From Spirochaetales bacterium (GTDB lineage Bacteria; Spirochaetota; Spirochaetia; Sphaerochaetales; Sphaerochaetaceae): 64,000 bases of DNA. The notes beneath the pieces were generated by a model. That model was given only the letters and a program-made list of their open reading frames with translations. It had not been told where the DNA came from and searched no databases. The stretch lies in NCBI GenBank assembly GCA_012519115.1, contig JAAYQW010000082.1:16219-80218 (forward strand), read 5' to 3'. Positions 1 through 64,000 of this stretch are shown one piece after another. Within the stretch, counting starts at the first letter, position 1. Every line of letters begins with the position of its first letter. Position numbers and translations under genes: made by a program.

Positions 1-388
1 AATAGTACGTTCCATCTTCAACGCAGTAGCGCCCGGTTCGAGTGGCAATGTCATCTTTCTGAGCGGCGGGCTTCTTGGCTGCAGGTTTTGGTTTTTTAGC
101 CTCTTCAGCTTTCTTGGCCTCTTCGGCTTTTCGCTTGGTTTCTTCCACTTTTTGTTTTTCGGCTAATGCTTTTGCTGCTTGCTTTGCATCATCTTCTTTG
201 GATGTAGCGTCATCTTTCTTTGACCATTCAACAATTACCAAGACAGCAAATGCGATGATCGTAAGGATAATCAAGATTACTTTAGCCGCTACATTGGGGA
301 CAAGAAGAGCAAAGAGAAGGATAAGGATCGCAGCACCAAGGACATAGAGTCGAGCTCGTTTGTGAAAGCGCTCTAACTGTGTTCTCAT
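1..388 (-). CDS. Partial CDS (C-terminus beyond window): small membrane protein with two hydrophobic stretches and a Lys/Ala/Glu-rich tail
   Basis: Reverse-strand reading from ATG at 388 gives MRTQLERFHKRARLYVLGAAILILLFALLVPNVAAKVILIILTIIAFAVLVIVEWSKKDD...KKAEEAKKPKPAAKKPAAQKDD..., open to the window edge, so absent from the ORF track. Confidence 0.75.
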   Translation of the reverse strand, partial: MRTQLERFHKRARLYVLGAAILILLFALLVPNVAAKVILIILTIIAFAVLVIVEWSKKDDATSKEDDAKQAAKALAEKQKVEETKRKAEEAKKAEEAKKPKPAAKKPAAQKDDIATRTGRYCVEDGTYY

Positions 389-550
389 CGTATTTATTCT
401 CCTATTTCTTGCTTTGTGCTCTAACAGATATAGCACACCTCTTTAAGATAACCAATTAACACCGGAATCTCAAGGCAACTGCTTTCCATTGAGCATATAT
501 CCCAAAAATGGAGCTTTATGGAACAAGAAATGCCTAAATTCTCTCGGTTG

Positions 551-973
551 TCATTCGGTGATCGATAGAGAAAGCAGAAACGGATCCCCCTCGTCGCTTT
601 CCACCCAGACAAGCAAGCCGATAAGCGGCTTCGGGGAAAACACTCTGAAAGGAATTTCTACAAGAGATCCGAGCTTCACCGGCTTGCCGATTTGCAGCTC
701 CGCTGAAGGAAGGTAGTCAGAGAGAAGATGATCGTAGGTATGAACGAACCCCTGCCTCATTCCCTCCGGGATGTAGGTTTCAATCCAAGCGGGTGTATAT
801 GGTTCCTTCAACGCATCGAGGCTCTGCTCTTCGATACTGTTCTCCGTGGGCTCGATGATCTGGCCGATGTAGAAATCCACCGGCAGCTTATAGGAAAACG
901 CCTCCTTCAATGAAGCGGCTCCTATGCTCAAGGCTGATAGCATCACCATAAGAACCGTAAACACCCGTTTCAT
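551..973 (-). CDS. Secreted protein of unknown function (signal peptide MKRVFTVLMVMLSALSIGAASL)
   Basis: Internal start of the 551..1399 ORF; signal-peptide-like N-terminus; upstream extension is antisense to larA. Confidence 0.6.
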   Translation of the reverse strand: MKRVFTVLMVMLSALSIGAASLKEAFSYKLPVDFYIGQIIEPTENSIEEQSLDALKEPYTPAWIETYIPEGMRQGFVHTYDHLLSDYLPSAELQIGKPVKLGSLVEIPFRVFSPKPLIGLLVWVESDEGDPFLLSLSITE

Positions 974-1178
974 ACACCCTCCGCATACATTAAACAATCG
1001 CTCTATGCAACAGTTACATTCCCGGAATCTCTTCCACCGAATGTACTGAACATTTCTGAAAGGATTCGGATCTTCAGTGCTGTTGGGAGGGTAAACAGTT
1101 CTACGATTGTTCACTAAACCATGATATAGTTGAATAGGTCGGCATTTGCCCGCCTTCTTTACCAACAAGGAGTCAACT

Positions 1179-2528
1179 ATGCAGGTTACCAACCCGATTG
1201 ATCCCACGAATAAGGAATTACTCCTTCCTGATACAACCGCAGTATGCGCTATGAAAGCTCCACCGGCACTCGCAAACGCTGATGAGGCAATCATGGATGC
1301 GTTGAACAATCCGATTGAAAGTGAAAGTCTGGCAACGATAGCAAAAGCGAAATTGGCAGCCAACAAGGATGCAACGGCCGTCATCGTCATCAGTGACAAT
1401 ACTCGTCCGGTTCCCTATAAAGGTGAAGGGAATATTTTGACACCGATCATTCAAGTCCTCTTCGACGCCGGTTATCAGGCGGACAAGATTGTCATCCTCG
1501 TTTCAACGGGAACTCACCGGCCGATGACCGATGAAGAGCTTGAAGCGATTATCGACCCGCAGGTCTACGAACAAGGCGTCCGAGTGATCAACCATGACTG
1601 TTTAGATGATGATGGATTGACATACCTTGGAAAGACTGAACGCGGAAGCGAAGTATGGATCAACTCCTTGTATATCCAAAGTGATGTGAAGATTCTGACC
1701 GGCTTGGTTGAAAGTCATTTCATGGCAGGAGTCAGCGGAGGACGGAAATCGATTTGCCCCGGTTTGATCAGCGAAACGGGAACCCACCTTTTCCACGGAG
1801 CCGATTTGATGGGTCATCCGGATTCGCGCGATCTCCTTCTCGAGGGAAATCCGGTCCACGAAGAGTCGCTTGCCTTTGCAAAAATGGCGGGATCGGATTT
1901 TATCGTAAACGTGACGTTGGATCATGCGTTCAAGATTACCGGAATCTATGCCGGAGATATGGAAGCCGCTCACTTGGCCGCCTTCGAAATGATTCGTGAT
2001 TATGCAAAAATTCCTATTTCCGCTGAAGCTGATATCGTTGTAACCCATGCAGGGTTTGTCGGCATCAATCACTACCAGAGTGCAAAAGCGGCGTTCGCCG
2101 CTATTGGAGCGATGAAGGAAAACGGATACCTCATCAGTATCGCCAATTTCACCGATAAGAAAGAAATCATCGGATCGGTTAACTATAAGACGGTCCTTTC
2201 CATCCTTGCAAACCATGGCTCAAAGGTATTGGTAAAGCTTCTTCACTCCCCTGATTGGCCATTTACCCCCGATCAGTGGCAGGTGCAAAAGTGGGCTTCC
2301 GTCTTTGACAAAATCCCGCTTGATCACTACTACCACTATGCTCCTCAGATCGAGGCTGGAAAAGAAGCGGGTCTTCCGGGCATTAATGCCGCCACCCTCA
2401 CTGATAAACGGGATTTCACAAGCGTTGTCAATGTGGCCATTGAAGATATCTGCAAGCGCGAAGGGAAGCGCGACCTTACGATTCTCTACCTCAGTGACGG
2501 ACCATATGCAATACCGTATGTGAAATAA
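1179..2528 (+). CDS. LarA-like nickel-dependent lactate racemase family (DUF2088) protein
   Basis: Motifs STGTHRP, ESHFMAGVSGGRKSICPG and GNPVHEE match the LarA His/Lys active-site pattern; start with upstream AAGGAG. Confidence 0.8.
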   Translation: MQVTNPIDPTNKELLLPDTTAVCAMKAPPALANADEAIMDALNNPIESESLATIAKAKLAANKDATAVIVISDNTRPVPYKGEGNILTPIIQVLFDAGYQADKIVILVSTGTHRPMTDEELEAIIDPQVYEQGVRVINHDCLDDDGLTYLGKTERGSEVWINSLYIQSDVKILTGLVESHFMAGVSGGRKSICPGLISETGTHLFHGADLMGHPDSRDLLLEGNPVHEESLAFAKMAGSDFIVNVTLDHAFKITGIYAGDMEAAHLAAFEMIRDYAKIPISAEADIVVTHAGFVGINHYQSAKAAFAAIGAMKENGYLISIANFTDKKEIIGSVNYKTVLSILANHGSKVLVKLLHSPDWPFTPDQWQVQKWASVFDKIPLDHYYHYAPQIEAGKEAGLPGINAATLTDKRDFTSVVNVAIEDICKREGKRDLTILYLSDGPYAIPYVK

Positions 2529-2704
2529 GCCATTGCACCATCCCCGATTCAATCGCGTTGAGAATGTTTTCATTAGCAAGATGAGCCGGTTCAAGAGCGC
2601 TGTCATTCGAACCGGTACAATTTTCGGCAAGGTATTCGTCAATGCAAGCATATTCAGAACTGGGAGTTTACATAAGCTCATTTCATCAAGTACAGTTGCA
2701 CTAT

Positions 2705-3961
2705 ATGAGTCTTACGTATAGTCAATTCCTAAGCGATTCCAGCCTTGCCCATGCCCGGACTTTCCGTGATCCGCTTTGGAAAGATATTTCCGTTCCCAAG
2801 TATTTAATAGAGGTGGCTCAGAGCCCAAGCTTCATCAAACTGGGGAGAATCAAGCAGCTGGGCGTTGCATTTCACCTCTACCCCGGGGCGGTTCATACCC
2901 GGCTCAGCCACAGCCTCGGGGTGTTTCACCTCTCTCGCCGGATAATCAGCAGTCTGTTGAGGCGAAATGCGGATGATGGGCTTCTTACAATCGACGGAGT
3001 CCGTCACTTCCTCGCCGCCACCCTCCTCCATGATATCGGACACTTTCCCTTTACCCACAGCCTCAAAGAGCTGCCGCTCAAATCTCATGAGCAATTGGCG
3101 ACGGAACTGATTGAAAACGATCGGATTCTAAGCACTGCATTGAGGAATGCCGCTTTGAATACGAACATCATCAGCGACATCATTGATGAAAAGCGGCCGA
3201 CGACCGATGAGGAGGTGCTCTTGTATCGATCGATCCTAAGCGGAGCGCTCGATCCCGACAAGCTCGACTACCTCAATCGGGATGCGTATTTCGCCGGCGT
3301 TCCCTATGGAATCCAGGATGTCTCCTATATAACCGATCACCTCTGCCTCCACCAGGGAGAACTTGCGATCGGTTTTGAGGCGCTGGGATCGGTTCAGCAT
3401 CTTCTTTTTTCGAAATACCTGATGTATCGCAACGTGTATTGGCATAAAACGGTTCGGAGCGCGACTGCGATGATCAAGCGCTACCTCTATGAAAACCTGA
3501 ACAAGGGGACCCTTGATGAAGAACAGCTGTACGACCTTGATGATGAGAGTTTCTTCCTGCTGAGCCAAATCAAGCGGCCATTCGGGAGTCTGTTGACTCG
3601 TGTTCGAGAAAACAGGTTTTTTAAACCGGTGGTTGAAGAGCTCTATGATGAAAACAACCCAATCCACACCGATGCCCTCAGCCTCAAACAGCGCAGCATG
3701 TATGAAGAACGGATTGAAAAGCGGCTGAACCTGCCAAGCGGATCGATCGTCCTCGATATCCCCGAGCGGGTTTCGTTTGAATCCGATATCCCGGTTGTCC
3801 GTGATCGGACGTTCTTAGGAGCATTTGAGGATATCGACCCCCTCTTCACTCGAAGCAGGGCTCTGGAATTCACCTCATCGCTCAGGACCGTTCGCCTCTT
3901 TGCCGATCCGACTGTCGAATCAAGGATGCTCCTCCGTGCTTGGGAGAGTATTCATGAGTGA
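2705..3961 (+). CDS. HD-domain phosphohydrolase (dGTPase/YdhJ-like)
   Basis: HTRLSHSLGVFHL, LLHDIGHFPFTHSLE-like motif (LLHDIGHFPFTHSLKELPLKSHEQ) and LDPDKLDYLNRDAYFAGV. Confidence 0.85.
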   Translation: MSLTYSQFLSDSSLAHARTFRDPLWKDISVPKYLIEVAQSPSFIKLGRIKQLGVAFHLYPGAVHTRLSHSLGVFHLSRRIISSLLRRNADDGLLTIDGVRHFLAATLLHDIGHFPFTHSLKELPLKSHEQLATELIENDRILSTALRNAALNTNIISDIIDEKRPTTDEEVLLYRSILSGALDPDKLDYLNRDAYFAGVPYGIQDVSYITDHLCLHQGELAIGFEALGSVQHLLFSKYLMYRNVYWHKTVRSATAMIKRYLYENLNKGTLDEEQLYDLDDESFFLLSQIKRPFGSLLTRVRENRFFKPVVEELYDENNPIHTDALSLKQRSMYEERIEKRLNLPSGSIVLDIPERVSFESDIPVVRDRTFLGAFEDIDPLFTRSRALEFTSSLRTVRLFADPTVESRMLLRAWESIHE

Positions 3962-4706
3962 GAAGCTCCCCTATCAGACGCTTCTTGAAGGCGATCTTCC
4001 CCTGTGGGTGATGCGCTTCGTGAAGGCGACCGGCAGGGCGATCAATCGATATTCGATGATCAGGGACGGAGATACGGTCCTTCTCAGCGCAAGCGGGGGC
4101 AAGGACAGCCTCGCTCTTGCCTTGGCGCTTTCTCTCCGAAAGAAATGGCTTCCGATCGACTATGAGCTCAAGGCCGTTATGATCAACTGGAAGGAACATC
4201 CGATTCCCGAAGAATATCGTGAAAAGCTTGCCGTGTTCTTCACCGATCTGGGGTATACCTTTCATATTTTCGATGAAGAACAATATCCCTCCTCGTTCGG
4301 TGGAGAATTCAACTGTTATTTATGCAGCCGCAACCGTCGACGAATCCTCTTCGATTGGGCGAACAAGGAAGGAATCGTCAAGATCGCGATGGGACATCAC
4401 CTCGACGATCTTGTCGAAACATCCCTGATGAACCTGTGTTTTCGTGGAGCATTTGAAACGATGAAACCCGTCCAGCCGTTTTTCAACGGGAAGATCCAAG
4501 TGATTCGACCGATGATCGAAATCCATGAACGGCAAATCCAACGTCTTTCCGAGAAGTATGACCTTCCGGTCATCAAACCGGTGTGCCCGCATGACCAGAC
4601 CAATATCCGCTCTCAGCTGAAGTCCATCGTCAAGAGCCTGGTGCGCATCGACCCCTTGACCAGAGAACACATCTATAAAGCCCATCACTTTGAGGAAAGT
4701 GTGTAA
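3954..4706 (+). CDS. TtcA-like PP-loop ATPase, probable tRNA 2-thiolation family
   Basis: SGGKDSLALA PP-loop; CYLCSRNRRR and MGHHLDDLVET motifs; 8-nt overlap with upstream HD gene. Confidence 0.8.
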   Translation: MSEKLPYQTLLEGDLPLWVMRFVKATGRAINRYSMIRDGDTVLLSASGGKDSLALALALSLRKKWLPIDYELKAVMINWKEHPIPEEYREKLAVFFTDLGYTFHIFDEEQYPSSFGGEFNCYLCSRNRRRILFDWANKEGIVKIAMGHHLDDLVETSLMNLCFRGAFETMKPVQPFFNGKIQVIRPMIEIHERQIQRLSEKYDLPVIKPVCPHDQTNIRSQLKSIVKSLVRIDPLTREHIYKAHHFEESV

Positions 4707-4746
4707 CGACTGTGCAATTTTTCAGTTTAATGATATGGTACACCTG

Positions 4747-6144
4747 ATGGTTGGAAGAGTGAAAAAGCGCTCATTTTTTTTGCCGCTCATCCTGGTTCTG
4801 TTCCTCTTTTCCGTGGGGGCGGAAGAGGTCGCTCAGCCTCCTCAAGAGGAGGTTGATTTTGGTGTGCATAACCACTCCACATCGATCACCATCCTCAATC
4901 CCCTTGATGGATTGGGACAAGGACCCAGTGACGATGCGTTGATTCAGGCAGTCGCCCTCTCCGACGGGTCCTTTGGGTTGGTCGTGAATCCTACGTTGAG
5001 CTTCGGTCCTTTTTCAACTCGCCTGGCATTGACCCTCAAAGGACAATTGACCATAGATCCCTTTGACCTCCACATCGATTTCTCCGATTGGATTCCACCT
5101 GAGCGGAGTGAGGAAGAATCGTCTTTGGAGTATGGACTTCACCTTCTCCGTCACTACAGCCGGTTCATCCAGACCTTTCAATTCGGAAACCCCTACGATC
5201 CGATCTACCTCCGCTATGGCAAGCTCCTCGGGCAGACGCTCGGTGATGGGGCGCTCATCAACGGGTATGTTGACCGCTCCGTCGGATTGCTGACCTCCAA
5301 ACCCGGATTGGACGTGATGATCGACGCTTCATCCTTGACCGGGGTCCAAAGCGGTCTTCACTTTCTCGTCGATGACCTGCTGGAGCCGACGATGAAGGCG
5401 TGGCGAATCTATTCCGCTCCCTTTTTTGAAGACGCCTATCTCTCCCCCATGCAGCTCGGCTTTTCCTATGCGATGGGAAAACGCGTCATCGATGAGCGGG
5501 CAGTCGGACGACACTTCTTCGGCTTGGATATCGCTTATCCGCTTTTGGATGCGAAAAACATAAAAAGCGATCTTTTTATCGATATTCTCGTCCAGGGTTT
5601 CGACAATTCCGCCCCTCAGGAGGGCATTGGGATCCGGAGCGGAATCAATGGTCGGCTCGGGAGGCTGTTTACCTACAATTTTGCTCTCACCGCCCCGATG
5701 TATGGAACCTACTATGCCAGCTTTTTTTCCAATGAATGGGCGATTGAAAACGTACAGCAGCTGATTCTTCCACCCGGATCCTCACGATTCGAATCATTGA
5801 TTTCTCTTGCTTGGCCGAAACAGGAAATCTTCTTCGGAGCGAAAATCGCCAGCGATCTTCATGCCGGAGTGTTTGAAAACACCCGGCTGTTTGCAAATCT
5901 TCGCTTTGACCGCTTTCTCTTCAATGTTCTTTCTCTGGACTTGAGATATGAAAAGCTTTATTCTAACGACAGAGATGTAGGCTTTTTTGATGAACTGATG
6001 ACGTTGCGTATGGTTGATATTCGAGCATTGGCTATCATCAAGGTTAAACCATATGTGATTTCGCTCGGAGTCAGTTTGTCATACGATGAAAATACTCATC
6101 TGACATCGACTATCGACGCTGTGGTGAGGATCGTCCTCCTCTAA
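4747..6144 (+). CDS. Secreted/outer-membrane beta-barrel-like protein
   Basis: Signal peptide (KKRSFFLPLILVLFLFSVGA) followed by amphipathic beta-rich sequence; start codon uncertain. Confidence 0.6.
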   Translation: MVGRVKKRSFFLPLILVLFLFSVGAEEVAQPPQEEVDFGVHNHSTSITILNPLDGLGQGPSDDALIQAVALSDGSFGLVVNPTLSFGPFSTRLALTLKGQLTIDPFDLHIDFSDWIPPERSEEESSLEYGLHLLRHYSRFIQTFQFGNPYDPIYLRYGKLLGQTLGDGALINGYVDRSVGLLTSKPGLDVMIDASSLTGVQSGLHFLVDDLLEPTMKAWRIYSAPFFEDAYLSPMQLGFSYAMGKRVIDERAVGRHFFGLDIAYPLLDAKNIKSDLFIDILVQGFDNSAPQEGIGIRSGINGRLGRLFTYNFALTAPMYGTYYASFFSNEWAIENVQQLILPPGSSRFESLISLAWPKQEIFFGAKIASDLHAGVFENTRLFANLRFDRFLFNVLSLDLRYEKLYSNDRDVGFFDELMTLRMVDIRALAIIKVKPYVISLGVSLSYDENTHLTSTIDAVVRIVLL

Positions 6145-6165
6145 CCGGAGCGTTTAGGAGAGACC

Positions 6166-8190
6166 ATGAAACGACTAGAGACTTTTATCCTCATCATCCT
6201 GCTCACCCTCATTGCCCCGCTGAACATCTTTGGTCAAGAGTATGTGAGTGTCATTGAAGGAGACCTCGCCTCCTTACGCCTCTACGAGCCCAATGGAAAA
6301 CCAATAGCGATCGGAACGATCGATATCAACGATCTTCAGCTTGGGACGATTCTCGTCAGCGGCGACAAGCCGATCCTTCTGGAAACCAGTCGAGGAGATA
6401 TCAAACTGTTCCCCGACTCCATCCTCATTCTTGATGACGTGCGTGCAACAAGCACTTCGCTTTTACTGATCGATGGATCGGTAACGGCTAAAACGACTCA
6501 AGGCGCTTTGTCGATCATCACTCCGGCGACCCTGTACGAGCTGGACCGCGCCGGAGAAGTGCATATCACTTCGACTCAGAAGGAGGAACGAGTCCGATCG
6601 TTTGACGTCTCGGTACGTGCCACGAACCTGATCACCCACAAGACAACGACGATTGGTGTGCTTGAGGAGCTTGATCTCTCCGATCCCAAACTTGAAAAAC
6701 GATCCCTCGATTCGGCTGAAGCCGCTGTAGGGCGAATCGTCAGACCGGTCCGTATTCCTGCAAAACCCGGCGGAGCTATCCGCTGGATGACGGAATTTGA
6801 ATTCGTCGAAGAGTTAGAAGAGCCGGTACGAGCTCTTCCCGCAAAACCGGTTGTGTTGCCGCCTCATGTCGAAGCATTGCCGGTTGCCAAGGAACCGGTC
6901 ACCAAAACCCGAACGATACTTCGAGACAGTGCGCCTGCTTCCGTTCCATCGAAAGGCGCCTACGGCATCGAAGCGGGATACACCCTCACCTTCCCTTTGA
7001 AAAGCACTTCCCATGTGCCGAGCCACCGGCTTGAAGTGAAGCCGTTCATCTCATACAACTCTCTTGCTCTTCGGCTCAAAGCATATGTCGAAACGGATTC
7101 GTTCACGTCATTTGATACGAACTTCCTGACCATTGATACATCCGCTCTGGGAGTTGCCTCCTACCTCTTCGGCATCGTCGATTATGTGAAGATCGGCTAT
7201 TCGACAAGCCCCTTCTATTTGTTGATTGAAGAGGGCGGATATCCGGGAACTCAGCGCGCCCCCTTCATCGCTCCCACCTTTCCTTCGGGAAAGATGGCAT
7301 TATATAACACGATTTCCATCGGCGGCTTCAAGCTTACCACCAGCTTTGACGACCTGAGATTTACGAACATCATCGATGACAGCGGAAGTCAGCTGGGTTC
7401 GACCGTGTTGGAGTACACCTTTGGCGGATCGTATCCGTTACGAATCGCATTGGGGACCTTGGCGATTTTTGAATCTCAATCCTCCCTCATCTCCAAGACC
7501 GACCTCTTTCCGCTGCTCGAACTCTCCTTCCCGATCATCAATACCCGCCTGACGCAATTTTCGGCTATCCTGTTGGCAAGCAGCTATCTGCCGGTTTACC
7601 CGAGTGTAAAGGTTGAAGAGTTCTTTGATATGAATTCGACCTACTTTTTCCCAAACCACCAGCTTGGCATCGGTCTGACGGTCAACCATGAGCCGTTCAA
7701 CGCTCAGATCATGGCTTCGCTGGCAGGGGGAAAAAACCATTTGCTGCTCTTCAACGATATCGCCGAAGCGCACGACCAGATCGACCATAACGGATTGATC
7801 GATGTGTATGCTTCCGGGACGTGGAAGAGCAAGAACATTACCGCTAATGCGATTCTCAACGTTCCTTTCACCAAGGAGTTCGGTCTTGCGACGGTGAAAG
7901 GAAAAACCCAGAGTGCGGACTTCAGTCAGATCGGTTTCACCTACACCGGGGATGTGTTTCACCTCAGCCTGGGAGCGAGCCGAGTCGGATTCCTTCGGAC
8001 GCTGAAGAGCGCCATCTATGGCGGTTCGATAAAGCCGCTCTTCTACGGCGAATGGGCTTCCTCGTTCCTTGAAGCCGCCTACACCTACAAAATCTTCACC
8101 TTCACCGGACGTCTGAATGTACCGATCACTCTGAACCAGAAGCCTTCCGTCGATATCGGAGTGAAGGTCCGATTTGATGGCATCTTCTAA
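6166..8190 (+). CDS. FecR-domain-like secreted protein with C-terminal beta-rich region
   Basis: Signal peptide; FecR-like N-terminal stretch (VIEGDLASLRLYEPNGKPIAIGTIDINDLQLGTILVSGDKPILLETSRGDIKLFPDSILIL). Confidence 0.55.
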   Translation: MKRLETFILIILLTLIAPLNIFGQEYVSVIEGDLASLRLYEPNGKPIAIGTIDINDLQLGTILVSGDKPILLETSRGDIKLFPDSILILDDVRATSTSLLLIDGSVTAKTTQGALSIITPATLYELDRAGEVHITSTQKEERVRSFDVSVRATNLITHKTTTIGVLEELDLSDPKLEKRSLDSAEAAVGRIVRPVRIPAKPGGAIRWMTEFEFVEELEEPVRALPAKPVVLPPHVEALPVAKEPVTKTRTILRDSAPASVPSKGAYGIEAGYTLTFPLKSTSHVPSHRLEVKPFISYNSLALRLKAYVETDSFTSFDTNFLTIDTSALGVASYLFGIVDYVKIGYSTSPFYLLIEEGGYPGTQRAPFIAPTFPSGKMALYNTISIGGFKLTTSFDDLRFTNIIDDSGSQLGSTVLEYTFGGSYPLRIALGTLAIFESQSSLISKTDLFPLLELSFPIINTRLTQFSAILLASSYLPVYPSVKVEEFFDMNSTYFFPNHQLGIGLTVNHEPFNAQIMASLAGGKNHLLLFNDIAEAHDQIDHNGLIDVYASGTWKSKNITANAILNVPFTKEFGLATVKGKTQSADFSQIGFTYTGDVFHLSLGASRVGFLRTLKSAIYGGSIKPLFYGEWASSFLEAAYTYKIFTFTGRLNVPITLNQKPSVDIGVKVRFDGIF

Positions 8191-9946
8191 GATGGCCATA
8201 GCTCGCTTGGACCCGCTGGTAGCGCAACGAATCGCTGCCGGCGAGGTCATTGAACGACCATCCTCGGTAATCCGGGAGTTGATCGACAACAGTCTCGATG
8301 CCGGATCCACCTCGATCACCGTCTCATTGACGGAAGGTGGAATCGAGGAGATGAGAGTCCTCGACAATGGAAGCGGAATCGCCAAGAATGACTTGCCCAT
8401 GCTCGGCGAAAGTCATGCTACAAGCAAGATCAGAGAGTTGGATGACCTGTATCACATCACCAGCATGGGCTTTCGGGGGGAAGCCCTCTACTCGATTGCC
8501 GCGGTCAGTTCGATTACGATCGCATCCAACGGATATGAGATCACGATCGATAATGGAAGACGGGGGGAGGTTCTTTCATCGACGACCGCTTCAGGCACTC
8601 TCGTCATCGTAAAGGATCTTTTTGGCGAACTGCCCGCCCGCCGACAATTTCTTAAACGAGCGGCGACGGAAGCCGCTATGGTTCGAACGGTTTTGCAGGA
8701 AAAGGCGCTTGCATGCCCGAACGTCGCGTTCAAGCTCTTCGTTGATGCGACTCTTCGACTCGATCTGCCGATTACGACGGCAAAAGATCGGGTGGCTGAC
8801 GTGCTGGCGACGAATCAACGAGTCGCCAAGGAAGAACTGATCGAACTTGCCGCTGACCACGGACGCTTCAGCTTATATGCCGTCGCTTCATCCGCCGCCT
8901 TGTGGAGGAGCGACCGCTCCCATATCAAGATCTTTGTGAACAAGCGGCCGGTTGATGAGTATGCCCTTGTCCAGGCGGTAACCTACGGCTATTCCAACCT
9001 CCTGCCGGGCGGGTCGTTTCCCTACTGCTACTTGTTCATCACGATCGATCCGAGCCTGGTGGATTTCAACATCCATCCGACCAAACGGGAAGTTCGCCTC
9101 CGTAACAAGGCAGAGGTCCACCACCGGGTGGTGCAGATGATCTCTTCCCAAGTCAGACGACCCATTCCCCGCCTTCAGGAAAAAGAGGAAATTTCCTCTC
9201 CCGCTCTCTTTGAGGAAAAGACAGGTGATGATATGCAACGTGGACGAAGCATGCGATCGACGGTCGGAGAACGGTTGTTTACCTATGCGCCAAAGGAACA
9301 GATCGATCCTTCATGGTTCGCAAAAGCGAAGGAAGCGTTGAAAGAACCCGCCTTTGAAACGCGACTGAACGCTGAAGAAATCGATATCTGGACACTCCAG
9401 CAAAGCGATGAGACATTTACTTATCTCGGTCAGGCGTTCAACCTCTTTCTGATCGCACAAAAGGGTGACGAGCTCTATATAGTCGATCAGCATGCTGCCC
9501 ATGAACGCATCCTGTATGATCGGGTTCGGGCAAAACAACCGATTCAAAACTTGATGGTTCCCATCGTCTTTGATGTCGAGCGTTCCATCGATGAATACCT
9601 GATGGTGAATCTGGACAGCTATCTGAACCTTGGCATAAAACTCAAACGAATTGAGGATCTTACATGGGAGCTGCTCGGTGTTCCCGCCCTGTATCGGACG
9701 ATTGAGAATGAAGTCATCGCATTTCTGCAGACGATGCTGGGTGAACCGAGCGAGATTGAAAAAGGACTCTATTCAGTCGTATCGTGCCATGCGGCGATCA
9801 AAGCCGGAGACCGGATCGATGCTGTCGCCGCCACCGAACTCCTAAAAAGCGTCTTTGCCCTTGAAGAACCAATCTGCCCCCATGGACGAACCTTTGTGAT
9901 CCGCTTGAATAAGAATGATCTGATGAACTCGGTCGGTCGAACTTAA
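8177..9946 (+). CDS. mutL: DNA mismatch repair endonuclease MutL
   Basis: LDPLVAQRIAAGEVIERPSSVIRELIDNSLDAG, MGFRGEALYSIAAVS, FNIHPTKREVR; start may instead be 8192. Confidence 0.96.
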   Translation: MASSKMAIARLDPLVAQRIAAGEVIERPSSVIRELIDNSLDAGSTSITVSLTEGGIEEMRVLDNGSGIAKNDLPMLGESHATSKIRELDDLYHITSMGFRGEALYSIAAVSSITIASNGYEITIDNGRRGEVLSSTTASGTLVIVKDLFGELPARRQFLKRAATEAAMVRTVLQEKALACPNVAFKLFVDATLRLDLPITTAKDRVADVLATNQRVAKEELIELAADHGRFSLYAVASSAALWRSDRSHIKIFVNKRPVDEYALVQAVTYGYSNLLPGGSFPYCYLFITIDPSLVDFNIHPTKREVRLRNKAEVHHRVVQMISSQVRRPIPRLQEKEEISSPALFEEKTGDDMQRGRSMRSTVGERLFTYAPKEQIDPSWFAKAKEALKEPAFETRLNAEEIDIWTLQQSDETFTYLGQAFNLFLIAQKGDELYIVDQHAAHERILYDRVRAKQPIQNLMVPIVFDVERSIDEYLMVNLDSYLNLGIKLKRIEDLTWELLGVPALYRTIENEVIAFLQTMLGEPSEIEKGLYSVVSCHAAIKAGDRIDAVAATELLKSVFALEEPICPHGRTFVIRLNKNDLMNSVGRT

Positions 9947-10563
9947 AGTGTGACCCGGACGATCGTCGCCCCCTGATCGAAGGAAAGGTAAAACTCGTTA
10001 TCGTCGGGGGAAAAGACATGGCTCTCCCCTTCTGCAAGATCGATATGCTCGTTCCCCACCTGGAGCGTCGCACTCCGGTGCAACACCAAAGTCCGCGCAT
10101 CGTTGTCATACGTTCCCCATTGAGAGGGATCAACGGTGGTATTCGGGGACCGGACCGCAAACGAATGATCTATCGTCTTTCCACGTTCGTTGAGAATGAC
10201 CATCGAATAGACCCCTTCGGTGAGAGTGTTGCCCTTTCCCATCGAAAGCGGTCCGACAGCAAAACGCCCATCTTCATCCCGCTTCGCCGATACGACCCAT
10301 CGGGAAGTCTTATCGGGGGTGGAAACTTGGACCTCTAAAACCGAATCATCGCTTGTCACTTCAAAACTCAACGTCAGGATGGAGGCGCTCGCTCCTTCGG
10401 GAAGAAAGTACAGCGCCGAGAGTGATGATTCGACATTCAGAACATCAAACTCTTCCCTCGTGCATCCGCTGACACTGACGACGATGAAGAAGATCAGAAA
10501 AAGACGGAGCAGGTTATGAAATACGCGCTTGCTGAGATAAGAATGATCTGACCGGGTTTGCAT
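9943..10563 (-). CDS. Lipoprotein of unknown function
   Basis: Lipobox-like LIFFIVVSVSGC; beta-rich; internal start of ORF 9943..10656. Confidence 0.6.
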   Translation of the reverse strand: MQTRSDHSYLSKRVFHNLLRLFLIFFIVVSVSGCTREEFDVLNVESSLSALYFLPEGASASILTLSFEVTSDDSVLEVQVSTPDKTSRWVVSAKRDEDGRFAVGPLSMGKGNTLTEGVYSMVILNERGKTIDHSFAVRSPNTTVDPSQWGTYDNDARTLVLHRSATLQVGNEHIDLAEGESHVFSPDDNEFYLSFDQGATIVRVTL

Positions 10564-11650
10564 ACATGTTAAGGGCAAAGTCTCGAACCTCCTCTCGACG
10601 GAATCTAAAGCGGCGCAAGAATGCTTCATCATTAAAACCAGTGTATCTGTCAGCAAATATCGTGGTATTGTTCACATAGTCATACGCAAAATAATTGGTC
10701 GGCCAAAGCTTGTAGTTGAGTTGAATCTGCCGATCGATCTCATTGGCGACTTCTTCGGGCGTATCATACCGCCTGTCGGTCAGTGGCGTGCCGAAACTGA
10801 TATGAATTCGACCTTTAAAACCCTTCAACCCTTTACTCATCGAAATGACATCTTCATACGGGCGCTTATCGCTTTGGCTGCGGAGCTGCTCCGCGGCTTT
10901 ATTCACATCCAAAGGATCATACTCATAGCTGACCGCCACCGGGACGATATGCGATCGCTTGATCACCTCACTGAAGCCTATGCCTTTCATTTTCTGGGAT
11001 AGATGGAGCATCTTGATGATCGCGGGATTTGTCGTGTCGATTCCGTCTTTGCTGCGCCCGCTTTTTTGAGCGACCCAGATCGATTGATTTCTTTCGCTGA
11101 TCGACTCGACGAAATATGCGGAAAGCCGCAGGGATTCAAGATATTTTTCTTTCAGCGGAAGGGTGCGCTTGACGACGACTCCCCCGTTTAGCTTGAAAAG
11201 ATCGGTAACGAATTGATTCGTCAGCAGGTTGTCGCCGATCGCCATTTCCATCAGCATCTGATCCGCTTGGGCGAGAGCCAGATCGATCAAGGCGCAATCG
11301 AGGATGATGTCGCGATGGTTGGAGATGTACAGGTATGCCCGATCGTTCTTCAGATTCTCCGCTCCACTGTGGGTAAACGCAGTTACTGATTTTTCTACGA
11401 TCTTCGGAAGGAAGAATCCTGCGGTGATCGTGCGTTGAAACTCCTCGTACGTGGTGATGTGATCAAGAAGGGAGACGATATGTTTTACCGACTCTTCGAG
11501 GGCAAGGCGTTCATCATTCGTCCGTGGCGGATCAAGCATTCCGAGAAATTGGCCAATTGCCTTTTCATGAGCTTTGACCCGCGCTACCGCATCCAACACA
11601 TCCTGACCGCGGTAGGGGGCAATATCACGATAGGAATTGATATCCATCAT
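10514..11650 (-). CDS. Glycerol-3-phosphate/1-acylglycerol-3-phosphate acyltransferase family protein
   Basis: Acyltransferase block YISNHRDIILDCALI (HX4D) and downstream motifs. Confidence 0.8.
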   Translation of the reverse strand: MMDINSYRDIAPYRGQDVLDAVARVKAHEKAIGQFLGMLDPPRTNDERLALEESVKHIVSLLDHITTYEEFQRTITAGFFLPKIVEKSVTAFTHSGAENLKNDRAYLYISNHRDIILDCALIDLALAQADQMLMEMAIGDNLLTNQFVTDLFKLNGGVVVKRTLPLKEKYLESLRLSAYFVESISERNQSIWVAQKSGRSKDGIDTTNPAIIKMLHLSQKMKGIGFSEVIKRSHIVPVAVSYEYDPLDVNKAAEQLRSQSDKRPYEDVISMSKGLKGFKGRIHISFGTPLTDRRYDTPEEVANEIDRQIQLNYKLWPTNYFAYDYVNNTTIFADRYTGFNDEAFLRRFRFRREEVRDFALNMYANPVRSFLSQQARIS

Positions 11651-12643
11651 TTACATCCTTTGGGCCTCGAGCATTGTTTTAAGGTATTGGACTCGAGTCC
11701 ATTGAGAACCGTCCGATTTATACTTCTTGGCAAGCTTCCCTCGGAACGCTTCTATATCTTCAAATTCATGCCTCTTCATCCAGTCTTCAAGGTCTCTGAG
11801 CATCTTCTGAGCACTGCCTGCTCCCTTTTTCAAGAGGACTGAACACAGCTGGACGGCTTTCGCACCTGCAAGAAGAAGTTTGATGGCACTGTCGGCGCTA
11901 TGGATTCCGGTCGCGCCGATGAGGTCATACCGAACCTCTTCGCTCATCAGGCCGACCCACCTGAGGGCAAGAGCATACTCGTCTTTGCCGCTGATCATTT
12001 GCGCTTGAGTCATCTTCATCCGCTCAATATCGATATCGGGGCTGTAGAAACGGTTGAAAAGGACAACCCCGTCCACTTCCTCTTCATCGAACCGGCGAAG
12101 CAGGTTCGCCAAGGAAGAATATGCACTTCCAATCTTCAAACTGAGCGGGACGTCGATCGCCTTTCGAGCGGAACGGACCAATTGAAGAAACTCTTTCTCC
12201 ATTTCCCTGCCCTCTTTTTCAGGATCGGCGCCGATTACGTAGTAGTTCAATTCAACCGCATCAGCTCCGAGATTGATGAAGCGCTTGGCATACTCCAGCC
12301 ATGTTCCGTCCCGATAGCAGTTGATTGAAGCGATGACCGGAATGGAGAGACTCTTCTTCGCCCCTTCAAGCAACGCCAGGTATGCATCAATTTGTCGTTC
12401 CATCGAAATCGCTTTTATAAACTCATATCCGTCAGTATGTCCAAGATATCCTTCAGCGTCTTTCAGGGCGGCAAGGCCGTCAAGCTCGATCTGTTCTTCA
12501 AAAATGGATTTCAGTACGACTGCACCAAGACCGGCATCTTCTAGTTGTTTCAAGGAATCCAAGGATGCGGTCAACGGACTTGAAGCCGCCACGAGAGGGT
12601 TCCTAATCGGTAAACCTAGGTAGCTACTGGACAAATCTGCCAT
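11651..12643 (-). CDS. Dihydroorotate dehydrogenase-like flavoprotein
   Basis: YLGLPIRNPLVAASSPLT, ASINCY, GADAVELNYY, GATGIHSADSAIKLLLAGAKAVQLCS; start adjacent to next gene. Confidence 0.85.
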   Translation of the reverse strand: MADLSSSYLGLPIRNPLVAASSPLTASLDSLKQLEDAGLGAVVLKSIFEEQIELDGLAALKDAEGYLGHTDGYEFIKAISMERQIDAYLALLEGAKKSLSIPVIASINCYRDGTWLEYAKRFINLGADAVELNYYVIGADPEKEGREMEKEFLQLVRSARKAIDVPLSLKIGSAYSSLANLLRRFDEEEVDGVVLFNRFYSPDIDIERMKMTQAQMISGKDEYALALRWVGLMSEEVRYDLIGATGIHSADSAIKLLLAGAKAVQLCSVLLKKGAGSAQKMLRDLEDWMKRHEFEDIEAFRGKLAKKYKSDGSQWTRVQYLKTMLEAQRM

Positions 12644-12734
12644 CGGGTATCTTCTCCTTACATCGAAAGGTATTCATCAAACCAAGACGGGGCAAGTATA
12701 CCATACCTGCCCCGTTTCCTCTACCCGGATTCGC

Positions 12735-13202
12735 TCAGAGGACGTAGGGAATCCGGTAGTTTTCCGATTGATAGACGACAAATGTCTCCACTTCAAGGAC
12801 CTCGCTCATCTTCGAAAGCTCCTCCTTGAAGAAATCGAGCAGGCTCAGATCCTCTTCTTCGCTGAGCACCAGCTGTACGAGGAGATCGTAGCGGCCCGTT
12901 ACCACAACGGAAGAGATGACTCCGCGCAAGGTGCAGAACTCCCTGGCTTTCCGTTCCAGATCGAGAGTCGATAATTTCACTCCCATGAATACGACTTGGA
13001 GACCGGGAATCATCTCGGCACGGATAAGGCCGGAGATTTGAAGGACTTCTTCATCTATCAGTTTGTTGACACGCGAACGGACGGTGTTCTCGGTGACATT
13101 CAATTCATCGGCGATTGCGCTGAAGGGCTTTCGCCCATCAATGAGCTGGCGAAGAATCGCTTTGTTCGTCTCATCCATTTTTATTTTCATAAGCTTATCC
13201 AT
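12735..13202 (-). CDS. Lrp/AsnC-family transcriptional regulator
   Basis: N-terminal HTH (NKAILRQLIDGRKPFSAIADELNVTENTVRSRVNKLIDE) and C-terminal RAM-like domain; overlaps serC stop; start uncertain (13202/13190). Confidence 0.85.
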   Translation of the reverse strand: MDKLMKIKMDETNKAILRQLIDGRKPFSAIADELNVTENTVRSRVNKLIDEEVLQISGLIRAEMIPGLQVVFMGVKLSTLDLERKAREFCTLRGVISSVVVTGRYDLLVQLVLSEEEDLSLLDFFKEELSKMSEVLEVETFVVYQSENYRIPYVL

Positions 13203-14277
13203 GACGCGTTTCGAACTCGCGCATAAATTGAGCGAGCGCTTCAACGGCGGCAGGCTCGAGCGAATTGTAAAGACTTGCTCTCAGTCCTCCCACCGAACGA
13301 TGTCCCTTGAGGCCAAGCATCCCCGCTTTCTTCGATTCCTTGATGAACAGCTCCTCCAGCTCCTCGCTGGGAAGTCGGAACACCACGTTCATCGATGAAC
13401 GATGCTGCGTGTCGACGGGACTGCGATAGAAGGGGGTCGAGTCGATCACATCGTAGATGAGCCGGCTCTTTTCTTCAGCTCGTCTGGCCATTCCCTCGAT
13501 TCCTCCATGACTCTCGATCCACTTGAGAACAAGGTTCACGACCCAGATTGCAAAGACCGGCGGGGTGTTCACGAGCCCCTTGTTCTTCCCATGAGCTTTA
13601 TAATCGAGATAGGAAGGGAGATTGGGATTCTGCTTTTCCAGAAGTTCTTTCCTGTAGAGCACAAAGGCGGCCCCTGCCGGACCCAGATTCTTTTGAACTC
13701 CGCCGAAGATCATCCCGAACCGATTGACATCGATTGGCCGGCTGAAGATATCGCTTGACATATCCGCGATCAGCGGAACCGAATCGGTTTTAGGAAACTC
13801 TTTATACTGGATTCCGCCGATCGTCTCATTGGAGCAAAGATAGAGATAGCTCAGGCCGGGATCGACGACAAGCGCTTCCATGTTCGGAAGGGTCGTGTAA
13901 TTGCTCTCTTTTCCATCCCAGACAATTTCGATATTTCCGAGCTTCTTTGCATCCATGAGCGCTTTTTCCGACCATGAACCGCTGTTGATATACCCCGCTT
14001 TTCCATCCTGTGGAAGGAAGTTTATCGGCACCATCGCGAATTGCAGGGTGGCTCCGCCTCCGAGGAAGTAGAACTCGTGCTCATCGCCCGCACCGATGAG
14101 GCGTTTGAAGATTGCAAGCGTTTCATCGTACATCTCTTCAAACATCCCGCCGCGGTGGCTGGTTTCGATCATCGACAGTCCGTTTCCTTTATAATCGACC
14201 AGCTCCTCTTGGACTTGTTTCAGCACCTCAAGCGGCAGCACGCTCGGGCCGGCATAAAAATTCTTCTTCCGCTCCAT
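13195..14277 (-). CDS. serC: Phosphoserine aminotransferase
   Basis: NFYAGPSVLPLEVLKQVQEEL, SHRGGMFEEMYDE, FGGVQKNLGPAG, GLKGHRSVGGLRASLYN. Confidence 0.95.
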   Translation of the reverse strand: MERKKNFYAGPSVLPLEVLKQVQEELVDYKGNGLSMIETSHRGGMFEEMYDETLAIFKRLIGAGDEHEFYFLGGGATLQFAMVPINFLPQDGKAGYINSGSWSEKALMDAKKLGNIEIVWDGKESNYTTLPNMEALVVDPGLSYLYLCSNETIGGIQYKEFPKTDSVPLIADMSSDIFSRPIDVNRFGMIFGGVQKNLGPAGAAFVLYRKELLEKQNPNLPSYLDYKAHGKNKGLVNTPPVFAIWVVNLVLKWIESHGGIEGMARRAEEKSRLIYDVIDSTPFYRSPVDTQHRSSMNVVFRLPSEELEELFIKESKKAGMLGLKGHRSVGGLRASLYNSLEPAAVEALAQFMREFETRHG

Positions 14278-15161
14278 CAGACGATTCCTCCCTCAATCAA
14301 CTCTTTGATGATATCGAATGTTTCTTGTCCGATTCGTCCAAGATTCTCCACGCTGTTCGCCCCGACATGAGGGGTGAACGTAACACGATCGCAACCAAGA
14401 AGGGGATAATCGCTTTGTGGCGGATCTGTCGGGTATACATCAGCGCAGTACCACGATACCGAACCTCCACTCAAGGCTTTGACCATATATCCGGCATCCA
14501 CACAAAGAGCTCGCCCGGTATTGATGATCACCGGCTTCTTCTTGCAGTGGCTCAACAAATCCTCGTTGACAAGATTCATCGTTTCGTTTGTCAGCGGGAG
14601 ATGCAGGGAAATATAATCGGCGTTCTCAACCGCAACCTCGGCGCTTGAAAGCATCTTTGCGAATTGATGGGTGGTGACATACTTGTCGTACGCAACCACG
14701 TTCATTCCGAATGCATGAGCTCGCTCGGCGACTTTACAGGCGATATTCCCCATACCGAGCAAGCAGAGGGTTTTTCCGTACAGCTCGGTGCGTTTGAGGT
14801 TCTTCAGCCAATTGCCCTCTTTCATCCCTTTGCTGTATTCTAAGAGGTTGTTGGGAACGCTGATCATCAGCGCCATCGTCAGCTCGGCCACGGCTATCGA
14901 AGACGAGGTTGGAGTATTTCGAACCACAATACCTTTGCTGAGAGCATATTCGGTGTCGATATTATCCACACCGACTCCACCGCGGATGATCACCTTGAGA
15001 TTTGGCGCGTTGTCCATGTACTCTTTGGTGCATCTCGTTTTCGAGCGGATGAGGAGAACATTCGCCTCGGAAAGACGGCCATGATCGGTCGTGACTTCCC
15101 CAAAGACGGAAAGTCTGCCGGGCAGGGAAGCATCGAAGGCGTCAGCGATAAGTATCAGCAT
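14277..15161 (-). CDS. serA: D-3-phosphoglycerate dehydrogenase-type 2-hydroxyacid dehydrogenase
   Basis: GGVGVDNIDTEYALSKGIVVRNTP, GMGNIACKVAERAHAFGMNVVAYDKY, INTGRALCVD; AAGGAG 8 nt before ATG 15161; TGATG junction with serC. Confidence 0.9.
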   Translation of the reverse strand: MLILIADAFDASLPGRLSVFGEVTTDHGRLSEANVLLIRSKTRCTKEYMDNAPNLKVIIRGGVGVDNIDTEYALSKGIVVRNTPTSSSIAVAELTMALMISVPNNLLEYSKGMKEGNWLKNLKRTELYGKTLCLLGMGNIACKVAERAHAFGMNVVAYDKYVTTHQFAKMLSSAEVAVENADYISLHLPLTNETMNLVNEDLLSHCKKKPVIINTGRALCVDAGYMVKALSGGSVSWYCADVYPTDPPQSDYPLLGCDRVTFTPHVGANSVENLGRIGQETFDIIKELIEGGIV

Positions 15162-15323
15162 ACGAAACACTCCTTACGGAAAATTTCCAGCACGGGCCGG
15201 ATATTGGAAGCCATTCTAGCTTATTTTCGGAGTTTGTTCCAAGCCTTTAAAGAATTATTTATCATTTTTATCTCATAATTACATAAAATATTGCTGTATG
15301 CCTAAATATTTGAGGTATATAAT

Positions 15324-15353
15324 GAAAAAACCGGCAACTTTTAAGTTGCCGGT
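15324..15353 (-). terminator. Rho-independent terminator downstream of rpsU
   Basis: ACCGGCAACTT TT AAGTTGCCGGT perfect inverted repeat followed on the minus strand by TTTTTT. Confidence 0.85.
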
Positions 15354-15371
15354 GATAAAACCAACTCGTTG

Positions 15372-15581
15372 TTAGTACCCTTTGGAGCTGTACTGCTTCC
15401 GGGCTTTTTTCATTTGCTTGCGAGCAAGTGCTTTCTTTTTCCTGTTCAGGAGGGTGGAGGGCTTTTCGAAGTATTCGCGGCGTTTGTATTCGCGGATAAT
15501 CCCCTCTTTTTCAACCATGCGCTTAAATCGCTTGATCGATTTTTCGAGCGGCTCGTTTTCGTCTACTCGGACGTATGCCAT
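15372..15581 (-). CDS. rpsU: 30S ribosomal protein bS21
   Basis: [42 protein letters not shown]. Confidence 0.95.
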
Positions 15582-15632
15582 GCTGAAGTATCACCACCTT
15601 TCCCGATTACTGGGTTCGTCTTGTAATTGAAG

Positions 15633-15660
15633 ATTGCAATAAATGAGCCATTCGTGTCAA
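15633..15660 (-). promoter_or_regulatory. Putative sigma70 promoter for rpsU
   Basis: Minus strand TTGACA - 16 nt - TGCAAT. Confidence 0.4.
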
Positions 15661-15680
15661 GGAGGGCGGGAACTGTTGGA

Positions 15681-16253
15681 TCAGCGGTTCTCTGAATGAA
15701 ACCTCACCACCATGTGAACTACCGCTTCTTTGCTGCTTTGATTGGAGATCGAATGCTCGATATCGGCATGGTACATCAGGAAATCTCCCGTTTTGAGGTG
15801 GGCGGAGTTCTCCCCTGCTCGGACATCGACCGAGCCTTTGACGACCGTCAGATATTCTTGGCTTCCTTCGATATGGGGTTCGCTTTGGAGCGTCGAGTCG
15901 GGGTCGAAAGTGAGAAGATACATCTCCAGTTCCTCGACGGAAGAAAGGGGGCTGAGGATCTTGATCGTGATTCCGTCTTTTCGCTTCTCGAGCTTTGAAC
16001 CGTCATCGGAAGCGGGATTGAGGGAAAATACCCTGGTCGGCTCGTCAACTCCTTCCAAGAGATCATTCAATTCAACGTTCAGCCCTTTTGCGATCTTCCA
16101 AACCGTAGCTACGGTGGGATTCACCTTGTCGCTTTCAATCTGGCTGAGCATCGCTTTGGAGACGCCGCTTCGCTCACTGAGCACATTGAGGGTGAGCTTG
16201 CGAGCCGTTCGGATTCGCTGAATATTCTTGCCGATCATCGGAGGGGTTTGCAT
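15681..16253 (-). CDS. XRE-family regulator with C-terminal cupin domain
   Basis: HTH (LTLNVLSERSGVSKAMLSQIESDKVNPTVATVWKIAKGLNVEL) plus cupin (EPHIEGSQEYLTVVKGSVDVRAGENSAHLKTGDFLMYHADIEHSISN). Confidence 0.9.
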   Translation of the reverse strand: MQTPPMIGKNIQRIRTARKLTLNVLSERSGVSKAMLSQIESDKVNPTVATVWKIAKGLNVELNDLLEGVDEPTRVFSLNPASDDGSKLEKRKDGITIKILSPLSSVEELEMYLLTFDPDSTLQSEPHIEGSQEYLTVVKGSVDVRAGENSAHLKTGDFLMYHADIEHSISNQSSKEAVVHMVVRFHSENR

Positions 16254-16272
16254 TGATGACTCCTTATAAAGT

Positions 16273-16305
16273 TTGACATACTAAACCTTGTTCAATATAC
16301 TAAAC
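16273..16305 (+). promoter_or_regulatory. Promoter for the threonine-degradation operon with overlapping direct repeats
   Basis: TTGACA (16273-16278) - 17 nt - TATACT (16296-16301); direct repeats ATACTAAAC at 16278-16286 and 16297-16305. Confidence 0.6.
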
Positions 16306-16366
16306 TCATCAATGATTGTAAAACCACGCTCCGCTCTTGTCAAGAAACAAGCAGAAGGGAGGATAG

Positions 16367-17320
16367 ATGAAGCGCATATTGATCATAGGTGCACTCGGTC
16401 AGCTCGGCAGTGAAATCGCTCTTGAATGCCGCCGGCGCTATGGTACCGGCAACGTTGTCTTATCTGATATCCGCAGTGATGTGAATCGCGCCCTCATCGA
16501 AGAGGGGCCGTTTCATGTATTAGATGCCCGCGACGGTAAACGAATCGATGAGATCGTACGCACTCATAGGATCGATACGATCTACCATTTGGCCGCCCTT
16601 CTCTCCGCCCGCGCCGAGCAGGATCCTCTGGAAGCGTGGAATCTCAATATCAACGGCCTCATCACCGTCTTGGAGGTCGCCCGGGAGAGGTCGTGCGCCG
16701 TCTTTGTTCCCTCTTCGATCGGCGCGTTCGGACCGACAACCCCAAAGAAATTCACCCCGCAGGACACGATTCAAAGGCCTACCTCGATCTATGGAGTTAC
16801 CAAGGTGACCGGAGAATTGCTCTGTGATTATTACCACCACCGCTGGGATGTCGATACCAGAGGGATTCGCTTCCCCGGCATCATCAGCAGCCTGACGCCT
16901 CCAGGTGGCGGAACTACCGATTATGCGGTGGAGATCTACTACGAAGCGATCCGGAATCAGCACTATACGTGCTTTCTCCGCGGCGATACCTACCTTGACA
17001 TGATTTACATGCCTGATGCGGTCGAGGCGGCGATTCAGATCATGGAAGCGGATCCAGGCAGACTTCGACATAGGAATGCTTTCAATATCGCCGCGATGAG
17101 CTTCTGTCCGGAAGAGCAGGCGGCGTATATCCGCACCCATATTCCAAACTTCACGATCAGCTACGCGATCGATCCGGTTCGCCAGGCGATTGCGGATTCC
17201 TGGCCCGATTACATGGAAGATTACGCGGCCCGGGTTGAATGGGATTTCCGACCTCACTACACCCTCGCCTCGATGACTGAAGATATGATCAGGAAGATCA
17301 GCGAACGGGAGGGAGCATGA
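16367..17320 (+). CDS. NAD-dependent epimerase/dehydratase-family L-threonine 3-dehydrogenase
   Basis: Rossmann ILIIGALGQLGSEIA, YGVTKVTGELLCDYYHHRWDVDTRGIRFPGIIS; 4-nt overlap with kbl. Confidence 0.85.
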   Translation: MKRILIIGALGQLGSEIALECRRRYGTGNVVLSDIRSDVNRALIEEGPFHVLDARDGKRIDEIVRTHRIDTIYHLAALLSARAEQDPLEAWNLNINGLITVLEVARERSCAVFVPSSIGAFGPTTPKKFTPQDTIQRPTSIYGVTKVTGELLCDYYHHRWDVDTRGIRFPGIISSLTPPGGGTTDYAVEIYYEAIRNQHYTCFLRGDTYLDMIYMPDAVEAAIQIMEADPGRLRHRNAFNIAAMSFCPEEQAAYIRTHIPNFTISYAIDPVRQAIADSWPDYMEDYAARVEWDFRPHYTLASMTEDMIRKISEREGA

Positions 17321-18504
17321 ACCACCAACTGGAACGTGAATTGAACGAGTTCTTCACTTCATTGAAGGAAGACGGGCTCTACAAAGAAGAGCGGATCATC
17401 GAAGGTGCTCAGGGCAGGGAGATCTCTGTCGGCGGCAAAGCGGTCCTGAACTTCTGCGCCAACAACTACCTCGGCCTCAGCGATGATCGCAGGGTCATCG
17501 AAGCCGCGCAGGATACGATGAAGATCTTCGGCTTCGGTCTTTCTTCCGTCCGGTTCATCTGCGGAACGCAAACCCTCCATAAGCAACTTGAACAGGCGAT
17601 TTCAACGTATCTTCGAACCGAGGACACGATTCTCTTCTCTTCATGCTACGATGCGAACGCAGCGTTGTTTGAACCGCTTTTAAGTGCAGAAGACGCAGTC
17701 ATAAGCGATGAGCTGAACCATGCCTCGATCATCGACGGAATCCGGCTTTCAAAAGCCCAACGCTTCCGCTACAGACACAGCGATATGAACGAACTTGAGA
17801 AGGCTCTCGAAGCGAGCGCTTCCGCTCGTCGTCGTCTTATCGTTACCGACGGGGTCTTTTCAATGGATGGCGATGTCGCCAAGCTCAGGGAGATCTGCGC
17901 TTTGGCGCAAAGCCATGATGCTCTTGTCGCCGTTGATGACAGCCACGCTACCGGATACCTGGGAGAAACCGGTCGGGGAAGCGTGGAACTATGCGGAGTG
18001 GAAGGACAGGTCGATCTGATCACCACGACGTTCGGCAAAGCGTGCGGGGGCGCCAGCGGCGGATGCATCAGCGGACGGAAACTTCTTATCGACCTCTATC
18101 GCCAACGAGCCCGCCCCTATCTGTTCTCCAACACCCTTGCTCCGGCGATTTGCGGCGGAACACTTCAGGTGCTCTCCATCCTCAAGGAAGATCACTCTTT
18201 GCGCAAGCGAACCCTGGCAAACGCCGATCACTTCAGGAACTTGTTGAAAACAGCGGGGTTCGATCTGATCGACGCGACGACCGCGATCGTTGCGGTGATG
18301 GTGTATGAAGAGGCGAAAGCCGTCGAATTCGCCGAGAAGCTGCTGGATGAAGGAATCTATGTGATTGGATTCTCCTACCCGGTTGTTCCCAGAGGAAAAG
18401 CGCGCATTCGTGTTCAACTGTCGGCGGCCCATACGAAAAAAGATATCGAACGCGCTGCCGGCGCTTTCATCTCGGTGGGAAGAACGATGGGTATCATTAT
18501 ATAG
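17317..18504 (+). CDS. kbl: Glycine C-acetyltransferase (2-amino-3-ketobutyrate CoA ligase)
   Basis: LNFCANNYLGLSDD, FSSCYDANAALFE, SDELNHASIIDGIRLSKAQRFRYRHSDM, VDDSHATGYLGETGRG. Confidence 0.93.
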   Translation: MNHQLERELNEFFTSLKEDGLYKEERIIEGAQGREISVGGKAVLNFCANNYLGLSDDRRVIEAAQDTMKIFGFGLSSVRFICGTQTLHKQLEQAISTYLRTEDTILFSSCYDANAALFEPLLSAEDAVISDELNHASIIDGIRLSKAQRFRYRHSDMNELEKALEASASARRRLIVTDGVFSMDGDVAKLREICALAQSHDALVAVDDSHATGYLGETGRGSVELCGVEGQVDLITTTFGKACGGASGGCISGRKLLIDLYRQRARPYLFSNTLAPAICGGTLQVLSILKEDHSLRKRTLANADHFRNLLKTAGFDLIDATTAIVAVMVYEEAKAVEFAEKLLDEGIYVIGFSYPVVPRGKARIRVQLSAAHTKKDIERAAGAFISVGRTMGIII

Positions 18505-18510
18505 CTTCAC

Positions 18511-20664
18511 TTACCGCTTTGCCGGTTTCACATCCATGATGTTGAGCTGCAGCGTTTCATTTCCCTTGAAGTAGTTCCGGGCGAGTCGAAACAGGACATC
18601 GATCGCACTGCCCCGGTCAAAAACCTTTCCGACCAATGAAGCGGCGTTCCAATATACCGCCGGCCATCGGTATTGCCCGTATCCCAAGGTCAGTTTCAGG
18701 TGTCGATCCCCTCCCTGGTTGTTGTTCAGGTAGCTGATCTCTTCGACGATCGCCCCTTGGATTTCAAAGACCAGGGGACGGTTTCCCTCCCCGTACGGCT
18801 CAAAAAATTCTACCAATCGGATTAAATCGGGACGCATCTCCTCTTCGCTGATCGTTGCATCAATATAATACTCTTTTACCTGTTCCTCGGGACAATCTAT
18901 CGTATCGACGTAGGCGTAGACAGCGCTCATCAGCTCTTCAAGCCTGTTGGATTCCATCGTGAACCCCGAGGCGTTGGCATGTCCTCCATAGTAAAGAAAA
19001 AAGGAACCTTGCTGATTGAAATACTCCAGGAAATCCCGAGTATGAATCGTCGAGTCATTGGCGCGCATCGAACCTTTGATCCATCCTCCATGGCTTGAAG
19101 AAAGCACGAGAGCGGGGACGTTGAAGGCTTTCACCAAGCGCGAAGCGAGTGAACTGGCAACTCCCCTCTCAATCTGTTCATCCTGGATGACGACCATCTT
19201 GGAGCCGGTCTGCTCGAAACTTTCTTGAGCCTTGCTTTGGACCACGCTCCAAATCTCATCACTGAGGCGCTTGCGCTCGGTATTCATCCTCAACACCTCG
19301 GCCGTCAGCCGTTCAACCTCGCTCGGGTCGGTACTGAGAAGCATCTCGAGGGCGACCGTCGGAATTCCCAAACGCCCGGTGGAATTGATTGGGGGAGCGA
19401 TCCTCCAGGAGATATCCGTTGATGAGATTCGTCTGTTCAACAGCCCCACGGAAGCAAGAAAAGGAACCAGGCTCGGCCTGGGAGCGGTAGACAGAATGTG
19501 CAACCCGCGTCTTACCATCAAGAGGTTTTCATTTTTGAGCTCCATCAGATCCGCAACCGTTCCGATAGCGACCAGATCCAAGAGCCCCTCATACTCCTTG
19601 TCCAACGCAGGGTGCTTTTTCATCACATAGGCGACAAACAGGGAGTACAGCACATTAAGCTCATCTCTTCCTCCCTCGGCGTAGCGAGCGGCCCTGCTGA
19701 GCTGGGTCAACGCGAAGAGACCTCGATTTTTTACCGATGGAAGGACATTCTCCATCTCTTTCCGCATATCAAGCAGATGAATATCAACGCTTTTGCCGAA
19801 CGCCTTGCTCAGCTGAGCGTGTTCAACGGATGCGTCCAAAACAAGAATCGGCAGGTTGCAGGAAAGAAACGCAAGGGCTTTGCTCCGCTTTGCGGTCAAC
19901 ACTCCGGGATTGACCTCTTCGATGATTCGCTCGGTGATCAGCAAGTTGTTCACCTTCATCGCCTGAATGATGACCGTGTCATTGCCCGGTTGGGCGTGAA
20001 GAAGAATGAGCTCTTGGCGATACAGCTCCGTTTGGGCAAACCTCAGCGCCCAGATCGTTTTGGCGACGACCGCGACACCGGCCAAGTGGGTAAAGGGATA
20101 CTCCGATCCGCTCATCTTCGGATTGATGATTGCCAGAGCCGGAGGAAGCTCCTCTCCTTCGATGTGGTGATCGAGGATGATGACATCGATACCGAGGGAG
20201 TTTGCCAAGGTTGTCTCTTCAATATTGCTGATTCCGCAATCCGCCGTGATGAGGAGCGTAACACCATCGGCTGCCGCTTCTTCGACTCCGCCTTGAAGCA
20301 GTCCATACGGCTCATCCCCTTTGGGCAACGAATAGGAAACATCAACATTCATTCTTCTGAGCTCTTCAACAAGCAGGGCGGTCGATGTGATTCCGTCGAC
20401 ATCCCGATCGCCGAAGATTCTCACTTTCTCCTGTTCCTGGACCGCATCGAGAATCCGATCTGCCACATCCTCCATCTCGTCAAACAGGAAGGGGTTGTGC
20501 AGATATGAGAGCTCTTGTTCCAAAAAGTACTTTACATCATCCGCTTTGGTGATTCCGCGCCGACTTAAGACCGTTGCCTGAAGGGTAGTAAACCGGTATT
20601 CCTCCAGCAAGCGCTTTATGGATTCACTCTCGACAGGCTCTTTCACCCAAACTGTGTCATTCAT
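18511..20664 (-). CDS. recJ: Single-stranded-DNA-specific exonuclease RecJ
   Basis: FGDRDVDGITSTALL, LLITADCGISN, IILDHHIEGEELPPALAIINPK, YYGGHANASGFT; start uncertain. Confidence 0.93.
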   Translation of the reverse strand: MNDTVWVKEPVESESIKRLLEEYRFTTLQATVLSRRGITKADDVKYFLEQELSYLHNPFLFDEMEDVADRILDAVQEQEKVRIFGDRDVDGITSTALLVEELRRMNVDVSYSLPKGDEPYGLLQGGVEEAAADGVTLLITADCGISNIEETTLANSLGIDVIILDHHIEGEELPPALAIINPKMSGSEYPFTHLAGVAVVAKTIWALRFAQTELYRQELILLHAQPGNDTVIIQAMKVNNLLITERIIEEVNPGVLTAKRSKALAFLSCNLPILVLDASVEHAQLSKAFGKSVDIHLLDMRKEMENVLPSVKNRGLFALTQLSRAARYAEGGRDELNVLYSLFVAYVMKKHPALDKEYEGLLDLVAIGTVADLMELKNENLLMVRRGLHILSTAPRPSLVPFLASVGLLNRRISSTDISWRIAPPINSTGRLGIPTVALEMLLSTDPSEVERLTAEVLRMNTERKRLSDEIWSVVQSKAQESFEQTGSKMVVIQDEQIERGVASSLASRLVKAFNVPALVLSSSHGGWIKGSMRANDSTIHTRDFLEYFNQQGSFFLYYGGHANASGFTMESNRLEELMSAVYAYVDTIDCPEEQVKEYYIDATISEEEMRPDLIRLVEFFEPYGEGNRPLVFEIQGAIVEEISYLNNNQGGDRHLKLTLGYGQYRWPAVYWNAASLVGKVFDRGSAIDVLFRLARNYFKGNETLQLNIMDVKPAKR

Positions 20665-20674
20665 CGTCATTTCC

Positions 20675-21400
20675 TTATAAAAGACCGCTTTGCAACGTCT
20701 TGAGCGGCATCTGTGCCAAGAGTCGAGCGTATGAAAGCGCATACCCTTTGATTCTGGCGGTTGCAGCCCCGCTGAGAGGAACGTTGAGGCTCTCCAGGTA
20801 ATCGAGAGTGGAAGTCAGCTTCACGTAGCGGCGAGCTCCGGGCGGTAAAAAAAGATCGGTGCTTCCGCACTCCGAGCAACAGGGGCTGAGCAGGTCGGCA
20901 GCAAAACCAAGCATTTCATCATCCCGATATCGCCTTGAGCATACCGGGCACGTCTCATAGTCGGTATGCACTCCGAGTATCTGAGCGAAGCGAAGAACGA
21001 ATTGAATCAGCACCCTGTCAGCAACACCGCTCTTCAACAACGTCAGGCCTTGACCCAGCAGTTCATACTCCAACGCACTTTCACCACCGTGGGTCTTCAT
21101 AATCAGTTCCGCCATGAAAAGTCCCCGATAGGTAAGCGTGATATCGGAGCGCAGATGTTCGTTGCTCTCAATGACCGCCACATCTTTGAGGGTGTAGTGA
21201 TCCCGAACGGGGTTGTAGTAAAGATAGACGGTCGCGTTGGTAAAAACGTTCGCTTTTGGGGCACGCATCGATTTGGCCGATCCATAGCTGATCGCTTCGA
21301 TCAATCCAAAATCAACGGTCAACAACGTCAATCTCCGGTTCATTTGGCTTTGTTTTCGACTGTGCAACACGATTGCACGGGAGGTAACATTGCGCTCCAT
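20675..21400 (-). CDS. recO: DNA repair protein RecO
   Basis: TSRAIVLHSRKQSQMNRRLTLLTVDFGLIEAISYGSAKSMR; CX2C/CX2C zinc motif (CPVCSRRYRDDE...CCSECGS). Confidence 0.85.
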   Translation of the reverse strand: MERNVTSRAIVLHSRKQSQMNRRLTLLTVDFGLIEAISYGSAKSMRAPKANVFTNATVYLYYNPVRDHYTLKDVAVIESNEHLRSDITLTYRGLFMAELIMKTHGGESALEYELLGQGLTLLKSGVADRVLIQFVLRFAQILGVHTDYETCPVCSRRYRDDEMLGFAADLLSPCCSECGSTDLFLPPGARRYVKLTSTLDYLESLNVPLSGAATARIKGYALSYARLLAQMPLKTLQSGLL

Positions 21401-21475
21401 ATCATCAGGGTAAAGAGCGGGAAAGAAAAAATCAACCAGTTGGAAGATGAGCACTCATCTGATATACTGCGAATC

Positions 21476-22714
21476 ATGAAACGATCGGTTGGCGTAACGA
21501 TGCTCCTCTTGTTTTCTTTCGGGCTTTTTTCTCTTTCAGTCGTTCCATTGGAGATCGAGCAGCCCTATGACAGCATGGAGTCGCTTTACTACGTGGACTT
21601 TTATCCATCGCTTGCCCAAAACCAAGAGGAATGGGTCGCCAAGACCCGCGTCCAACTCTTGACGGTAGGCCCCGGGAAGGATCTGTATGCGTGGTTTGGG
21701 CACACCGCTCTGATCGTAACCCAAAGCAATGGTCGGCAGATCATGTATGACTGGGGAATTTTTGATGACACCGAGGAAGGGTTTTATCCGAACTTCGCCT
21801 TCGGAAAGATGTATTATCGGGTGAGTGTCAGTGATGCTCTTTGGCGGGTTGAGGATTCGATCGCCGAAGGAAGAGATGTTCAGATCGTCGATCTGAATCT
21901 CGATCCAAACGCTCAATTCGCCCTGATTGATTTTCTATACAATGAAATCGGACCTGCCGGGCGAACATATCTGTACCATTTCTACGATGACAACTGTGCG
22001 ACCCGGGTCCGCGATATCTTGGACAAGGCGACCGGCGGGCAATTCAAGGCATGGGCTCAAAGCCGGAAAGGCACATCCCTGCGGAATGCAGCGCTTCCTT
22101 ACATGGGGCATTCTCCCCTTCTCGGACTCGGACTGAACCTCCTGCAAAGCTGGCGAATCGACAAACCGACGACGTTGTGGGATGAGATGTATCTACCGGA
22201 GACGCTCCATCAAGCGGTTCTCGATTTCACGTTCGCAGACGGTCAGCGCTTCGGTCTCAACAACACAATTCTCAATGAAGGATCGCTCATTTCTCCGAAA
22301 CACGACTTCCTTGCAATGGACGCGCTGTTTTTCATCGGCTTGATCACGGCGATGCTCCTGATCATCCTCAGCTTGTACCTCCCCCGCTTCACCTCGTTGC
22401 TGTATGGGACGATCTTCATCGTTCTCGCTCTTCTGGGCACCCTGCTCCTCGTGCTGATGATTGGAACCAATATGAATGTTGCCTATTGGAACCTGAATAT
22501 CCTGTTTGTCAATCCGCTTCTTTTCCAGGTCGCCTTCCGCCCAAAAAAACAGGGTAAAGTCCTTCGCTTCGGTCTTGGGGCCATGATCGTCCTGCTCGGT
22601 CTGGAGCTTTTGAAAGCACCATTCCATCAGGATTCAACCCTTCTCATCGCTCTTCTGCTCCCGATCTATCTTTCACGGGCGACCTTTCAAGGCAGAGCCG
22701 AAATCAAACAGTAA
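21476..22714 (+). CDS. DUF4105-family membrane protein
   Basis: Signal peptide; KDLYAWFGHTALIVTQSNGRQIMYDWGIFD and YHFYDDNCATRVRDILD; C-terminal TM segments; internal start of ORF 20966..22714. Confidence 0.8.
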   Translation: MKRSVGVTMLLLFSFGLFSLSVVPLEIEQPYDSMESLYYVDFYPSLAQNQEEWVAKTRVQLLTVGPGKDLYAWFGHTALIVTQSNGRQIMYDWGIFDDTEEGFYPNFAFGKMYYRVSVSDALWRVEDSIAEGRDVQIVDLNLDPNAQFALIDFLYNEIGPAGRTYLYHFYDDNCATRVRDILDKATGGQFKAWAQSRKGTSLRNAALPYMGHSPLLGLGLNLLQSWRIDKPTTLWDEMYLPETLHQAVLDFTFADGQRFGLNNTILNEGSLISPKHDFLAMDALFFIGLITAMLLIILSLYLPRFTSLLYGTIFIVLALLGTLLLVLMIGTNMNVAYWNLNILFVNPLLFQVAFRPKKQGKVLRFGLGAMIVLLGLELLKAPFHQDSTLLIALLLPIYLSRATFQGRAEIKQ

Positions 22715-23227
22715 CAGATCTTCAAGATTATGACGTTTTGCGACCAGGAGCGCGGGAAACCCGTCTTTTTGGGCATTGAAGTATATTGCTCGTTGCTGAT
22801 ATTGAGCCGAAATATCGGCCAATTCAAGCTCCAGCAGATACATCTGGTCAAAATACGGAGACCAGTCACGGTAGGATTCATGTTCAACCGCCTTTCGTTG
22901 AAGAAGTGAAAGCTCATCGTCGAGCGCTCTGTAGAGAACGCTCACTACATCGACGGGAGCGTTCGGATCCCACTGAAGGATAGCTTCTTCCAAATCGCCG
23001 GTATCCACTTGGCCATCGATTATCCGAACGAGCGCCTTGGCATAGGCGAGGCGCTGTTCGATCAGTGAATAACACGCTTCTCTAACGGTTTCCGCCGCCC
23101 TCAGATATCTGTGAAGACGCCGGACATTGTTTTGATCGGTGATGACGACGGCCATCGTCAAGAGAATGAGAATGACGACCATCGAGACGATGAATGACCG
23201 CAGATTGGGAAAGTATCTTCTAACCAT
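22673..23227 (-). CDS. Single-TM protein, possibly a divergent LemA-like protein
   Basis: N-terminal TM then all-helical domain; C-terminus AIYFNAQKDGFPALLVAKRHNLEDLLLFDF loosely resembles the LemA YN..i..fP..l.a..f.f pattern. Confidence 0.5.
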   Translation of the reverse strand: MVRRYFPNLRSFIVSMVVILILLTMAVVITDQNNVRRLHRYLRAAETVREACYSLIEQRLAYAKALVRIIDGQVDTGDLEEAILQWDPNAPVDVVSVLYRALDDELSLLQRKAVEHESYRDWSPYFDQMYLLELELADISAQYQQRAIYFNAQKDGFPALLVAKRHNLEDLLLFDFGSALKGRP

Positions 23228-24167
23228 TGACGATCTTCGTCCCCTTATCCCGATAGAGAGCTCCATGGATGTGGGCAGGGTCGGTAATCAAGCCGGTATT
23301 CTTCGTAACTTCGACAAAATCTACGATCGCTTCCACTTTCGGGAGCATCGATCCGGGGGCGAAATGTCCTTCTTCGATATATTGTTTAGCTTCGGTGGTG
23401 GTAATCACATCCAAGCTCTTTTGGGTGGGTTTGCCCCAATTGAGGAACACCTTTTCCACCGCCGTCGAGATGACGAACAGGTCCGCATTCAACTCTTTGG
23501 CCAAAAGGGCTGCGGCAAGATCTTTGTCGATGACCGCTTCTTTCCCTCGAAGAAGCCCAGCTTCATCCTTGATGACCGGAATTCCGCCGCCACCGGCGGC
23601 GATGACGATCGAGCCGTTTTCCAGAAGCGAGCGGATCGAATCGAGCTCAACGATCCGTTTGGGCTTCGGCGAAGGGACTACCCGGCGATAGCCGCGCCCG
23701 GCATCTTCGACCACGTTCCACCCATCCTTGGTTTTTCGCTCTTCCGCTTCCTCTCTGGTCAGGAAGGATCCTATCGGTTTGGTGGGATTCTTGAAGGAAA
23801 GATCATTGTTATCGACCTCGACTTGCGTCACCACCGTTGCGACCGGTCGGGTCACTCCGAGCTTTGCAAGCTCATTGTGCAGAGCCATTTGAAGCTGATA
23901 GCCGATTGCTCCCTGCGTGTCGGCGACACAGCTGTCAAGCGGCACCTGGTGCAGGACGTCTTTGGCGATATCGCTCCGAAGAAGCACGTATCCGACCTGA
24001 GGACCGTTGCCGTGAGCGATGAGCACCCGATGTCCCGCTTGAATCAAACGGGCGATGTGGCTGGCTGTTTTGCGGGCGGCTTCATATTGGCTTTCGACCG
24101 TAACATGCTTGGGATCCTCGATCAGCGAGTTGCCTCCGATAGCGATGACAATGAGTTTGCTTTCCAT
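23220..24167 (-). CDS. arcC: Carbamate kinase
   Basis: VIAIGGNSLI, LIAHGNGPQVG, DTQGAIGYQLQ, IVIAAGGGGIPV, VIDKDLAAALLA, APGSMLPKVEA. Confidence 0.93.
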   Translation of the reverse strand: MESKLIVIAIGGNSLIEDPKHVTVESQYEAARKTASHIARLIQAGHRVLIAHGNGPQVGYVLLRSDIAKDVLHQVPLDSCVADTQGAIGYQLQMALHNELAKLGVTRPVATVVTQVEVDNNDLSFKNPTKPIGSFLTREEAEERKTKDGWNVVEDAGRGYRRVVPSPKPKRIVELDSIRSLLENGSIVIAAGGGGIPVIKDEAGLLRGKEAVIDKDLAAALLAKELNADLFVISTAVEKVFLNWGKPTQKSLDVITTTEAKQYIEEGHFAPGSMLPKVEAIVDFVEVTKNTGLITDPAHIHGALYRDKGTKIVNG

Positions 24168-24275
24168 GGTTGTTTCCTTATTTGCAGGTATTCTATCACA
24201 AGTTGCCACCCTGTGGGAAAGCGTATTTGACCATAAACCCAACTTTCTATAAACTCAACGCAAGCGAGGAATGAT

Positions 24276-24902
24276 ATGGAAACATGGACAAAAAAGGATC
24301 TATTCTTATTTTCCCTGTACATCTTGGGAATGGTGCTCGTAAATACGGTCGGTGGCAAGATCATCAGCCTTTTCGGTGTTCGGGTTTCCGTCGGGATATT
24401 CTTCATGCCGGTGCTGTTCCTCATCACCGATATCGTCGGGGATGTGCGCGGGCGTGAACAAGCAAACCACTTCGTCCGCTTCAGCACGATCATGCTTGCG
24501 ATCATGCTCACCGTCACCGCGATCTTTGTCAGGGTAAAACCCCATCCTACGTGGGATCTTCAGGAACCGTATCGACAGATTTTCGGGATGAGCATGCGGA
24601 TGAGCATGGCGAGCCTGATCAGCTTCGCGATCAGTCAGTATATCGATGTCGCGATCTTTATCGGCCTCAAGCAGCTCACAAAAGGAAAAATGCTTTGGCT
24701 GAGAAACAACGTCGGGACGATAACCAGCCAGTTCATCGATACGGTGATCTTCATGTTCATCGCCTTTTACAAGCTTACTCCCACGTATACGGTGGGCTAT
24801 CTCTTTTCCCTCATCATACCCTACTGGCTCTTCAAGGTGGTATTCGCCCTCCTCGACACCCCATTCTGCTACGTTGGAGTGAAGTGGCTTTCCAAGGAGT
24901 AG
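24276..24902 (+). CDS. Queuosine precursor transporter (YhhQ family)
   Basis: Multi-TM with LITDIVGDVRGREQA, SQYIDVAIFIGLKQ, RNNVGTITSQFIDTVIF. Confidence 0.88.
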   Translation: METWTKKDLFLFSLYILGMVLVNTVGGKIISLFGVRVSVGIFFMPVLFLITDIVGDVRGREQANHFVRFSTIMLAIMLTVTAIFVRVKPHPTWDLQEPYRQIFGMSMRMSMASLISFAISQYIDVAIFIGLKQLTKGKMLWLRNNVGTITSQFIDTVIFMFIAFYKLTPTYTVGYLFSLIIPYWLFKVVFALLDTPFCYVGVKWLSKE

Positions 24903-24986
24903 AAGAGCCTTCCCTTTAGGAGAAAGTTTGAGTACCTTTGATGCAGGCGGGCAATCGGGTTCGCCATTTCATCATATGGAGGCGCT

Positions 24987-27458
24987 ATGAGCGAACAGGA
25001 ACTGATGCCAATCGAGCAACTGCTTCCCAACAATCTGTTTATTCTGCCGGTAAGCGGAAACCCCGTGTTTCCCGGCTTGTTCACACCGTTGATGATTACC
25101 GATAAAAGTGATGTCGAAATCGTCAACCAAGCGGTGAAGCATGGTGGATTCCTAGGATTGCTGCTGGTCAAAGAGGAGGTGGAGACGGAAACAGTCGGAT
25201 CAGAACATCTCTATACGGTGGGAACGGTAGCAAAGATCGTCAAAAAGATAAAACTCCCCGATGGGGGAATGAGCATATTCATCTCAACGCTGAAACGGTT
25301 TGAGATCAAGCAGTTCTATCCCGGCGGCAAATACATCATCGCCGAAGTCAACTATCTTGAAGACATTGAAGATGACCGCGAAGAGCTCAGGGCGTGGACC
25401 CGCCTGTTGCTCAATGAGATGAAGAGCTTGACTAAAAACAACCAGCTGATCAGCGAAGAGATGCGGTTGAACATGGTCAATATCGATCATCCGGGAAAGC
25501 TGGCTGATTTCATCGCATCGATTCTCAATGTCGATCGCACCGACCAGCAGGATATTCTTGAAACGCTCGTGGTGCGCAATCGCATTGAAAAAGTGTTGGT
25601 CTTCATTAAAAACGAACAGAATATCGCCCAGGTCCAGGCGAAGATCCAGGCTCGGGTCAACAAGAAGCTTGAAAAGAACCAGCGCGATTACTTTCTCCGT
25701 GAAGAGCTTAAATCGATTCAGCAGGAGCTTGGTCTCACCACCAACCCAAAAGCTGAATTGATCGAACGGCTCGCGAAAAAGTTCAAATCGCTTCCCTTGA
25801 ATGATGAAGCGAGAGAAACGGTGGAGCGGGAGTTGAGCCGGCTCGAGATGATGGAAAGCGCTTCGCCGGAGTATTCCATCACCCGCACCTACCTCGAGAT
25901 CATCAGCGATCTTCCTTGGAAAGATCCCAAACCGGAAACCTTTTCAATCGAAAGCGCCCGACGGATCTTGGAAAAAGATCACTATGGGATGAAGGATGTC
26001 AAGGATCGGGTCCTCGAGTTTCTTGCGGTCCGAAAAAAGAAACAGGATACCAAAGGCTCGATCATCTGTCTGGTCGGTCCGCCCGGGGTGGGAAAAACGA
26101 GCGTCGGAATTTCGATCGCCCGCGCGCTGAAGAAGGAGTATTTCCGTTTCTCCGTCGGAGGAATGAATGATGAGAGTGAAATTAAAGGACACCGCCGAAC
26201 GTATATAGGAGCGATGCCCGGCAAGATCGTGCAAGGCCTCAGAATCACCAAGAGCAAGAATCCGGTGTTCCTGATCGATGAAATCGACAAGATGGGAATC
26301 TCCTATCAGGGAGATCCCGCCAGTGCGCTGCTGGAGGTTCTCGATCCCGAACAGAATTCCGCTTTCAGGGACACCTATCTGGATATTCCCTTTGATGTGA
26401 GCCAGGTGCTCTTCATCGTTACCGCAAATACCCTTGAAACGATTCCCCGTCCCCTCTTGGACCGGATGGAGGTCATCCGGTTAAGCGGCTACACCAGCGA
26501 CGAGAAGCTCGCGATCGGTCGTAAATATCTTGTTCCCAAATCGTTGGAAAAACACGGATTGAACAAGCAGGAGATCAAATACTCTTCCCCGATCCTGCGA
26601 AAAATTGCCGATGAGTACGCTCGGGAAGCGGGGGTGAGAAACTTCGAGAAATCGTTGGATAGGATCAACCGAAAAGTCGCCTTGAAACTGGTGGAACAAC
26701 CTGATCTTGCCACTCCGGTCGTGATCAGACAGGAGGAGCTGGTCGAATACCTCGGTCAGCCGGTCTTTGTCGAAGATGAGATTCTCAAAGCGGACAAGCC
26801 GGGAATGGCAATCGGTCTGGCATGGACGAGCATGGGTGGCGACACCTTGATCATCGAAGCGCAAAACACTCCCGGCAAAGGTGAAGTGAAACTCACCGGT
26901 CAACTCGGAGACGTGATGCAGGAATCGGTTTCCATCGCTCATACGTATATAAAGGCCCACGCCGATCAATTCCGGATCGATCCTGTCTGGTTCGATCGCA
27001 ATAACGTCCACCTCCATGTTCCCGAAGGGGCGACTCCGAAGGACGGACCTTCAGCCGGAATCACGATGACCGTCGCATTATACTCGTTGATCACCAATCA
27101 GGTGATGGCTCCGAATCTTGCGATGACCGGAGAGCTCACCTTGAAAGGGAAAGTCATGCCGATCGGTGGATTGAAAGAGAAGATTCTGGCCGCCAAACGC
27201 AATAAGATCAAGGACATCATCATTCCGCAATTCAACAAGCGGGATTTGGATGAACTTGAAGATGAGGTGAAGAAAGGAGTTACCTTCCACAGTGTCGCCA
27301 CGATCGAAGAGGTCCTTCGCCTTGCGTTCCCTGAGGATGCAAAGCGGAAGCTCGTGCCGTTCCGTCCTTCCAAGGACACCACCCTCCAATCCAAAAACGA
27401 GGAAGTCGTCTCAATCGCTGAAGCGGTGGCCAAAGCGGTGAAGGAAGCCCTCTCTTGA
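24987..27458 (+). CDS. lon: ATP-dependent protease Lon
   Basis: Walker A GPPGVGKTSVG; IDEIDKMG; Ser-Lys dyad block PEGATPKDGPSAGITM. Confidence 0.96.
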   Translation: MSEQELMPIEQLLPNNLFILPVSGNPVFPGLFTPLMITDKSDVEIVNQAVKHGGFLGLLLVKEEVETETVGSEHLYTVGTVAKIVKKIKLPDGGMSIFISTLKRFEIKQFYPGGKYIIAEVNYLEDIEDDREELRAWTRLLLNEMKSLTKNNQLISEEMRLNMVNIDHPGKLADFIASILNVDRTDQQDILETLVVRNRIEKVLVFIKNEQNIAQVQAKIQARVNKKLEKNQRDYFLREELKSIQQELGLTTNPKAELIERLAKKFKSLPLNDEARETVERELSRLEMMESASPEYSITRTYLEIISDLPWKDPKPETFSIESARRILEKDHYGMKDVKDRVLEFLAVRKKKQDTKGSIICLVGPPGVGKTSVGISIARALKKEYFRFSVGGMNDESEIKGHRRTYIGAMPGKIVQGLRITKSKNPVFLIDEIDKMGISYQGDPASALLEVLDPEQNSAFRDTYLDIPFDVSQVLFIVTANTLETIPRPLLDRMEVIRLSGYTSDEKLAIGRKYLVPKSLEKHGLNKQEIKYSSPILRKIADEYAREAGVRNFEKSLDRINRKVALKLVEQPDLATPVVIRQEELVEYLGQPVFVEDEILKADKPGMAIGLAWTSMGGDTLIIEAQNTPGKGEVKLTGQLGDVMQESVSIAHTYIKAHADQFRIDPVWFDRNNVHLHVPEGATPKDGPSAGITMTVALYSLITNQVMAPNLAMTGELTLKGKVMPIGGLKEKILAAKRNKIKDIIIPQFNKRDLDELEDEVKKGVTFHSVATIEEVLRLAFPEDAKRKLVPFRPSKDTTLQSKNEEVVSIAEAVAKAVKEALS

Positions 27459-28663
27459 GCGTCGAACTTCTGAGCCCGGCGGGAAACCTTGAAAAGCTGC
27501 GCTTGGCCTTGGAATATGGGGCCGACGCAGCGTACTTGGGATTTTCTCCCTTCTCGCTCAGGACCAACGCCGGCAACTTCACCGAAGCCGACCTCGTCGA
27601 GGTCATTGACCTCAAAGAAAAGACGGGGAAAAAGCTGTACTGCACGGTGAACATGCTGTTCGACCAGAACCGAATGGCTTCACTTGAAGATCAATTGCCG
27701 AAGATGAAACAGTGGCCGTTTGACGGGTATATCATCAGCGACATGGGGGTGATTCCCCTGTTGCGCAAGTATCTTGGGGAAGACGTCGAACTGCATCTAT
27801 CTACTCAAGCTTCCTGTACAAACAGTGAAAGCGCCCGATTCTACCACCAAGCGGGGTTCAAGCGAATCGTCTTGGGTCGGGAAGCGACGCTCGATGACAT
27901 CAAGGCGATCAAGGATCGAAACCCCGATTTGGAGTTGGAAGTCTTTGTTCACGGGGCGATGTGCATGGCGTACAGCGGTCGCTGTCTGCTTAGCGCACAT
28001 CTTGCAGGTCGAAGCGGCAATCATGGTGACTGCTCCCATTCCTGTCGGTGGAACTACCGCGTGGCGCTGGAGGAAAAGGAACGGGAAGGAACGTTCTACC
28101 CGATTGAAGAATACGAGGATTATACAACGATCCTCTCCTCAAAAGATCTATGCATGATCGACCATCTCGATGAGCTCATCGGATCCGGTGTCTCCTCCCT
28201 GAAGATCGAAGGGAGGATGAAGAGCTCATACTACGTTGCAGCGGTCACCCGGGCATATCGGAAGGCTCTGGATAAAGATCCTCAATGGGAACTCTACCGT
28301 GAAGATCTTTTTGACGTTTCCCACCGTGAATACTCTACCGGGTTTTTCTTCGGGTCCGGTCCCATCGATCCGACAAAGGGATCGATCATCACTAAAAAAG
28401 ATTATCAACGACGAACTCTTTTCTGCGGATTCGTTCGTGAACGGAAAGAAAACGATCTCTATCGCCTGGAACTGAAGAACTCCATCCGAAAGGAGCACCT
28501 CCTTGAGATCATCGCCCCGGATCTCCCCAACTTCCCCTTGGATGATTTCATCCTGTTTAACGAAGAGATGGAAGAAATCGCACAAGGCGATCACAACAAA
28601 CCTTGTTATCTGCAAACCCATGCAAAGCTGCGTGACGGGTACATTATTCGTCGCTCTTTGTAA
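27455..28663 (+). CDS. U32-family peptidase
   Basis: VELLSPAGNLEKLRLALEYGADAAYLG; VFVHGAMCMAYSGRCLLSAHLAGRSGNHGDCSHSCRWNY; TTG start overlapping lon stop. Confidence 0.92.
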   Translation: MSVELLSPAGNLEKLRLALEYGADAAYLGFSPFSLRTNAGNFTEADLVEVIDLKEKTGKKLYCTVNMLFDQNRMASLEDQLPKMKQWPFDGYIISDMGVIPLLRKYLGEDVELHLSTQASCTNSESARFYHQAGFKRIVLGREATLDDIKAIKDRNPDLELEVFVHGAMCMAYSGRCLLSAHLAGRSGNHGDCSHSCRWNYRVALEEKEREGTFYPIEEYEDYTTILSSKDLCMIDHLDELIGSGVSSLKIEGRMKSSYYVAAVTRAYRKALDKDPQWELYREDLFDVSHREYSTGFFFGSGPIDPTKGSIITKKDYQRRTLFCGFVRERKENDLYRLELKNSIRKEHLLEIIAPDLPNFPLDDFILFNEEMEEIAQGDHNKPCYLQTHAKLRDGYIIRRSL

Positions 28664-28820
28664 GAGAATCCCGCGTCTTCAAGAAAAAACGGTCGGATTG
28701 TACGGAAAATCCCTTAAAAAGCTCTCAAATTCTGCATAATTTCGCGTTATTCGTGTGTTTTGTATTTGCGTTGGCATCAAACCGTGGTAAAATAACGCAA
28801 CATGGCAAAAGGAGTTTTCT

Positions 28821-28994
28821 ATGACAATTCACGAACAAATCGTTGCACAGTTTGAAGCCTATTTGGAAGAGAATCGAAAGTTCACCGAAAAAGGCGTAAA
28901 AGCTGCAGCAGCTCGCGCTCGAAAAGCCCTTGCTGAAATCGGCAAGCTCGCCAAGGAACGCCGCAAGGAAATCCAAGAGGAGAAAAACGCATAA
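28821..28994 (+). CDS. Hc1-like (histone H1-like) small protein, 57 aa
   Basis: MTIHEQIVAQFEAYLEENRKFTEKGVKAAAARARKALAEIGKLAKERRKEIQEEKNA; GGAG upstream; terminator downstream; below 60-aa ORF cutoff. Confidence 0.75.
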   Translation: MTIHEQIVAQFEAYLEENRKFTEKGVKAAAARARKALAEIGKLAKERRKEIQEEKNA

Positions 28995-29001
28995 GAATGC
29001 A

Positions 29002-29033
29002 GAGGCGCCGGATTCGGCGCCTCATTCTTTTTT
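29002..29033 (+). terminator. Rho-independent terminator of the Hc1-like gene
   Basis: GAGGCGCCG GATT CGGCGCCTC stem-loop followed by ATTCTTTTTT. Confidence 0.9.
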
Positions 29034-31680
29034 ATACAAGAGTTTTCAACAAGGCGATGTGTTGCTCGCTTTTCTGAAGCTTCTCTTCAAACTCAGCACG
29101 TTTGGCGTGTTCTTTTGTTATCGCTTCTTCCTTGGCGTTCTGTAAGAATCCTTCATTGGCGAGCTTTTTCAATGACACCTCAAGGTTCCTCTTCGTCTTC
29201 TCGACATCCCCTTCCAGTTTTAGGATTTCTTTCTCTATGTCTATCGCATCGCTGACGAAGACGAAGCTCTGGTATCCGCTGCCGGCAACGGGAAGAGTGC
29301 CGTGAATCCCGACTCCTCGGTCAACTTCAACGCTCAATGCATTGGTGAAGAGAGCAAGCAGTCGCTCCTGAGTTTTGAAGAACGAGGAGCCGATGAATGA
29401 ATCGTCGGTTTGGATCGCAATCCGGACTTTCCGATCGGGAGGAATCTGCAGTTCGCTCCTCAACGCGCGAATCGATGTGACCGCTTCCTGGAGCCGGGTG
29501 AAGATCGTGTCTTCTTCGGGGAAGACCAACGCTTCGTCATGCTCGGGATATGGACGATTGATCAGCAAGCCTTTTCTGTTCGGCAGCTTTGAGTAGATCT
29601 CTTCGGTGATGAAGGAGATGTATGGATGCATCAATGCCATTGAACGTTCGAGAAGGTCCAGCAGAAGGGAGATCTGCCGGTTTTTCGGTTCCTCTTCCTT
29701 GGAGTACATCCCCCCTTTCGCAGTTTCCAGATACCAATCGCAGAAGTCGTTCCAGAAGAAGTCGTAAACAGCCTGGCTGCCTTCATTGAACTTGAAGGTT
29801 TCCATTGAAGCTTGGACTTTCTGCACTGTCTGGTTGAAGCGATGATAGATCCACTTATCGATCGTATTGAACTCGATCTCCTCGACGTTTTGCAGGGTGA
29901 CACCCCCGATATTCAGAAGAACGAAACGAGCGGCGTTCCAGACTTTGTTGGCGAAGCGGCTGCCAAGACGGAATGTATCCATGTCGATGAGGATATCTTG
30001 ACCTTGGGTCGCCATATAGGAAAGGGTGAACTTCATCGCATCGGCGCCGTATTGATCGATGACCTCCAAGGGATCGATTCCATTGCCCAGCGACTTGCTC
30101 ATCTTTCGCCCCTGCTTGTCACGAACAAGACCGGTGATATAGATATCTTTGAAAGGAACTTCATCGAGAAACTCCAAGCTCGCCATGATCATCCTGGCCA
30201 CCCAGAAGAAGATGATGTCGTATCCGGTGGTCAAGCTGTCGGTGGGAAAGAATCGCTTCAAATCCGTCGTTTCTTCCGGCCAGCCGAGGGTGGAGAATGG
30301 CCAGAGCCATGAGCTGAACCAGGTATCAAGCACATCCGACTCTTGAACAAGATCCGTTCCCTTGCACTTGGGGCACTCCGTGGGGTCTTCCCGGCTGACG
30401 ATTAGATGGCCGCATCCTTCGCACTCCCAGACAGGAATCCGGTGCCCCCACCAAAGCTGGCGGCTGATGCACCAATCGTGAATGTTCTCCAGCCAGTGGG
30501 TATAGGTGTTTTCCCAATGTTTCGGATGGAATGCGATCCTTCCGTCTTCCAGCGCCTTGAGCGCCTTTTTAGCCATCCCTTCCATCCTTACGAACCATTG
30601 GTTGGAAAGGTATGGTTCAACCACGTTGTGGCAGCGATAGCAGTGTCCGACTTCGTGGGTGTACGGTTCTTCACTCTGCAGGTACCCTCCCGTTTCGAGG
30701 GCTGCGACCACCTTCGTTCTGGCGACTTCAGCTTTGAGGTTTCTGAATTCCTTGGGCACCTCATCATTCAGCGTTCCGTCCGCATTGAGAATATTCACCT
30801 TCGCAAGGTCGTGACGAAGCGCGGCGGCATAGTCGTTGGGGTCGTGGGCGGGAGTTATTTTTACGAACCCGGTACCGAACTCGATGTCGACGAAATCATC
30901 GGCGATGATCGGAATGATCTTATCGGTGAGGGGAAGATGAACATGTCTGCCGATGAGGTGGCTGTACCGTTCATCATTGGGGTTCACCGCAACCGCCACG
31001 TCTCCGAACATCGTCTCAGGACGGGTCGTCGCGACGGTGATGTGACCTTCCTGATCGCGGAACGGATATGCAATCCGGTAGATCGCCGCATTACGGCTTT
31101 TGTGTTCGACTTCATCATCAGCGAGAGCGGTTCCGCAGGAGGGGCAGTAGTTGACCAGATACTCCCCTTTATAGATCAGACCACGTTCATACAGGGTGAC
31201 GAATGCTTCACGGACAGCGTTGCTGAGGCCTTCATCGAGGGTGAAGCGCTCATGCTTCCAATCACATGAACAGCCGATCTTCATCAACTGTTCTTTGATG
31301 ATTCGATGGTGCTCATCTTTCACCTTCCAGGTTCGCTCGAGGAATTTCTCCCGCCCCAGATCGTCTCGGGTCAAGCCTTCTTTGGCAAGCTGGCGTTCGA
31401 CGACGTTCTGCGTCGCGATTCCTGCATGATCGGTTCCCGGAACCCAGAGAGTGGGAATACCCTTCATCCGGTGATAGCGTATGAGAATATCCGGCAGGCT
31501 GTTATTCAGCGCATGACCCATGTGAAGGATTCCCGTTACGTTCGGCGGAGGCATTACGACTGTGTAGGTTTTTCCATCGCCCTCGGCAGGCTCGAAACTT
31601 CCCGAATTCAACCACTTTCGGTAGATTCGTTGTTCAAAATCTTTTGGGTCATATGCTTTGCTCAATTCGACAGCCTTCAT
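29032..31680 (-). CDS. valS: Valyl-tRNA synthetase
   Basis: PPPNVTGILHMGHALNNSL and KMSKSLGNGIDPL. Confidence 0.97.
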   Translation of the reverse strand: MKAVELSKAYDPKDFEQRIYRKWLNSGSFEPAEGDGKTYTVVMPPPNVTGILHMGHALNNSLPDILIRYHRMKGIPTLWVPGTDHAGIATQNVVERQLAKEGLTRDDLGREKFLERTWKVKDEHHRIIKEQLMKIGCSCDWKHERFTLDEGLSNAVREAFVTLYERGLIYKGEYLVNYCPSCGTALADDEVEHKSRNAAIYRIAYPFRDQEGHITVATTRPETMFGDVAVAVNPNDERYSHLIGRHVHLPLTDKIIPIIADDFVDIEFGTGFVKITPAHDPNDYAAALRHDLAKVNILNADGTLNDEVPKEFRNLKAEVARTKVVAALETGGYLQSEEPYTHEVGHCYRCHNVVEPYLSNQWFVRMEGMAKKALKALEDGRIAFHPKHWENTYTHWLENIHDWCISRQLWWGHRIPVWECEGCGHLIVSREDPTECPKCKGTDLVQESDVLDTWFSSWLWPFSTLGWPEETTDLKRFFPTDSLTTGYDIIFFWVARMIMASLEFLDEVPFKDIYITGLVRDKQGRKMSKSLGNGIDPLEVIDQYGADAMKFTLSYMATQGQDILIDMDTFRLGSRFANKVWNAARFVLLNIGGVTLQNVEEIEFNTIDKWIYHRFNQTVQKVQASMETFKFNEGSQAVYDFFWNDFCDWYLETAKGGMYSKEEEPKNRQISLLLDLLERSMALMHPYISFITEEIYSKLPNRKGLLINRPYPEHDEALVFPEEDTIFTRLQEAVTSIRALRSELQIPPDRKVRIAIQTDDSFIGSSFFKTQERLLALFTNALSVEVDRGVGIHGTLPVAGSGYQSFVFVSDAIDIEKEILKLEGDVEKTKRNLEVSLKKLANEGFLQNAKEEAITKEHAKRAEFEEKLQKSEQHIALLKTLV

Positions 31681-31721
31681 CGGAACCTCCGCGTGTAGAT
31701 GGTTGCTATCCTATCAAAATA

Positions 31722-31753
31722 GCAAAGGCTCTACAAGAATGTAGAGCCTTTGT
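31722..31753 (-). terminator. Terminator-like hairpin after the sigma/anti-sigma genes
   Basis: CAAAGGCTCTACA AGAA TGTAGAGCCTTTG stem-loop; following T-run on the minus strand is weak. Confidence 0.55.
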
Positions 31754-31770
31754 GCTATGTGCAAGAGTTC

Positions 31771-32307
31771 TTACTCGAGCGGGGTAATGGCCTTCAACTC
31801 GAGCTTTACCGCATAACCGAGCTTATCGAGATGATTGACAATCTGTTCAAGGCTGAAGGAATCCAAGGACGGTCGCGGCGAATCGCTGACCTGGCGGATA
31901 TGTGTGGAATCGATCGGATCGGCGACACCGGGCAGAATCTCCTGACGCTGCTGCGGGTTGCTGGAAAACAGGACGAAAGAAGCGATGAACACCACTACGA
32001 ACGCCGCTGCGCTGGTAAGAATCGCAGGCGCCAGTTTCACCTGGACCCGTTTATGCCAGAAGAGGTGCTTATTTGCCTGTTCGCCAAAACGATTCTTTTC
32101 AAAATATGTAAGAACCCGCTCCTTTGACGGGGCGATCTCATCATCGCTCAAAGTCGCCGAGGCGAGCCGGCTTTGGATCTCTTTAAGAGATGAAAGGCGA
32201 AGCCTGCAGGCGTTGCAGTAGGAAAGATGTTCCTCCACCTGAGTTTTCCACGGCTCTTTCAGCTCTTGATCCAAGTACGTATTCAACAGTTGGTCATCTA
32301 CACACAT
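31771..32307 (-). CDS. Anti-sigma factor with N-terminal zinc-finger and one TM
   Basis: HLSYCNACRLRL (HX3CX2C) plus TM ILTSAAAFVVVFIASFVLF; 3 nt downstream of the sigma gene. Confidence 0.82.
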   Translation of the reverse strand: MCVDDQLLNTYLDQELKEPWKTQVEEHLSYCNACRLRLSSLKEIQSRLASATLSDDEIAPSKERVLTYFEKNRFGEQANKHLFWHKRVQVKLAPAILTSAAAFVVVFIASFVLFSSNPQQRQEILPGVADPIDSTHIRQVSDSPRPSLDSFSLEQIVNHLDKLGYAVKLELKAITPLE

Positions 32308-32310
32308 ATA

Positions 32311-32829
32311 CTACTCCCGGCTGAGAATCGACTCGAGCATTTTCCGTGCTCGGTGGACCCTCACCTTCACGTTGCTTTCGGAAATACGGAGTACTTCAGC
32401 GATTTCCCGGTATCCCATATCGGTATACTCCTTCATCACGATGACCAGGCGAAACTTCTCGGGCAATTGACTGATCGCCGCTTGAACTTCTGCTCTGGTC
32501 TCCTCCCTGATCAGCACGTGCTCGCCATCGGTGGTGTTCGCACGGGAAGTCGGCATCTGCTTGAGCTTTTCCACCATCCCCTGCTCGCGGACCTTCCGTT
32601 TGACTTGGTTGATCGCGAGGTTCTTCGCAACCCGGATCAGCCAGTACTTGGCGTCATCGCTTGAAGGAAAGAGCATCCCCTTGTCAAAAAACCGGATGAA
32701 CGCTTCTTGGCAAATCTCTTCCGCAAGATCCCTGTTGTTGGTAACGTGGTAGGCGACCCGCATGATGACCGGGAAGACTTCCTCGTATACGCCTCTGAAC
32801 GCTCGTTCATCGTTGCTCTGTATTTCCAT
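32311..32829 (-). CDS. ECF-type RNA polymerase sigma factor
   Basis: Region 2 (NNRDLAEEICQEAFIRFFDKG, YWLIRVAKNLAINQVKRK) and region 4 (LPEKFRLVIVMKEYTDMGYREIAEVLRISESNVKVRVHRARKML). Confidence 0.93.
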   Translation of the reverse strand: MEIQSNDERAFRGVYEEVFPVIMRVAYHVTNNRDLAEEICQEAFIRFFDKGMLFPSSDDAKYWLIRVAKNLAINQVKRKVREQGMVEKLKQMPTSRANTTDGEHVLIREETRAEVQAAISQLPEKFRLVIVMKEYTDMGYREIAEVLRISESNVKVRVHRARKMLESILSRE

Positions 32830-32856
32830 AAGATTAACAACTCATACGTACAATCG

Positions 32857-34272
32857 TTACATTTTTTCTTCAAGAACACTGCCGGAAGGCAGATCCTTGA
32901 CCACATATCCCATCTCAAGAAGCTCAGCGCGAAGATGATCGGCTCGACTCCAATCTTTTGCCGCCTTTGCAGCATTTCGCTCACTCAAGAGACGCAGCGC
33001 TTCGTCACTGGCCGCAACGTCTTTCGGCTTGGCGATCTCATCAAAACCAAGACCCAGCATCGTATTGAAGTAGAGCATGAGCGAGTATTGTTCATCATTG
33101 GTAAGATCGCTGCTCTTCACCACGGCCCAAAGCGTGGAAAGCGCTTTAGGAGTGTTGAGGTCGTGCTGAACCGCGCTCAAAAACGCTTCTTTATACTCAA
33201 GAGCTTTCCCACCGGTGAGTTCGATCGCCTTGGCCCCCTCTTTGAGCAAGCCTTGAATATGTTTCACGATATTGGTCCGAGCATTTTGGGCCGAGGCAAG
33301 ATTGTCAAAGTTGAACCTCAGTTGGGAGCGATAGTGTCCGCCGAGAGTGAAGTACCGGTAATCCATCGGATCAAAGCCTTTCTCTTTCAACAGGCTGAGG
33401 GTCAGAAATCCTCCTCTTGATTTACTCATCCTCCCCGTTTCATCGAGAAGGAACTCGCCGTGCAGCCAATAATTGACCCATTTTTTGCCGGTTGCCGCTT
33501 CACTTTGGGCGATTTCATTGGTGTGATGAACCGGGATCGCATCGATTCCTCCGCAGTGGATATCAAACTGTTCCCCGAGATAGGTCATGCTCATCGCCGA
33601 ACATTCGATATGCCAGCCGGGGAATCCCCTGCCCCAGGGTGACGGCCACATCATCTCCTGTTCGCCGAATTTGCTTCGGGTGAACCAGAGAACGAAGTCT
33701 TTGGGGTTTCGCTTGTGCTCATCCTCTTCGACTCCTTCCCGAACCGCCGTCTGCAGCTGGTCGAGGTCGAGGCGGGCGAGCTTGCCGTAATCATCGATCG
33801 TATCGATCGAGAAGTACACGTTCCCCCCGCTTTGGTAGGTATGCCCCTTTTCTTCAAGACGGAGGATCAGATCTATCATCTCCTGGATATGATCGGTCGC
33901 CTTGCAGATCGTATCGGGCCGAATCATCTTCAAATCGTCAAAGTCTTTGAGAAACGCCTCGGTATAGTAATCGGCGATCTCCCATGCACTCTTCTTCTTT
34001 TCTCGAGCCGCTCTTTCAAGCTTGTCCTCACCGTCATCGCCATCTCCGCTCAAATGTCCGACATCGGTGATGTTCATCACATGATTCACCTCGAACCCGC
34101 TGGCGATGAGGACTCGTTTCAAGAGATCTTCAAACAGAAAGGTTCGAAGGTTTCCGATGTGGGCGTAGTTGTAGACGGTGGGTCCGCAGCTGTACATCCC
34201 GACCTCTTTAGCGGTAATCGGGATGAACTCTTCGATCGAACGGCTCATTGTATTGTAAAGGCGAAGCGCCAT
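32857..34272 (-). CDS. cysS: Cysteinyl-tRNA synthetase
   Basis: MYSCGPTVYNYAHIGNLRTFLFED; PWGRGFPGWHIECSAM; GRMSKSRGGFLTL. Confidence 0.96.
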   Translation of the reverse strand: MALRLYNTMSRSIEEFIPITAKEVGMYSCGPTVYNYAHIGNLRTFLFEDLLKRVLIASGFEVNHVMNITDVGHLSGDGDDGEDKLERAAREKKKSAWEIADYYTEAFLKDFDDLKMIRPDTICKATDHIQEMIDLILRLEEKGHTYQSGGNVYFSIDTIDDYGKLARLDLDQLQTAVREGVEEDEHKRNPKDFVLWFTRSKFGEQEMMWPSPWGRGFPGWHIECSAMSMTYLGEQFDIHCGGIDAIPVHHTNEIAQSEAATGKKWVNYWLHGEFLLDETGRMSKSRGGFLTLSLLKEKGFDPMDYRYFTLGGHYRSQLRFNFDNLASAQNARTNIVKHIQGLLKEGAKAIELTGGKALEYKEAFLSAVQHDLNTPKALSTLWAVVKSSDLTNDEQYSLMLYFNTMLGLGFDEIAKPKDVAASDEALRLLSERNAAKAAKDWSRADHLRAELLEMGYVVKDLPSGSVLEEKM

Positions 34273-34323
34273 GATAAGCTCCTTTGGATTGCTTGACCCG
34301 ATAAATAGGGCTACTATGTCTTC

Positions 34324-35229
34324 ATGCCTATCAATGTAAGCAATAGGGTTGAAAAAATCAACCTTGAACAGAATGTCAGCTTAGCTAAATTCTCAACAAT
34401 AAAGAGCGGCGGAACAGCGGATTTGTTCTGCTATCCAACCAACCTACAAGAACTTAGAGCTGCTCTTGCATTTGCTCGTGACAAATCCATCCCCGTTACG
34501 ATCCTCGGAGGCATGAGCAACACCCTCATCAGCGATGACGGCATTGAAGGTCTGGTCATCAGAACCACGAGATTGAACGAGATGAAAAAACGAGGGAACC
34601 TTCTCTCCGTTCTGGCAGGGGCGCAACTGGAAGAAACGATCGATTTCGCGATTGAAGAAGGCTTGGGAGACCTCGAGCACTTCTATGGAATTCCAGGTAC
34701 GATCGGCGGAGCGCTTTGGGGAAATGCCGGAGCCCACGATCACCAGATCAGTGAAACGGTTCTGTTCGCTGACTTTCTCGATCTTCACGGCAACCTGTTT
34801 CGCGAGCAGATTATCCAAAGCGAATTCTCCTATCGATTGAGCCCGTATAAAGGACGGAGCGGCCTCATCCTTTACGAAGTACATCTGGCATTGAAGCCTA
34901 TCAGCGATACCCATACGCTCAAGACGATTGCTTTGGGATATAAACGGCGACGAGTCGAACAGCAGCAGTTTCGCTACCCTTCCCTCGGATCGATCTTCAA
35001 GAATCCTCCCGATCATAAAGCCGGGGCGCTGCTGGAGGGGTGCGATCTCAAAGGAAAACGGATCGGAGGAGCGAAAATCGCGCGCCATCACGCCAATGTG
35101 ATCATCAATGTCGATGGCAGCGCTACGTCCACCGACATTCGCAACCTGATCGTTCTGGCCAAAGAGACCGTCTTTCAGAAGTATGCGATCACCCTTGAAG
35201 AGGAGATCACCTACCTTGGCCGATGGTGA
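34324..35229 (+). CDS. murB: UDP-N-acetylmuramate dehydrogenase
   Basis: STIKSGGTADLFCYP, VTILGGMSNTLISD, GIPGTIGGALWGNAGAHDHQI, YPSLGSIFKNP. Confidence 0.93.
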   Translation: MPINVSNRVEKINLEQNVSLAKFSTIKSGGTADLFCYPTNLQELRAALAFARDKSIPVTILGGMSNTLISDDGIEGLVIRTTRLNEMKKRGNLLSVLAGAQLEETIDFAIEEGLGDLEHFYGIPGTIGGALWGNAGAHDHQISETVLFADFLDLHGNLFREQIIQSEFSYRLSPYKGRSGLILYEVHLALKPISDTHTLKTIALGYKRRRVEQQQFRYPSLGSIFKNPPDHKAGALLEGCDLKGKRIGGAKIARHHANVIINVDGSATSTDIRNLIVLAKETVFQKYAITLEEEITYLGRW

Positions 35230-36229
35230 ATCGATATGTATACGCAATTGAAAACACTCCTTTCGAGGTGAGCGAAATCTTCACTTCACCTTGTGCAAGG
35301 TGAGCGATGAACTCATAGGCGACTCTTCCCTTGGAAAGAGCCAGCGATCCGTTCCGACCTTTTACCTGTACGGACCACCCTTCCCGCTCCTGCCAGACGA
35401 GATGGATCCGATCCGATGAATTTCCGAGCATCAGCCGAATCCGAAGATCGGTTCGGACCATCCCTTCTTCTTTCGTCTGCAGAGTGAGGAGGTAATCAAG
35501 TCCGATGAGAACGGAGCCGACGGATGCTGTTATGTTACTTCTTTGACTTACTCTCAACAGTTGCTCGCTTCCGCTGTAGATCGGTTCGCGACCAAGGCTC
35601 ATCTCATGCGAGAGGGAAGCATTCTCCCCTTCCAATCCGAGGGTGAGACGGCATGGAAACTCGCTTGAATCAAGGACGCTCTGAATCTTCACTCTTCCCA
35701 GATGAAGCACTAAAGACACCTCCAGCGAAAAAGGGGCATATTCACTGCCGATGCAACGGACCGTGATCGGACCTTGCGCATAGCGAACAAGGAATGAAAG
35801 GCCTTGATGTCGTCGGTGAGGAAGAAACACGCTTCTGGACTCAAGAACCGGAAGATGCATGACTATTCCCTTGAAGACTCCACATTCAAATCCAAGACCG
35901 ATATGGTTTTCATCGGCACGAAAAAGAGAAAGTGTTCCCCATCGGGGATGTTCAAAGCGAGTCTCAAGCAATGAAGTGGTTCTAAGAGGATGAACAATGG
36001 TGTTCGTTACGGTAATTCGAGTCATATTGATTTTGAATGGACCAAGAGCAACCGAGGGTGTAATTCCCTCTGAAGTGAAGCTGTATGAAAGATCAAGGTG
36101 GAAGCTTTCAGTCCCGACCGATGAGACGAAGGTCTTTTGCAGCGGTTGAAAACACAGAAGCAGTTCCGTCTTCGCCCATAGGGACACGGACGCACAGAGA
36201 AGAAGAAAGAAAAAAGAACATTGTCTCAT
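35207..36229 (-). CDS. Secreted protein of unknown function, beta-rich
   Basis: Signal peptide MRQCSFFFLLLCASVSLWA; long ORF; 23-bp tail-to-tail overlap with murB. Confidence 0.6.
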   Translation of the reverse strand: MRQCSFFFLLLCASVSLWAKTELLLCFQPLQKTFVSSVGTESFHLDLSYSFTSEGITPSVALGPFKINMTRITVTNTIVHPLRTTSLLETRFEHPRWGTLSLFRADENHIGLGFECGVFKGIVMHLPVLESRSVFLPHRRHQGLSFLVRYAQGPITVRCIGSEYAPFSLEVSLVLHLGRVKIQSVLDSSEFPCRLTLGLEGENASLSHEMSLGREPIYSGSEQLLRVSQRSNITASVGSVLIGLDYLLTLQTKEEGMVRTDLRIRLMLGNSSDRIHLVWQEREGWSVQVKGRNGSLALSKGRVAYEFIAHLAQGEVKISLTSKGVFSIAYTYRFTIGQGR

Positions 36230-36267
36230 TTCTTCTTAAGGAAAAGTATTTCTGTCTCCGCTTCATG

Positions 36268-36296
36268 TTGATTCTTCGTCTCAATAATGCTTTAAT
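36268..36296 (+). promoter_or_regulatory. Putative sigma70 promoter for ackA
   Basis: TTGATT - 17 nt - TTTAAT. Confidence 0.35.
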
Positions 36297-36357
36297 ACAC
36301 TGTGGTACCCGTGCCTACCAACCTGTGTAATGTTATATCCAAAATGAGGAGTGCTTC

Positions 36358-37692
36358 ATGGTAATTTTAACCCTGAATTGTGGAAGTTCTTCTGCAAAGT
36401 ACCAAGTCTATGATTGGGAAGAGAAAGAAGTGCTGGCTGTCGGCGTGGTCGAGCGCATCGGTCTTGAGTATTCAACGATTGAACATAAGGCGGTCGGTAA
36501 AGAAGCGTATACCGCCGAGTTTTCTTCCCCTACCCACAAAGAAGCGATCGAGTTGATTATCCGCATGCTCTTGGACAAAGAGTACGGCGTGATCAAGGAT
36601 CTGAAAGAGATCGGAGCCGTGGGACACCGGGTTCTTCACGGCGGTGAAGCTTTCAAGAAGTCCGCATTGATCAACGACGAGGTTATCGCTCAGCTCAAGA
36701 GCTATAATCACTTAGGACCTTTGCACATGCCCGCCAACATCATGGGAATCGAAGCGGCAGTGAAGGCGATGCCGGATGTTCCTCAGGCGATCGTTCTCGA
36801 TACCGCCTGGCACCAGACGATGCCCGAAGAGGCGTTCATGTACGCACTGCCGTATGAATGGTACACGAAGTACAACGTCCGTCGCTACGGGTTCCACGGG
36901 ACCAGCCACCTCTATTGCGCCAAACGAGCGGCGGCGATTCTCGGAAAGAAAAATAAGGATACCAACGTCATCATCTGCCACATCGGCAACGGCGCATCGG
37001 TCAGCGCGGTTAAAAACGGTATCGCCGTTGATACCTCGATGGGTCTCACCCCCCTCGAAGGACTGGTGATGGGATCGCGAAGCGGCGATATCGATCCCGC
37101 GATCGTTCCCTATATGCTGGAAAACACCGGCATGAGCGCCCGGGAGATGGATACCACGTTGAACAAGAAAAGCGGGCTCATCGGTCTGTGCGGCAAGAGC
37201 GACCGTCGGGATGTCCTCAAAGCATCACAGGAAGGAGACAAAAAAGCCCAGCTCGCGATTGATATGGAAGGACGGCGGATCGGCAAGTACATCGGTTCCT
37301 ATGCGACATTGCTCGGAGGCCGTCTTGATGCGATCGTCTTCACCGCCGGAGTCGGCGAAATGGGGGCGCATATTCGAGAAAGCGCATGTAAAGGTCTTGA
37401 GATTATCGGAGCGAAACTCGATCCGAAGAAAAATAAAACATGTTTCAGCCGGAACGGCGAGTTTGAAATCTCGACCGATGATTCGAAAGTAAAGATCCTC
37501 GTCATTCCAACCGACGAGGAGCTTGTCATGACTGAAGATGCGTTTGCGCTGATGAACGGAACGTACGATGTCCACACCAACTTCACCTATTCGTTCGAAT
37601 CGAGAGAGTATGTGAACAAAGCCCGTGTCGCCGGCTTGAAGCGGGATATCGAAAAAAATCCCGCTCTCAAGGATATTCTTGCGATCAAATAA
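36358..37692 (+). CDS. ackA: Acetate kinase
   Basis: [63 protein letters not shown]. Confidence 0.97.
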
Positions 37693-37700
37693 TTCTTCGG

Positions 37701-38309
37701 TCAGGTCAGAGCTTTCAAATACCTGAAAAGCCGGGCAAAAAAGGTATCCTCCTTTGGATCGAGAAGATCGACGTCTTCAGCCAGAGGAGGATCGCTGTTT
37801 TTCGGATAGCGCGATTCGACTTCAAGGCGAATCAGCTCCTCCATATCGTTCGGTGAGGCGTTGCCGGTAATCAGCCGCTCCATCAAGGGACCGACGGAAT
37901 CGGTGAATTCAATCAACCGATTGAGTTCTTCCTGCTGTTGGACAAGAAGCTCCCCCTGTTCTTTTTTTGTAAGCTCAGTGATCTTCATCCCTTGATGAAA
38001 TACCAGGAGAGCGACAAATTTCGCCATCTGCTTTCCACGTTCAATTCCTGCTGCTTGATAGGTTTCATACCTGCGGTCGATGCTCACCACCAATCCGCCA
38101 AATCGATGGAATGCAATCGTGCTCAACGGATCCGGCGGCATCGTCACGATGCGATCTTCGATCAAAGAGAGAAACTTCTCCTGTCCGAGAGGCGTATCGC
38201 TGCGCCCGCTGTAATATCTGGGATCCTTGCCATCCTCGTTAAGAAGGCATACCAAAAACCGATGGTCGACGATATCGACTCCTGCTACCAACTTCTTATC
38301 ATGGTCCAT
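37701..38309 (-). CDS. Hypothetical protein
   Basis: 202-aa ORF with coding-like composition; no family recognised. Confidence 0.55.
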   Translation of the reverse strand: MDHDKKLVAGVDIVDHRFLVCLLNEDGKDPRYYSGRSDTPLGQEKFLSLIEDRIVTMPPDPLSTIAFHRFGGLVVSIDRRYETYQAAGIERGKQMAKFVALLVFHQGMKITELTKKEQGELLVQQQEELNRLIEFTDSVGPLMERLITGNASPNDMEELIRLEVESRYPKNSDPPLAEDVDLLDPKEDTFFARLFRYLKALT

Positions 38310-38411
38310 GGATCAAGCGTAAAAGAGGACAGCCATCGCAAACAGTTGTAAAAATCCGCTCTCCTTCCCTTTTCATCCGCTTCTTAGTATCCTAGCTGTA
38401 GGAGGAATCTG

Positions 38412-38936
38412 ATGAAGAAGAATGAACGACTCTTGGTTGTCGTAGATATGCAAAACGATTTCGTTTCCGGCTCGCTTGGAACCGAAGAAGCGAAAAAGAT
38501 TGTTGATGGAGCCGTGGCCAAGATCAACTCGGAAGAAGGACTGGTCGCTTACACGCTCGACACCCACTTTGACGATTATCTCTCCACCAGTGAGGGGCTT
38601 TCTCTTCCCGTCGAGCACTGCATAAAAGGCAGTGAGGGGCATAAGCTGATTCCCGAACTTCGCGATCCCCTCAAAGATGCCAAGAGCTTTGAAAAACATA
38701 CCTTCGGCTCCGTTGACCTTGCCGAGTACATCCGGGACAACCCTCAGATCAAGGAAGTCGAACTGTTCGGTCTTTGTACCGATATATGTGTCGTCTCCAA
38801 CGCACTCATGATCAAAGCGATGCGGCCGGAGCTTGTGGTGAAGGTTGACGGAAGAATCTCCGCCGGAACCACCGCCGAGAGGCACAACGCCGCTTTGGAC
38901 ACGATGGAGTCTTGTCAAATTGTCGTAAAACGGTGA
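38412..38936 (+). CDS. Isochorismatase/nicotinamidase-family cysteine hydrolase
   Basis: LLVVVDMQNDFVSGSLGT; EVELFGLCTDICVVSNAL; AGGAGG upstream. Confidence 0.88.
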   Translation: MKKNERLLVVVDMQNDFVSGSLGTEEAKKIVDGAVAKINSEEGLVAYTLDTHFDDYLSTSEGLSLPVEHCIKGSEGHKLIPELRDPLKDAKSFEKHTFGSVDLAEYIRDNPQIKEVELFGLCTDICVVSNALMIKAMRPELVVKVDGRISAGTTAERHNAALDTMESCQIVVKR

Positions 38937-38999
38937 TTTTCATGGACAAGGTTCTCTCCTCCGAGTAGGATAGTGTATACCCTTTTGGAGGAGGCGCTG

Positions 39000-40190
39000 A
39001 TGCTGCAACCCCTATCTTATGTTCTTGTTACCCCATACACCGTTGCCAAAAGCAGGACCGGCGGTGTATTATCCCGCCTGCTTTCCCGGATCTCGCTCGA
39101 ACTCGTCGGTGCCCAGATGGTCACCTTTGACAAAGAGACCACGGAAGCGTTCGCCCAAATCATCGAAAGACGAAGCGCCGCGGCGTGTTGTGGCGCATCG
39201 CGGGATATCCTTGGTTCCTATATCCGACAAAACATGGGTCCATCAGAAGACGGGTTGCTCCACCGTTCCCTCTTTCTCGTGTTCCGTGGCGATAACCCGA
39301 CCAAGGAGCTCAGCAATGTCTGCGGCGCCTTCCAAAAAGATGCCTATGACGTTGAAACCGTGACAGGTGAATCGATCCGGGACACCTATGCGGATCTGAT
39401 CTATGCAGATGAGAGCAAACAGACGCTTCGCTACTTTGAGCCGGCGGTCATTACCGCCAGCGAGCAAAAGGAAGCGGAAGCGGTCATTAAACTCTTTGCC
39501 GAATGGCTCCCGACCCAGAACAACTTGATCCACAATCGTCCCGATAGTTGCTACGAGGATGTCGAGCGCACTTTGGTGATCATTAAGCCGGACAACTGGC
39601 GGCATGCCTCTTCCCGCCCCGGTATGATCATCGACATGTTCAGTCGGAGCGGATTGAGAATCGTTGCGATCAAAGTGCTGAAGATGAGCGTTTCCCAAGC
39701 GATTCAGTTTTACGGACCGACCAAGGAAGGTCTCAAAAAGCGTCTCGCCCCGATTTACGGAATGCAGGCTCGCGAGCTCCTTGAGCGGGAATTCAATATT
39801 CCCTTGACGGAAGAACTTGAGAATACCTTGACTGAATCATTCGGCGATATGTACAGCGAAGAGCAATTTGAGCGAATCGTCGAGTTCATGGCTGGAATCA
39901 AGACGTATGAGCGTCCAAAAGAGGAATGGGATGAGCCGGGATTGGTGAAATCGATGATTCTCGTCTACGAAGGAAAGGATGCGATCGGCAAGATTCGAAC
40001 GATCCTGGGAGCGACCGACCCGACCAAAGCCGCTGCGGGAACGATTCGCCGGGAATTTGGCTCAAATATCTGCATCAATGCCGCCCACGCTTCCGATTCC
40101 GTTGAAAGCGCGGTCAGGGAGATGGGGATTCTCGAAGTAGAAAAGAACCACCTCGGGGGAGTTCTCCAGCACTACGTAGCGAATCGCTGA
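39000..40190 (+). CDS. Tandem nucleoside-diphosphate-kinase-like protein
   Basis: C-terminal NDK motifs RTLVIIKPDNW, LGATDPTKAAAGTIRREFG, NAAHASDS; N-terminal half carries degenerate equivalents; GGAGG before ATG 39000. Confidence 0.8.
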   Translation: MLQPLSYVLVTPYTVAKSRTGGVLSRLLSRISLELVGAQMVTFDKETTEAFAQIIERRSAAACCGASRDILGSYIRQNMGPSEDGLLHRSLFLVFRGDNPTKELSNVCGAFQKDAYDVETVTGESIRDTYADLIYADESKQTLRYFEPAVITASEQKEAEAVIKLFAEWLPTQNNLIHNRPDSCYEDVERTLVIIKPDNWRHASSRPGMIIDMFSRSGLRIVAIKVLKMSVSQAIQFYGPTKEGLKKRLAPIYGMQARELLEREFNIPLTEELENTLTESFGDMYSEEQFERIVEFMAGIKTYERPKEEWDEPGLVKSMILVYEGKDAIGKIRTILGATDPTKAAAGTIRREFGSNICINAAHASDSVESAVREMGILEVEKNHLGGVLQHYVANR

Positions 40191-40247
40191 GTTATTGAAC
40201 AAGAAGATTGTGATGGAGGTATGCTGTAGCGCTGAAAGTGAATACCC

Positions 40248-40926
40248 GTGCAACCTCACTTCGTGGTGAAGATTCTTCCCCTCGGCGTCATCGCCAGCCT
40301 AATGTCCGCCACCTTCAGTTACGCAAGCATCCCCTTTGGCCTCCGCGATCAGGTTCCTTTTCACCTCCTCATCGGCCTGTCGCTTGCACAGATCCTGCTT
40401 CTCTATACCGTCGTTCTGGGATATGTGGGGTTCGTCCTCGCTGAAAAAAGCGGCTTGGATCGCCGCCATCGGAGCAATTCTTCTCATTCTGGATCCGTAT
40501 ATCTTCGGACCCTTCATTCCCGACCTTTCTTCGCTCTACACGAAAGCCACCTACACCTTCGCCTACTTCCTCTTTTCGGCAAGCTATGGAGGGTTTGTCG
40601 AGGAGGTGCTTCTCCGGCTGTTCTTCCTCTCCCTCATCAGCTGGCTGCTGACCCTCATCTGCAAGAAGTCCGAACGGACTACTACCCTGTACACTTGGGC
40701 GAACATCATCGCAGCCCTCGTTTTCGCCCTCGGCCACCTTCCGGCGACGAAAGCGACCTTCGGTTCGCTGAGCGCCGCTCTGGTCATCCGATCCCTGATC
40801 CTCAACGGATCGCTCGGATATCTGTTTGGCTGGTTATACATCAGGGAGGGATTTTCCACGGCGATGATCGTCCACGGGAGCACCCACATAATCAGTCAGA
40901 TCATTCTCCACTTGTTTATTTTGTAG
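40248..40926 (+). pseudogene. CPBP-family intramembrane metalloprotease-like gene interrupted by an apparent +1 frameshift
   Basis: N-terminal TM part in one frame (to ...YVGFVLAEKS), C-terminal EEVLLR/GHLPATKA/HGSTHI part in another; switch at A6 run 40444-40449. Confidence 0.75.
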
Positions 40927-40947
40927 AAAACCAAGTACAGTAAATGC

Positions 40948-41829
40948 ATGACGATAGCGCCGTTTCTTCACATGCTTCCCATTCTTGTCATGATTCTCGC
41001 CGGATATATGATGGGGCGCCTTACCCCGATCGATTCGAAAACGCTTGCCACCGTGGCGGCGGATTTCTTCATGCCCGCCCTCTTGTTCATCTCGATGGCG
41101 ACGACGGATCTGGATGGCTCGCTCGTCTCTTCGTTGATCGGCGCATCTATCTTCATTATGGCGATGTTGCTGATCGTTGCGTTCATTTGGGCGAAGCTGG
41201 CCAAGCAGGAGCCTTCAAAAACCGTCCCCTCCTTGGTATTCATGAACTCCGGCTTTCTTGCAATTCCCCTGATGAAGCTCTATGGCGGAAACCTTGGAAT
41301 GAATATGAGCGTGATCTTCGACTTCACTCAATCATTTACGATGTTCACCGTCGGAGTGTTCATCATCACCGGCGGATTGAAAGCCTCTTCAATCAAGTCG
41401 GCGTTCGCCTCCCCGATCATCTGGGCGACCGTCTCAGGCCTTTTGATCCGAACTCTCTCCATTCCGATTCCTGAAACGATCCGGAATATCTTCTTCTACG
41501 CAGGCGATGGCGCTCCGGCTCTTGCAACCTTCGCCCTCGGCGTCTCGTTGAAAGATTTCAAGCCCACCTTCAAAGTCGAGCTGATCAGCGCATTATTCGT
41601 CCGATTTGTCGGAGGGTTTTTAATCGGACTTTTGGCTGCGAATCTCTTCAATCTTCAGGGAATGGCCAAGGTCGTCGTGACGGTGACCGCTGCCCTCCCC
41701 TCGGCGGTTTTCACCAGCATCCTCCCGATTCGACACAACAAGGACGCTCACTTCGCCACCACGATGGTCCTGCTCTCGACCCTCTTGGGTACCGTTACGA
41801 TTCCGATCTCATTCGCACTGATAGGATGA
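40948..41829 (+). CDS. AEC-family (auxin efflux carrier-like) transporter
   Basis: Multi-TM, MLPILVMILAGYMMGRLTPID, MNSGFLAIPLM. Confidence 0.85.
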   Translation: MTIAPFLHMLPILVMILAGYMMGRLTPIDSKTLATVAADFFMPALLFISMATTDLDGSLVSSLIGASIFIMAMLLIVAFIWAKLAKQEPSKTVPSLVFMNSGFLAIPLMKLYGGNLGMNMSVIFDFTQSFTMFTVGVFIITGGLKASSIKSAFASPIIWATVSGLLIRTLSIPIPETIRNIFFYAGDGAPALATFALGVSLKDFKPTFKVELISALFVRFVGGFLIGLLAANLFNLQGMAKVVVTVTAALPSAVFTSILPIRHNKDAHFATTMVLLSTLLGTVTIPISFALIG

Positions 41830-41913
41830 CTCATATCATCTCCCTATGCAAATATCTTGTTTGCCCATACACTTTGGTCTACACTGTCAGAAAAATGTAT
41901 CTGGCGAGGGGTT

Positions 41914-43215
41914 ATGCTTACACGACGGGTAAAACTTGGCTTTGGAATTGGCGACTTGGGAGGGAACCTCTTTTTTACGATTATCGGTTTTTACCTCCTT
42001 TACTACTTTACTGATGTCGTCGGCCTCAATCCTGCATTGAGCGGAACAGCACTGATGATCGGAAAAGTGTGGGATGCGATCACCGATCCGATCACCGGTT
42101 ACTATTCCGATCGGACCAAGAGCCGCTTTGGACGGAGAAGACCGTATATCTTCATCGGCGCCATCTTCTCCTTCTTTTTCATGATTCAGCTTTTCACTCC
42201 GGTTTCCTTCCAGAATGAGATGACGCTCTTTCTCTATGTGACCCTCGTCTATTCGTTGCTGAACACCGCCTACACATTGGTGAATATCCCCTATGCCGCA
42301 TTGCTGCCGGAGCTCACCGAAGATTATCATGAGCGGACCATTCTTACCGGATATCGGATGAGCTTTGCCGTCTTGGGAACGTTTGCCGGAGCGGCATTGG
42401 TGATGCCGATCGTGAACGCCACCTCTTGGCCGGTGATGGGAGGGGTGATGGGCGGGATCATGCTGGTAACGGCGATGATAACCGTCTTTGCGATCCGCGA
42501 ACCGAAAGACCATCCCAAGATCAGCGAAGACGGGTTCATTTCCACCTTTGTCGAAGTACTCAAGGAAAAAGTGTTTCTTCAAGCCCTTCTGCCTTGGACG
42601 TTCTTCATCACCGGAACTTCGATGATCCAGGGAGCTCTCGTCTATTACTTCGCCTACATCTTCAACAATGAGGATCTTTTCCAGATCGCCCTCATCGGTC
42701 TTCTTTCCTTCAGTCTGCTCTGTATCCCCTTCTGGGTAGCCGTCTCCAGAAAAATCGGCAAGAGGCGCGTATATATGATCGGCATGACGATCGTAAGCGT
42801 CGGGGTGCTGCTCTTCACCTTGCTAGGAACCATGTTCGGACCGATCTTCGGCATCGTGGTGATGAGCCTGGCGGGCATCGGGCTTTCAACCCACTACGTG
42901 ATGCCGCATTCGATCTTGCCTGATGTCGTTGAGTACGATCTCCACACCAACAAAAAAGGTCGACGAGAGGGAGTCTTTTCAAGTATCTGGACATTCAGCA
43001 GCAAGATCGGTCAAGCGTTCGCCCTTGCTCTCAACGGCTGGATCTTAGCGGTTTTCGGCTACCGGGGAGGAGCGATCCTTCCCCGGACAAAAATCGGAAT
43101 CATCCTCATCGCCGGTCCGCTTCCAATTCTTTGGTACGTTCTCGGTCTCCTTATCCTGCGACACTACCCGATCGACCAGGCCTACTACGAGGAGATGATC
43201 AGGCGTGCTGAATAA
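41914..43215 (+). CDS. MFS/GPH-family glycoside-pentoside-hexuronide:cation symporter-like transporter
   Basis: KLGFGIGDLGGNLFFTIIGFYLLYYFTDVVGL; GKVWDAITDPITGYYSDRTKSRFGRRRPYI. Confidence 0.88.
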   Translation: MLTRRVKLGFGIGDLGGNLFFTIIGFYLLYYFTDVVGLNPALSGTALMIGKVWDAITDPITGYYSDRTKSRFGRRRPYIFIGAIFSFFFMIQLFTPVSFQNEMTLFLYVTLVYSLLNTAYTLVNIPYAALLPELTEDYHERTILTGYRMSFAVLGTFAGAALVMPIVNATSWPVMGGVMGGIMLVTAMITVFAIREPKDHPKISEDGFISTFVEVLKEKVFLQALLPWTFFITGTSMIQGALVYYFAYIFNNEDLFQIALIGLLSFSLLCIPFWVAVSRKIGKRRVYMIGMTIVSVGVLLFTLLGTMFGPIFGIVVMSLAGIGLSTHYVMPHSILPDVVEYDLHTNKKGRREGVFSSIWTFSSKIGQAFALALNGWILAVFGYRGGAILPRTKIGIILIAGPLPILWYVLGLLILRHYPIDQAYYEEMIRRAE

Positions 43216-44458
43216 GGATCGTTTTCCCGTTCCGGCGTATTCTCCGATCGCTCGAATGGTTGTGCCGCTTTTCGGAAGGCTGTATCTCAGATTTGCGTTG
43301 GGAGTATCAAGCGTAACGATTCCCAATCGTGAGATTCTCATCGATGAGCTGAAGCGCTTCAAAGAATCCAAGTCATCCCTGATTCTTGCATTTCGCCATA
43401 CCGCGGTCGAAGATGCCCCCACCCTTCTCGTAGGTGTGAGAAGCCCTCATCTTCGTTTCCTCTATGGGCGGGATGTCCTTAACTGGGCTGGCTGGCCGGC
43501 CAGAATACTCTTTCCCGCTCTGGGATTCGTTGCGGTGGAGAATCGGGGGAACAACCGCGAAGGCGCTCAATTCTTGCGCAAAGAAATACAAGACCCTCGT
43601 TTCCCGATCGCCTTGGCCCCGGAAGGTCAGGTAAGCTATCACGCATTTGCCAGCGCTCCGATTGAAATGGGAGCGGCGAACCTCGCCTCGTGGGCATTGG
43701 AGGGTCTGAGGGAGGAAGTCATCATTCTCCCGATCGCTCTCGGGTATCAATATGCAAAAGACAATGACCGATTCCTCGCCGGTCTCATTGCGCGCTGGGA
43801 GAAGGAAGCCAGCGTAACCGTTGATCGTAATATACCCCTGATCGAGCAGATCCGCTTCATCGGATATGAAACTTTGAAGCTGGTCAACACGTTCTGGAAC
43901 CTGGATCTGATTTTGAAAGGCTCTTTCATCCAACAGCGGGACAGCGTGTGCAAAGCCCTGCTTCATTACTCCGAGTCGTTGGGCGGCCTTGAAGATTCGA
44001 GCGGTTCGATCATCGACCGCCTCTTCAGAGTCCGGTATAAAGCGGTGGGCATCCTGAACGACACCGATCGATCATCGTTGAGCGAAGAGGAACGTCGCCG
44101 GCATGACGAGGAAGTCAAAAAACAGAAAATCTCCCACCATGCTTCTCAGGCGGTGGATGTGCTAGAATATATCGATTTGAACTATCTGAAGGGGAGACAT
44201 ACCGTCCAGCGCTCGATCGAGGTGATGCTCTCCCTCCTTGATGTGCTGAATCGTCTTCAAGGCGGAATGATCAACTCTCGTTTCAGTCCCAAGGGCAAGA
44301 AGGCATTCATCCTTGGCGGCGCTCCGATCGAAGTCCGAAAAAACTTTGGGCATCTTGCCGGAAGAAAAGAACGTCTGAAGGCGATCAGCCAGGCTCTTGA
44401 GGATGGCTTGCAAACCGTGAGCCTTGATCTTGAAGAGATAATGTTTCAGTCAACGTGA
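43205..44458 (+). CDS. PlsC-like acyltransferase family protein
   Basis: FRHTAVEDAPTL (HX4D) and APEGQVSYH (EG motif); overlaps MFS gene by 11 nt. Confidence 0.75.
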   Translation: MLNKDRFPVPAYSPIARMVVPLFGRLYLRFALGVSSVTIPNREILIDELKRFKESKSSLILAFRHTAVEDAPTLLVGVRSPHLRFLYGRDVLNWAGWPARILFPALGFVAVENRGNNREGAQFLRKEIQDPRFPIALAPEGQVSYHAFASAPIEMGAANLASWALEGLREEVIILPIALGYQYAKDNDRFLAGLIARWEKEASVTVDRNIPLIEQIRFIGYETLKLVNTFWNLDLILKGSFIQQRDSVCKALLHYSESLGGLEDSSGSIIDRLFRVRYKAVGILNDTDRSSLSEEERRRHDEEVKKQKISHHASQAVDVLEYIDLNYLKGRHTVQRSIEVMLSLLDVLNRLQGGMINSRFSPKGKKAFILGGAPIEVRKNFGHLAGRKERLKAISQALEDGLQTVSLDLEEIMFQST

Positions 44459-44496
44459 AGGTCGGGTCAAAAGAAACAAACGTTTTCTCCTTCTGC

Positions 44497-45600
44497 TTAA
44501 TGCGCGCTTTTCAGCCCTGCTCCGCATAGAGGTATCAGGGCTTTTTTATCAGCCAGCGTCGCGTCTTTTTCCACGGCTACACGGTAGGCGGCGTAGTTGG
44601 CGGCACTGGTATGCTCTACGTACACGCCCTTCTTCGCAAGGTCGCTGTGGGCTTTGATAATCTCTTCTTCCGTTACCGTTACGAATCTTCCACCAAGCTC
44701 ATGCACCGCTTGCAGGATGTCCTTTCCTCTGGCCGGAACTCCCGTCGCGATTCCCTCGGCCAGCGTCGGCGAAACGGCAACGGACTGGGGAACAAGCGAT
44801 CGTTTCTCATACGCTTGCGCCAAAGGGGCGCAATTCGCCGCCTGAAACGCGATGACGAGCGGATAGGAATCTATCGGGTTCCATGCTTTAAGCTCTTGGA
44901 GCGCGATATAAACGCCCATCAGGAGGGTTCCGTTGCCGACCGGAACGATGAGAACCTCCGGTAGCGTTTCAAACTGTTCGTACAGCTCGTAGATGTAGGT
45001 CTTCGTCCCCTCCCAGAAGAATGGGTTGAAGATATGGCTGGCGTAAAAGATCCCGGATGCATTCACATAGTCGATCGTCGCTCGGGCGGTCTCATCCCGC
45101 GAGCCGTCAATGGCGTGAATCCTGCCGCCATGAGCTTCTATCTGCGTCAATTTCTTTGCGCTGGTCGAAGCCGGCACGAATACTTCCGTCGTGATTCCTC
45201 CTCGGGCGGCATATGCGGCGACCGCCGTTGCAGCATTGCCGCTGGAGTCGATCGCACATCTTTTCACTCCCGCTTCTGCCATCAGGGCGGCGAGCATCAC
45301 CGCTCCCCGATCTTTAAACGAGAGAGTGGGCATCAGGTAGTCCGCTTTGCCGAAGAGGTTTTCCTCCAATCGGATGATCGGCGTCCCTCCCTCGCCCATC
45401 GTGATCTGTTCAATCGTTTCCCTTTCAAACGGCGGCAAGGCCGATCGATAGCGCCACAGCGAATGGTCGTTGCCCAAAGAGCCGAAGTCCGGAGGGGTCT
45501 TGGGATACGAGAGGTGCAACAGCGAACCGCATTCACAGATATAACGCATGGACGTAATAGGATAGGTTTTGCCGCAATGCCTGCAGATATACTTCATCAT
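44497..45600 (-). CDS. thrC: Threonine synthase
   Basis: N-terminal zinc ribbon (CRHCGKTYP...CECGS); LSFKDRGAVMLAALMAEAG, SSGNAATAVAAYAARGGI. Confidence 0.85.
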   Translation of the reverse strand: MMKYICRHCGKTYPITSMRYICECGSLLHLSYPKTPPDFGSLGNDHSLWRYRSALPPFERETIEQITMGEGGTPIIRLEENLFGKADYLMPTLSFKDRGAVMLAALMAEAGVKRCAIDSSGNAATAVAAYAARGGITTEVFVPASTSAKKLTQIEAHGGRIHAIDGSRDETARATIDYVNASGIFYASHIFNPFFWEGTKTYIYELYEQFETLPEVLIVPVGNGTLLMGVYIALQELKAWNPIDSYPLVIAFQAANCAPLAQAYEKRSLVPQSVAVSPTLAEGIATGVPARGKDILQAVHELGGRFVTVTEEEIIKAHSDLAKKGVYVEHTSAANYAAYRVAVEKDATLADKKALIPLCGAGLKSAH

Positions 45601-46352
45601 GCAGTTTCGTCCTTAAGCTTGGCGGGTTCGGTGTGCTTGATCGCCGAGCGGGCGAGCACCACGGTGGGGTCGATAAGCGGCAGTGAAATCGTTTCCTTAG
45701 TGAGTGCCAACGGCAGCTCAGTACAGCCGAGAATCAGCGCCTTGGCTCCTCGATCGTACAGCGTATGCGCCTCTTCAAGCAGGATAGCCAGCGCCTCCTT
45801 GCTTACCGGGGCTTGGGCCTTGATTCCATACCTTTGATTGTAAATCGCATCGTGCACACGTTCTTGGCTCTCTTTGGAGGGTTCTATCAAGGTGATGTGC
45901 GGATACGCAAGAAGCGCGTTGGGATAGGTTTTCAGAGCATGGGTTCCCTTTGTCGCAAGCAGACCGATCGTCGTAGATTCAGGGAATCGCTCTCCTATAT
46001 GCTTCGCCGTCTCCTCGATCATATGAAGCAGGGTGATTTCAGGATGGGAATCATGAAGCTTCTTCCTAAGCACATCGAAGATCGGAGGGGCATGGGCGGT
46101 ATTGCAGGGAACGATAAGGGTCGATGCGCCCAAGCTGATCAGCTGAAGGGCGTTTTTGTACAACCCTTCAGCCGGGTTGCTTCCCCCTTCGAGAAGAAAC
46201 TTGGTCCGGTCTCCGATCGACCTTGGCGTTGAGGTCAGGTAGAGGTCTAGATGCTCCTGGTCGGTGGCGACATTGGTATTCTCAAAGATCTTTTGCGCTG
46301 CATCCGCGCCCGCCATGGGGCCTACTCCCCCGATGATTCCTATTGCTTTCAT
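45597..46352 (-). CDS. Aspartate/glutamate racemase family protein
   Basis: IGIIGGVGPMAGADAAQKI; LIVPCNTAHAP; LILGCTELPLAL. Confidence 0.9.
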   Translation of the reverse strand: MKAIGIIGGVGPMAGADAAQKIFENTNVATDQEHLDLYLTSTPRSIGDRTKFLLEGGSNPAEGLYKNALQLISLGASTLIVPCNTAHAPPIFDVLRKKLHDSHPEITLLHMIEETAKHIGERFPESTTIGLLATKGTHALKTYPNALLAYPHITLIEPSKESQERVHDAIYNQRYGIKAQAPVSKEALAILLEEAHTLYDRGAKALILGCTELPLALTKETISLPLIDPTVVLARSAIKHTEPAKLKDETA

Positions 46353-46427
46353 ATATACAGAGTATCGCACCATTTCTCCCGCCACAAGAACTGATGTATG
46401 ATATAGTGGATTTCGGAGGAAGAATGA

Positions 46428-46811
46428 ATGGCTTCAGTCAAATCGGTTCGTGAACGGATGCAGGAACTCTACGTGTATGACCTCTATGGATTTCGGAGCG
46501 AAAACAAAGCGTTGGCCGGTGTTCTCTATCCCCATGAAAAGATCAACAGCTTTGCGGTCGGTCTTCATGAAGGGCTGAAAAAGATGCTGGTCGTTACAAC
46601 CCACCGCCTCATCATCATCCGATCCTCGATCGGAAAAACTCCTTCCGTTCAGGCGGTCAAGCGTGAACTCATCGAAGAACCATCCTACATCAAGCGCTTC
46701 TTCACTTCCTCGCTTTCTTTCAAACTTCATGGTGAAACCTTCACGTTTCGGATGGTTTCCCGTCGAGTCCTTGAGCTGTTCGTATGGGCTGTTGAACAAC
46801 CCCTGGAATAA
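46428..46811 (+). CDS. Small bacterial PH-domain-like (YokE-like) protein
   Basis: YPHEKINSFAVGLHEGLKKMLVVTTHRLIIIRSS pattern. Confidence 0.55.
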   Translation: MASVKSVRERMQELYVYDLYGFRSENKALAGVLYPHEKINSFAVGLHEGLKKMLVVTTHRLIIIRSSIGKTPSVQAVKRELIEEPSYIKRFFTSSLSFKLHGETFTFRMVSRRVLELFVWAVEQPLE

Positions 46812-46822
46812 ACAAATAAATG

Positions 46823-46838
46823 GGGGCCCGGAGGCCCC
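46823..46838. terminator. GC hairpin between convergent genes, possible bidirectional terminator
   Basis: GGGGCC CGGA GGCCCC; short T-rich flanks. Confidence 0.5.
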
Positions 46839-46863
46839 ACATTGATTTTGCCTTGGTAATGAT

Positions 46864-48237
46864 TTATTCCCAAGCTTTCTGGTCCAACAGGCCCATGTTT
46901 TTGGAAACAACAGTCGTACAGACCAAGTCGCCCGTTACGTTCAGAGCGGTTCGACCCATGTCGAGGATCGCGTCGATTCCGAGAATCATCGCATATGCAC
47001 CGGCAACTGCGGATCCTTCGACGACCGGGAGTCCGACTGATTCGAGAACCATCAAGAGCATGATCGCTCCGGCTCCGGGAACTCCGGCGGTTCCGATCGA
47101 TGCGAGGGTGGCCGTTACAATGATCATACCCATCTGACCCAAGGTGAAGTTGGCGCCGGTAACGGTCAAGCTGATGAAGATCGCACAGACACCTTGGTAG
47201 ATCGCCGTTCCGTCCATGTTGATCGTCGCGCCGAGAGGAAGAGAGAACGAATACACGTCTCTGGGAATTCCAAGTCTCTTTGCCGATTCAATCGTTACCG
47301 GCAACGTTCCGTTGGAAGAGCGGGTAACGAACGCGGTGATGAATGGATCTTTTGCATCTCTGAAGAATCGCTTGATCGAGAGCTTGTTGACCATCAGCAT
47401 TCCGCCGTAGACAAGAACGACATGAATCGCATAGCCAAGGAAACATGCGATCGTCACAACCGCGAGCGACCCGGCTACTTTGGAGCCCTGCTTTGCGAAT
47501 ACTTCGGCGACAAGGGCCAATACTCCGATCGGAGCATATTGCATGATTCCCGTTACCATTCTCATCATGACTTCGGCAACACCGTCAAAAACCACGATCA
47601 ATGTTTCACCGGCGGTCTTTAAGCGCTTCTCTTTGCTGATATTCAGGTAGGAAATGCCGATACCGAAGATAATCGCAAAGAAGATCACCTGGAGCACGGT
47701 TTCGTTCACGACTGCTTGAGCGATGCTCGTAGGAATGATATTCAAAAGTACCGTTGAAACAGGAGTCTTCGCCGCGGCTTTTCCTGCCGCACCGGCCACG
47801 AGGGCGCCCATTTCCGCACTCGGTCGGAAGATGGAACCCATAACCAGACCGACAAAGACCGCAAATGCAGAAGTAACGAGGTAGAAGAGAACGACTCTAA
47901 TACCTACTTTACCCAGTTTTGCCGGGCTGATTGATGCGGCTCCGACGACCAGCGTAGAGAAAATAATCGGCATCATGATCATCTTCAACAGCCGAACAAA
48001 GAGAGCACCAAGCGGAGCGATCCAAAGCATCTTCTCTCCTAAGATGATTCCAAGCAACGCACCAAGAACAAGACCGATCAAAATCCTATAGAGCAGGTTG
48101 AAGTTGAAATACCAACTTAACACACCCTTTTTAACCGGAGCCTCCTCCTTCTTGACCGGAGCTTCCTTTTTGACCTCTGGTTCTTTTTTACCTTCAGCTT
48201 CTTTTTTGACTGGGGTTTTCTTCTTTTCGTCTGCCAT
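46864..48237 (-). CDS. DAACS-family dicarboxylate/amino acid:cation symporter with charged N-terminal extension
   Basis: SRSSNGTLPVTIESAKR-like, LPLGATINMDGTAIYQGVCAIFI; N-terminal KKEAEGKKEPEVKKEAPVKKEEAPVKK; AGGAGG before ATG 48237. Confidence 0.92.
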   Translation of the reverse strand: MADEKKKTPVKKEAEGKKEPEVKKEAPVKKEEAPVKKGVLSWYFNFNLLYRILIGLVLGALLGIILGEKMLWIAPLGALFVRLLKMIMMPIIFSTLVVGAASISPAKLGKVGIRVVLFYLVTSAFAVFVGLVMGSIFRPSAEMGALVAGAAGKAAAKTPVSTVLLNIIPTSIAQAVVNETVLQVIFFAIIFGIGISYLNISKEKRLKTAGETLIVVFDGVAEVMMRMVTGIMQYAPIGVLALVAEVFAKQGSKVAGSLAVVTIACFLGYAIHVVLVYGGMLMVNKLSIKRFFRDAKDPFITAFVTRSSNGTLPVTIESAKRLGIPRDVYSFSLPLGATINMDGTAIYQGVCAIFISLTVTGANFTLGQMGMIIVTATLASIGTAGVPGAGAIMLLMVLESVGLPVVEGSAVAGAYAMILGIDAILDMGRTALNVTGDLVCTTVVSKNMGLLDQKAWE

Positions 48238-48504
48238 ACTAACCTCCTGAGGAACCATGTCAGTTTCTTGCCCATCAATTGAGCTTTCCTAATCATAACA
48301 TTACACCACCAACGGTTAGAATGAAACAAAAATCTTCTATTAAGCCGATTTATTTGCTTTTTATGAGACTTTTTACCGTTGCGATGTATTTTTTGCTCGT
48401 ATTTTGAAAAATTATGATATCGTAGGCTGATGACGTTCTCCACACTCACGCTTCCCTTGTGCCACAAAAGAACGTCAGATATACTTTGCGATATGAGGAA
48501 TTCT

Positions 48505-49287
48505 ATGAAACCATGGCGAATATATGCTCTTGCGATGCTTGGAATCTTGCTTGTATTCAACAGTTCCCTTTTTGCCGGAATCCGCTATGACTCGACGGAG
48601 ATTTCTCTGGGGGGAACGCATACATTCGTAGAAGGAGATCCGGCTTTTATCAAGAGTCTCGGTATCGGCGTACAACCCGCCTTTGCTTTCAAAGCCCATC
48701 CGAATGATTTGTTTTTTGCTTCTTTACGATACTTTTACAACTTCGATCGCTATGCCAATCTGTTCGACACGACCAAGACGGATTATCTTCATACGTTTGC
48801 TCTGAGTTTGGGAATAGAACGGAAGAAAAGATTCGCTTCGATGGCATTGGGTCTCGGAGGTGAAGTAGATTTTCTTCTCAACGCCGCCGGAATCACCGTA
48901 AAGCCAAACATCATCGTTCACATCACCCCAAGAATTCTTCTTCCGATTGGAGATGGCAGCTCCTTGGTTCTGGCGCCGGAGCTTGTCGGTCGATATGTGT
49001 TCGGAAAGGATCCGGCACATGAACTTGAAGGACGTGTATCGGTCGGTTTCCGCTTCAGTTCGAAATCGAAAACCGCCGTTTCTCCGCCCCCTGCGGTCAC
49101 CGCCACATCCGCCCCGCTCATTCCTTCGGTACCAACGGTTCGGAGTGTTGCGGCAATGCTTGAAGAAGAAACACCTCAACCAGTTGTCGTCGAAATGAAA
49201 CAACTTGAAGAGACTGTTCCCACCGTCGATCCGGTAGTTCGAAAAGAACAGATCAGGCGTCTCTGGTGGCTCCTTGGAAGGCCTTAG
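48505..49287 (+). CDS. Secreted/outer-membrane beta-barrel-like protein
   Basis: Signal peptide MKPWRIYALAMLGILLVFNSSLFAG; beta-rich; GAGG before ATG. Confidence 0.6.
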   Translation: MKPWRIYALAMLGILLVFNSSLFAGIRYDSTEISLGGTHTFVEGDPAFIKSLGIGVQPAFAFKAHPNDLFFASLRYFYNFDRYANLFDTTKTDYLHTFALSLGIERKKRFASMALGLGGEVDFLLNAAGITVKPNIIVHITPRILLPIGDGSSLVLAPELVGRYVFGKDPAHELEGRVSVGFRFSSKSKTAVSPPPAVTATSAPLIPSVPTVRSVAAMLEEETPQPVVVEMKQLEETVPTVDPVVRKEQIRRLWWLLGRP

Positions 49288-50345
49288 AAGCCCACCGATC
49301 CTCCTACACTGATAAAGGAACCCTTGCTCATATGGAAGGCAAAGAGGGGAAATCTGCCCCAGTGGTAGGTTGCCATGATTCTTGCTTTCGGACCCTCTTT
49401 TCGCGTGGTCAGTGATTGGGCTATTACAATCTGAAACTCCGTTTCCCAAGGCGCTTCTTTATCATAGATGAATGTATACTTCTCATGCTCGCCATTAATT
49501 ACGTTTCCACTGCCCTGTGGGACAAATTTTCCCATCTCATGAAACGTCATATCGAACGCTACGGTAAAATCCCCTACGCATGGAATGGGAAGACTGATCT
49601 CGGTTCCTGCTTCGATTTCTCGAGCTCGGTATCCGCCGGCGATTGAAGCAGCACTGCTGAAATTGGGCTTCAGTATTCGTCCGGTATCTCCCAACCTGAG
49701 TTCACCATACACGCGAATATTTTCAATGAGGTTGATCGAAAGCGCGAACGTGAGAGGATCCTGTCGAACGTAATCGATCTGTTGGTCATGCAGCAGAGAA
49801 CCGTTCACTGGGTCTTTATGATCAATCTTGGCGATGATTTCATCTCCGACATGACCTGAATGATGTTTCTTTCCAAAGGAAAACGTTAGAACATTTCCCA
49901 GTTTCGCATTCATCCCCAGATAATATGTTCCGTCGAATCCCAGCAGATCCGTCCCCCTATAGGCAAAAAAGAAGGCTCTGAATGCTCCTCGTATATTCGC
50001 TTCGACAGCGAGAGGACCTAGACTGACCCGGGCAAGAGGTACTGAAGAGCCGACCCTCATCTGAATCATATTGGTGCCATCTGTATAATGCTTATTGATT
50101 TCCAGCCCCGTGTATTCGATGCCGCTGTTGCCGTTTGTCACCTTATAAAGATAAGCAGGGCGATCTTCTTCCGATGAGAGATACATATATCCAAGAGTCA
50201 AATCCGTATTGAATGGATCGGCAAGATACGGAAGATGCAGAGGCGTCTGTGGGTTTAATTCAAAAGAAAAGCCACCGGCACTTATTGCTGAGCCGCACAA
50301 CAATACCGCACAACATAAAACGGAAATACGTATCGATTTTCTCAC
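49284..50345 (-). CDS. Outer-membrane-like beta-rich protein, possibly DUF1207-like
   Basis: Signal peptide; KKHHSGHVGDE motif; AAGGAG before GTG 50345. Confidence 0.5.
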   Translation of the reverse strand: MRKSIRISVLCCAVLLCGSAISAGGFSFELNPQTPLHLPYLADPFNTDLTLGYMYLSSEEDRPAYLYKVTNGNSGIEYTGLEINKHYTDGTNMIQMRVGSSVPLARVSLGPLAVEANIRGAFRAFFFAYRGTDLLGFDGTYYLGMNAKLGNVLTFSFGKKHHSGHVGDEIIAKIDHKDPVNGSLLHDQQIDYVRQDPLTFALSINLIENIRVYGELRLGDTGRILKPNFSSAASIAGGYRAREIEAGTEISLPIPCVGDFTVAFDMTFHEMGKFVPQGSGNVINGEHEKYTFIYDKEAPWETEFQIVIAQSLTTRKEGPKARIMATYHWGRFPLFAFHMSKGSFISVGGSVGF

Positions 50346-50567
50346 ACCGACTCCTTGACATGTCAAGCTTGGAAGACAACATGAGACCGGAATACTGGGT
50401 AATTATCAAAGTCCACACCGCCTGAACAAGATAGTATTATGAGTCGCATTATCCCACAGATACGTGTTTGTCGCAACAAGAGACGGAAAATACTACCTCA
50501 AGGTTGCATTTTTCCTGTTGCCGACCGACCGGATTATGTGTAACGATTCAACCCGGTAGTTTTTCAA

Positions 50568-51437
50568 CTATCGCTTCACCCAATATGCTTGAGCGAGCGT
50601 GTTGAAGACGATACAGGCGAACACGATCGCTCCACCTATGATGGTGTTGAGAGATGGAACCTCACTTAAGAAAATCCAGACATAGATGATGCCGATGATC
50701 GTTTCCAGACTGCTGATCAGGGCGCTTTCCGGAGCCGGGATGAACCTCGTCCCGTGTCCGATCGAGAGTTGGGCGAAAGGAATCACGATCGCACCGAGAA
50801 CGAGGAGAGGAAGGAGGTTTTCGAATGGGATGATTACTTGGAACCGCGAGATGATGAGCGCCAATATCATCGCGGTGAATCCTCCGAGAATGCTGATTCC
50901 TTGGCGATTTACTGTCGGGTTTTGGCGTAGATAGGAAAGATTGGTTCCATACAGCAACGGTGACCAGATATTGTAGAGGAAATCTTTCGCTTCGAGAGTT
51001 CCGAGCTGCGTGCTGAACATGTAGATGATTCCCCCACCCGCTCCGAGCGCAGCTAATAAAGTCAACGGGTGCGGTTTTTGTTTGTAAAAAAGATAGGCAT
51101 GGAGCGAAGCGAAGAACGGACCGAGACTGAGCATCACCAAAGCGATCGAAGCGCCGCTGTTGTGCACTCCGATCGCAAACGCGACTCCGCTGATACCCCA
51201 TAGCAGCCCGGGAAAAAGCATCCGTTTATACTGGGTTCTTACAATGGTCACCGCTTCTTTCTTGTTGTTTGCGAGAAAGATGATCGATACGGAAAGAAAG
51301 GTGAACAGCCCTCTCCAGAACGCTGCCCGAAACCCGGCTACATTGCTCATTCGGATGAGCAATGCATCGCTGCTTAAGACCAGAACCCCCATAAAGGTAA
51401 TGAGGATTCCCTTCAGGTACCGAGAATCGTTCTTCAT
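50568..51437 (-). CDS. DMT/EamA-family transporter
   Basis: About ten hydrophobic segments with EamA-like duplication. Confidence 0.85.
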   Translation of the reverse strand: MKNDSRYLKGILITFMGVLVLSSDALLIRMSNVAGFRAAFWRGLFTFLSVSIIFLANNKKEAVTIVRTQYKRMLFPGLLWGISGVAFAIGVHNSGASIALVMLSLGPFFASLHAYLFYKQKPHPLTLLAALGAGGGIIYMFSTQLGTLEAKDFLYNIWSPLLYGTNLSYLRQNPTVNRQGISILGGFTAMILALIISRFQVIIPFENLLPLLVLGAIVIPFAQLSIGHGTRFIPAPESALISSLETIIGIIYVWIFLSEVPSLNTIIGGAIVFACIVFNTLAQAYWVKR

Positions 51438-51438
51438 G

Positions 51439-52428
51439 TCAAATCAGGATGTGCATCTTTTCCTTGATGACCTCAAGGTTCTCATTCCCGATCTTGTTCG
51501 CTTTCTTCGATCCTTCATGGATCAGTTCTTTGACGATATCGATGCTGGCTTCATAGTAAGCTCGTCGTTCGCGCATCGGCTCAAGCATATTGTTCAAAAC
51601 CTCGTTAAGACGTTGCTTGCAGGCGAAACAGGAAAGCGATGCGTTGGTACAGCTTTTTTGGATATCATCCGTCTCTTCGGGGTTGAATACCTGGTGGTAC
51701 TTATAGACGTTGCATACCTCGGGATGACCATTCATATGGGCATGAACCCGGGTAGGATCGGTGACCGCTTTGCGAACGTGCTGCCAGACGACCTCGGAGG
51801 TATCGGAGAGGTAGATGGCGTTGCCCATCGACTTGCCCATCTTCGCATTGCCGTCAAGACCCGACAGCCGTCCTACTTCGCTGAGCTTTGCCCGAGGAAC
51901 GGTGATATTCGTACCGTAGAGCTTGTTGAACTTTCGGATGATCTTTCGAGAAAGCTCGATATGGGGGACTTGGTCCTCACCGACGGGAACGAGATCCGCA
52001 TTGATGAAGGAAATATCGGCGGTCTGGCTTACCGGATACCCCAAGAATCCATAGGAAAGATCTTCGTAGCCATAGTTGGCCGCTTCGGTCTTGATCGTAG
52101 GATTATGCCGGAGCTGATTGACGGAAACGATCATCGAGTAGAAGACGGTCAACTCGGCGATCGAGGTGATTTGGGACTGTTGGACAAACGTGACTTTCTC
52201 AGGATCGAGACCCACGGAGAGGTTATCCATCGTAACATCCAGAATCGATGAGTTGATCAATTCCGGCTCGTCGAAGTGGGTGGTAAGGGCTTGGATATCG
52301 GCAAGAAGAATGAATGTCTCATATTCATCCTGAAGTTCCACCCTGCTCTTCAAGGAGCCGACATAGTGGCCGAGGTGCAGCTTTCCGGTGGTTCGGTCCC
52401 CGGTGAGGATTCGCTTCTGTGGACTCAT
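51439..52428 (-). CDS. trpS: Tryptophanyl-tRNA synthetase
   Basis: LTGDRTTGKLHLGHYVGSLK; GNAKMGKSMGNAIYLSD. Confidence 0.95.
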   Translation of the reverse strand: MSPQKRILTGDRTTGKLHLGHYVGSLKSRVELQDEYETFILLADIQALTTHFDEPELINSSILDVTMDNLSVGLDPEKVTFVQQSQITSIAELTVFYSMIVSVNQLRHNPTIKTEAANYGYEDLSYGFLGYPVSQTADISFINADLVPVGEDQVPHIELSRKIIRKFNKLYGTNITVPRAKLSEVGRLSGLDGNAKMGKSMGNAIYLSDTSEVVWQHVRKAVTDPTRVHAHMNGHPEVCNVYKYHQVFNPEETDDIQKSCTNASLSCFACKQRLNEVLNNMLEPMRERRAYYEASIDIVKELIHEGSKKANKIGNENLEVIKEKMHILI

Positions 52429-52595
52429 TTCTTCTCCCCCTCGTTCTCTTTGGTTGAGGTGGGGATGTTCACCCGAACCATCGTGTGTTTCATAGTACAG
52501 GAAGGGCACACCTCAGGTATTTGGTGTTTATTAAGCGATTGCACCAACTCTACTGTTGCCTTGCATAAGCGGCATGTGTACTCATAAGACGGCAT
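52425..52595 (-). CDS. FmdB-type zinc-ribbon small protein, 56 aa
   Basis: MPSYEYTCRLCKATVELVQSLNKHQIPEVCPSCTMKHTMVRVNIPTSTKENEGEKK; CX2C...CX2C; ATGA overlap with trpS; below ORF-track cutoff. Confidence 0.8.
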   Translation of the reverse strand: MPSYEYTCRLCKATVELVQSLNKHQIPEVCPSCTMKHTMVRVNIPTSTKENEGEKK

Positions 52596-52607
52596 AAGCG
52601 GGCTCCT

Positions 52608-53471
52608 CTATAGCAAACCATCCAAACCAGAAAGGATTTTGAACAGCTCATCTTTTTGCATCGTTATTCCCTTGATCGTCACCAACTGACCGTCAAGGAG
52701 GAACATCTTCATCAATTCAGCGATCACATAGCTTTGCTTTGCTTTCTTCAGGTTCGCGATATAGCCGCTGCGAACCATCTGTGAAAGCGTCTTCGCCTTC
52801 TTTTCGTCACCCATGGTGATGAATGCATTCAGAACATATGTATTCTCTTCGCCTTTCTCGAAAAGAAGAAGAATGGATTCGCTTTGGCGAATCACCTCTT
52901 CACTGATTCCAAGGTTGAGGTCGAAGAACGTCTTGGGATTCTCGGCATAGAGGGCTATGGCGCTCTGCTTCATCCTTTCGGCGATCTCAGGAGGAAGAAT
53001 CTCCTCGTCTCTTTCCATGAACTGCTGATACACGGCAGGATAATCATCGAGAGTGAAAAGAATCTTTCCATTCCTTGGCGAATAGAGTTCAAGGTCGCTT
53101 TCCTTCATTTGGAAGTAGGAAGCATCTTCATGTGCATCTTTTTTCGTTTTTGAAGACCACATGAGTGCGGTATTCATCGCTACCCGCGAGTACGTCGTTT
53201 CCATCACCCCGTAGATTCGGCTTGCCTCCAGGTTTAACGGATACGCCTCATCTCCGGGCTCGATGACGACACTGATTCGTTCGCTTCGATCCGCCAAATC
53301 AGGAAGAACGGTTTGAATGATGCCCGGATCGCCGGTGGTAACAAGAATCGTCTGATGAGTCGGCAGCTCTTCTATCGTGAATGCCGGCCGTTTCCGCACC
53401 GTCGTAGTGGCGCAACCGCCAAGCAGCACCACCACGAAAAGAGTCAGCATCACAACCTTCGTTTTCTTCAT
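52608..53471 (-). CDS. Lipoprotein of unknown function
   Basis: MKKTKVVMLTLFVVVLLGGCATT lipobox; 1 nt after the ileS stop. Confidence 0.7.
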   Translation of the reverse strand: MKKTKVVMLTLFVVVLLGGCATTTVRKRPAFTIEELPTHQTILVTTGDPGIIQTVLPDLADRSERISVVIEPGDEAYPLNLEASRIYGVMETTYSRVAMNTALMWSSKTKKDAHEDASYFQMKESDLELYSPRNGKILFTLDDYPAVYQQFMERDEEILPPEIAERMKQSAIALYAENPKTFFDLNLGISEEVIRQSESILLLFEKGEENTYVLNAFITMGDEKKAKTLSQMVRSGYIANLKKAKQSYVIAELMKMFLLDGQLVTIKGITMQKDELFKILSGLDGLL

Positions 53472-53472
53472 C

Positions 53473-56400
53473 TCACGCCTTCTTGAGCTCCAAGCGAACT
53501 TCGCGTTCCTGCAGCTGGAGAGTCTCACCTCCATGCGGTTCAGCCTTGATTTCGTCCGCCAGAGTTTCATCACTGATGATTGATCCAAACTTCTTGAAGA
53601 CCTCGTGGATTTTCTCATCACCCTCGAAAGCGATCGTGATTCGATCGGTGACTTCAAACCCGCTCTCTTTTCGAAGATTCTGAATCGCTCGAATAAGATC
53701 GCGCATCAATCCTTCATCAAGCAACTCTTCGGTCATCGTGGTATCGAAGCCGACGGTCAACGAACCGTCATTGATCACCTTCACTCCTTCGACCTCGCTT
53801 CGTTGAACGATGATCTCTTCGACACCCAGATCAATCGTACCATCGGAGTATGCAAGAGTGTAGACTCCCCCGTCGAGAATCTTCGCAATCGTCTTGGAAT
53901 CAAGCTCTTGGATCAGCGCGGCCACTTCTTTCATGTCTTTGCCGAGCTTTCCGCCAAGCAGTTTGAAGTTGGCTTTCGCGCTGTAAGTAACGAGCGCCGT
54001 TTCATCCGCTTCGATCGACACGCTCTTCACGTTCAGCTCTTCGGCGATGCTCTCCTGCATCGAAGCGAGCACCTCCCGCTCATGCTCATCACGATCGACG
54101 AGGAAGAGCTTGGATAACGGCTGCCGGATCTTCAAGGAATGACCGGCTCGGAGGGCGCGGCCGAGGGCGATCGCTTTTTGGGTAAGCGCCATCTGTTCTT
54201 CAAGAATGAAGTTTCGCTCCTCCCCTCTATACACAGGATAGTCGCAGAGGTGGATCGACTCGGGCATCTCGCCGGAACGGAGGTTCTGATAGATCTCTTC
54301 AACGGTGAAAGGAACGACCGGAGCGACGACCTTTATGAACGTCATCAGGGCATGATAGAGCGTATCATATGCCTGCTTCTTATCCTCATCATTCTCCCCT
54401 TTCCAGAATCGGCGACGATTACGGCGGATATACCAGTTGTTCAGCTCATCCAGAAACGGGATGAAATAGGAACACGCTTTCTGAATATCATACGCATCGA
54501 ACGCGGCGGTGGCATTTTCCACCAGCCGGGCGGTCGCGCTGACGATCCACTGATCCATCGGATTCTTCAAATCAGCATAATTCGTTTCAGACGGCTCGTA
54601 GGAGTCGATATTCGCATAGGTAACGAAGAATGAGTATGCATTCCAGAGCGGAAGCAGAAGGCCTTTGAGGACATCTTTGACCGCCTCCTCGCTGAACTTC
54701 AAATCTTCAGCTCGAACGACCGCACTGTTCATCAAAGCGAAGCGAAGGGCATCCGCTCCGTACTGATTGATCAGCTCCATCGGATCGGTGTAGTTCCGCT
54801 CGCTTTTGCTCATCTTCTTGCCTTCGGCGTTCAGAACGATTCCGTTGGTGATGTTGTTGTAAAAAGCGGGTTTTTCATACAAACCGGCAGCCAATACGGT
54901 GAGGGTGTAGAACCAGCCGCGGGTCTGGTCCAACCCTTCGCAGATAAAGTCGGCGGGGAAGTGTTTTTCAAAAAATTCCCGGTTTTCAAAGGGATAGTGC
55001 AACTGTGCATACGGCATAGACCCGGATTCAAACCAACAGTCCAGAACATCGGGAATCCTTCGCATCGCCGATTTGCCGTCGGGACTCGGCCAGGTGAGAT
55101 CATCCACGAAGTGTTTGTGCAGATCGGTCACTTTCTGACCGCACTTCGCCTCCAGCTCTTCCAGGCTGCCGATCACTTCGATGTGGTTTCCATCATCGCT
55201 CTTCCACACCGGAATCGGATTGCCCCAGAAACGGTTGCGGCTGATCGACCAGTCGCGTGCTCCTTCAAGCCACTTTCCGAAGCGGCCATACTTAAGGTGT
55301 TCCGGCATCCAGTAGATCTGTTCGTTCGCGGCGAGCATATGAGGTTTGATCTGATCGATATCGACGAACCAGCTGCTCATAGCCCGATAGATCAGCGGCA
55401 TCTTGGTGCGATAGCAGAAGGGATATGGGTGAACGATTGTCTCTTCAAGGAAGAGAAGACCGTGTTCCTTCAAATACTCGATGATGTCGTCATCGCAGTC
55501 CTTGACGAAACGTCCCGCATAGTCGGAGACCTCTTCAGTGAAATTACACTCCATATCGATCGGGCAGATCGTGGGAATCCCGGTTCCTTTCAGCACCTGG
55601 TAGTCATCCTCACCGAAGCCGGGAGCGGTATGAACGATTCCCGACCCGTCTTCTGTCGTGACGTAATCACCCAGGACGGTGACAAACGCCCCGCTCTTTT
55701 CCTTTTCATCGGCGAAATACGGAAAGAGCGGCTGATAGTGCAGCCCCTCATAGAAGGAACCCTTTTGGGCATCTACAACCTCGTACATCCCCTCATCTCT
55801 GTAGTAGTGAGCCAGTCGCTCTTTTCCGAGGATGTAATAGTTGTCGTCCCGTTTATCGAGGATCTTCACATACTCGATATCCGGACCGAATGCGAGGGCG
55901 AGGTTGGAAGGCAGGGTCCATGGCGTCGTCGTCCAAGCGAGGAAATAGGTGTTTTCCTGACCATCCACTTTAAAACGAACGGTAAGAGCGGGATCCCTCA
56001 CATCCTGGTATCCGCCAAGGTTCACCTCGAAGTTCGAAAGCGGACTGGCGAGCTTCGGACTATAGGGAAGAATATTGTACCCTTCGTAGATATACCCTTT
56101 TTCATAGAGCGTCTTGAACACCCACCAGATCGATTCCATATAGGAAAGATCCATCGTCCGATAGCTGTCCGCCCAATCGACCCAACGACCGGTCCGTTTG
56201 ATCGTGGTCTCCCACTCCTTGGTGTAGCGCAGTACGATCGAGCGGCACATCTCATTGAACCTGGCTACGCCAAATTCAACGATCGCCGAATACCCGCTGA
56301 TTCCTTCACTCTTTTCAATCTCATATTCAACCGGAAGGCCGTGACAATCCCATCCGAAGCGGCGATTCACCCGTCTTCCTTTCATCGTCTGATATCGAGG

Positions 56401-56604
56401 AATCGTGTCTTTGATCGTCCCGGGCACAATGTGGCCGAAATGCGGAAGACCGGTGGCAAAAGGAGGTCCATCATAGAAGACATACTCTTTCTCTTCCGGT
56501 CGGTATTCAATCGACTTTTTGAAGATATTCCGCTCTTCCCAAAACTGAAGAACCTCTTCCTCCATCTTTGGAAAATCTATTTTCGGATTAACAGGACGAA
56601 ACAT
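53473..56604 (-). CDS. ileS: Isoleucyl-tRNA synthetase
   Basis: DGPPFATGLPHFGHIVPGTIKD; KKMSKSERNYTDP. Confidence 0.97.
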   Translation of the reverse strand: MFRPVNPKIDFPKMEEEVLQFWEERNIFKKSIEYRPEEKEYVFYDGPPFATGLPHFGHIVPGTIKDTIPRYQTMKGRRVNRRFGWDCHGLPVEYEIEKSEGISGYSAIVEFGVARFNEMCRSIVLRYTKEWETTIKRTGRWVDWADSYRTMDLSYMESIWWVFKTLYEKGYIYEGYNILPYSPKLASPLSNFEVNLGGYQDVRDPALTVRFKVDGQENTYFLAWTTTPWTLPSNLALAFGPDIEYVKILDKRDDNYYILGKERLAHYYRDEGMYEVVDAQKGSFYEGLHYQPLFPYFADEKEKSGAFVTVLGDYVTTEDGSGIVHTAPGFGEDDYQVLKGTGIPTICPIDMECNFTEEVSDYAGRFVKDCDDDIIEYLKEHGLLFLEETIVHPYPFCYRTKMPLIYRAMSSWFVDIDQIKPHMLAANEQIYWMPEHLKYGRFGKWLEGARDWSISRNRFWGNPIPVWKSDDGNHIEVIGSLEELEAKCGQKVTDLHKHFVDDLTWPSPDGKSAMRRIPDVLDCWFESGSMPYAQLHYPFENREFFEKHFPADFICEGLDQTRGWFYTLTVLAAGLYEKPAFYNNITNGIVLNAEGKKMSKSERNYTDPMELINQYGADALRFALMNSAVVRAEDLKFSEEAVKDVLKGLLLPLWNAYSFFVTYANIDSYEPSETNYADLKNPMDQWIVSATARLVENATAAFDAYDIQKACSYFIPFLDELNNWYIRRNRRRFWKGENDEDKKQAYDTLYHALMTFIKVVAPVVPFTVEEIYQNLRSGEMPESIHLCDYPVYRGEERNFILEEQMALTQKAIALGRALRAGHSLKIRQPLSKLFLVDRDEHEREVLASMQESIAEELNVKSVSIEADETALVTYSAKANFKLLGGKLGKDMKEVAALIQELDSKTIAKILDGGVYTLAYSDGTIDLGVEEIIVQRSEVEGVKVINDGSLTVGFDTTMTEELLDEGLMRDLIRAIQNLRKESGFEVTDRITIAFEGDEKIHEVFKKFGSIISDETLADEIKAEPHGGETLQLQEREVRLELKKA

Positions 56605-56700
56605 ATTTGCTCCTCGCCTCGGTCGGGCTTTGTGTATCAGTGTCATTCTATTCATTCATCATGAAAATGACAACCGTGATGAACCGTTGACCTCATCCTC

Positions 56701-58083
56701 ATGAGCGAGTACTGTCATGATATGCGAACCTTTCCGATAACGGGCAGAATCAAACGCTTTGCATCTGTCTTTCACGACAGCGGCTTTTCTCTTTTCATCG
56801 TCGGCGGTGCGGTTCGTGACTTTCTCCTGGGTTTGCGGAACTCTGATTTGGACTTCACCACCGATGCATGCCCCAACGATGTCATCGCTCTCTTTCGAAC
56901 CGTCATTCCTACGGGAATCGCCCATGGGACCGTCACCGTCATCTTTGAGGGAGAGCACTACGAGGTGACCACGTTCCGAAGCGAAGGGGAATACAAGGAT
57001 GGACGAAGACCCTCCTCCGTTACCTTCATTCCATCCTTGGAAGAGGATCTCAAGCGCCGTGATTTCACGATCAACGCATTCGCCGCTTCGGCGATCAGCG
57101 GAAAGATCATCGACAATCATAACGGTGAACAAGACCTTGAAGATAGGATCATCCGAGCGATCGGAGATCCCTACGAACGCTTTGATGAAGATGCCCTCAG
57201 GATCATGAGAGCTGCCCGAATCAGCGGAAAACTCAATTTTAAGATCGAAGAGCAGACCTTCAATGCGATGAAAGCATTGAAAGAACATCTCGGACACGTT
57301 TCCGTCGAGCGTATCTACGATGAACTCGTGCAATTGGTGAAGAGCGATCACCCCAGAAAAGGGTTGGAGTACCTTCACGAAAGTTCCACCCTTGCGGTCA
57401 TCCTTCCTGAGCTTGCCCAAGGTGATGGAGTCCTGCAAAAAGGGTTCCACCATGAGGATGTCCTCCAGCACTCCTTCACCACATGCCAAAAAGCGGCTGA
57501 TATCGGTTCATCCGTCTATGTTCGCCTCGCAGCTCTTTTCCATGATATCGGCAAAATTTCCACCCAAGAACCGAATGGGGACCGCTTCTCTTTTCATAAC
57601 CACGAGATCGTGGGTGAACACCTCACGAAAACGATCCTCAGACGTCTGAAGGCTTCCAATGAGGAGATCAGCACCGTCTCTCATCTGGTTCGGCACCATA
57701 TGTTCTCATACACTCCGGAGATGACGGACAGCGCAGTTCGCCGCTTCATCGTTCGTGTCGGAGTCGAGCACATCAAAGATCTCTTCAAGCTGAGGATCGC
57801 CGATCAATTGGCGATCGGCGATCGGGCGGATACCGCCCTCCTCGATGAGTTTTCCAAGCGGATCAGCAGTGTCATCACATCAGACGATGCCCTCTCGATC
57901 AAAGATCTTGCAATCGGAGGAAACGACTTGATGGATTTAGGAATTCCTAAAGGCAAACGAATAGGACAAACGCTTCAGTATCTACTGGAGGCGGTCTTGG
58001 ACGATCCCGGTCAGAACACGAAGGAACAGCTCATGAAAATCGCTCTGGCCTATCAGGAGCTTTGCGGGTTCACCAGCGACTGA
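56701..58083 (+). CDS. cca: CCA tRNA nucleotidyltransferase/poly(A) polymerase family with HD domain
   Basis: FIVGGAVRDFLLGLRNSDLDFTTDA; RRDFTINAFA; LFHDIGK. Confidence 0.92.
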   Translation: MSEYCHDMRTFPITGRIKRFASVFHDSGFSLFIVGGAVRDFLLGLRNSDLDFTTDACPNDVIALFRTVIPTGIAHGTVTVIFEGEHYEVTTFRSEGEYKDGRRPSSVTFIPSLEEDLKRRDFTINAFAASAISGKIIDNHNGEQDLEDRIIRAIGDPYERFDEDALRIMRAARISGKLNFKIEEQTFNAMKALKEHLGHVSVERIYDELVQLVKSDHPRKGLEYLHESSTLAVILPELAQGDGVLQKGFHHEDVLQHSFTTCQKAADIGSSVYVRLAALFHDIGKISTQEPNGDRFSFHNHEIVGEHLTKTILRRLKASNEEISTVSHLVRHHMFSYTPEMTDSAVRRFIVRVGVEHIKDLFKLRIADQLAIGDRADTALLDEFSKRISSVITSDDALSIKDLAIGGNDLMDLGIPKGKRIGQTLQYLLEAVLDDPGQNTKEQLMKIALAYQELCGFTSD

Positions 58084-58799
58084 TACGCAATCTTGGCCAC
58101 CGCCTGTTCAGCGGCTTTCTTGCTTCGGCCATGAGCGGGACCGAAGATCTGCCCGTTCACATCCACTTCGACATAAAACGTGAAATTATGATCAGGTCCG
58201 GTTTTAGACACCAGCGTATAGGTAGGTACGATTCGCCACTTCTTCTGCATATATTCTTGGAGAGTGGTTTTGTAGTCGCGATGATAATCATCTTCGACGA
58301 CTGCAGTGATCCGTTCGCCGAGGGTCCGATTGACGAACGCCTTCGCCGCAGGAAAGCCGTTGTGCATATAGCATGCTCCGAAGAGCGCTTCCGTGCAATC
58401 CGCCAAGAGCGCTTTCTTCCGTCGGCCTCCGGTCTGTTCCTCCCCCTTTCCAAGGAGAAGATGCTGAGCGACGTTCAGCTTCTTGGCGGCGAGAGCGAGG
58501 CTGTCCTCGCTGACAACGATCGATTTGATCTTGGAAAGCTCCCCCTCTTCTTTATCGGGGTATAGTTCCAGCAGCAGATCGGCAACCGCCAGGCCGAGAA
58601 TCGAATCTCCGAGAAATTCCAGGCGTTCATTGTTCCGAGTCCGGTCACCTGTCTCATTGGCGTAGGAACGGTGGGTGAACGCAAGATCGAGGAGCTCGAG
58701 ATCGTCGACTCCGATTCCGCTTGCTTCATTAAATGCAAGAAGCTCCCGTTCTCGCTCCAGGGCAAGAGAGGGAGCCTCCTTGGTACGTATATCGCCCAT
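58053..58799 (-). CDS. rnc: Ribonuclease III
   Basis: NNERLEFLGDSILGLAVADLL; LLADCTEALFGACY; C-terminal dsRBD. Confidence 0.96.
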   Translation of the reverse strand: MGDIRTKEAPSLALERERELLAFNEASGIGVDDLELLDLAFTHRSYANETGDRTRNNERLEFLGDSILGLAVADLLLELYPDKEEGELSKIKSIVVSEDSLALAAKKLNVAQHLLLGKGEEQTGGRRKKALLADCTEALFGACYMHNGFPAAKAFVNRTLGERITAVVEDDYHRDYKTTLQEYMQKKWRIVPTYTLVSKTGPDHNFTFYVEVDVNGQIFGPAHGRSKKAAEQAVAKIAYQSLVNPQSS

Positions 58800-58805
58800 G
58801 GAATC

Positions 58806-59045
58806 TCAGAGTTGTGTTGCGAGGAACTCGACAGCGTCCTTGACGGTTTCAAACTCATTCGCTTTTTCGTCCGGAATGGAGATACCAAGCTCTTCTTCAA
58901 TAGCGTATACCAGTTCATAGGTATCAAGGCTGTCAGCACCGAGGTCTTTCCTGAAGGATGCTTCCATCGTGATCTTGGACTCTTCAATCTCAAGCTTCTC
59001 AGCGATTAGAGCCTTTACTTTCTCAAATACTTGCGTATTATCCAT
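58806..59045 (-). CDS. acpP: Acyl carrier protein
   Basis: DLGADSLDTYELVYAIEEELGISIPDE. Confidence 0.96.
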   Translation of the reverse strand: MDNTQVFEKVKALIAEKLEIEESKITMEASFRKDLGADSLDTYELVYAIEEELGISIPDEKANEFETVKDAVEFLATQL

Positions 59046-59063
59046 AATTAACTCCTGCTATTC

Positions 59064-59249
59064 TTATTTATCCTGCAGTTCGATGACTTGCACACCCCGA
59101 TAGAAGCCGCACTTTGGGCATACTCGGTGGGGGACGACCATGTTCCCGCACGTACCACAACGTGAAAGTGTAGGAGCGGCAAGCTTCATGTTCGCCGATT
59201 TGCGGCTCGCCGATCTTGCCTTTGAAGTCTTATATTTGGGTGTTGCCAT
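59064..59249 (-). CDS. rpmF: 50S ribosomal protein bL32
   Basis: MATPKYKTSKARSASRKSANMKL...CGTCGNMVVPHRVCPKCGFYRGVQVIEL. Confidence 0.96.
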   Translation of the reverse strand: MATPKYKTSKARSASRKSANMKLAAPTLSRCGTCGNMVVPHRVCPKCGFYRGVQVIELQDK

Positions 59250-59292
59250 GACATAATCCTCTTATTTTTTTCAAATTTTTGACACGGTTGGT

Positions 59293-59321
59293 AGAATACC
59301 TAAAAACCATCAAAGCGTCAA
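59293..59321 (-). promoter_or_regulatory. Putative sigma70 promoter for rpmF-acpP-rnc
   Basis: Minus strand TTGACG - 17 nt - TATTCT. Confidence 0.6.
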
Positions 59322-59477
59322 TCACTCTTGGGGGAAACCCCGTTGCGTTTCTCACCGTCATCTCGTTATCCAAAGCCAACATGACATTATTTATGAATGT
59401 GTAAATATAACATGGAAAACCCATCTCATTCAAGAGGAGCCTATACGCATACAACAATTAAATACAACGGTTTTCCT

Positions 59478-59978
59478 TTACTTCGCTCCACGCTTGAGCC
59501 GTTGTTTCATGATCTCAGCGACCAGCGGCGGAACCATCGAAGAGATATCCGCTCCGAACGCCGCCATCTCTTTGATCGCGCTTGAGCGAAGGAGAAAGTA
59601 TTTCGGGCTGGTCGGAAGAAAAAGGACTTCGAGCCCCGGATACAGCTGTTTGTTCGTCATCGCGAGTTCAAACTCATACCCGAAGTCGGCGAGAGCGCGG
59701 ACCCCTCGAACCATCACCCCGACTTTATGGGTTTTGGCGAAATCGACGACAAGGCCGCTGTGAGTCACCACTTCGATATTCTCATGCTCCCGTAGGATTT
59801 CTTTGAGCATCGAAAGCCGCTCTTCGGGGGTGAACAAATAGGATTTATGGACGTTATCGGCGATGACGACATAGAGCCGATCATAGAGGCGCGCACTTCG
59901 TTCGATGATATCGACGTGTCCGAGCGTCGGCGGATCGAAGGATCCTGGAAGCATCGCGGTCCGGAAGTTGCTGTTCAC
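59478..59978 (-). CDS. coaD: Phosphopantetheine adenylyltransferase
   Basis: AMLPGSFDPPTLGHVDIIERSARLYD; RSSAIKEMAAFG. Confidence 0.95.
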   Translation of the reverse strand: MNSNFRTAMLPGSFDPPTLGHVDIIERSARLYDRLYVVIADNVHKSYLFTPEERLSMLKEILREHENIEVVTHSGLVVDFAKTHKVGVMVRGVRALADFGYEFELAMTNKQLYPGLEVLFLPTSPKYFLLRSSAIKEMAAFGADISSMVPPLVAEIMKQRLKRGAK

Positions 59979-60415
59979 GCTTTCATCTCCTCAACATATT
60001 TTTTCATTGCCGCGAAGGATTCGGGAGATTCCCATTCAATTCTTTTAATGAACGTGTAGGATCCTTCACTATCCTTTTCGGCGATCGCAAACATTCCCCG
60101 ACCGATGTAGCTGATCGTCTGGTTCTCTTTCAGGTGCTCTTTTTCGGTAAGAGAAGCGAGCACGCAGTCGAAGTGGCAGTACCCGCCCTGCGGATGGGTA
60201 AGCGCATTGGCGATGAGGGTGATCGGCTTCTTGCACATCACGCACTCCTCTTTCGGTTCGACGACCTTCTTGACGGGAAGCGGAGGCAAGGTCGCAGTGA
60301 ACTTCTTCTCGCTTGGTTGAAGAAGAATCTCCTGCTCGACTTTCTTTTGACCGCCTTTCGCTTTCCGATTTCGACGACTGCCTCGCCGACGATCCTTTTT
60401 TGGCTTCTTATCCAT
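59975..60415 (-). CDS. Basic N-terminus plus Cys/His (zinc-binding-like) domain protein, unknown function
   Basis: CVMCKKPITLIANALTHPQGGYCHFDC; ATGA-type overlap with coaD. Confidence 0.65.
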   Translation of the reverse strand: MDKKPKKDRRRGSRRNRKAKGGQKKVEQEILLQPSEKKFTATLPPLPVKKVVEPKEECVMCKKPITLIANALTHPQGGYCHFDCVLASLTEKEHLKENQTISYIGRGMFAIAEKDSEGSYTFIKRIEWESPESFAAMKKYVEEMKA

Positions 60416-60554
60416 AAGCCAAGCGTACTCTCTTTTAGCAGGAACGACAAGCTGAGGAGCGACTGCAACGGGTGCTTCACGCAGTCAATCACCGAGTGCG
60501 ACATGTGTATCGACATCGGAGAGATACACCCATGCAAAAACATAAAGAGCAGTC

Positions 60555-60725
60555 ATGCATGATTTGATCAATGAGTTTTATTGGCGGCAAATGTTCAACC
60601 TGTCGCAGGATGAAACATATCAAGCGATAAAAACCACCCTGCGGTCGATACCAAGCATAGATCGCATGGTTGTCCTTTTATACTATTCATCGCCAATCGA
60701 AAGTATATCTGATTTCCTTTTCTGA
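60555..60725 (+). CDS. Short orphan ORF, possible remnant of an ECF sigma region 4
   Basis: MHDLINEFYWRQMFNLSQDETYQAIKTTLRSIPSIDRMVVLLYYSSPIESISDFLF; sigma-region-4-like without its recognition helix. Confidence 0.3.
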   Translation: MHDLINEFYWRQMFNLSQDETYQAIKTTLRSIPSIDRMVVLLYYSSPIESISDFLF

Positions 60726-60765
60726 TGGATCGTTTTTATGACAAACACGAATATGAAACCGTTTC

Positions 60766-60812
60766 TTGACAACATGAACACTGTTCAATACAATTAGTTT
60801 GAACAGTGTTCA
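60766..60812 (+). promoter_or_regulatory. TetR operon promoter with two palindromic operators
   Basis: TTGACA 60766-60771, 17-nt spacer, TACAAT 60789-60794; TGAACACTGTTCA 60775-60787 and TGAACAGTGTTCA 60800-60812. Confidence 0.85.
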
Positions 60813-60825
60813 GTACGGAGGGCGC

Positions 60826-61440
60826 ATGAGAAGGAATTCTTACCAACATGCAGGAGTGGATGTAAAGGAGAACATCATTGAGGCGACAACTGAACTGATT
60901 AGAAAATCAAATGGCAATCTTGATCGTGTCTCCATACGTACTATCGCCAATCAAGCTGACGTAAGTATCGGTCTAATCAACTACCATTTTGAATCGAAGA
61001 AAAAACTTATTGAAGTCTGTGTTGAACGCATAATCGAACAAGTCATTCATTCATTCAAGTTCAATCAGGAAATAGGAGACGAACCGAAAGACCAGCTCTT
61101 CTCCGGGACAATCAGTGTCTTCACCTTTCTTAGGGAAAACCCGGAGATTGCTAAGGTTTCCATGCTAAGCGACCTTTCTTCTCCTCATGCGAATGCTAAT
61201 TCTGCCACAAGTTACCAAGCAATTCTGAATACACTGCCGGACAGCTTCTCTGAGGAGAAAAAAAAGGTCGTCGCTTTCATGCTGCTTTCCACGATCCAAT
61301 CAGCATTCTTGATTCGCACCATTGCAAACGATGTGCTTGATTTCGATCTTTGTGCCGACGAGGACGTTCATTCTTTTTTCAATTATGTGATCGACCTGCT
61401 TTTTACTCCCGAATCAACCCATGATCAGACACGGAGGTGA
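60826..61440 (+). CDS. TetR/AcrR-family transcriptional regulator
   Basis: HTH VSIRTIANQADVSIGLINYHFESKKKLIEVCVERII; GGAGG before ATG 60826. Confidence 0.88.
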   Translation: MRRNSYQHAGVDVKENIIEATTELIRKSNGNLDRVSIRTIANQADVSIGLINYHFESKKKLIEVCVERIIEQVIHSFKFNQEIGDEPKDQLFSGTISVFTFLRENPEIAKVSMLSDLSSPHANANSATSYQAILNTLPDSFSEEKKKVVAFMLLSTIQSAFLIRTIANDVLDFDLCADEDVHSFFNYVIDLLFTPESTHDQTRR

Positions 61441-62384
61441 GCGTCTTGCAAGAAAACAAGTCGAAATCATCACGACAAAAAAGAAAGAAGGTTTTTATGA
61501 TCTTGATGATCCTAGGTGTTCTGGTGCTCTTTTTGTCATATGTTGCCGTTCAAGGTATCCGTGCATCACATGGTCGTGCAAAAGCGCATAGACGTCTTTC
61601 AGACTATGACGTAAAAACAGCGGCACTCTCCTATGGCGATATAACTTACCTTGATGAAGGCAACGGTGTGGCTATCTTGTCGGTGCATGGAATGTTCGGT
61701 GGCTACGATCAAGCCTATGAGACGGTAAAGACTCGAAAGTCGAAAAACCGCCTTATAGCACCTTCTCGTTTCGGCTATCTCGGGTCGGATGTCAAAGGCG
61801 ATGGATCTCCAAAAGCGCAGGCTGATGCCTTTGCTGAGCTTCTTAATTTCTTGGATATAGACAGTGCGTTTGTCCTCGCAACTTCGGCAGGTGGTACACC
61901 AGCAATCCGTTTCGCCCTTGATTATCCTGAACGCGTCAAAGGTTTAATTCTCTTTTGCTCGGCGATGCCACCGGTCCAAGAGCCGAAAAGCTACCTGCAA
62001 TACCAAGCACCACCCAAAGCCCTAATGTCAGATTTTGCCATGTATCTGATCAGTCCTTTGTTTGAACCGCTGATGGGGCTGCCACCGTCTACGGTAAAAA
62101 CTATTCAACCCATCAGCGAACGGAGAACCGGTGCAATTTTGGATGGGGAACGCACCAATCCAGATATGGAGAAGCATTTTGACCAATACCCTATCGAATC
62201 TCTCAAAATGCCGACCCTGATCCTCCATGCCAAGGATGATTCTGTCGCGAGCTTTGAGAAAACAAGACTCGCTGTCCCTCGTTTTCCGGACTGCACCTTT
62301 GTCGCTTTTGAGGATGGAGGACACATGATGGTCGGACATGGGCAAGAAATAGATGAGGCGTTGGATCACTTTCTATCGGATTAG
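61437..62384 (+). CDS. Membrane-anchored alpha/beta hydrolase
   Basis: N-terminal TM; VHGMFGGYDQA, ATSAGGTPA nucleophile elbow, HAKDDSV, GGHMMVGH; overlaps the TetR stop by 4 nt. Confidence 0.85.
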   Translation: MSVLQENKSKSSRQKRKKVFMILMILGVLVLFLSYVAVQGIRASHGRAKAHRRLSDYDVKTAALSYGDITYLDEGNGVAILSVHGMFGGYDQAYETVKTRKSKNRLIAPSRFGYLGSDVKGDGSPKAQADAFAELLNFLDIDSAFVLATSAGGTPAIRFALDYPERVKGLILFCSAMPPVQEPKSYLQYQAPPKALMSDFAMYLISPLFEPLMGLPPSTVKTIQPISERRTGAILDGERTNPDMEKHFDQYPIESLKMPTLILHAKDDSVASFEKTRLAVPRFPDCTFVAFEDGGHMMVGHGQEIDEALDHFLSD

Positions 62385-62578
62385 TCAAGCAAATTGATGG
62401 CTTGCGATACATTTTAACAATCCTGAGAATGATACTGCATGACTCGAGAGGACGATTCCATCCCTTCCAGATGATTATCAGACGCTCAATATACTAAGCC
62501 CAGATGAATCCGATGTGTTTGTGGTTTTGGACGCTACATGAATCTATAGTTTACAGAAGAGTCGCTTAGCACTAAAAA

Positions 62579-63727
62579 CTATGTATCCGATACAAATGTT
62601 CCTGTTTCCACCTGCTTCTTGAAATTGAGCACTGCATTTACAAATTGCTTGGGACAGTCTGCGTGTATGTCGTGCATAGAATCAAAACCCGTCATATATC
62701 TGCTGTTTGGTATAAGGCGACATACCCTCTCTGCATCTTCCCTGCCCATGGCTGAAAGCAGCATACCGTTTTCGTCATAATAATCAGGAGCGGTTTCCTT
62801 GCTCGGGTTCACCTGCATGACGAGGGAGGGCGCTTTAATGTTTTTAAGAGTTTCCTCCTGGTTAAAGCCCTCAAACCAAGAAAAATCAAAGAAGCTCTCC
62901 CCGAAATACAGGTCGTAGCTGCCAGTTCCGTCTTGAACATTGCGCGTAAGTTCAAATATCGCGTTCACGCCAAGCTCCGGTGGGTAAAACCACAGACGCG
63001 GAATTTCCCCGGGGTGCTTTTTCATGTATCGAAGCGCAGGACCTTTTATTGCCTTCTCCCATATGTCCCCTCCATGCTTGTTGAATATCTCTATCATAGG
63101 ATCATAGAGCAGGCTGTAATGCGTATAATTTCCTATCTCTTTCTGATTTAGGAAGTTATGCATATTTACAAAGCCTTTGTATGCGAATGTGTTTTCCGCC
63201 CTGCCCTGTTCGGTTGAGAAAAACGGCCCGTCTTCAAGAACAAGCCCTGCAACATGTTCAGCGTTATTGGCAGCAAGCCATGCAGCAAGCAGCGCGCCTG
63301 AAGAATGACCTGAAACATATGAAGGCTTTTTTATGACATGGTTCATGAACCATATCAAATCCCGCCCTATGATTTTCGCCTTGTATTTCGCGGTATCCTT
63401 GCTGGATTTGCCGTGCCCATAATAATCCACCGCAAAAATATGAAATTCCTTGGACAAGCCGGGCAAAACCTTGGCATAGTCCTGCCATGCAGCCTGTTGC
63501 CCGTGCAACAGAAGAAGCGGCGGCCCGTTTGAAGGCCCCTCGCCGTAGTTCAGTACGGAGCCGTCATCTAAAATCACCTGTTTTTCAGTAAAGCCAAGCT
63601 TTTCGCCCGTCTTGTTCATGAAGTTTTCATTCATATAATCGTAATGCAGATTCCGATAAGCAAACACTGCAACTGCGACAGCCAGTGAGACTATAAGCAT
63701 ACATATTACTTTCAGCACTTTTGACAT
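62579..63727 (-). CDS. Membrane-anchored alpha/beta hydrolase
   Basis: N-terminal TM; LLLHGQQAAWQDY, SGHSSGALLAAW nucleophile elbow, FDSMHDIH. Confidence 0.87.
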   Translation of the reverse strand: MSKVLKVICMLIVSLAVAVAVFAYRNLHYDYMNENFMNKTGEKLGFTEKQVILDDGSVLNYGEGPSNGPPLLLLHGQQAAWQDYAKVLPGLSKEFHIFAVDYYGHGKSSKDTAKYKAKIIGRDLIWFMNHVIKKPSYVSGHSSGALLAAWLAANNAEHVAGLVLEDGPFFSTEQGRAENTFAYKGFVNMHNFLNQKEIGNYTHYSLLYDPMIEIFNKHGGDIWEKAIKGPALRYMKKHPGEIPRLWFYPPELGVNAIFELTRNVQDGTGSYDLYFGESFFDFSWFEGFNQEETLKNIKAPSLVMQVNPSKETAPDYYDENGMLLSAMGREDAERVCRLIPNSRYMTGFDSMHDIHADCPKQFVNAVLNFKKQVETGTFVSDT

Positions 63728-64000
63728 GTTCCCCTTCTTATACCCTGATATGGTCTACATTAGGCAGTCCGGATGCTTTACATCTCGACTATATGGCAAT
63801 TTTCTTTTTTATGAACCGTTTCTTTGCACCCTGCATAGCGAATCCCCTTGATGGTCAGACGGATGAAGAACGCTGGGAGCAATAGAGCGGGACAGTTCTT
63901 CACAGCACAAAAGAAAACGGCGCAGATGATAGCAAGTACCAAATCCACGCCGTCTTGCACGGGTATCAGGATGAACACCTTTCAGGCTGTACAATGTGCG

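Follow-up and report, generated by a model that had tools for sequence, protein, structure and literature searches.

A spirochaetal tandem protein that joins a catalytically dead NDK-fold half to a putatively active NDK

Background

Nucleoside diphosphate kinase (NDK) is the enzyme that balances NTP pools. In the 64,000-nucleotide stretch of contig JAAYQW010000082.1 of a Spirochaetales bacterium analyzed here (the window), one gene appears to encode the NDK fold twice, which raises the question what a half without catalytic residues contributes to the half that has them. The initial annotation described the product as a pseudo-NDK fused to an NDK, and this is borne out by profiles, fold and family conservation. 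Known NDK oligomers build on a beta2-beta2, head-to-tail dimer (PMC7554756), and a tandem can supply the dimer in one chain. The need for oligomerization is still argued, as in the debate on NME6 (PMC13256974).

The gene and its surroundings

Features of the locus are collected in Table 1. The mechanical ORF opens at GTG 38973, but nearly all homologues share the start M/EQ..LSYV and a Shine-Dalgarno-like stretch lies just ahead of ATG 39000. The latter is therefore the supported start, as originally placed, and the product counts 396 aa. Homologues align end to end (identity 61-91% in the genus), the nearest being a protein of a Sphaerochaeta MAG at 91% identity. The genome from which the window derives is Sphaerochaeta-like. 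A Pfam scan of the entire protein matched NDK as the sole family, with no DM10.

Three sigma-70-like matches were found around the gene against a mean of 1.7 in shuffles, and a search for Rfam elements near it found none. The upstream isochorismatase/nicotinamidase-like neighbour is kept in all five Sphaerochaeta regions that were inspected and is absent beside the tandem in other families. Among approximately 55 tandem regions examined, flanking genes agree within lineages only and no neighbour is common across families; the use of neighbours as a clue to an operon or partner was consequently dropped.

Table 1. Coordinates in the window of the tandem gene, its parts and its upstream region
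Feature	Positions	Strand	Basis or remark
Isochorismatase/nicotinamidase-like gene	38412..38936	+	63 bp upstream of tandem gene, same strand
Sigma-70-like promoter match TGGACA-17-TAGGAT	38943..38971	+	Weak, not above chance for region
GGAGGAGG, Shine-Dalgarno-like	38987..38994	+	Direct reading of sequence
Tandem pseudo-NDK/NDK gene	39000..40190	+	396 aa plus stop; ORF; homologues cover full length
N-terminal NDK-fold half without catalytic residues (residues 1-186)	39000..39557	+	PF00334 E 8e-4; hhalign E 2.9e-17; Foldseek NDKs
Beta1-alphaA-beta2 of N-terminal half (residues 5-42)	39012..39125	+	Contains equivalent of NDK dimer interface
Residue 151 (Ile), catalytic-His position of N-terminal half	39450..39452	+	L/I/M/F across 81 sequences
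C-terminal catalytic NDK half (residues 187-396)	39558..40187	+	PF00334 99.5 bits
First insertion, between alpha1 and alpha2 (residues 239-289)	39714..39866	+	Same length in 80/81 sequences
Second insertion, before beta3 (residues 298-315)	39891..39944	+	About 16 extra residues
H363, phosphorylatable catalytic His of C-terminal half	40086..40088	+	Invariant, 79/79 complete sequences

The C-terminal half

The claim that the C-terminal half is an NDK holds: its PF00334 score lies far over the curated cut-off of 27 bits and the catalytic set is intact. All 79 complete sequences share K196, Y238, R333, T339, R350, N360, H363, S365 and E374, and 72 of them have D366. This complete set and the NxxH[AG]S motif are shared with canonical single-domain NDKs (E. 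coli, Myxococcus), and judging from these residues the half probably has NDK activity. The tandem differs from canonical NDK in its insertions, which total about 60 residues, in having two more residues behind KPDNW and in the N-terminal pseudo-domain, and the NCBIfam single-domain ndk equivalogs give a best score of 109 against a cut-off of 155.

The large insertion reported for this half is real, although it consists of two parts. The first comprises 51 residues against about 8 in canonical NDK (approximately 43 extra between Y238 and F290) and is helical in the AlphaFold model; together with the second it accounts for about 60 extra residues. A 207-aa single-domain NDK of the same class (L200, genome G133) carries an insert of another kind between alpha1 and alpha2, so extra residues there are not unique to the tandem. 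Its best PDB match is the Pyrobaculum NDK 1xqi. The latter enzyme, from P. aerophilum, has 195 aa with additional subdomains reported (PMC7554756); unlike the tandem it is a single domain, and no significant similarity of the insert was seen.

The N-terminal half: fold and lost residues

The N-terminal half had been proposed to be a copy of the NDK fold, with a non-NDK prediction as the result that would overturn the proposal. Profiles, predicted fold and family conservation agree on an NDK-fold copy. Against PF00334 the half alone scores 19.7 bits, which is below the curated cut-off, and the family was matched by all 12 N-terminal halves scanned. In a comparison of profiles with hhalign, the N-terminal profile matches spirochaetal long-type single-domain NDKs with a score of 107.3 over 141 columns, whereas 20 scrambled or reversed profiles reach no more than 17.9. 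These NDKs were picked as the best matches, so that some of the score's strength reflects this selection; the homology to NDK is not in doubt. AlphaFold modelled the half alone with a pTM of 0.71 and a pLDDT of 69, and only NDKs appear among the 50 PDB matches listed by Foldseek. The half thus has the NDK (ferredoxin-like) fold and profile homology over its full length, at a Pfam score that is itself sub-threshold.

The closest sequence relatives found are long-type single NDKs of about 168-176 aa from other Spirochaetota classes. The likeness is visible in LIKPDGL.KSLTGN versus LVTPYT.AKSRTGG and in FENVVHTSDS versus YFEPAVITAS, the long-type sequence being given first. These relatives differ from the tandem in being catalytically complete, single-domain and unfused. 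The second pair also confirms that the catalytic His block is replaced, with Ile in place of His.

Across the family, the equivalent of canonical H117 is L (44), I (24), M (9) or F (4) in 81 sequences, that of N114 is P in all 81 and that of K10 is T (76) or S (3). Positions equivalent to R87 (S/A/T) and T93 (L/F/I) are likewise replaced, these two equivalences leaning on a less certain stretch of the alignment. As the catalytic His and the phosphate-binding residues are replaced in all sequences, the half does not qualify as an active NDK. Two segments of this dead half are almost invariant in about 80 sequences, namely R-D-T-Y-A-D (residues 127-132, positions 39378-39395) and Y-F-E-P-A-V (residues 145-150, positions 39432-39449). 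The mean pairwise identity is 52% for the N-terminal and 61% for the C-terminal half, and the N-terminal half is, on the evidence of its sequences, under strong selection.

A dead partner in the same chain

The dimer interface of M. tuberculosis NDK consists of residues 17, 19-21, 23, 24, 27 and 33-38 (PMC7554756). At the equivalent positions of the N-terminal half the column entropy averages 0.58 against 1.41 for the whole half (permutation p 0.00075, which is optimistic since adjacent positions are non-independent and the positions were mapped by us). From this alignment, the half appears to retain what corresponds to the dimer interface of canonical NDK, conserved above random positions of the same half.

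Results for the whole chain were obtained with an AlphaFold model of moderate confidence (pLDDT 70, pTM 0.71, 15 sequences). Its nine best PDB matches in Foldseek are chains of 332-378 residues from doublet-microtubule structures, aligned over 376-403 columns with both halves covered (TM about 0.44-0.51, E about 1e-8); in the PDB sequence tables the matched chains of this type are named NDK 7, FAP67 and CFAP67A. Single-domain NDKs reach a TM of only 0.25-0.28 of the query. The model therefore fits two NDK domains in a mutual arrangement comparable to NME7/FAP67, with the beta2-beta2 pair unproven. Because the confidence is moderate and the rmsd to NME7-type chains amounts to 6-8 A, the interdomain geometry is not established.

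NME7 carries tandem NDPK domains of which A is competent and B inactive (PMC13256974). As in the spirochaetal tandem, a competent and an inactive domain of NDK fold are thus covalently joined. The competent domain is the first in NME7 and the second in the tandem, a DM10 domain precedes the two domains only in NME7, and NME7 is ciliary, with an identity to the tandem protein of about 11-16%. Nothing seen here points to a shared ancestry of the two fusions.

On balance we consider it reasonably probable that the C-terminal half is a working NDK and the N-terminal half a dead pseudo-subunit, the two being paired as an intramolecular pseudo-dimer. The C-terminal half would carry out all phosphotransfer in a ping-pong reaction through phospho-H363, with the N-terminal half as its permanent, catalytically dead partner subunit. 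The halves would pair via their beta2 strands and alphaA helices, as two NDK subunits do in the common dimer, and one chain would form an asymmetric pseudo-dimer with a single active site. No Kpn loop is recognizable in the N-terminal half, for which reason higher assembly may be limited or different. What is observed for the beta2/alphaA pairing is the interface conservation and the match of the model to NME7-like chains at the rmsd given above; the pairing geometry of the halves is what we infer from these. Both observations favour the suggestion in the initial annotation that the fusion replaces NDK oligomerization within the molecule, and the pairing itself is plausible.

Some invariant residues of the N-terminal half lie beyond the interface (R127-D-T-Y-A-D and Y145-x-E-P-A-V), and their conservation may suggest that it is more than a scaffold. 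It might be argued that the half is a regulatory ligand-binding domain, in which a rebuilt NDK pocket senses a nucleotide or other metabolite and controls the C-terminal half. R127 (canonical R104) is R in 80 of 80 sequences, Y51 (canonical Y50) is Tyr (73) or Phe (6), and a new invariant set (T11-P-Y-T, K17, R19 and the two segments just named) lies on the pocket-forming segments. The Lys, the other Arg, Thr, Asn and His of the canonical site are lost in every lineage examined, and this replacement of most site residues weakens a sensor role, which we regard as rather improbable and as less likely than the pseudo-dimer with a dead partner. The earlier idea of a regulatory nucleotide sensor is thus weakened, since most of the nucleotide site is gone, but R127 and Y51 persist and new invariant residues occupy the same segments. 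A more elaborate version, in which a dead, strictly conserved half with a rebuilt pocket allosterically controls the live half, so that a regulated housekeeping NDK made by fusion of two lineages replaced a homo-oligomeric one, is in our view unlikely.

Distribution

The tandem is not a one-off: in a survey of 395 Spirochaetia genomes from 133 genera, the N-terminal profile was positive in 70 genomes and 31 genera, and 22 of 23 same-genus relatives carry the tandem. Sampling covered Spirochaetota, and the single-protein contig scan picks up close relatives only. In other Spirochaetota classes sampled, the N-terminal profile matched open frames of 168-240 aa less strongly (E 1e-6 to 1e-13), and the 19 such frames that were read are all single-domain NDKs. 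No tandem homologue was found in the plasmids, phages and viral contigs searched; in plasmids and phages the C-terminal half is matched by single NDKs only. Extra N-terminal domains were considered for four homologues (L100, L105, L118 and L155). Their long N-terminal frames precede the conserved start and resemble neither one another nor the family in sequence, and are therefore read as chance open frames.

By our count a full-length single-domain NDK accompanies the tandem in 26 of the 70 genomes, and the other 44 have split tandem-type matches only. In Sphaerochaeta-genus genomes with a match, the tandem is the only NDK found. The same applies to the source genome, whose assembly is 83% complete, so that a second NDK could be missing from it. 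These counts bear on a further reading, in which the N-terminal half chiefly docks or localizes the protein to a partner, as for NME7 on microtubules, and the C-terminal half supplies NTP locally. The top structural matches are indeed NME7/FAP67-type chains, and in some lineages the tandem is retained beside a canonical single NDK. A general role is indicated, however, by the finding of no other NDK in Sphaerochaeta, and a conserved neighbour that would suggest a partner is absent across families; we consider docking as the chief role quite improbable. A dead partner subunit paired with a working NDK remains the reading we prefer.

Two tandem copies are present in nine genomes. In seven of these the HASD Asp of one copy is changed to A, S or N (L155, L156, L131, L127, L025, L097 and L107) and retained in the other, which might hint at split roles.

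A separate observation concerns the 128 of 395 Spirochaetia genomes without any NDK match, several near-complete ones from the same family among them. In these, NDK seems to be dispensable or replaced.

Origin of the two halves

A tree of 81 sequences, built on motif-anchored segments, places all N-terminal halves on one branch and all C-terminal halves on another (100/100 each). The C-terminal halves group with short NDKs (support 100/93), and the N-terminal halves attach on the long-type side with a branch length of 2.5. The same tendency is seen in the profile comparison, where the N-terminal half scores 107 on long-type single NDKs and 35 on its own C-terminal half. The alternative is plain internal duplication, with the halves as sisters and one of them decayed. 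A clade of both halves survives the AU test (p 0.175), but the profile scores, the well-supported placement of the C-terminal halves and the long N-terminal branch all argue against it, and we hold this origin to be doubtful. Fusion of two NDK lineages is favoured by these sequence comparisons, and we infer that the N-terminal half derives from a long-type NDK. Of the description as a second diverged copy, the NDK homology stands; a copy made by internal duplication is disfavoured by the greater resemblance to long-type NDKs, at an AU test that does not reject it.

Conclusions

Tandem active and inactive NDK domains are already known from eukaryotic NME7. A full-text search of the open-access literature, with subscription papers mostly outside its reach, did not turn up any account of a tandem NDK in bacteria, and the bacterial case is apparently undescribed; tandem proteins are likely annotated automatically as NDK. 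The tandem adds a conserved bacterial pseudoenzyme domain to a family in which such tandems have been described in eukaryotes. If the preferred reading is true, the tandem, the only NDK found in Sphaerochaeta, would be a naturally occurring pseudo-dimer within a single chain, one half live and the other dead, and would allow the contribution of the partner subunit to be tested cleanly.
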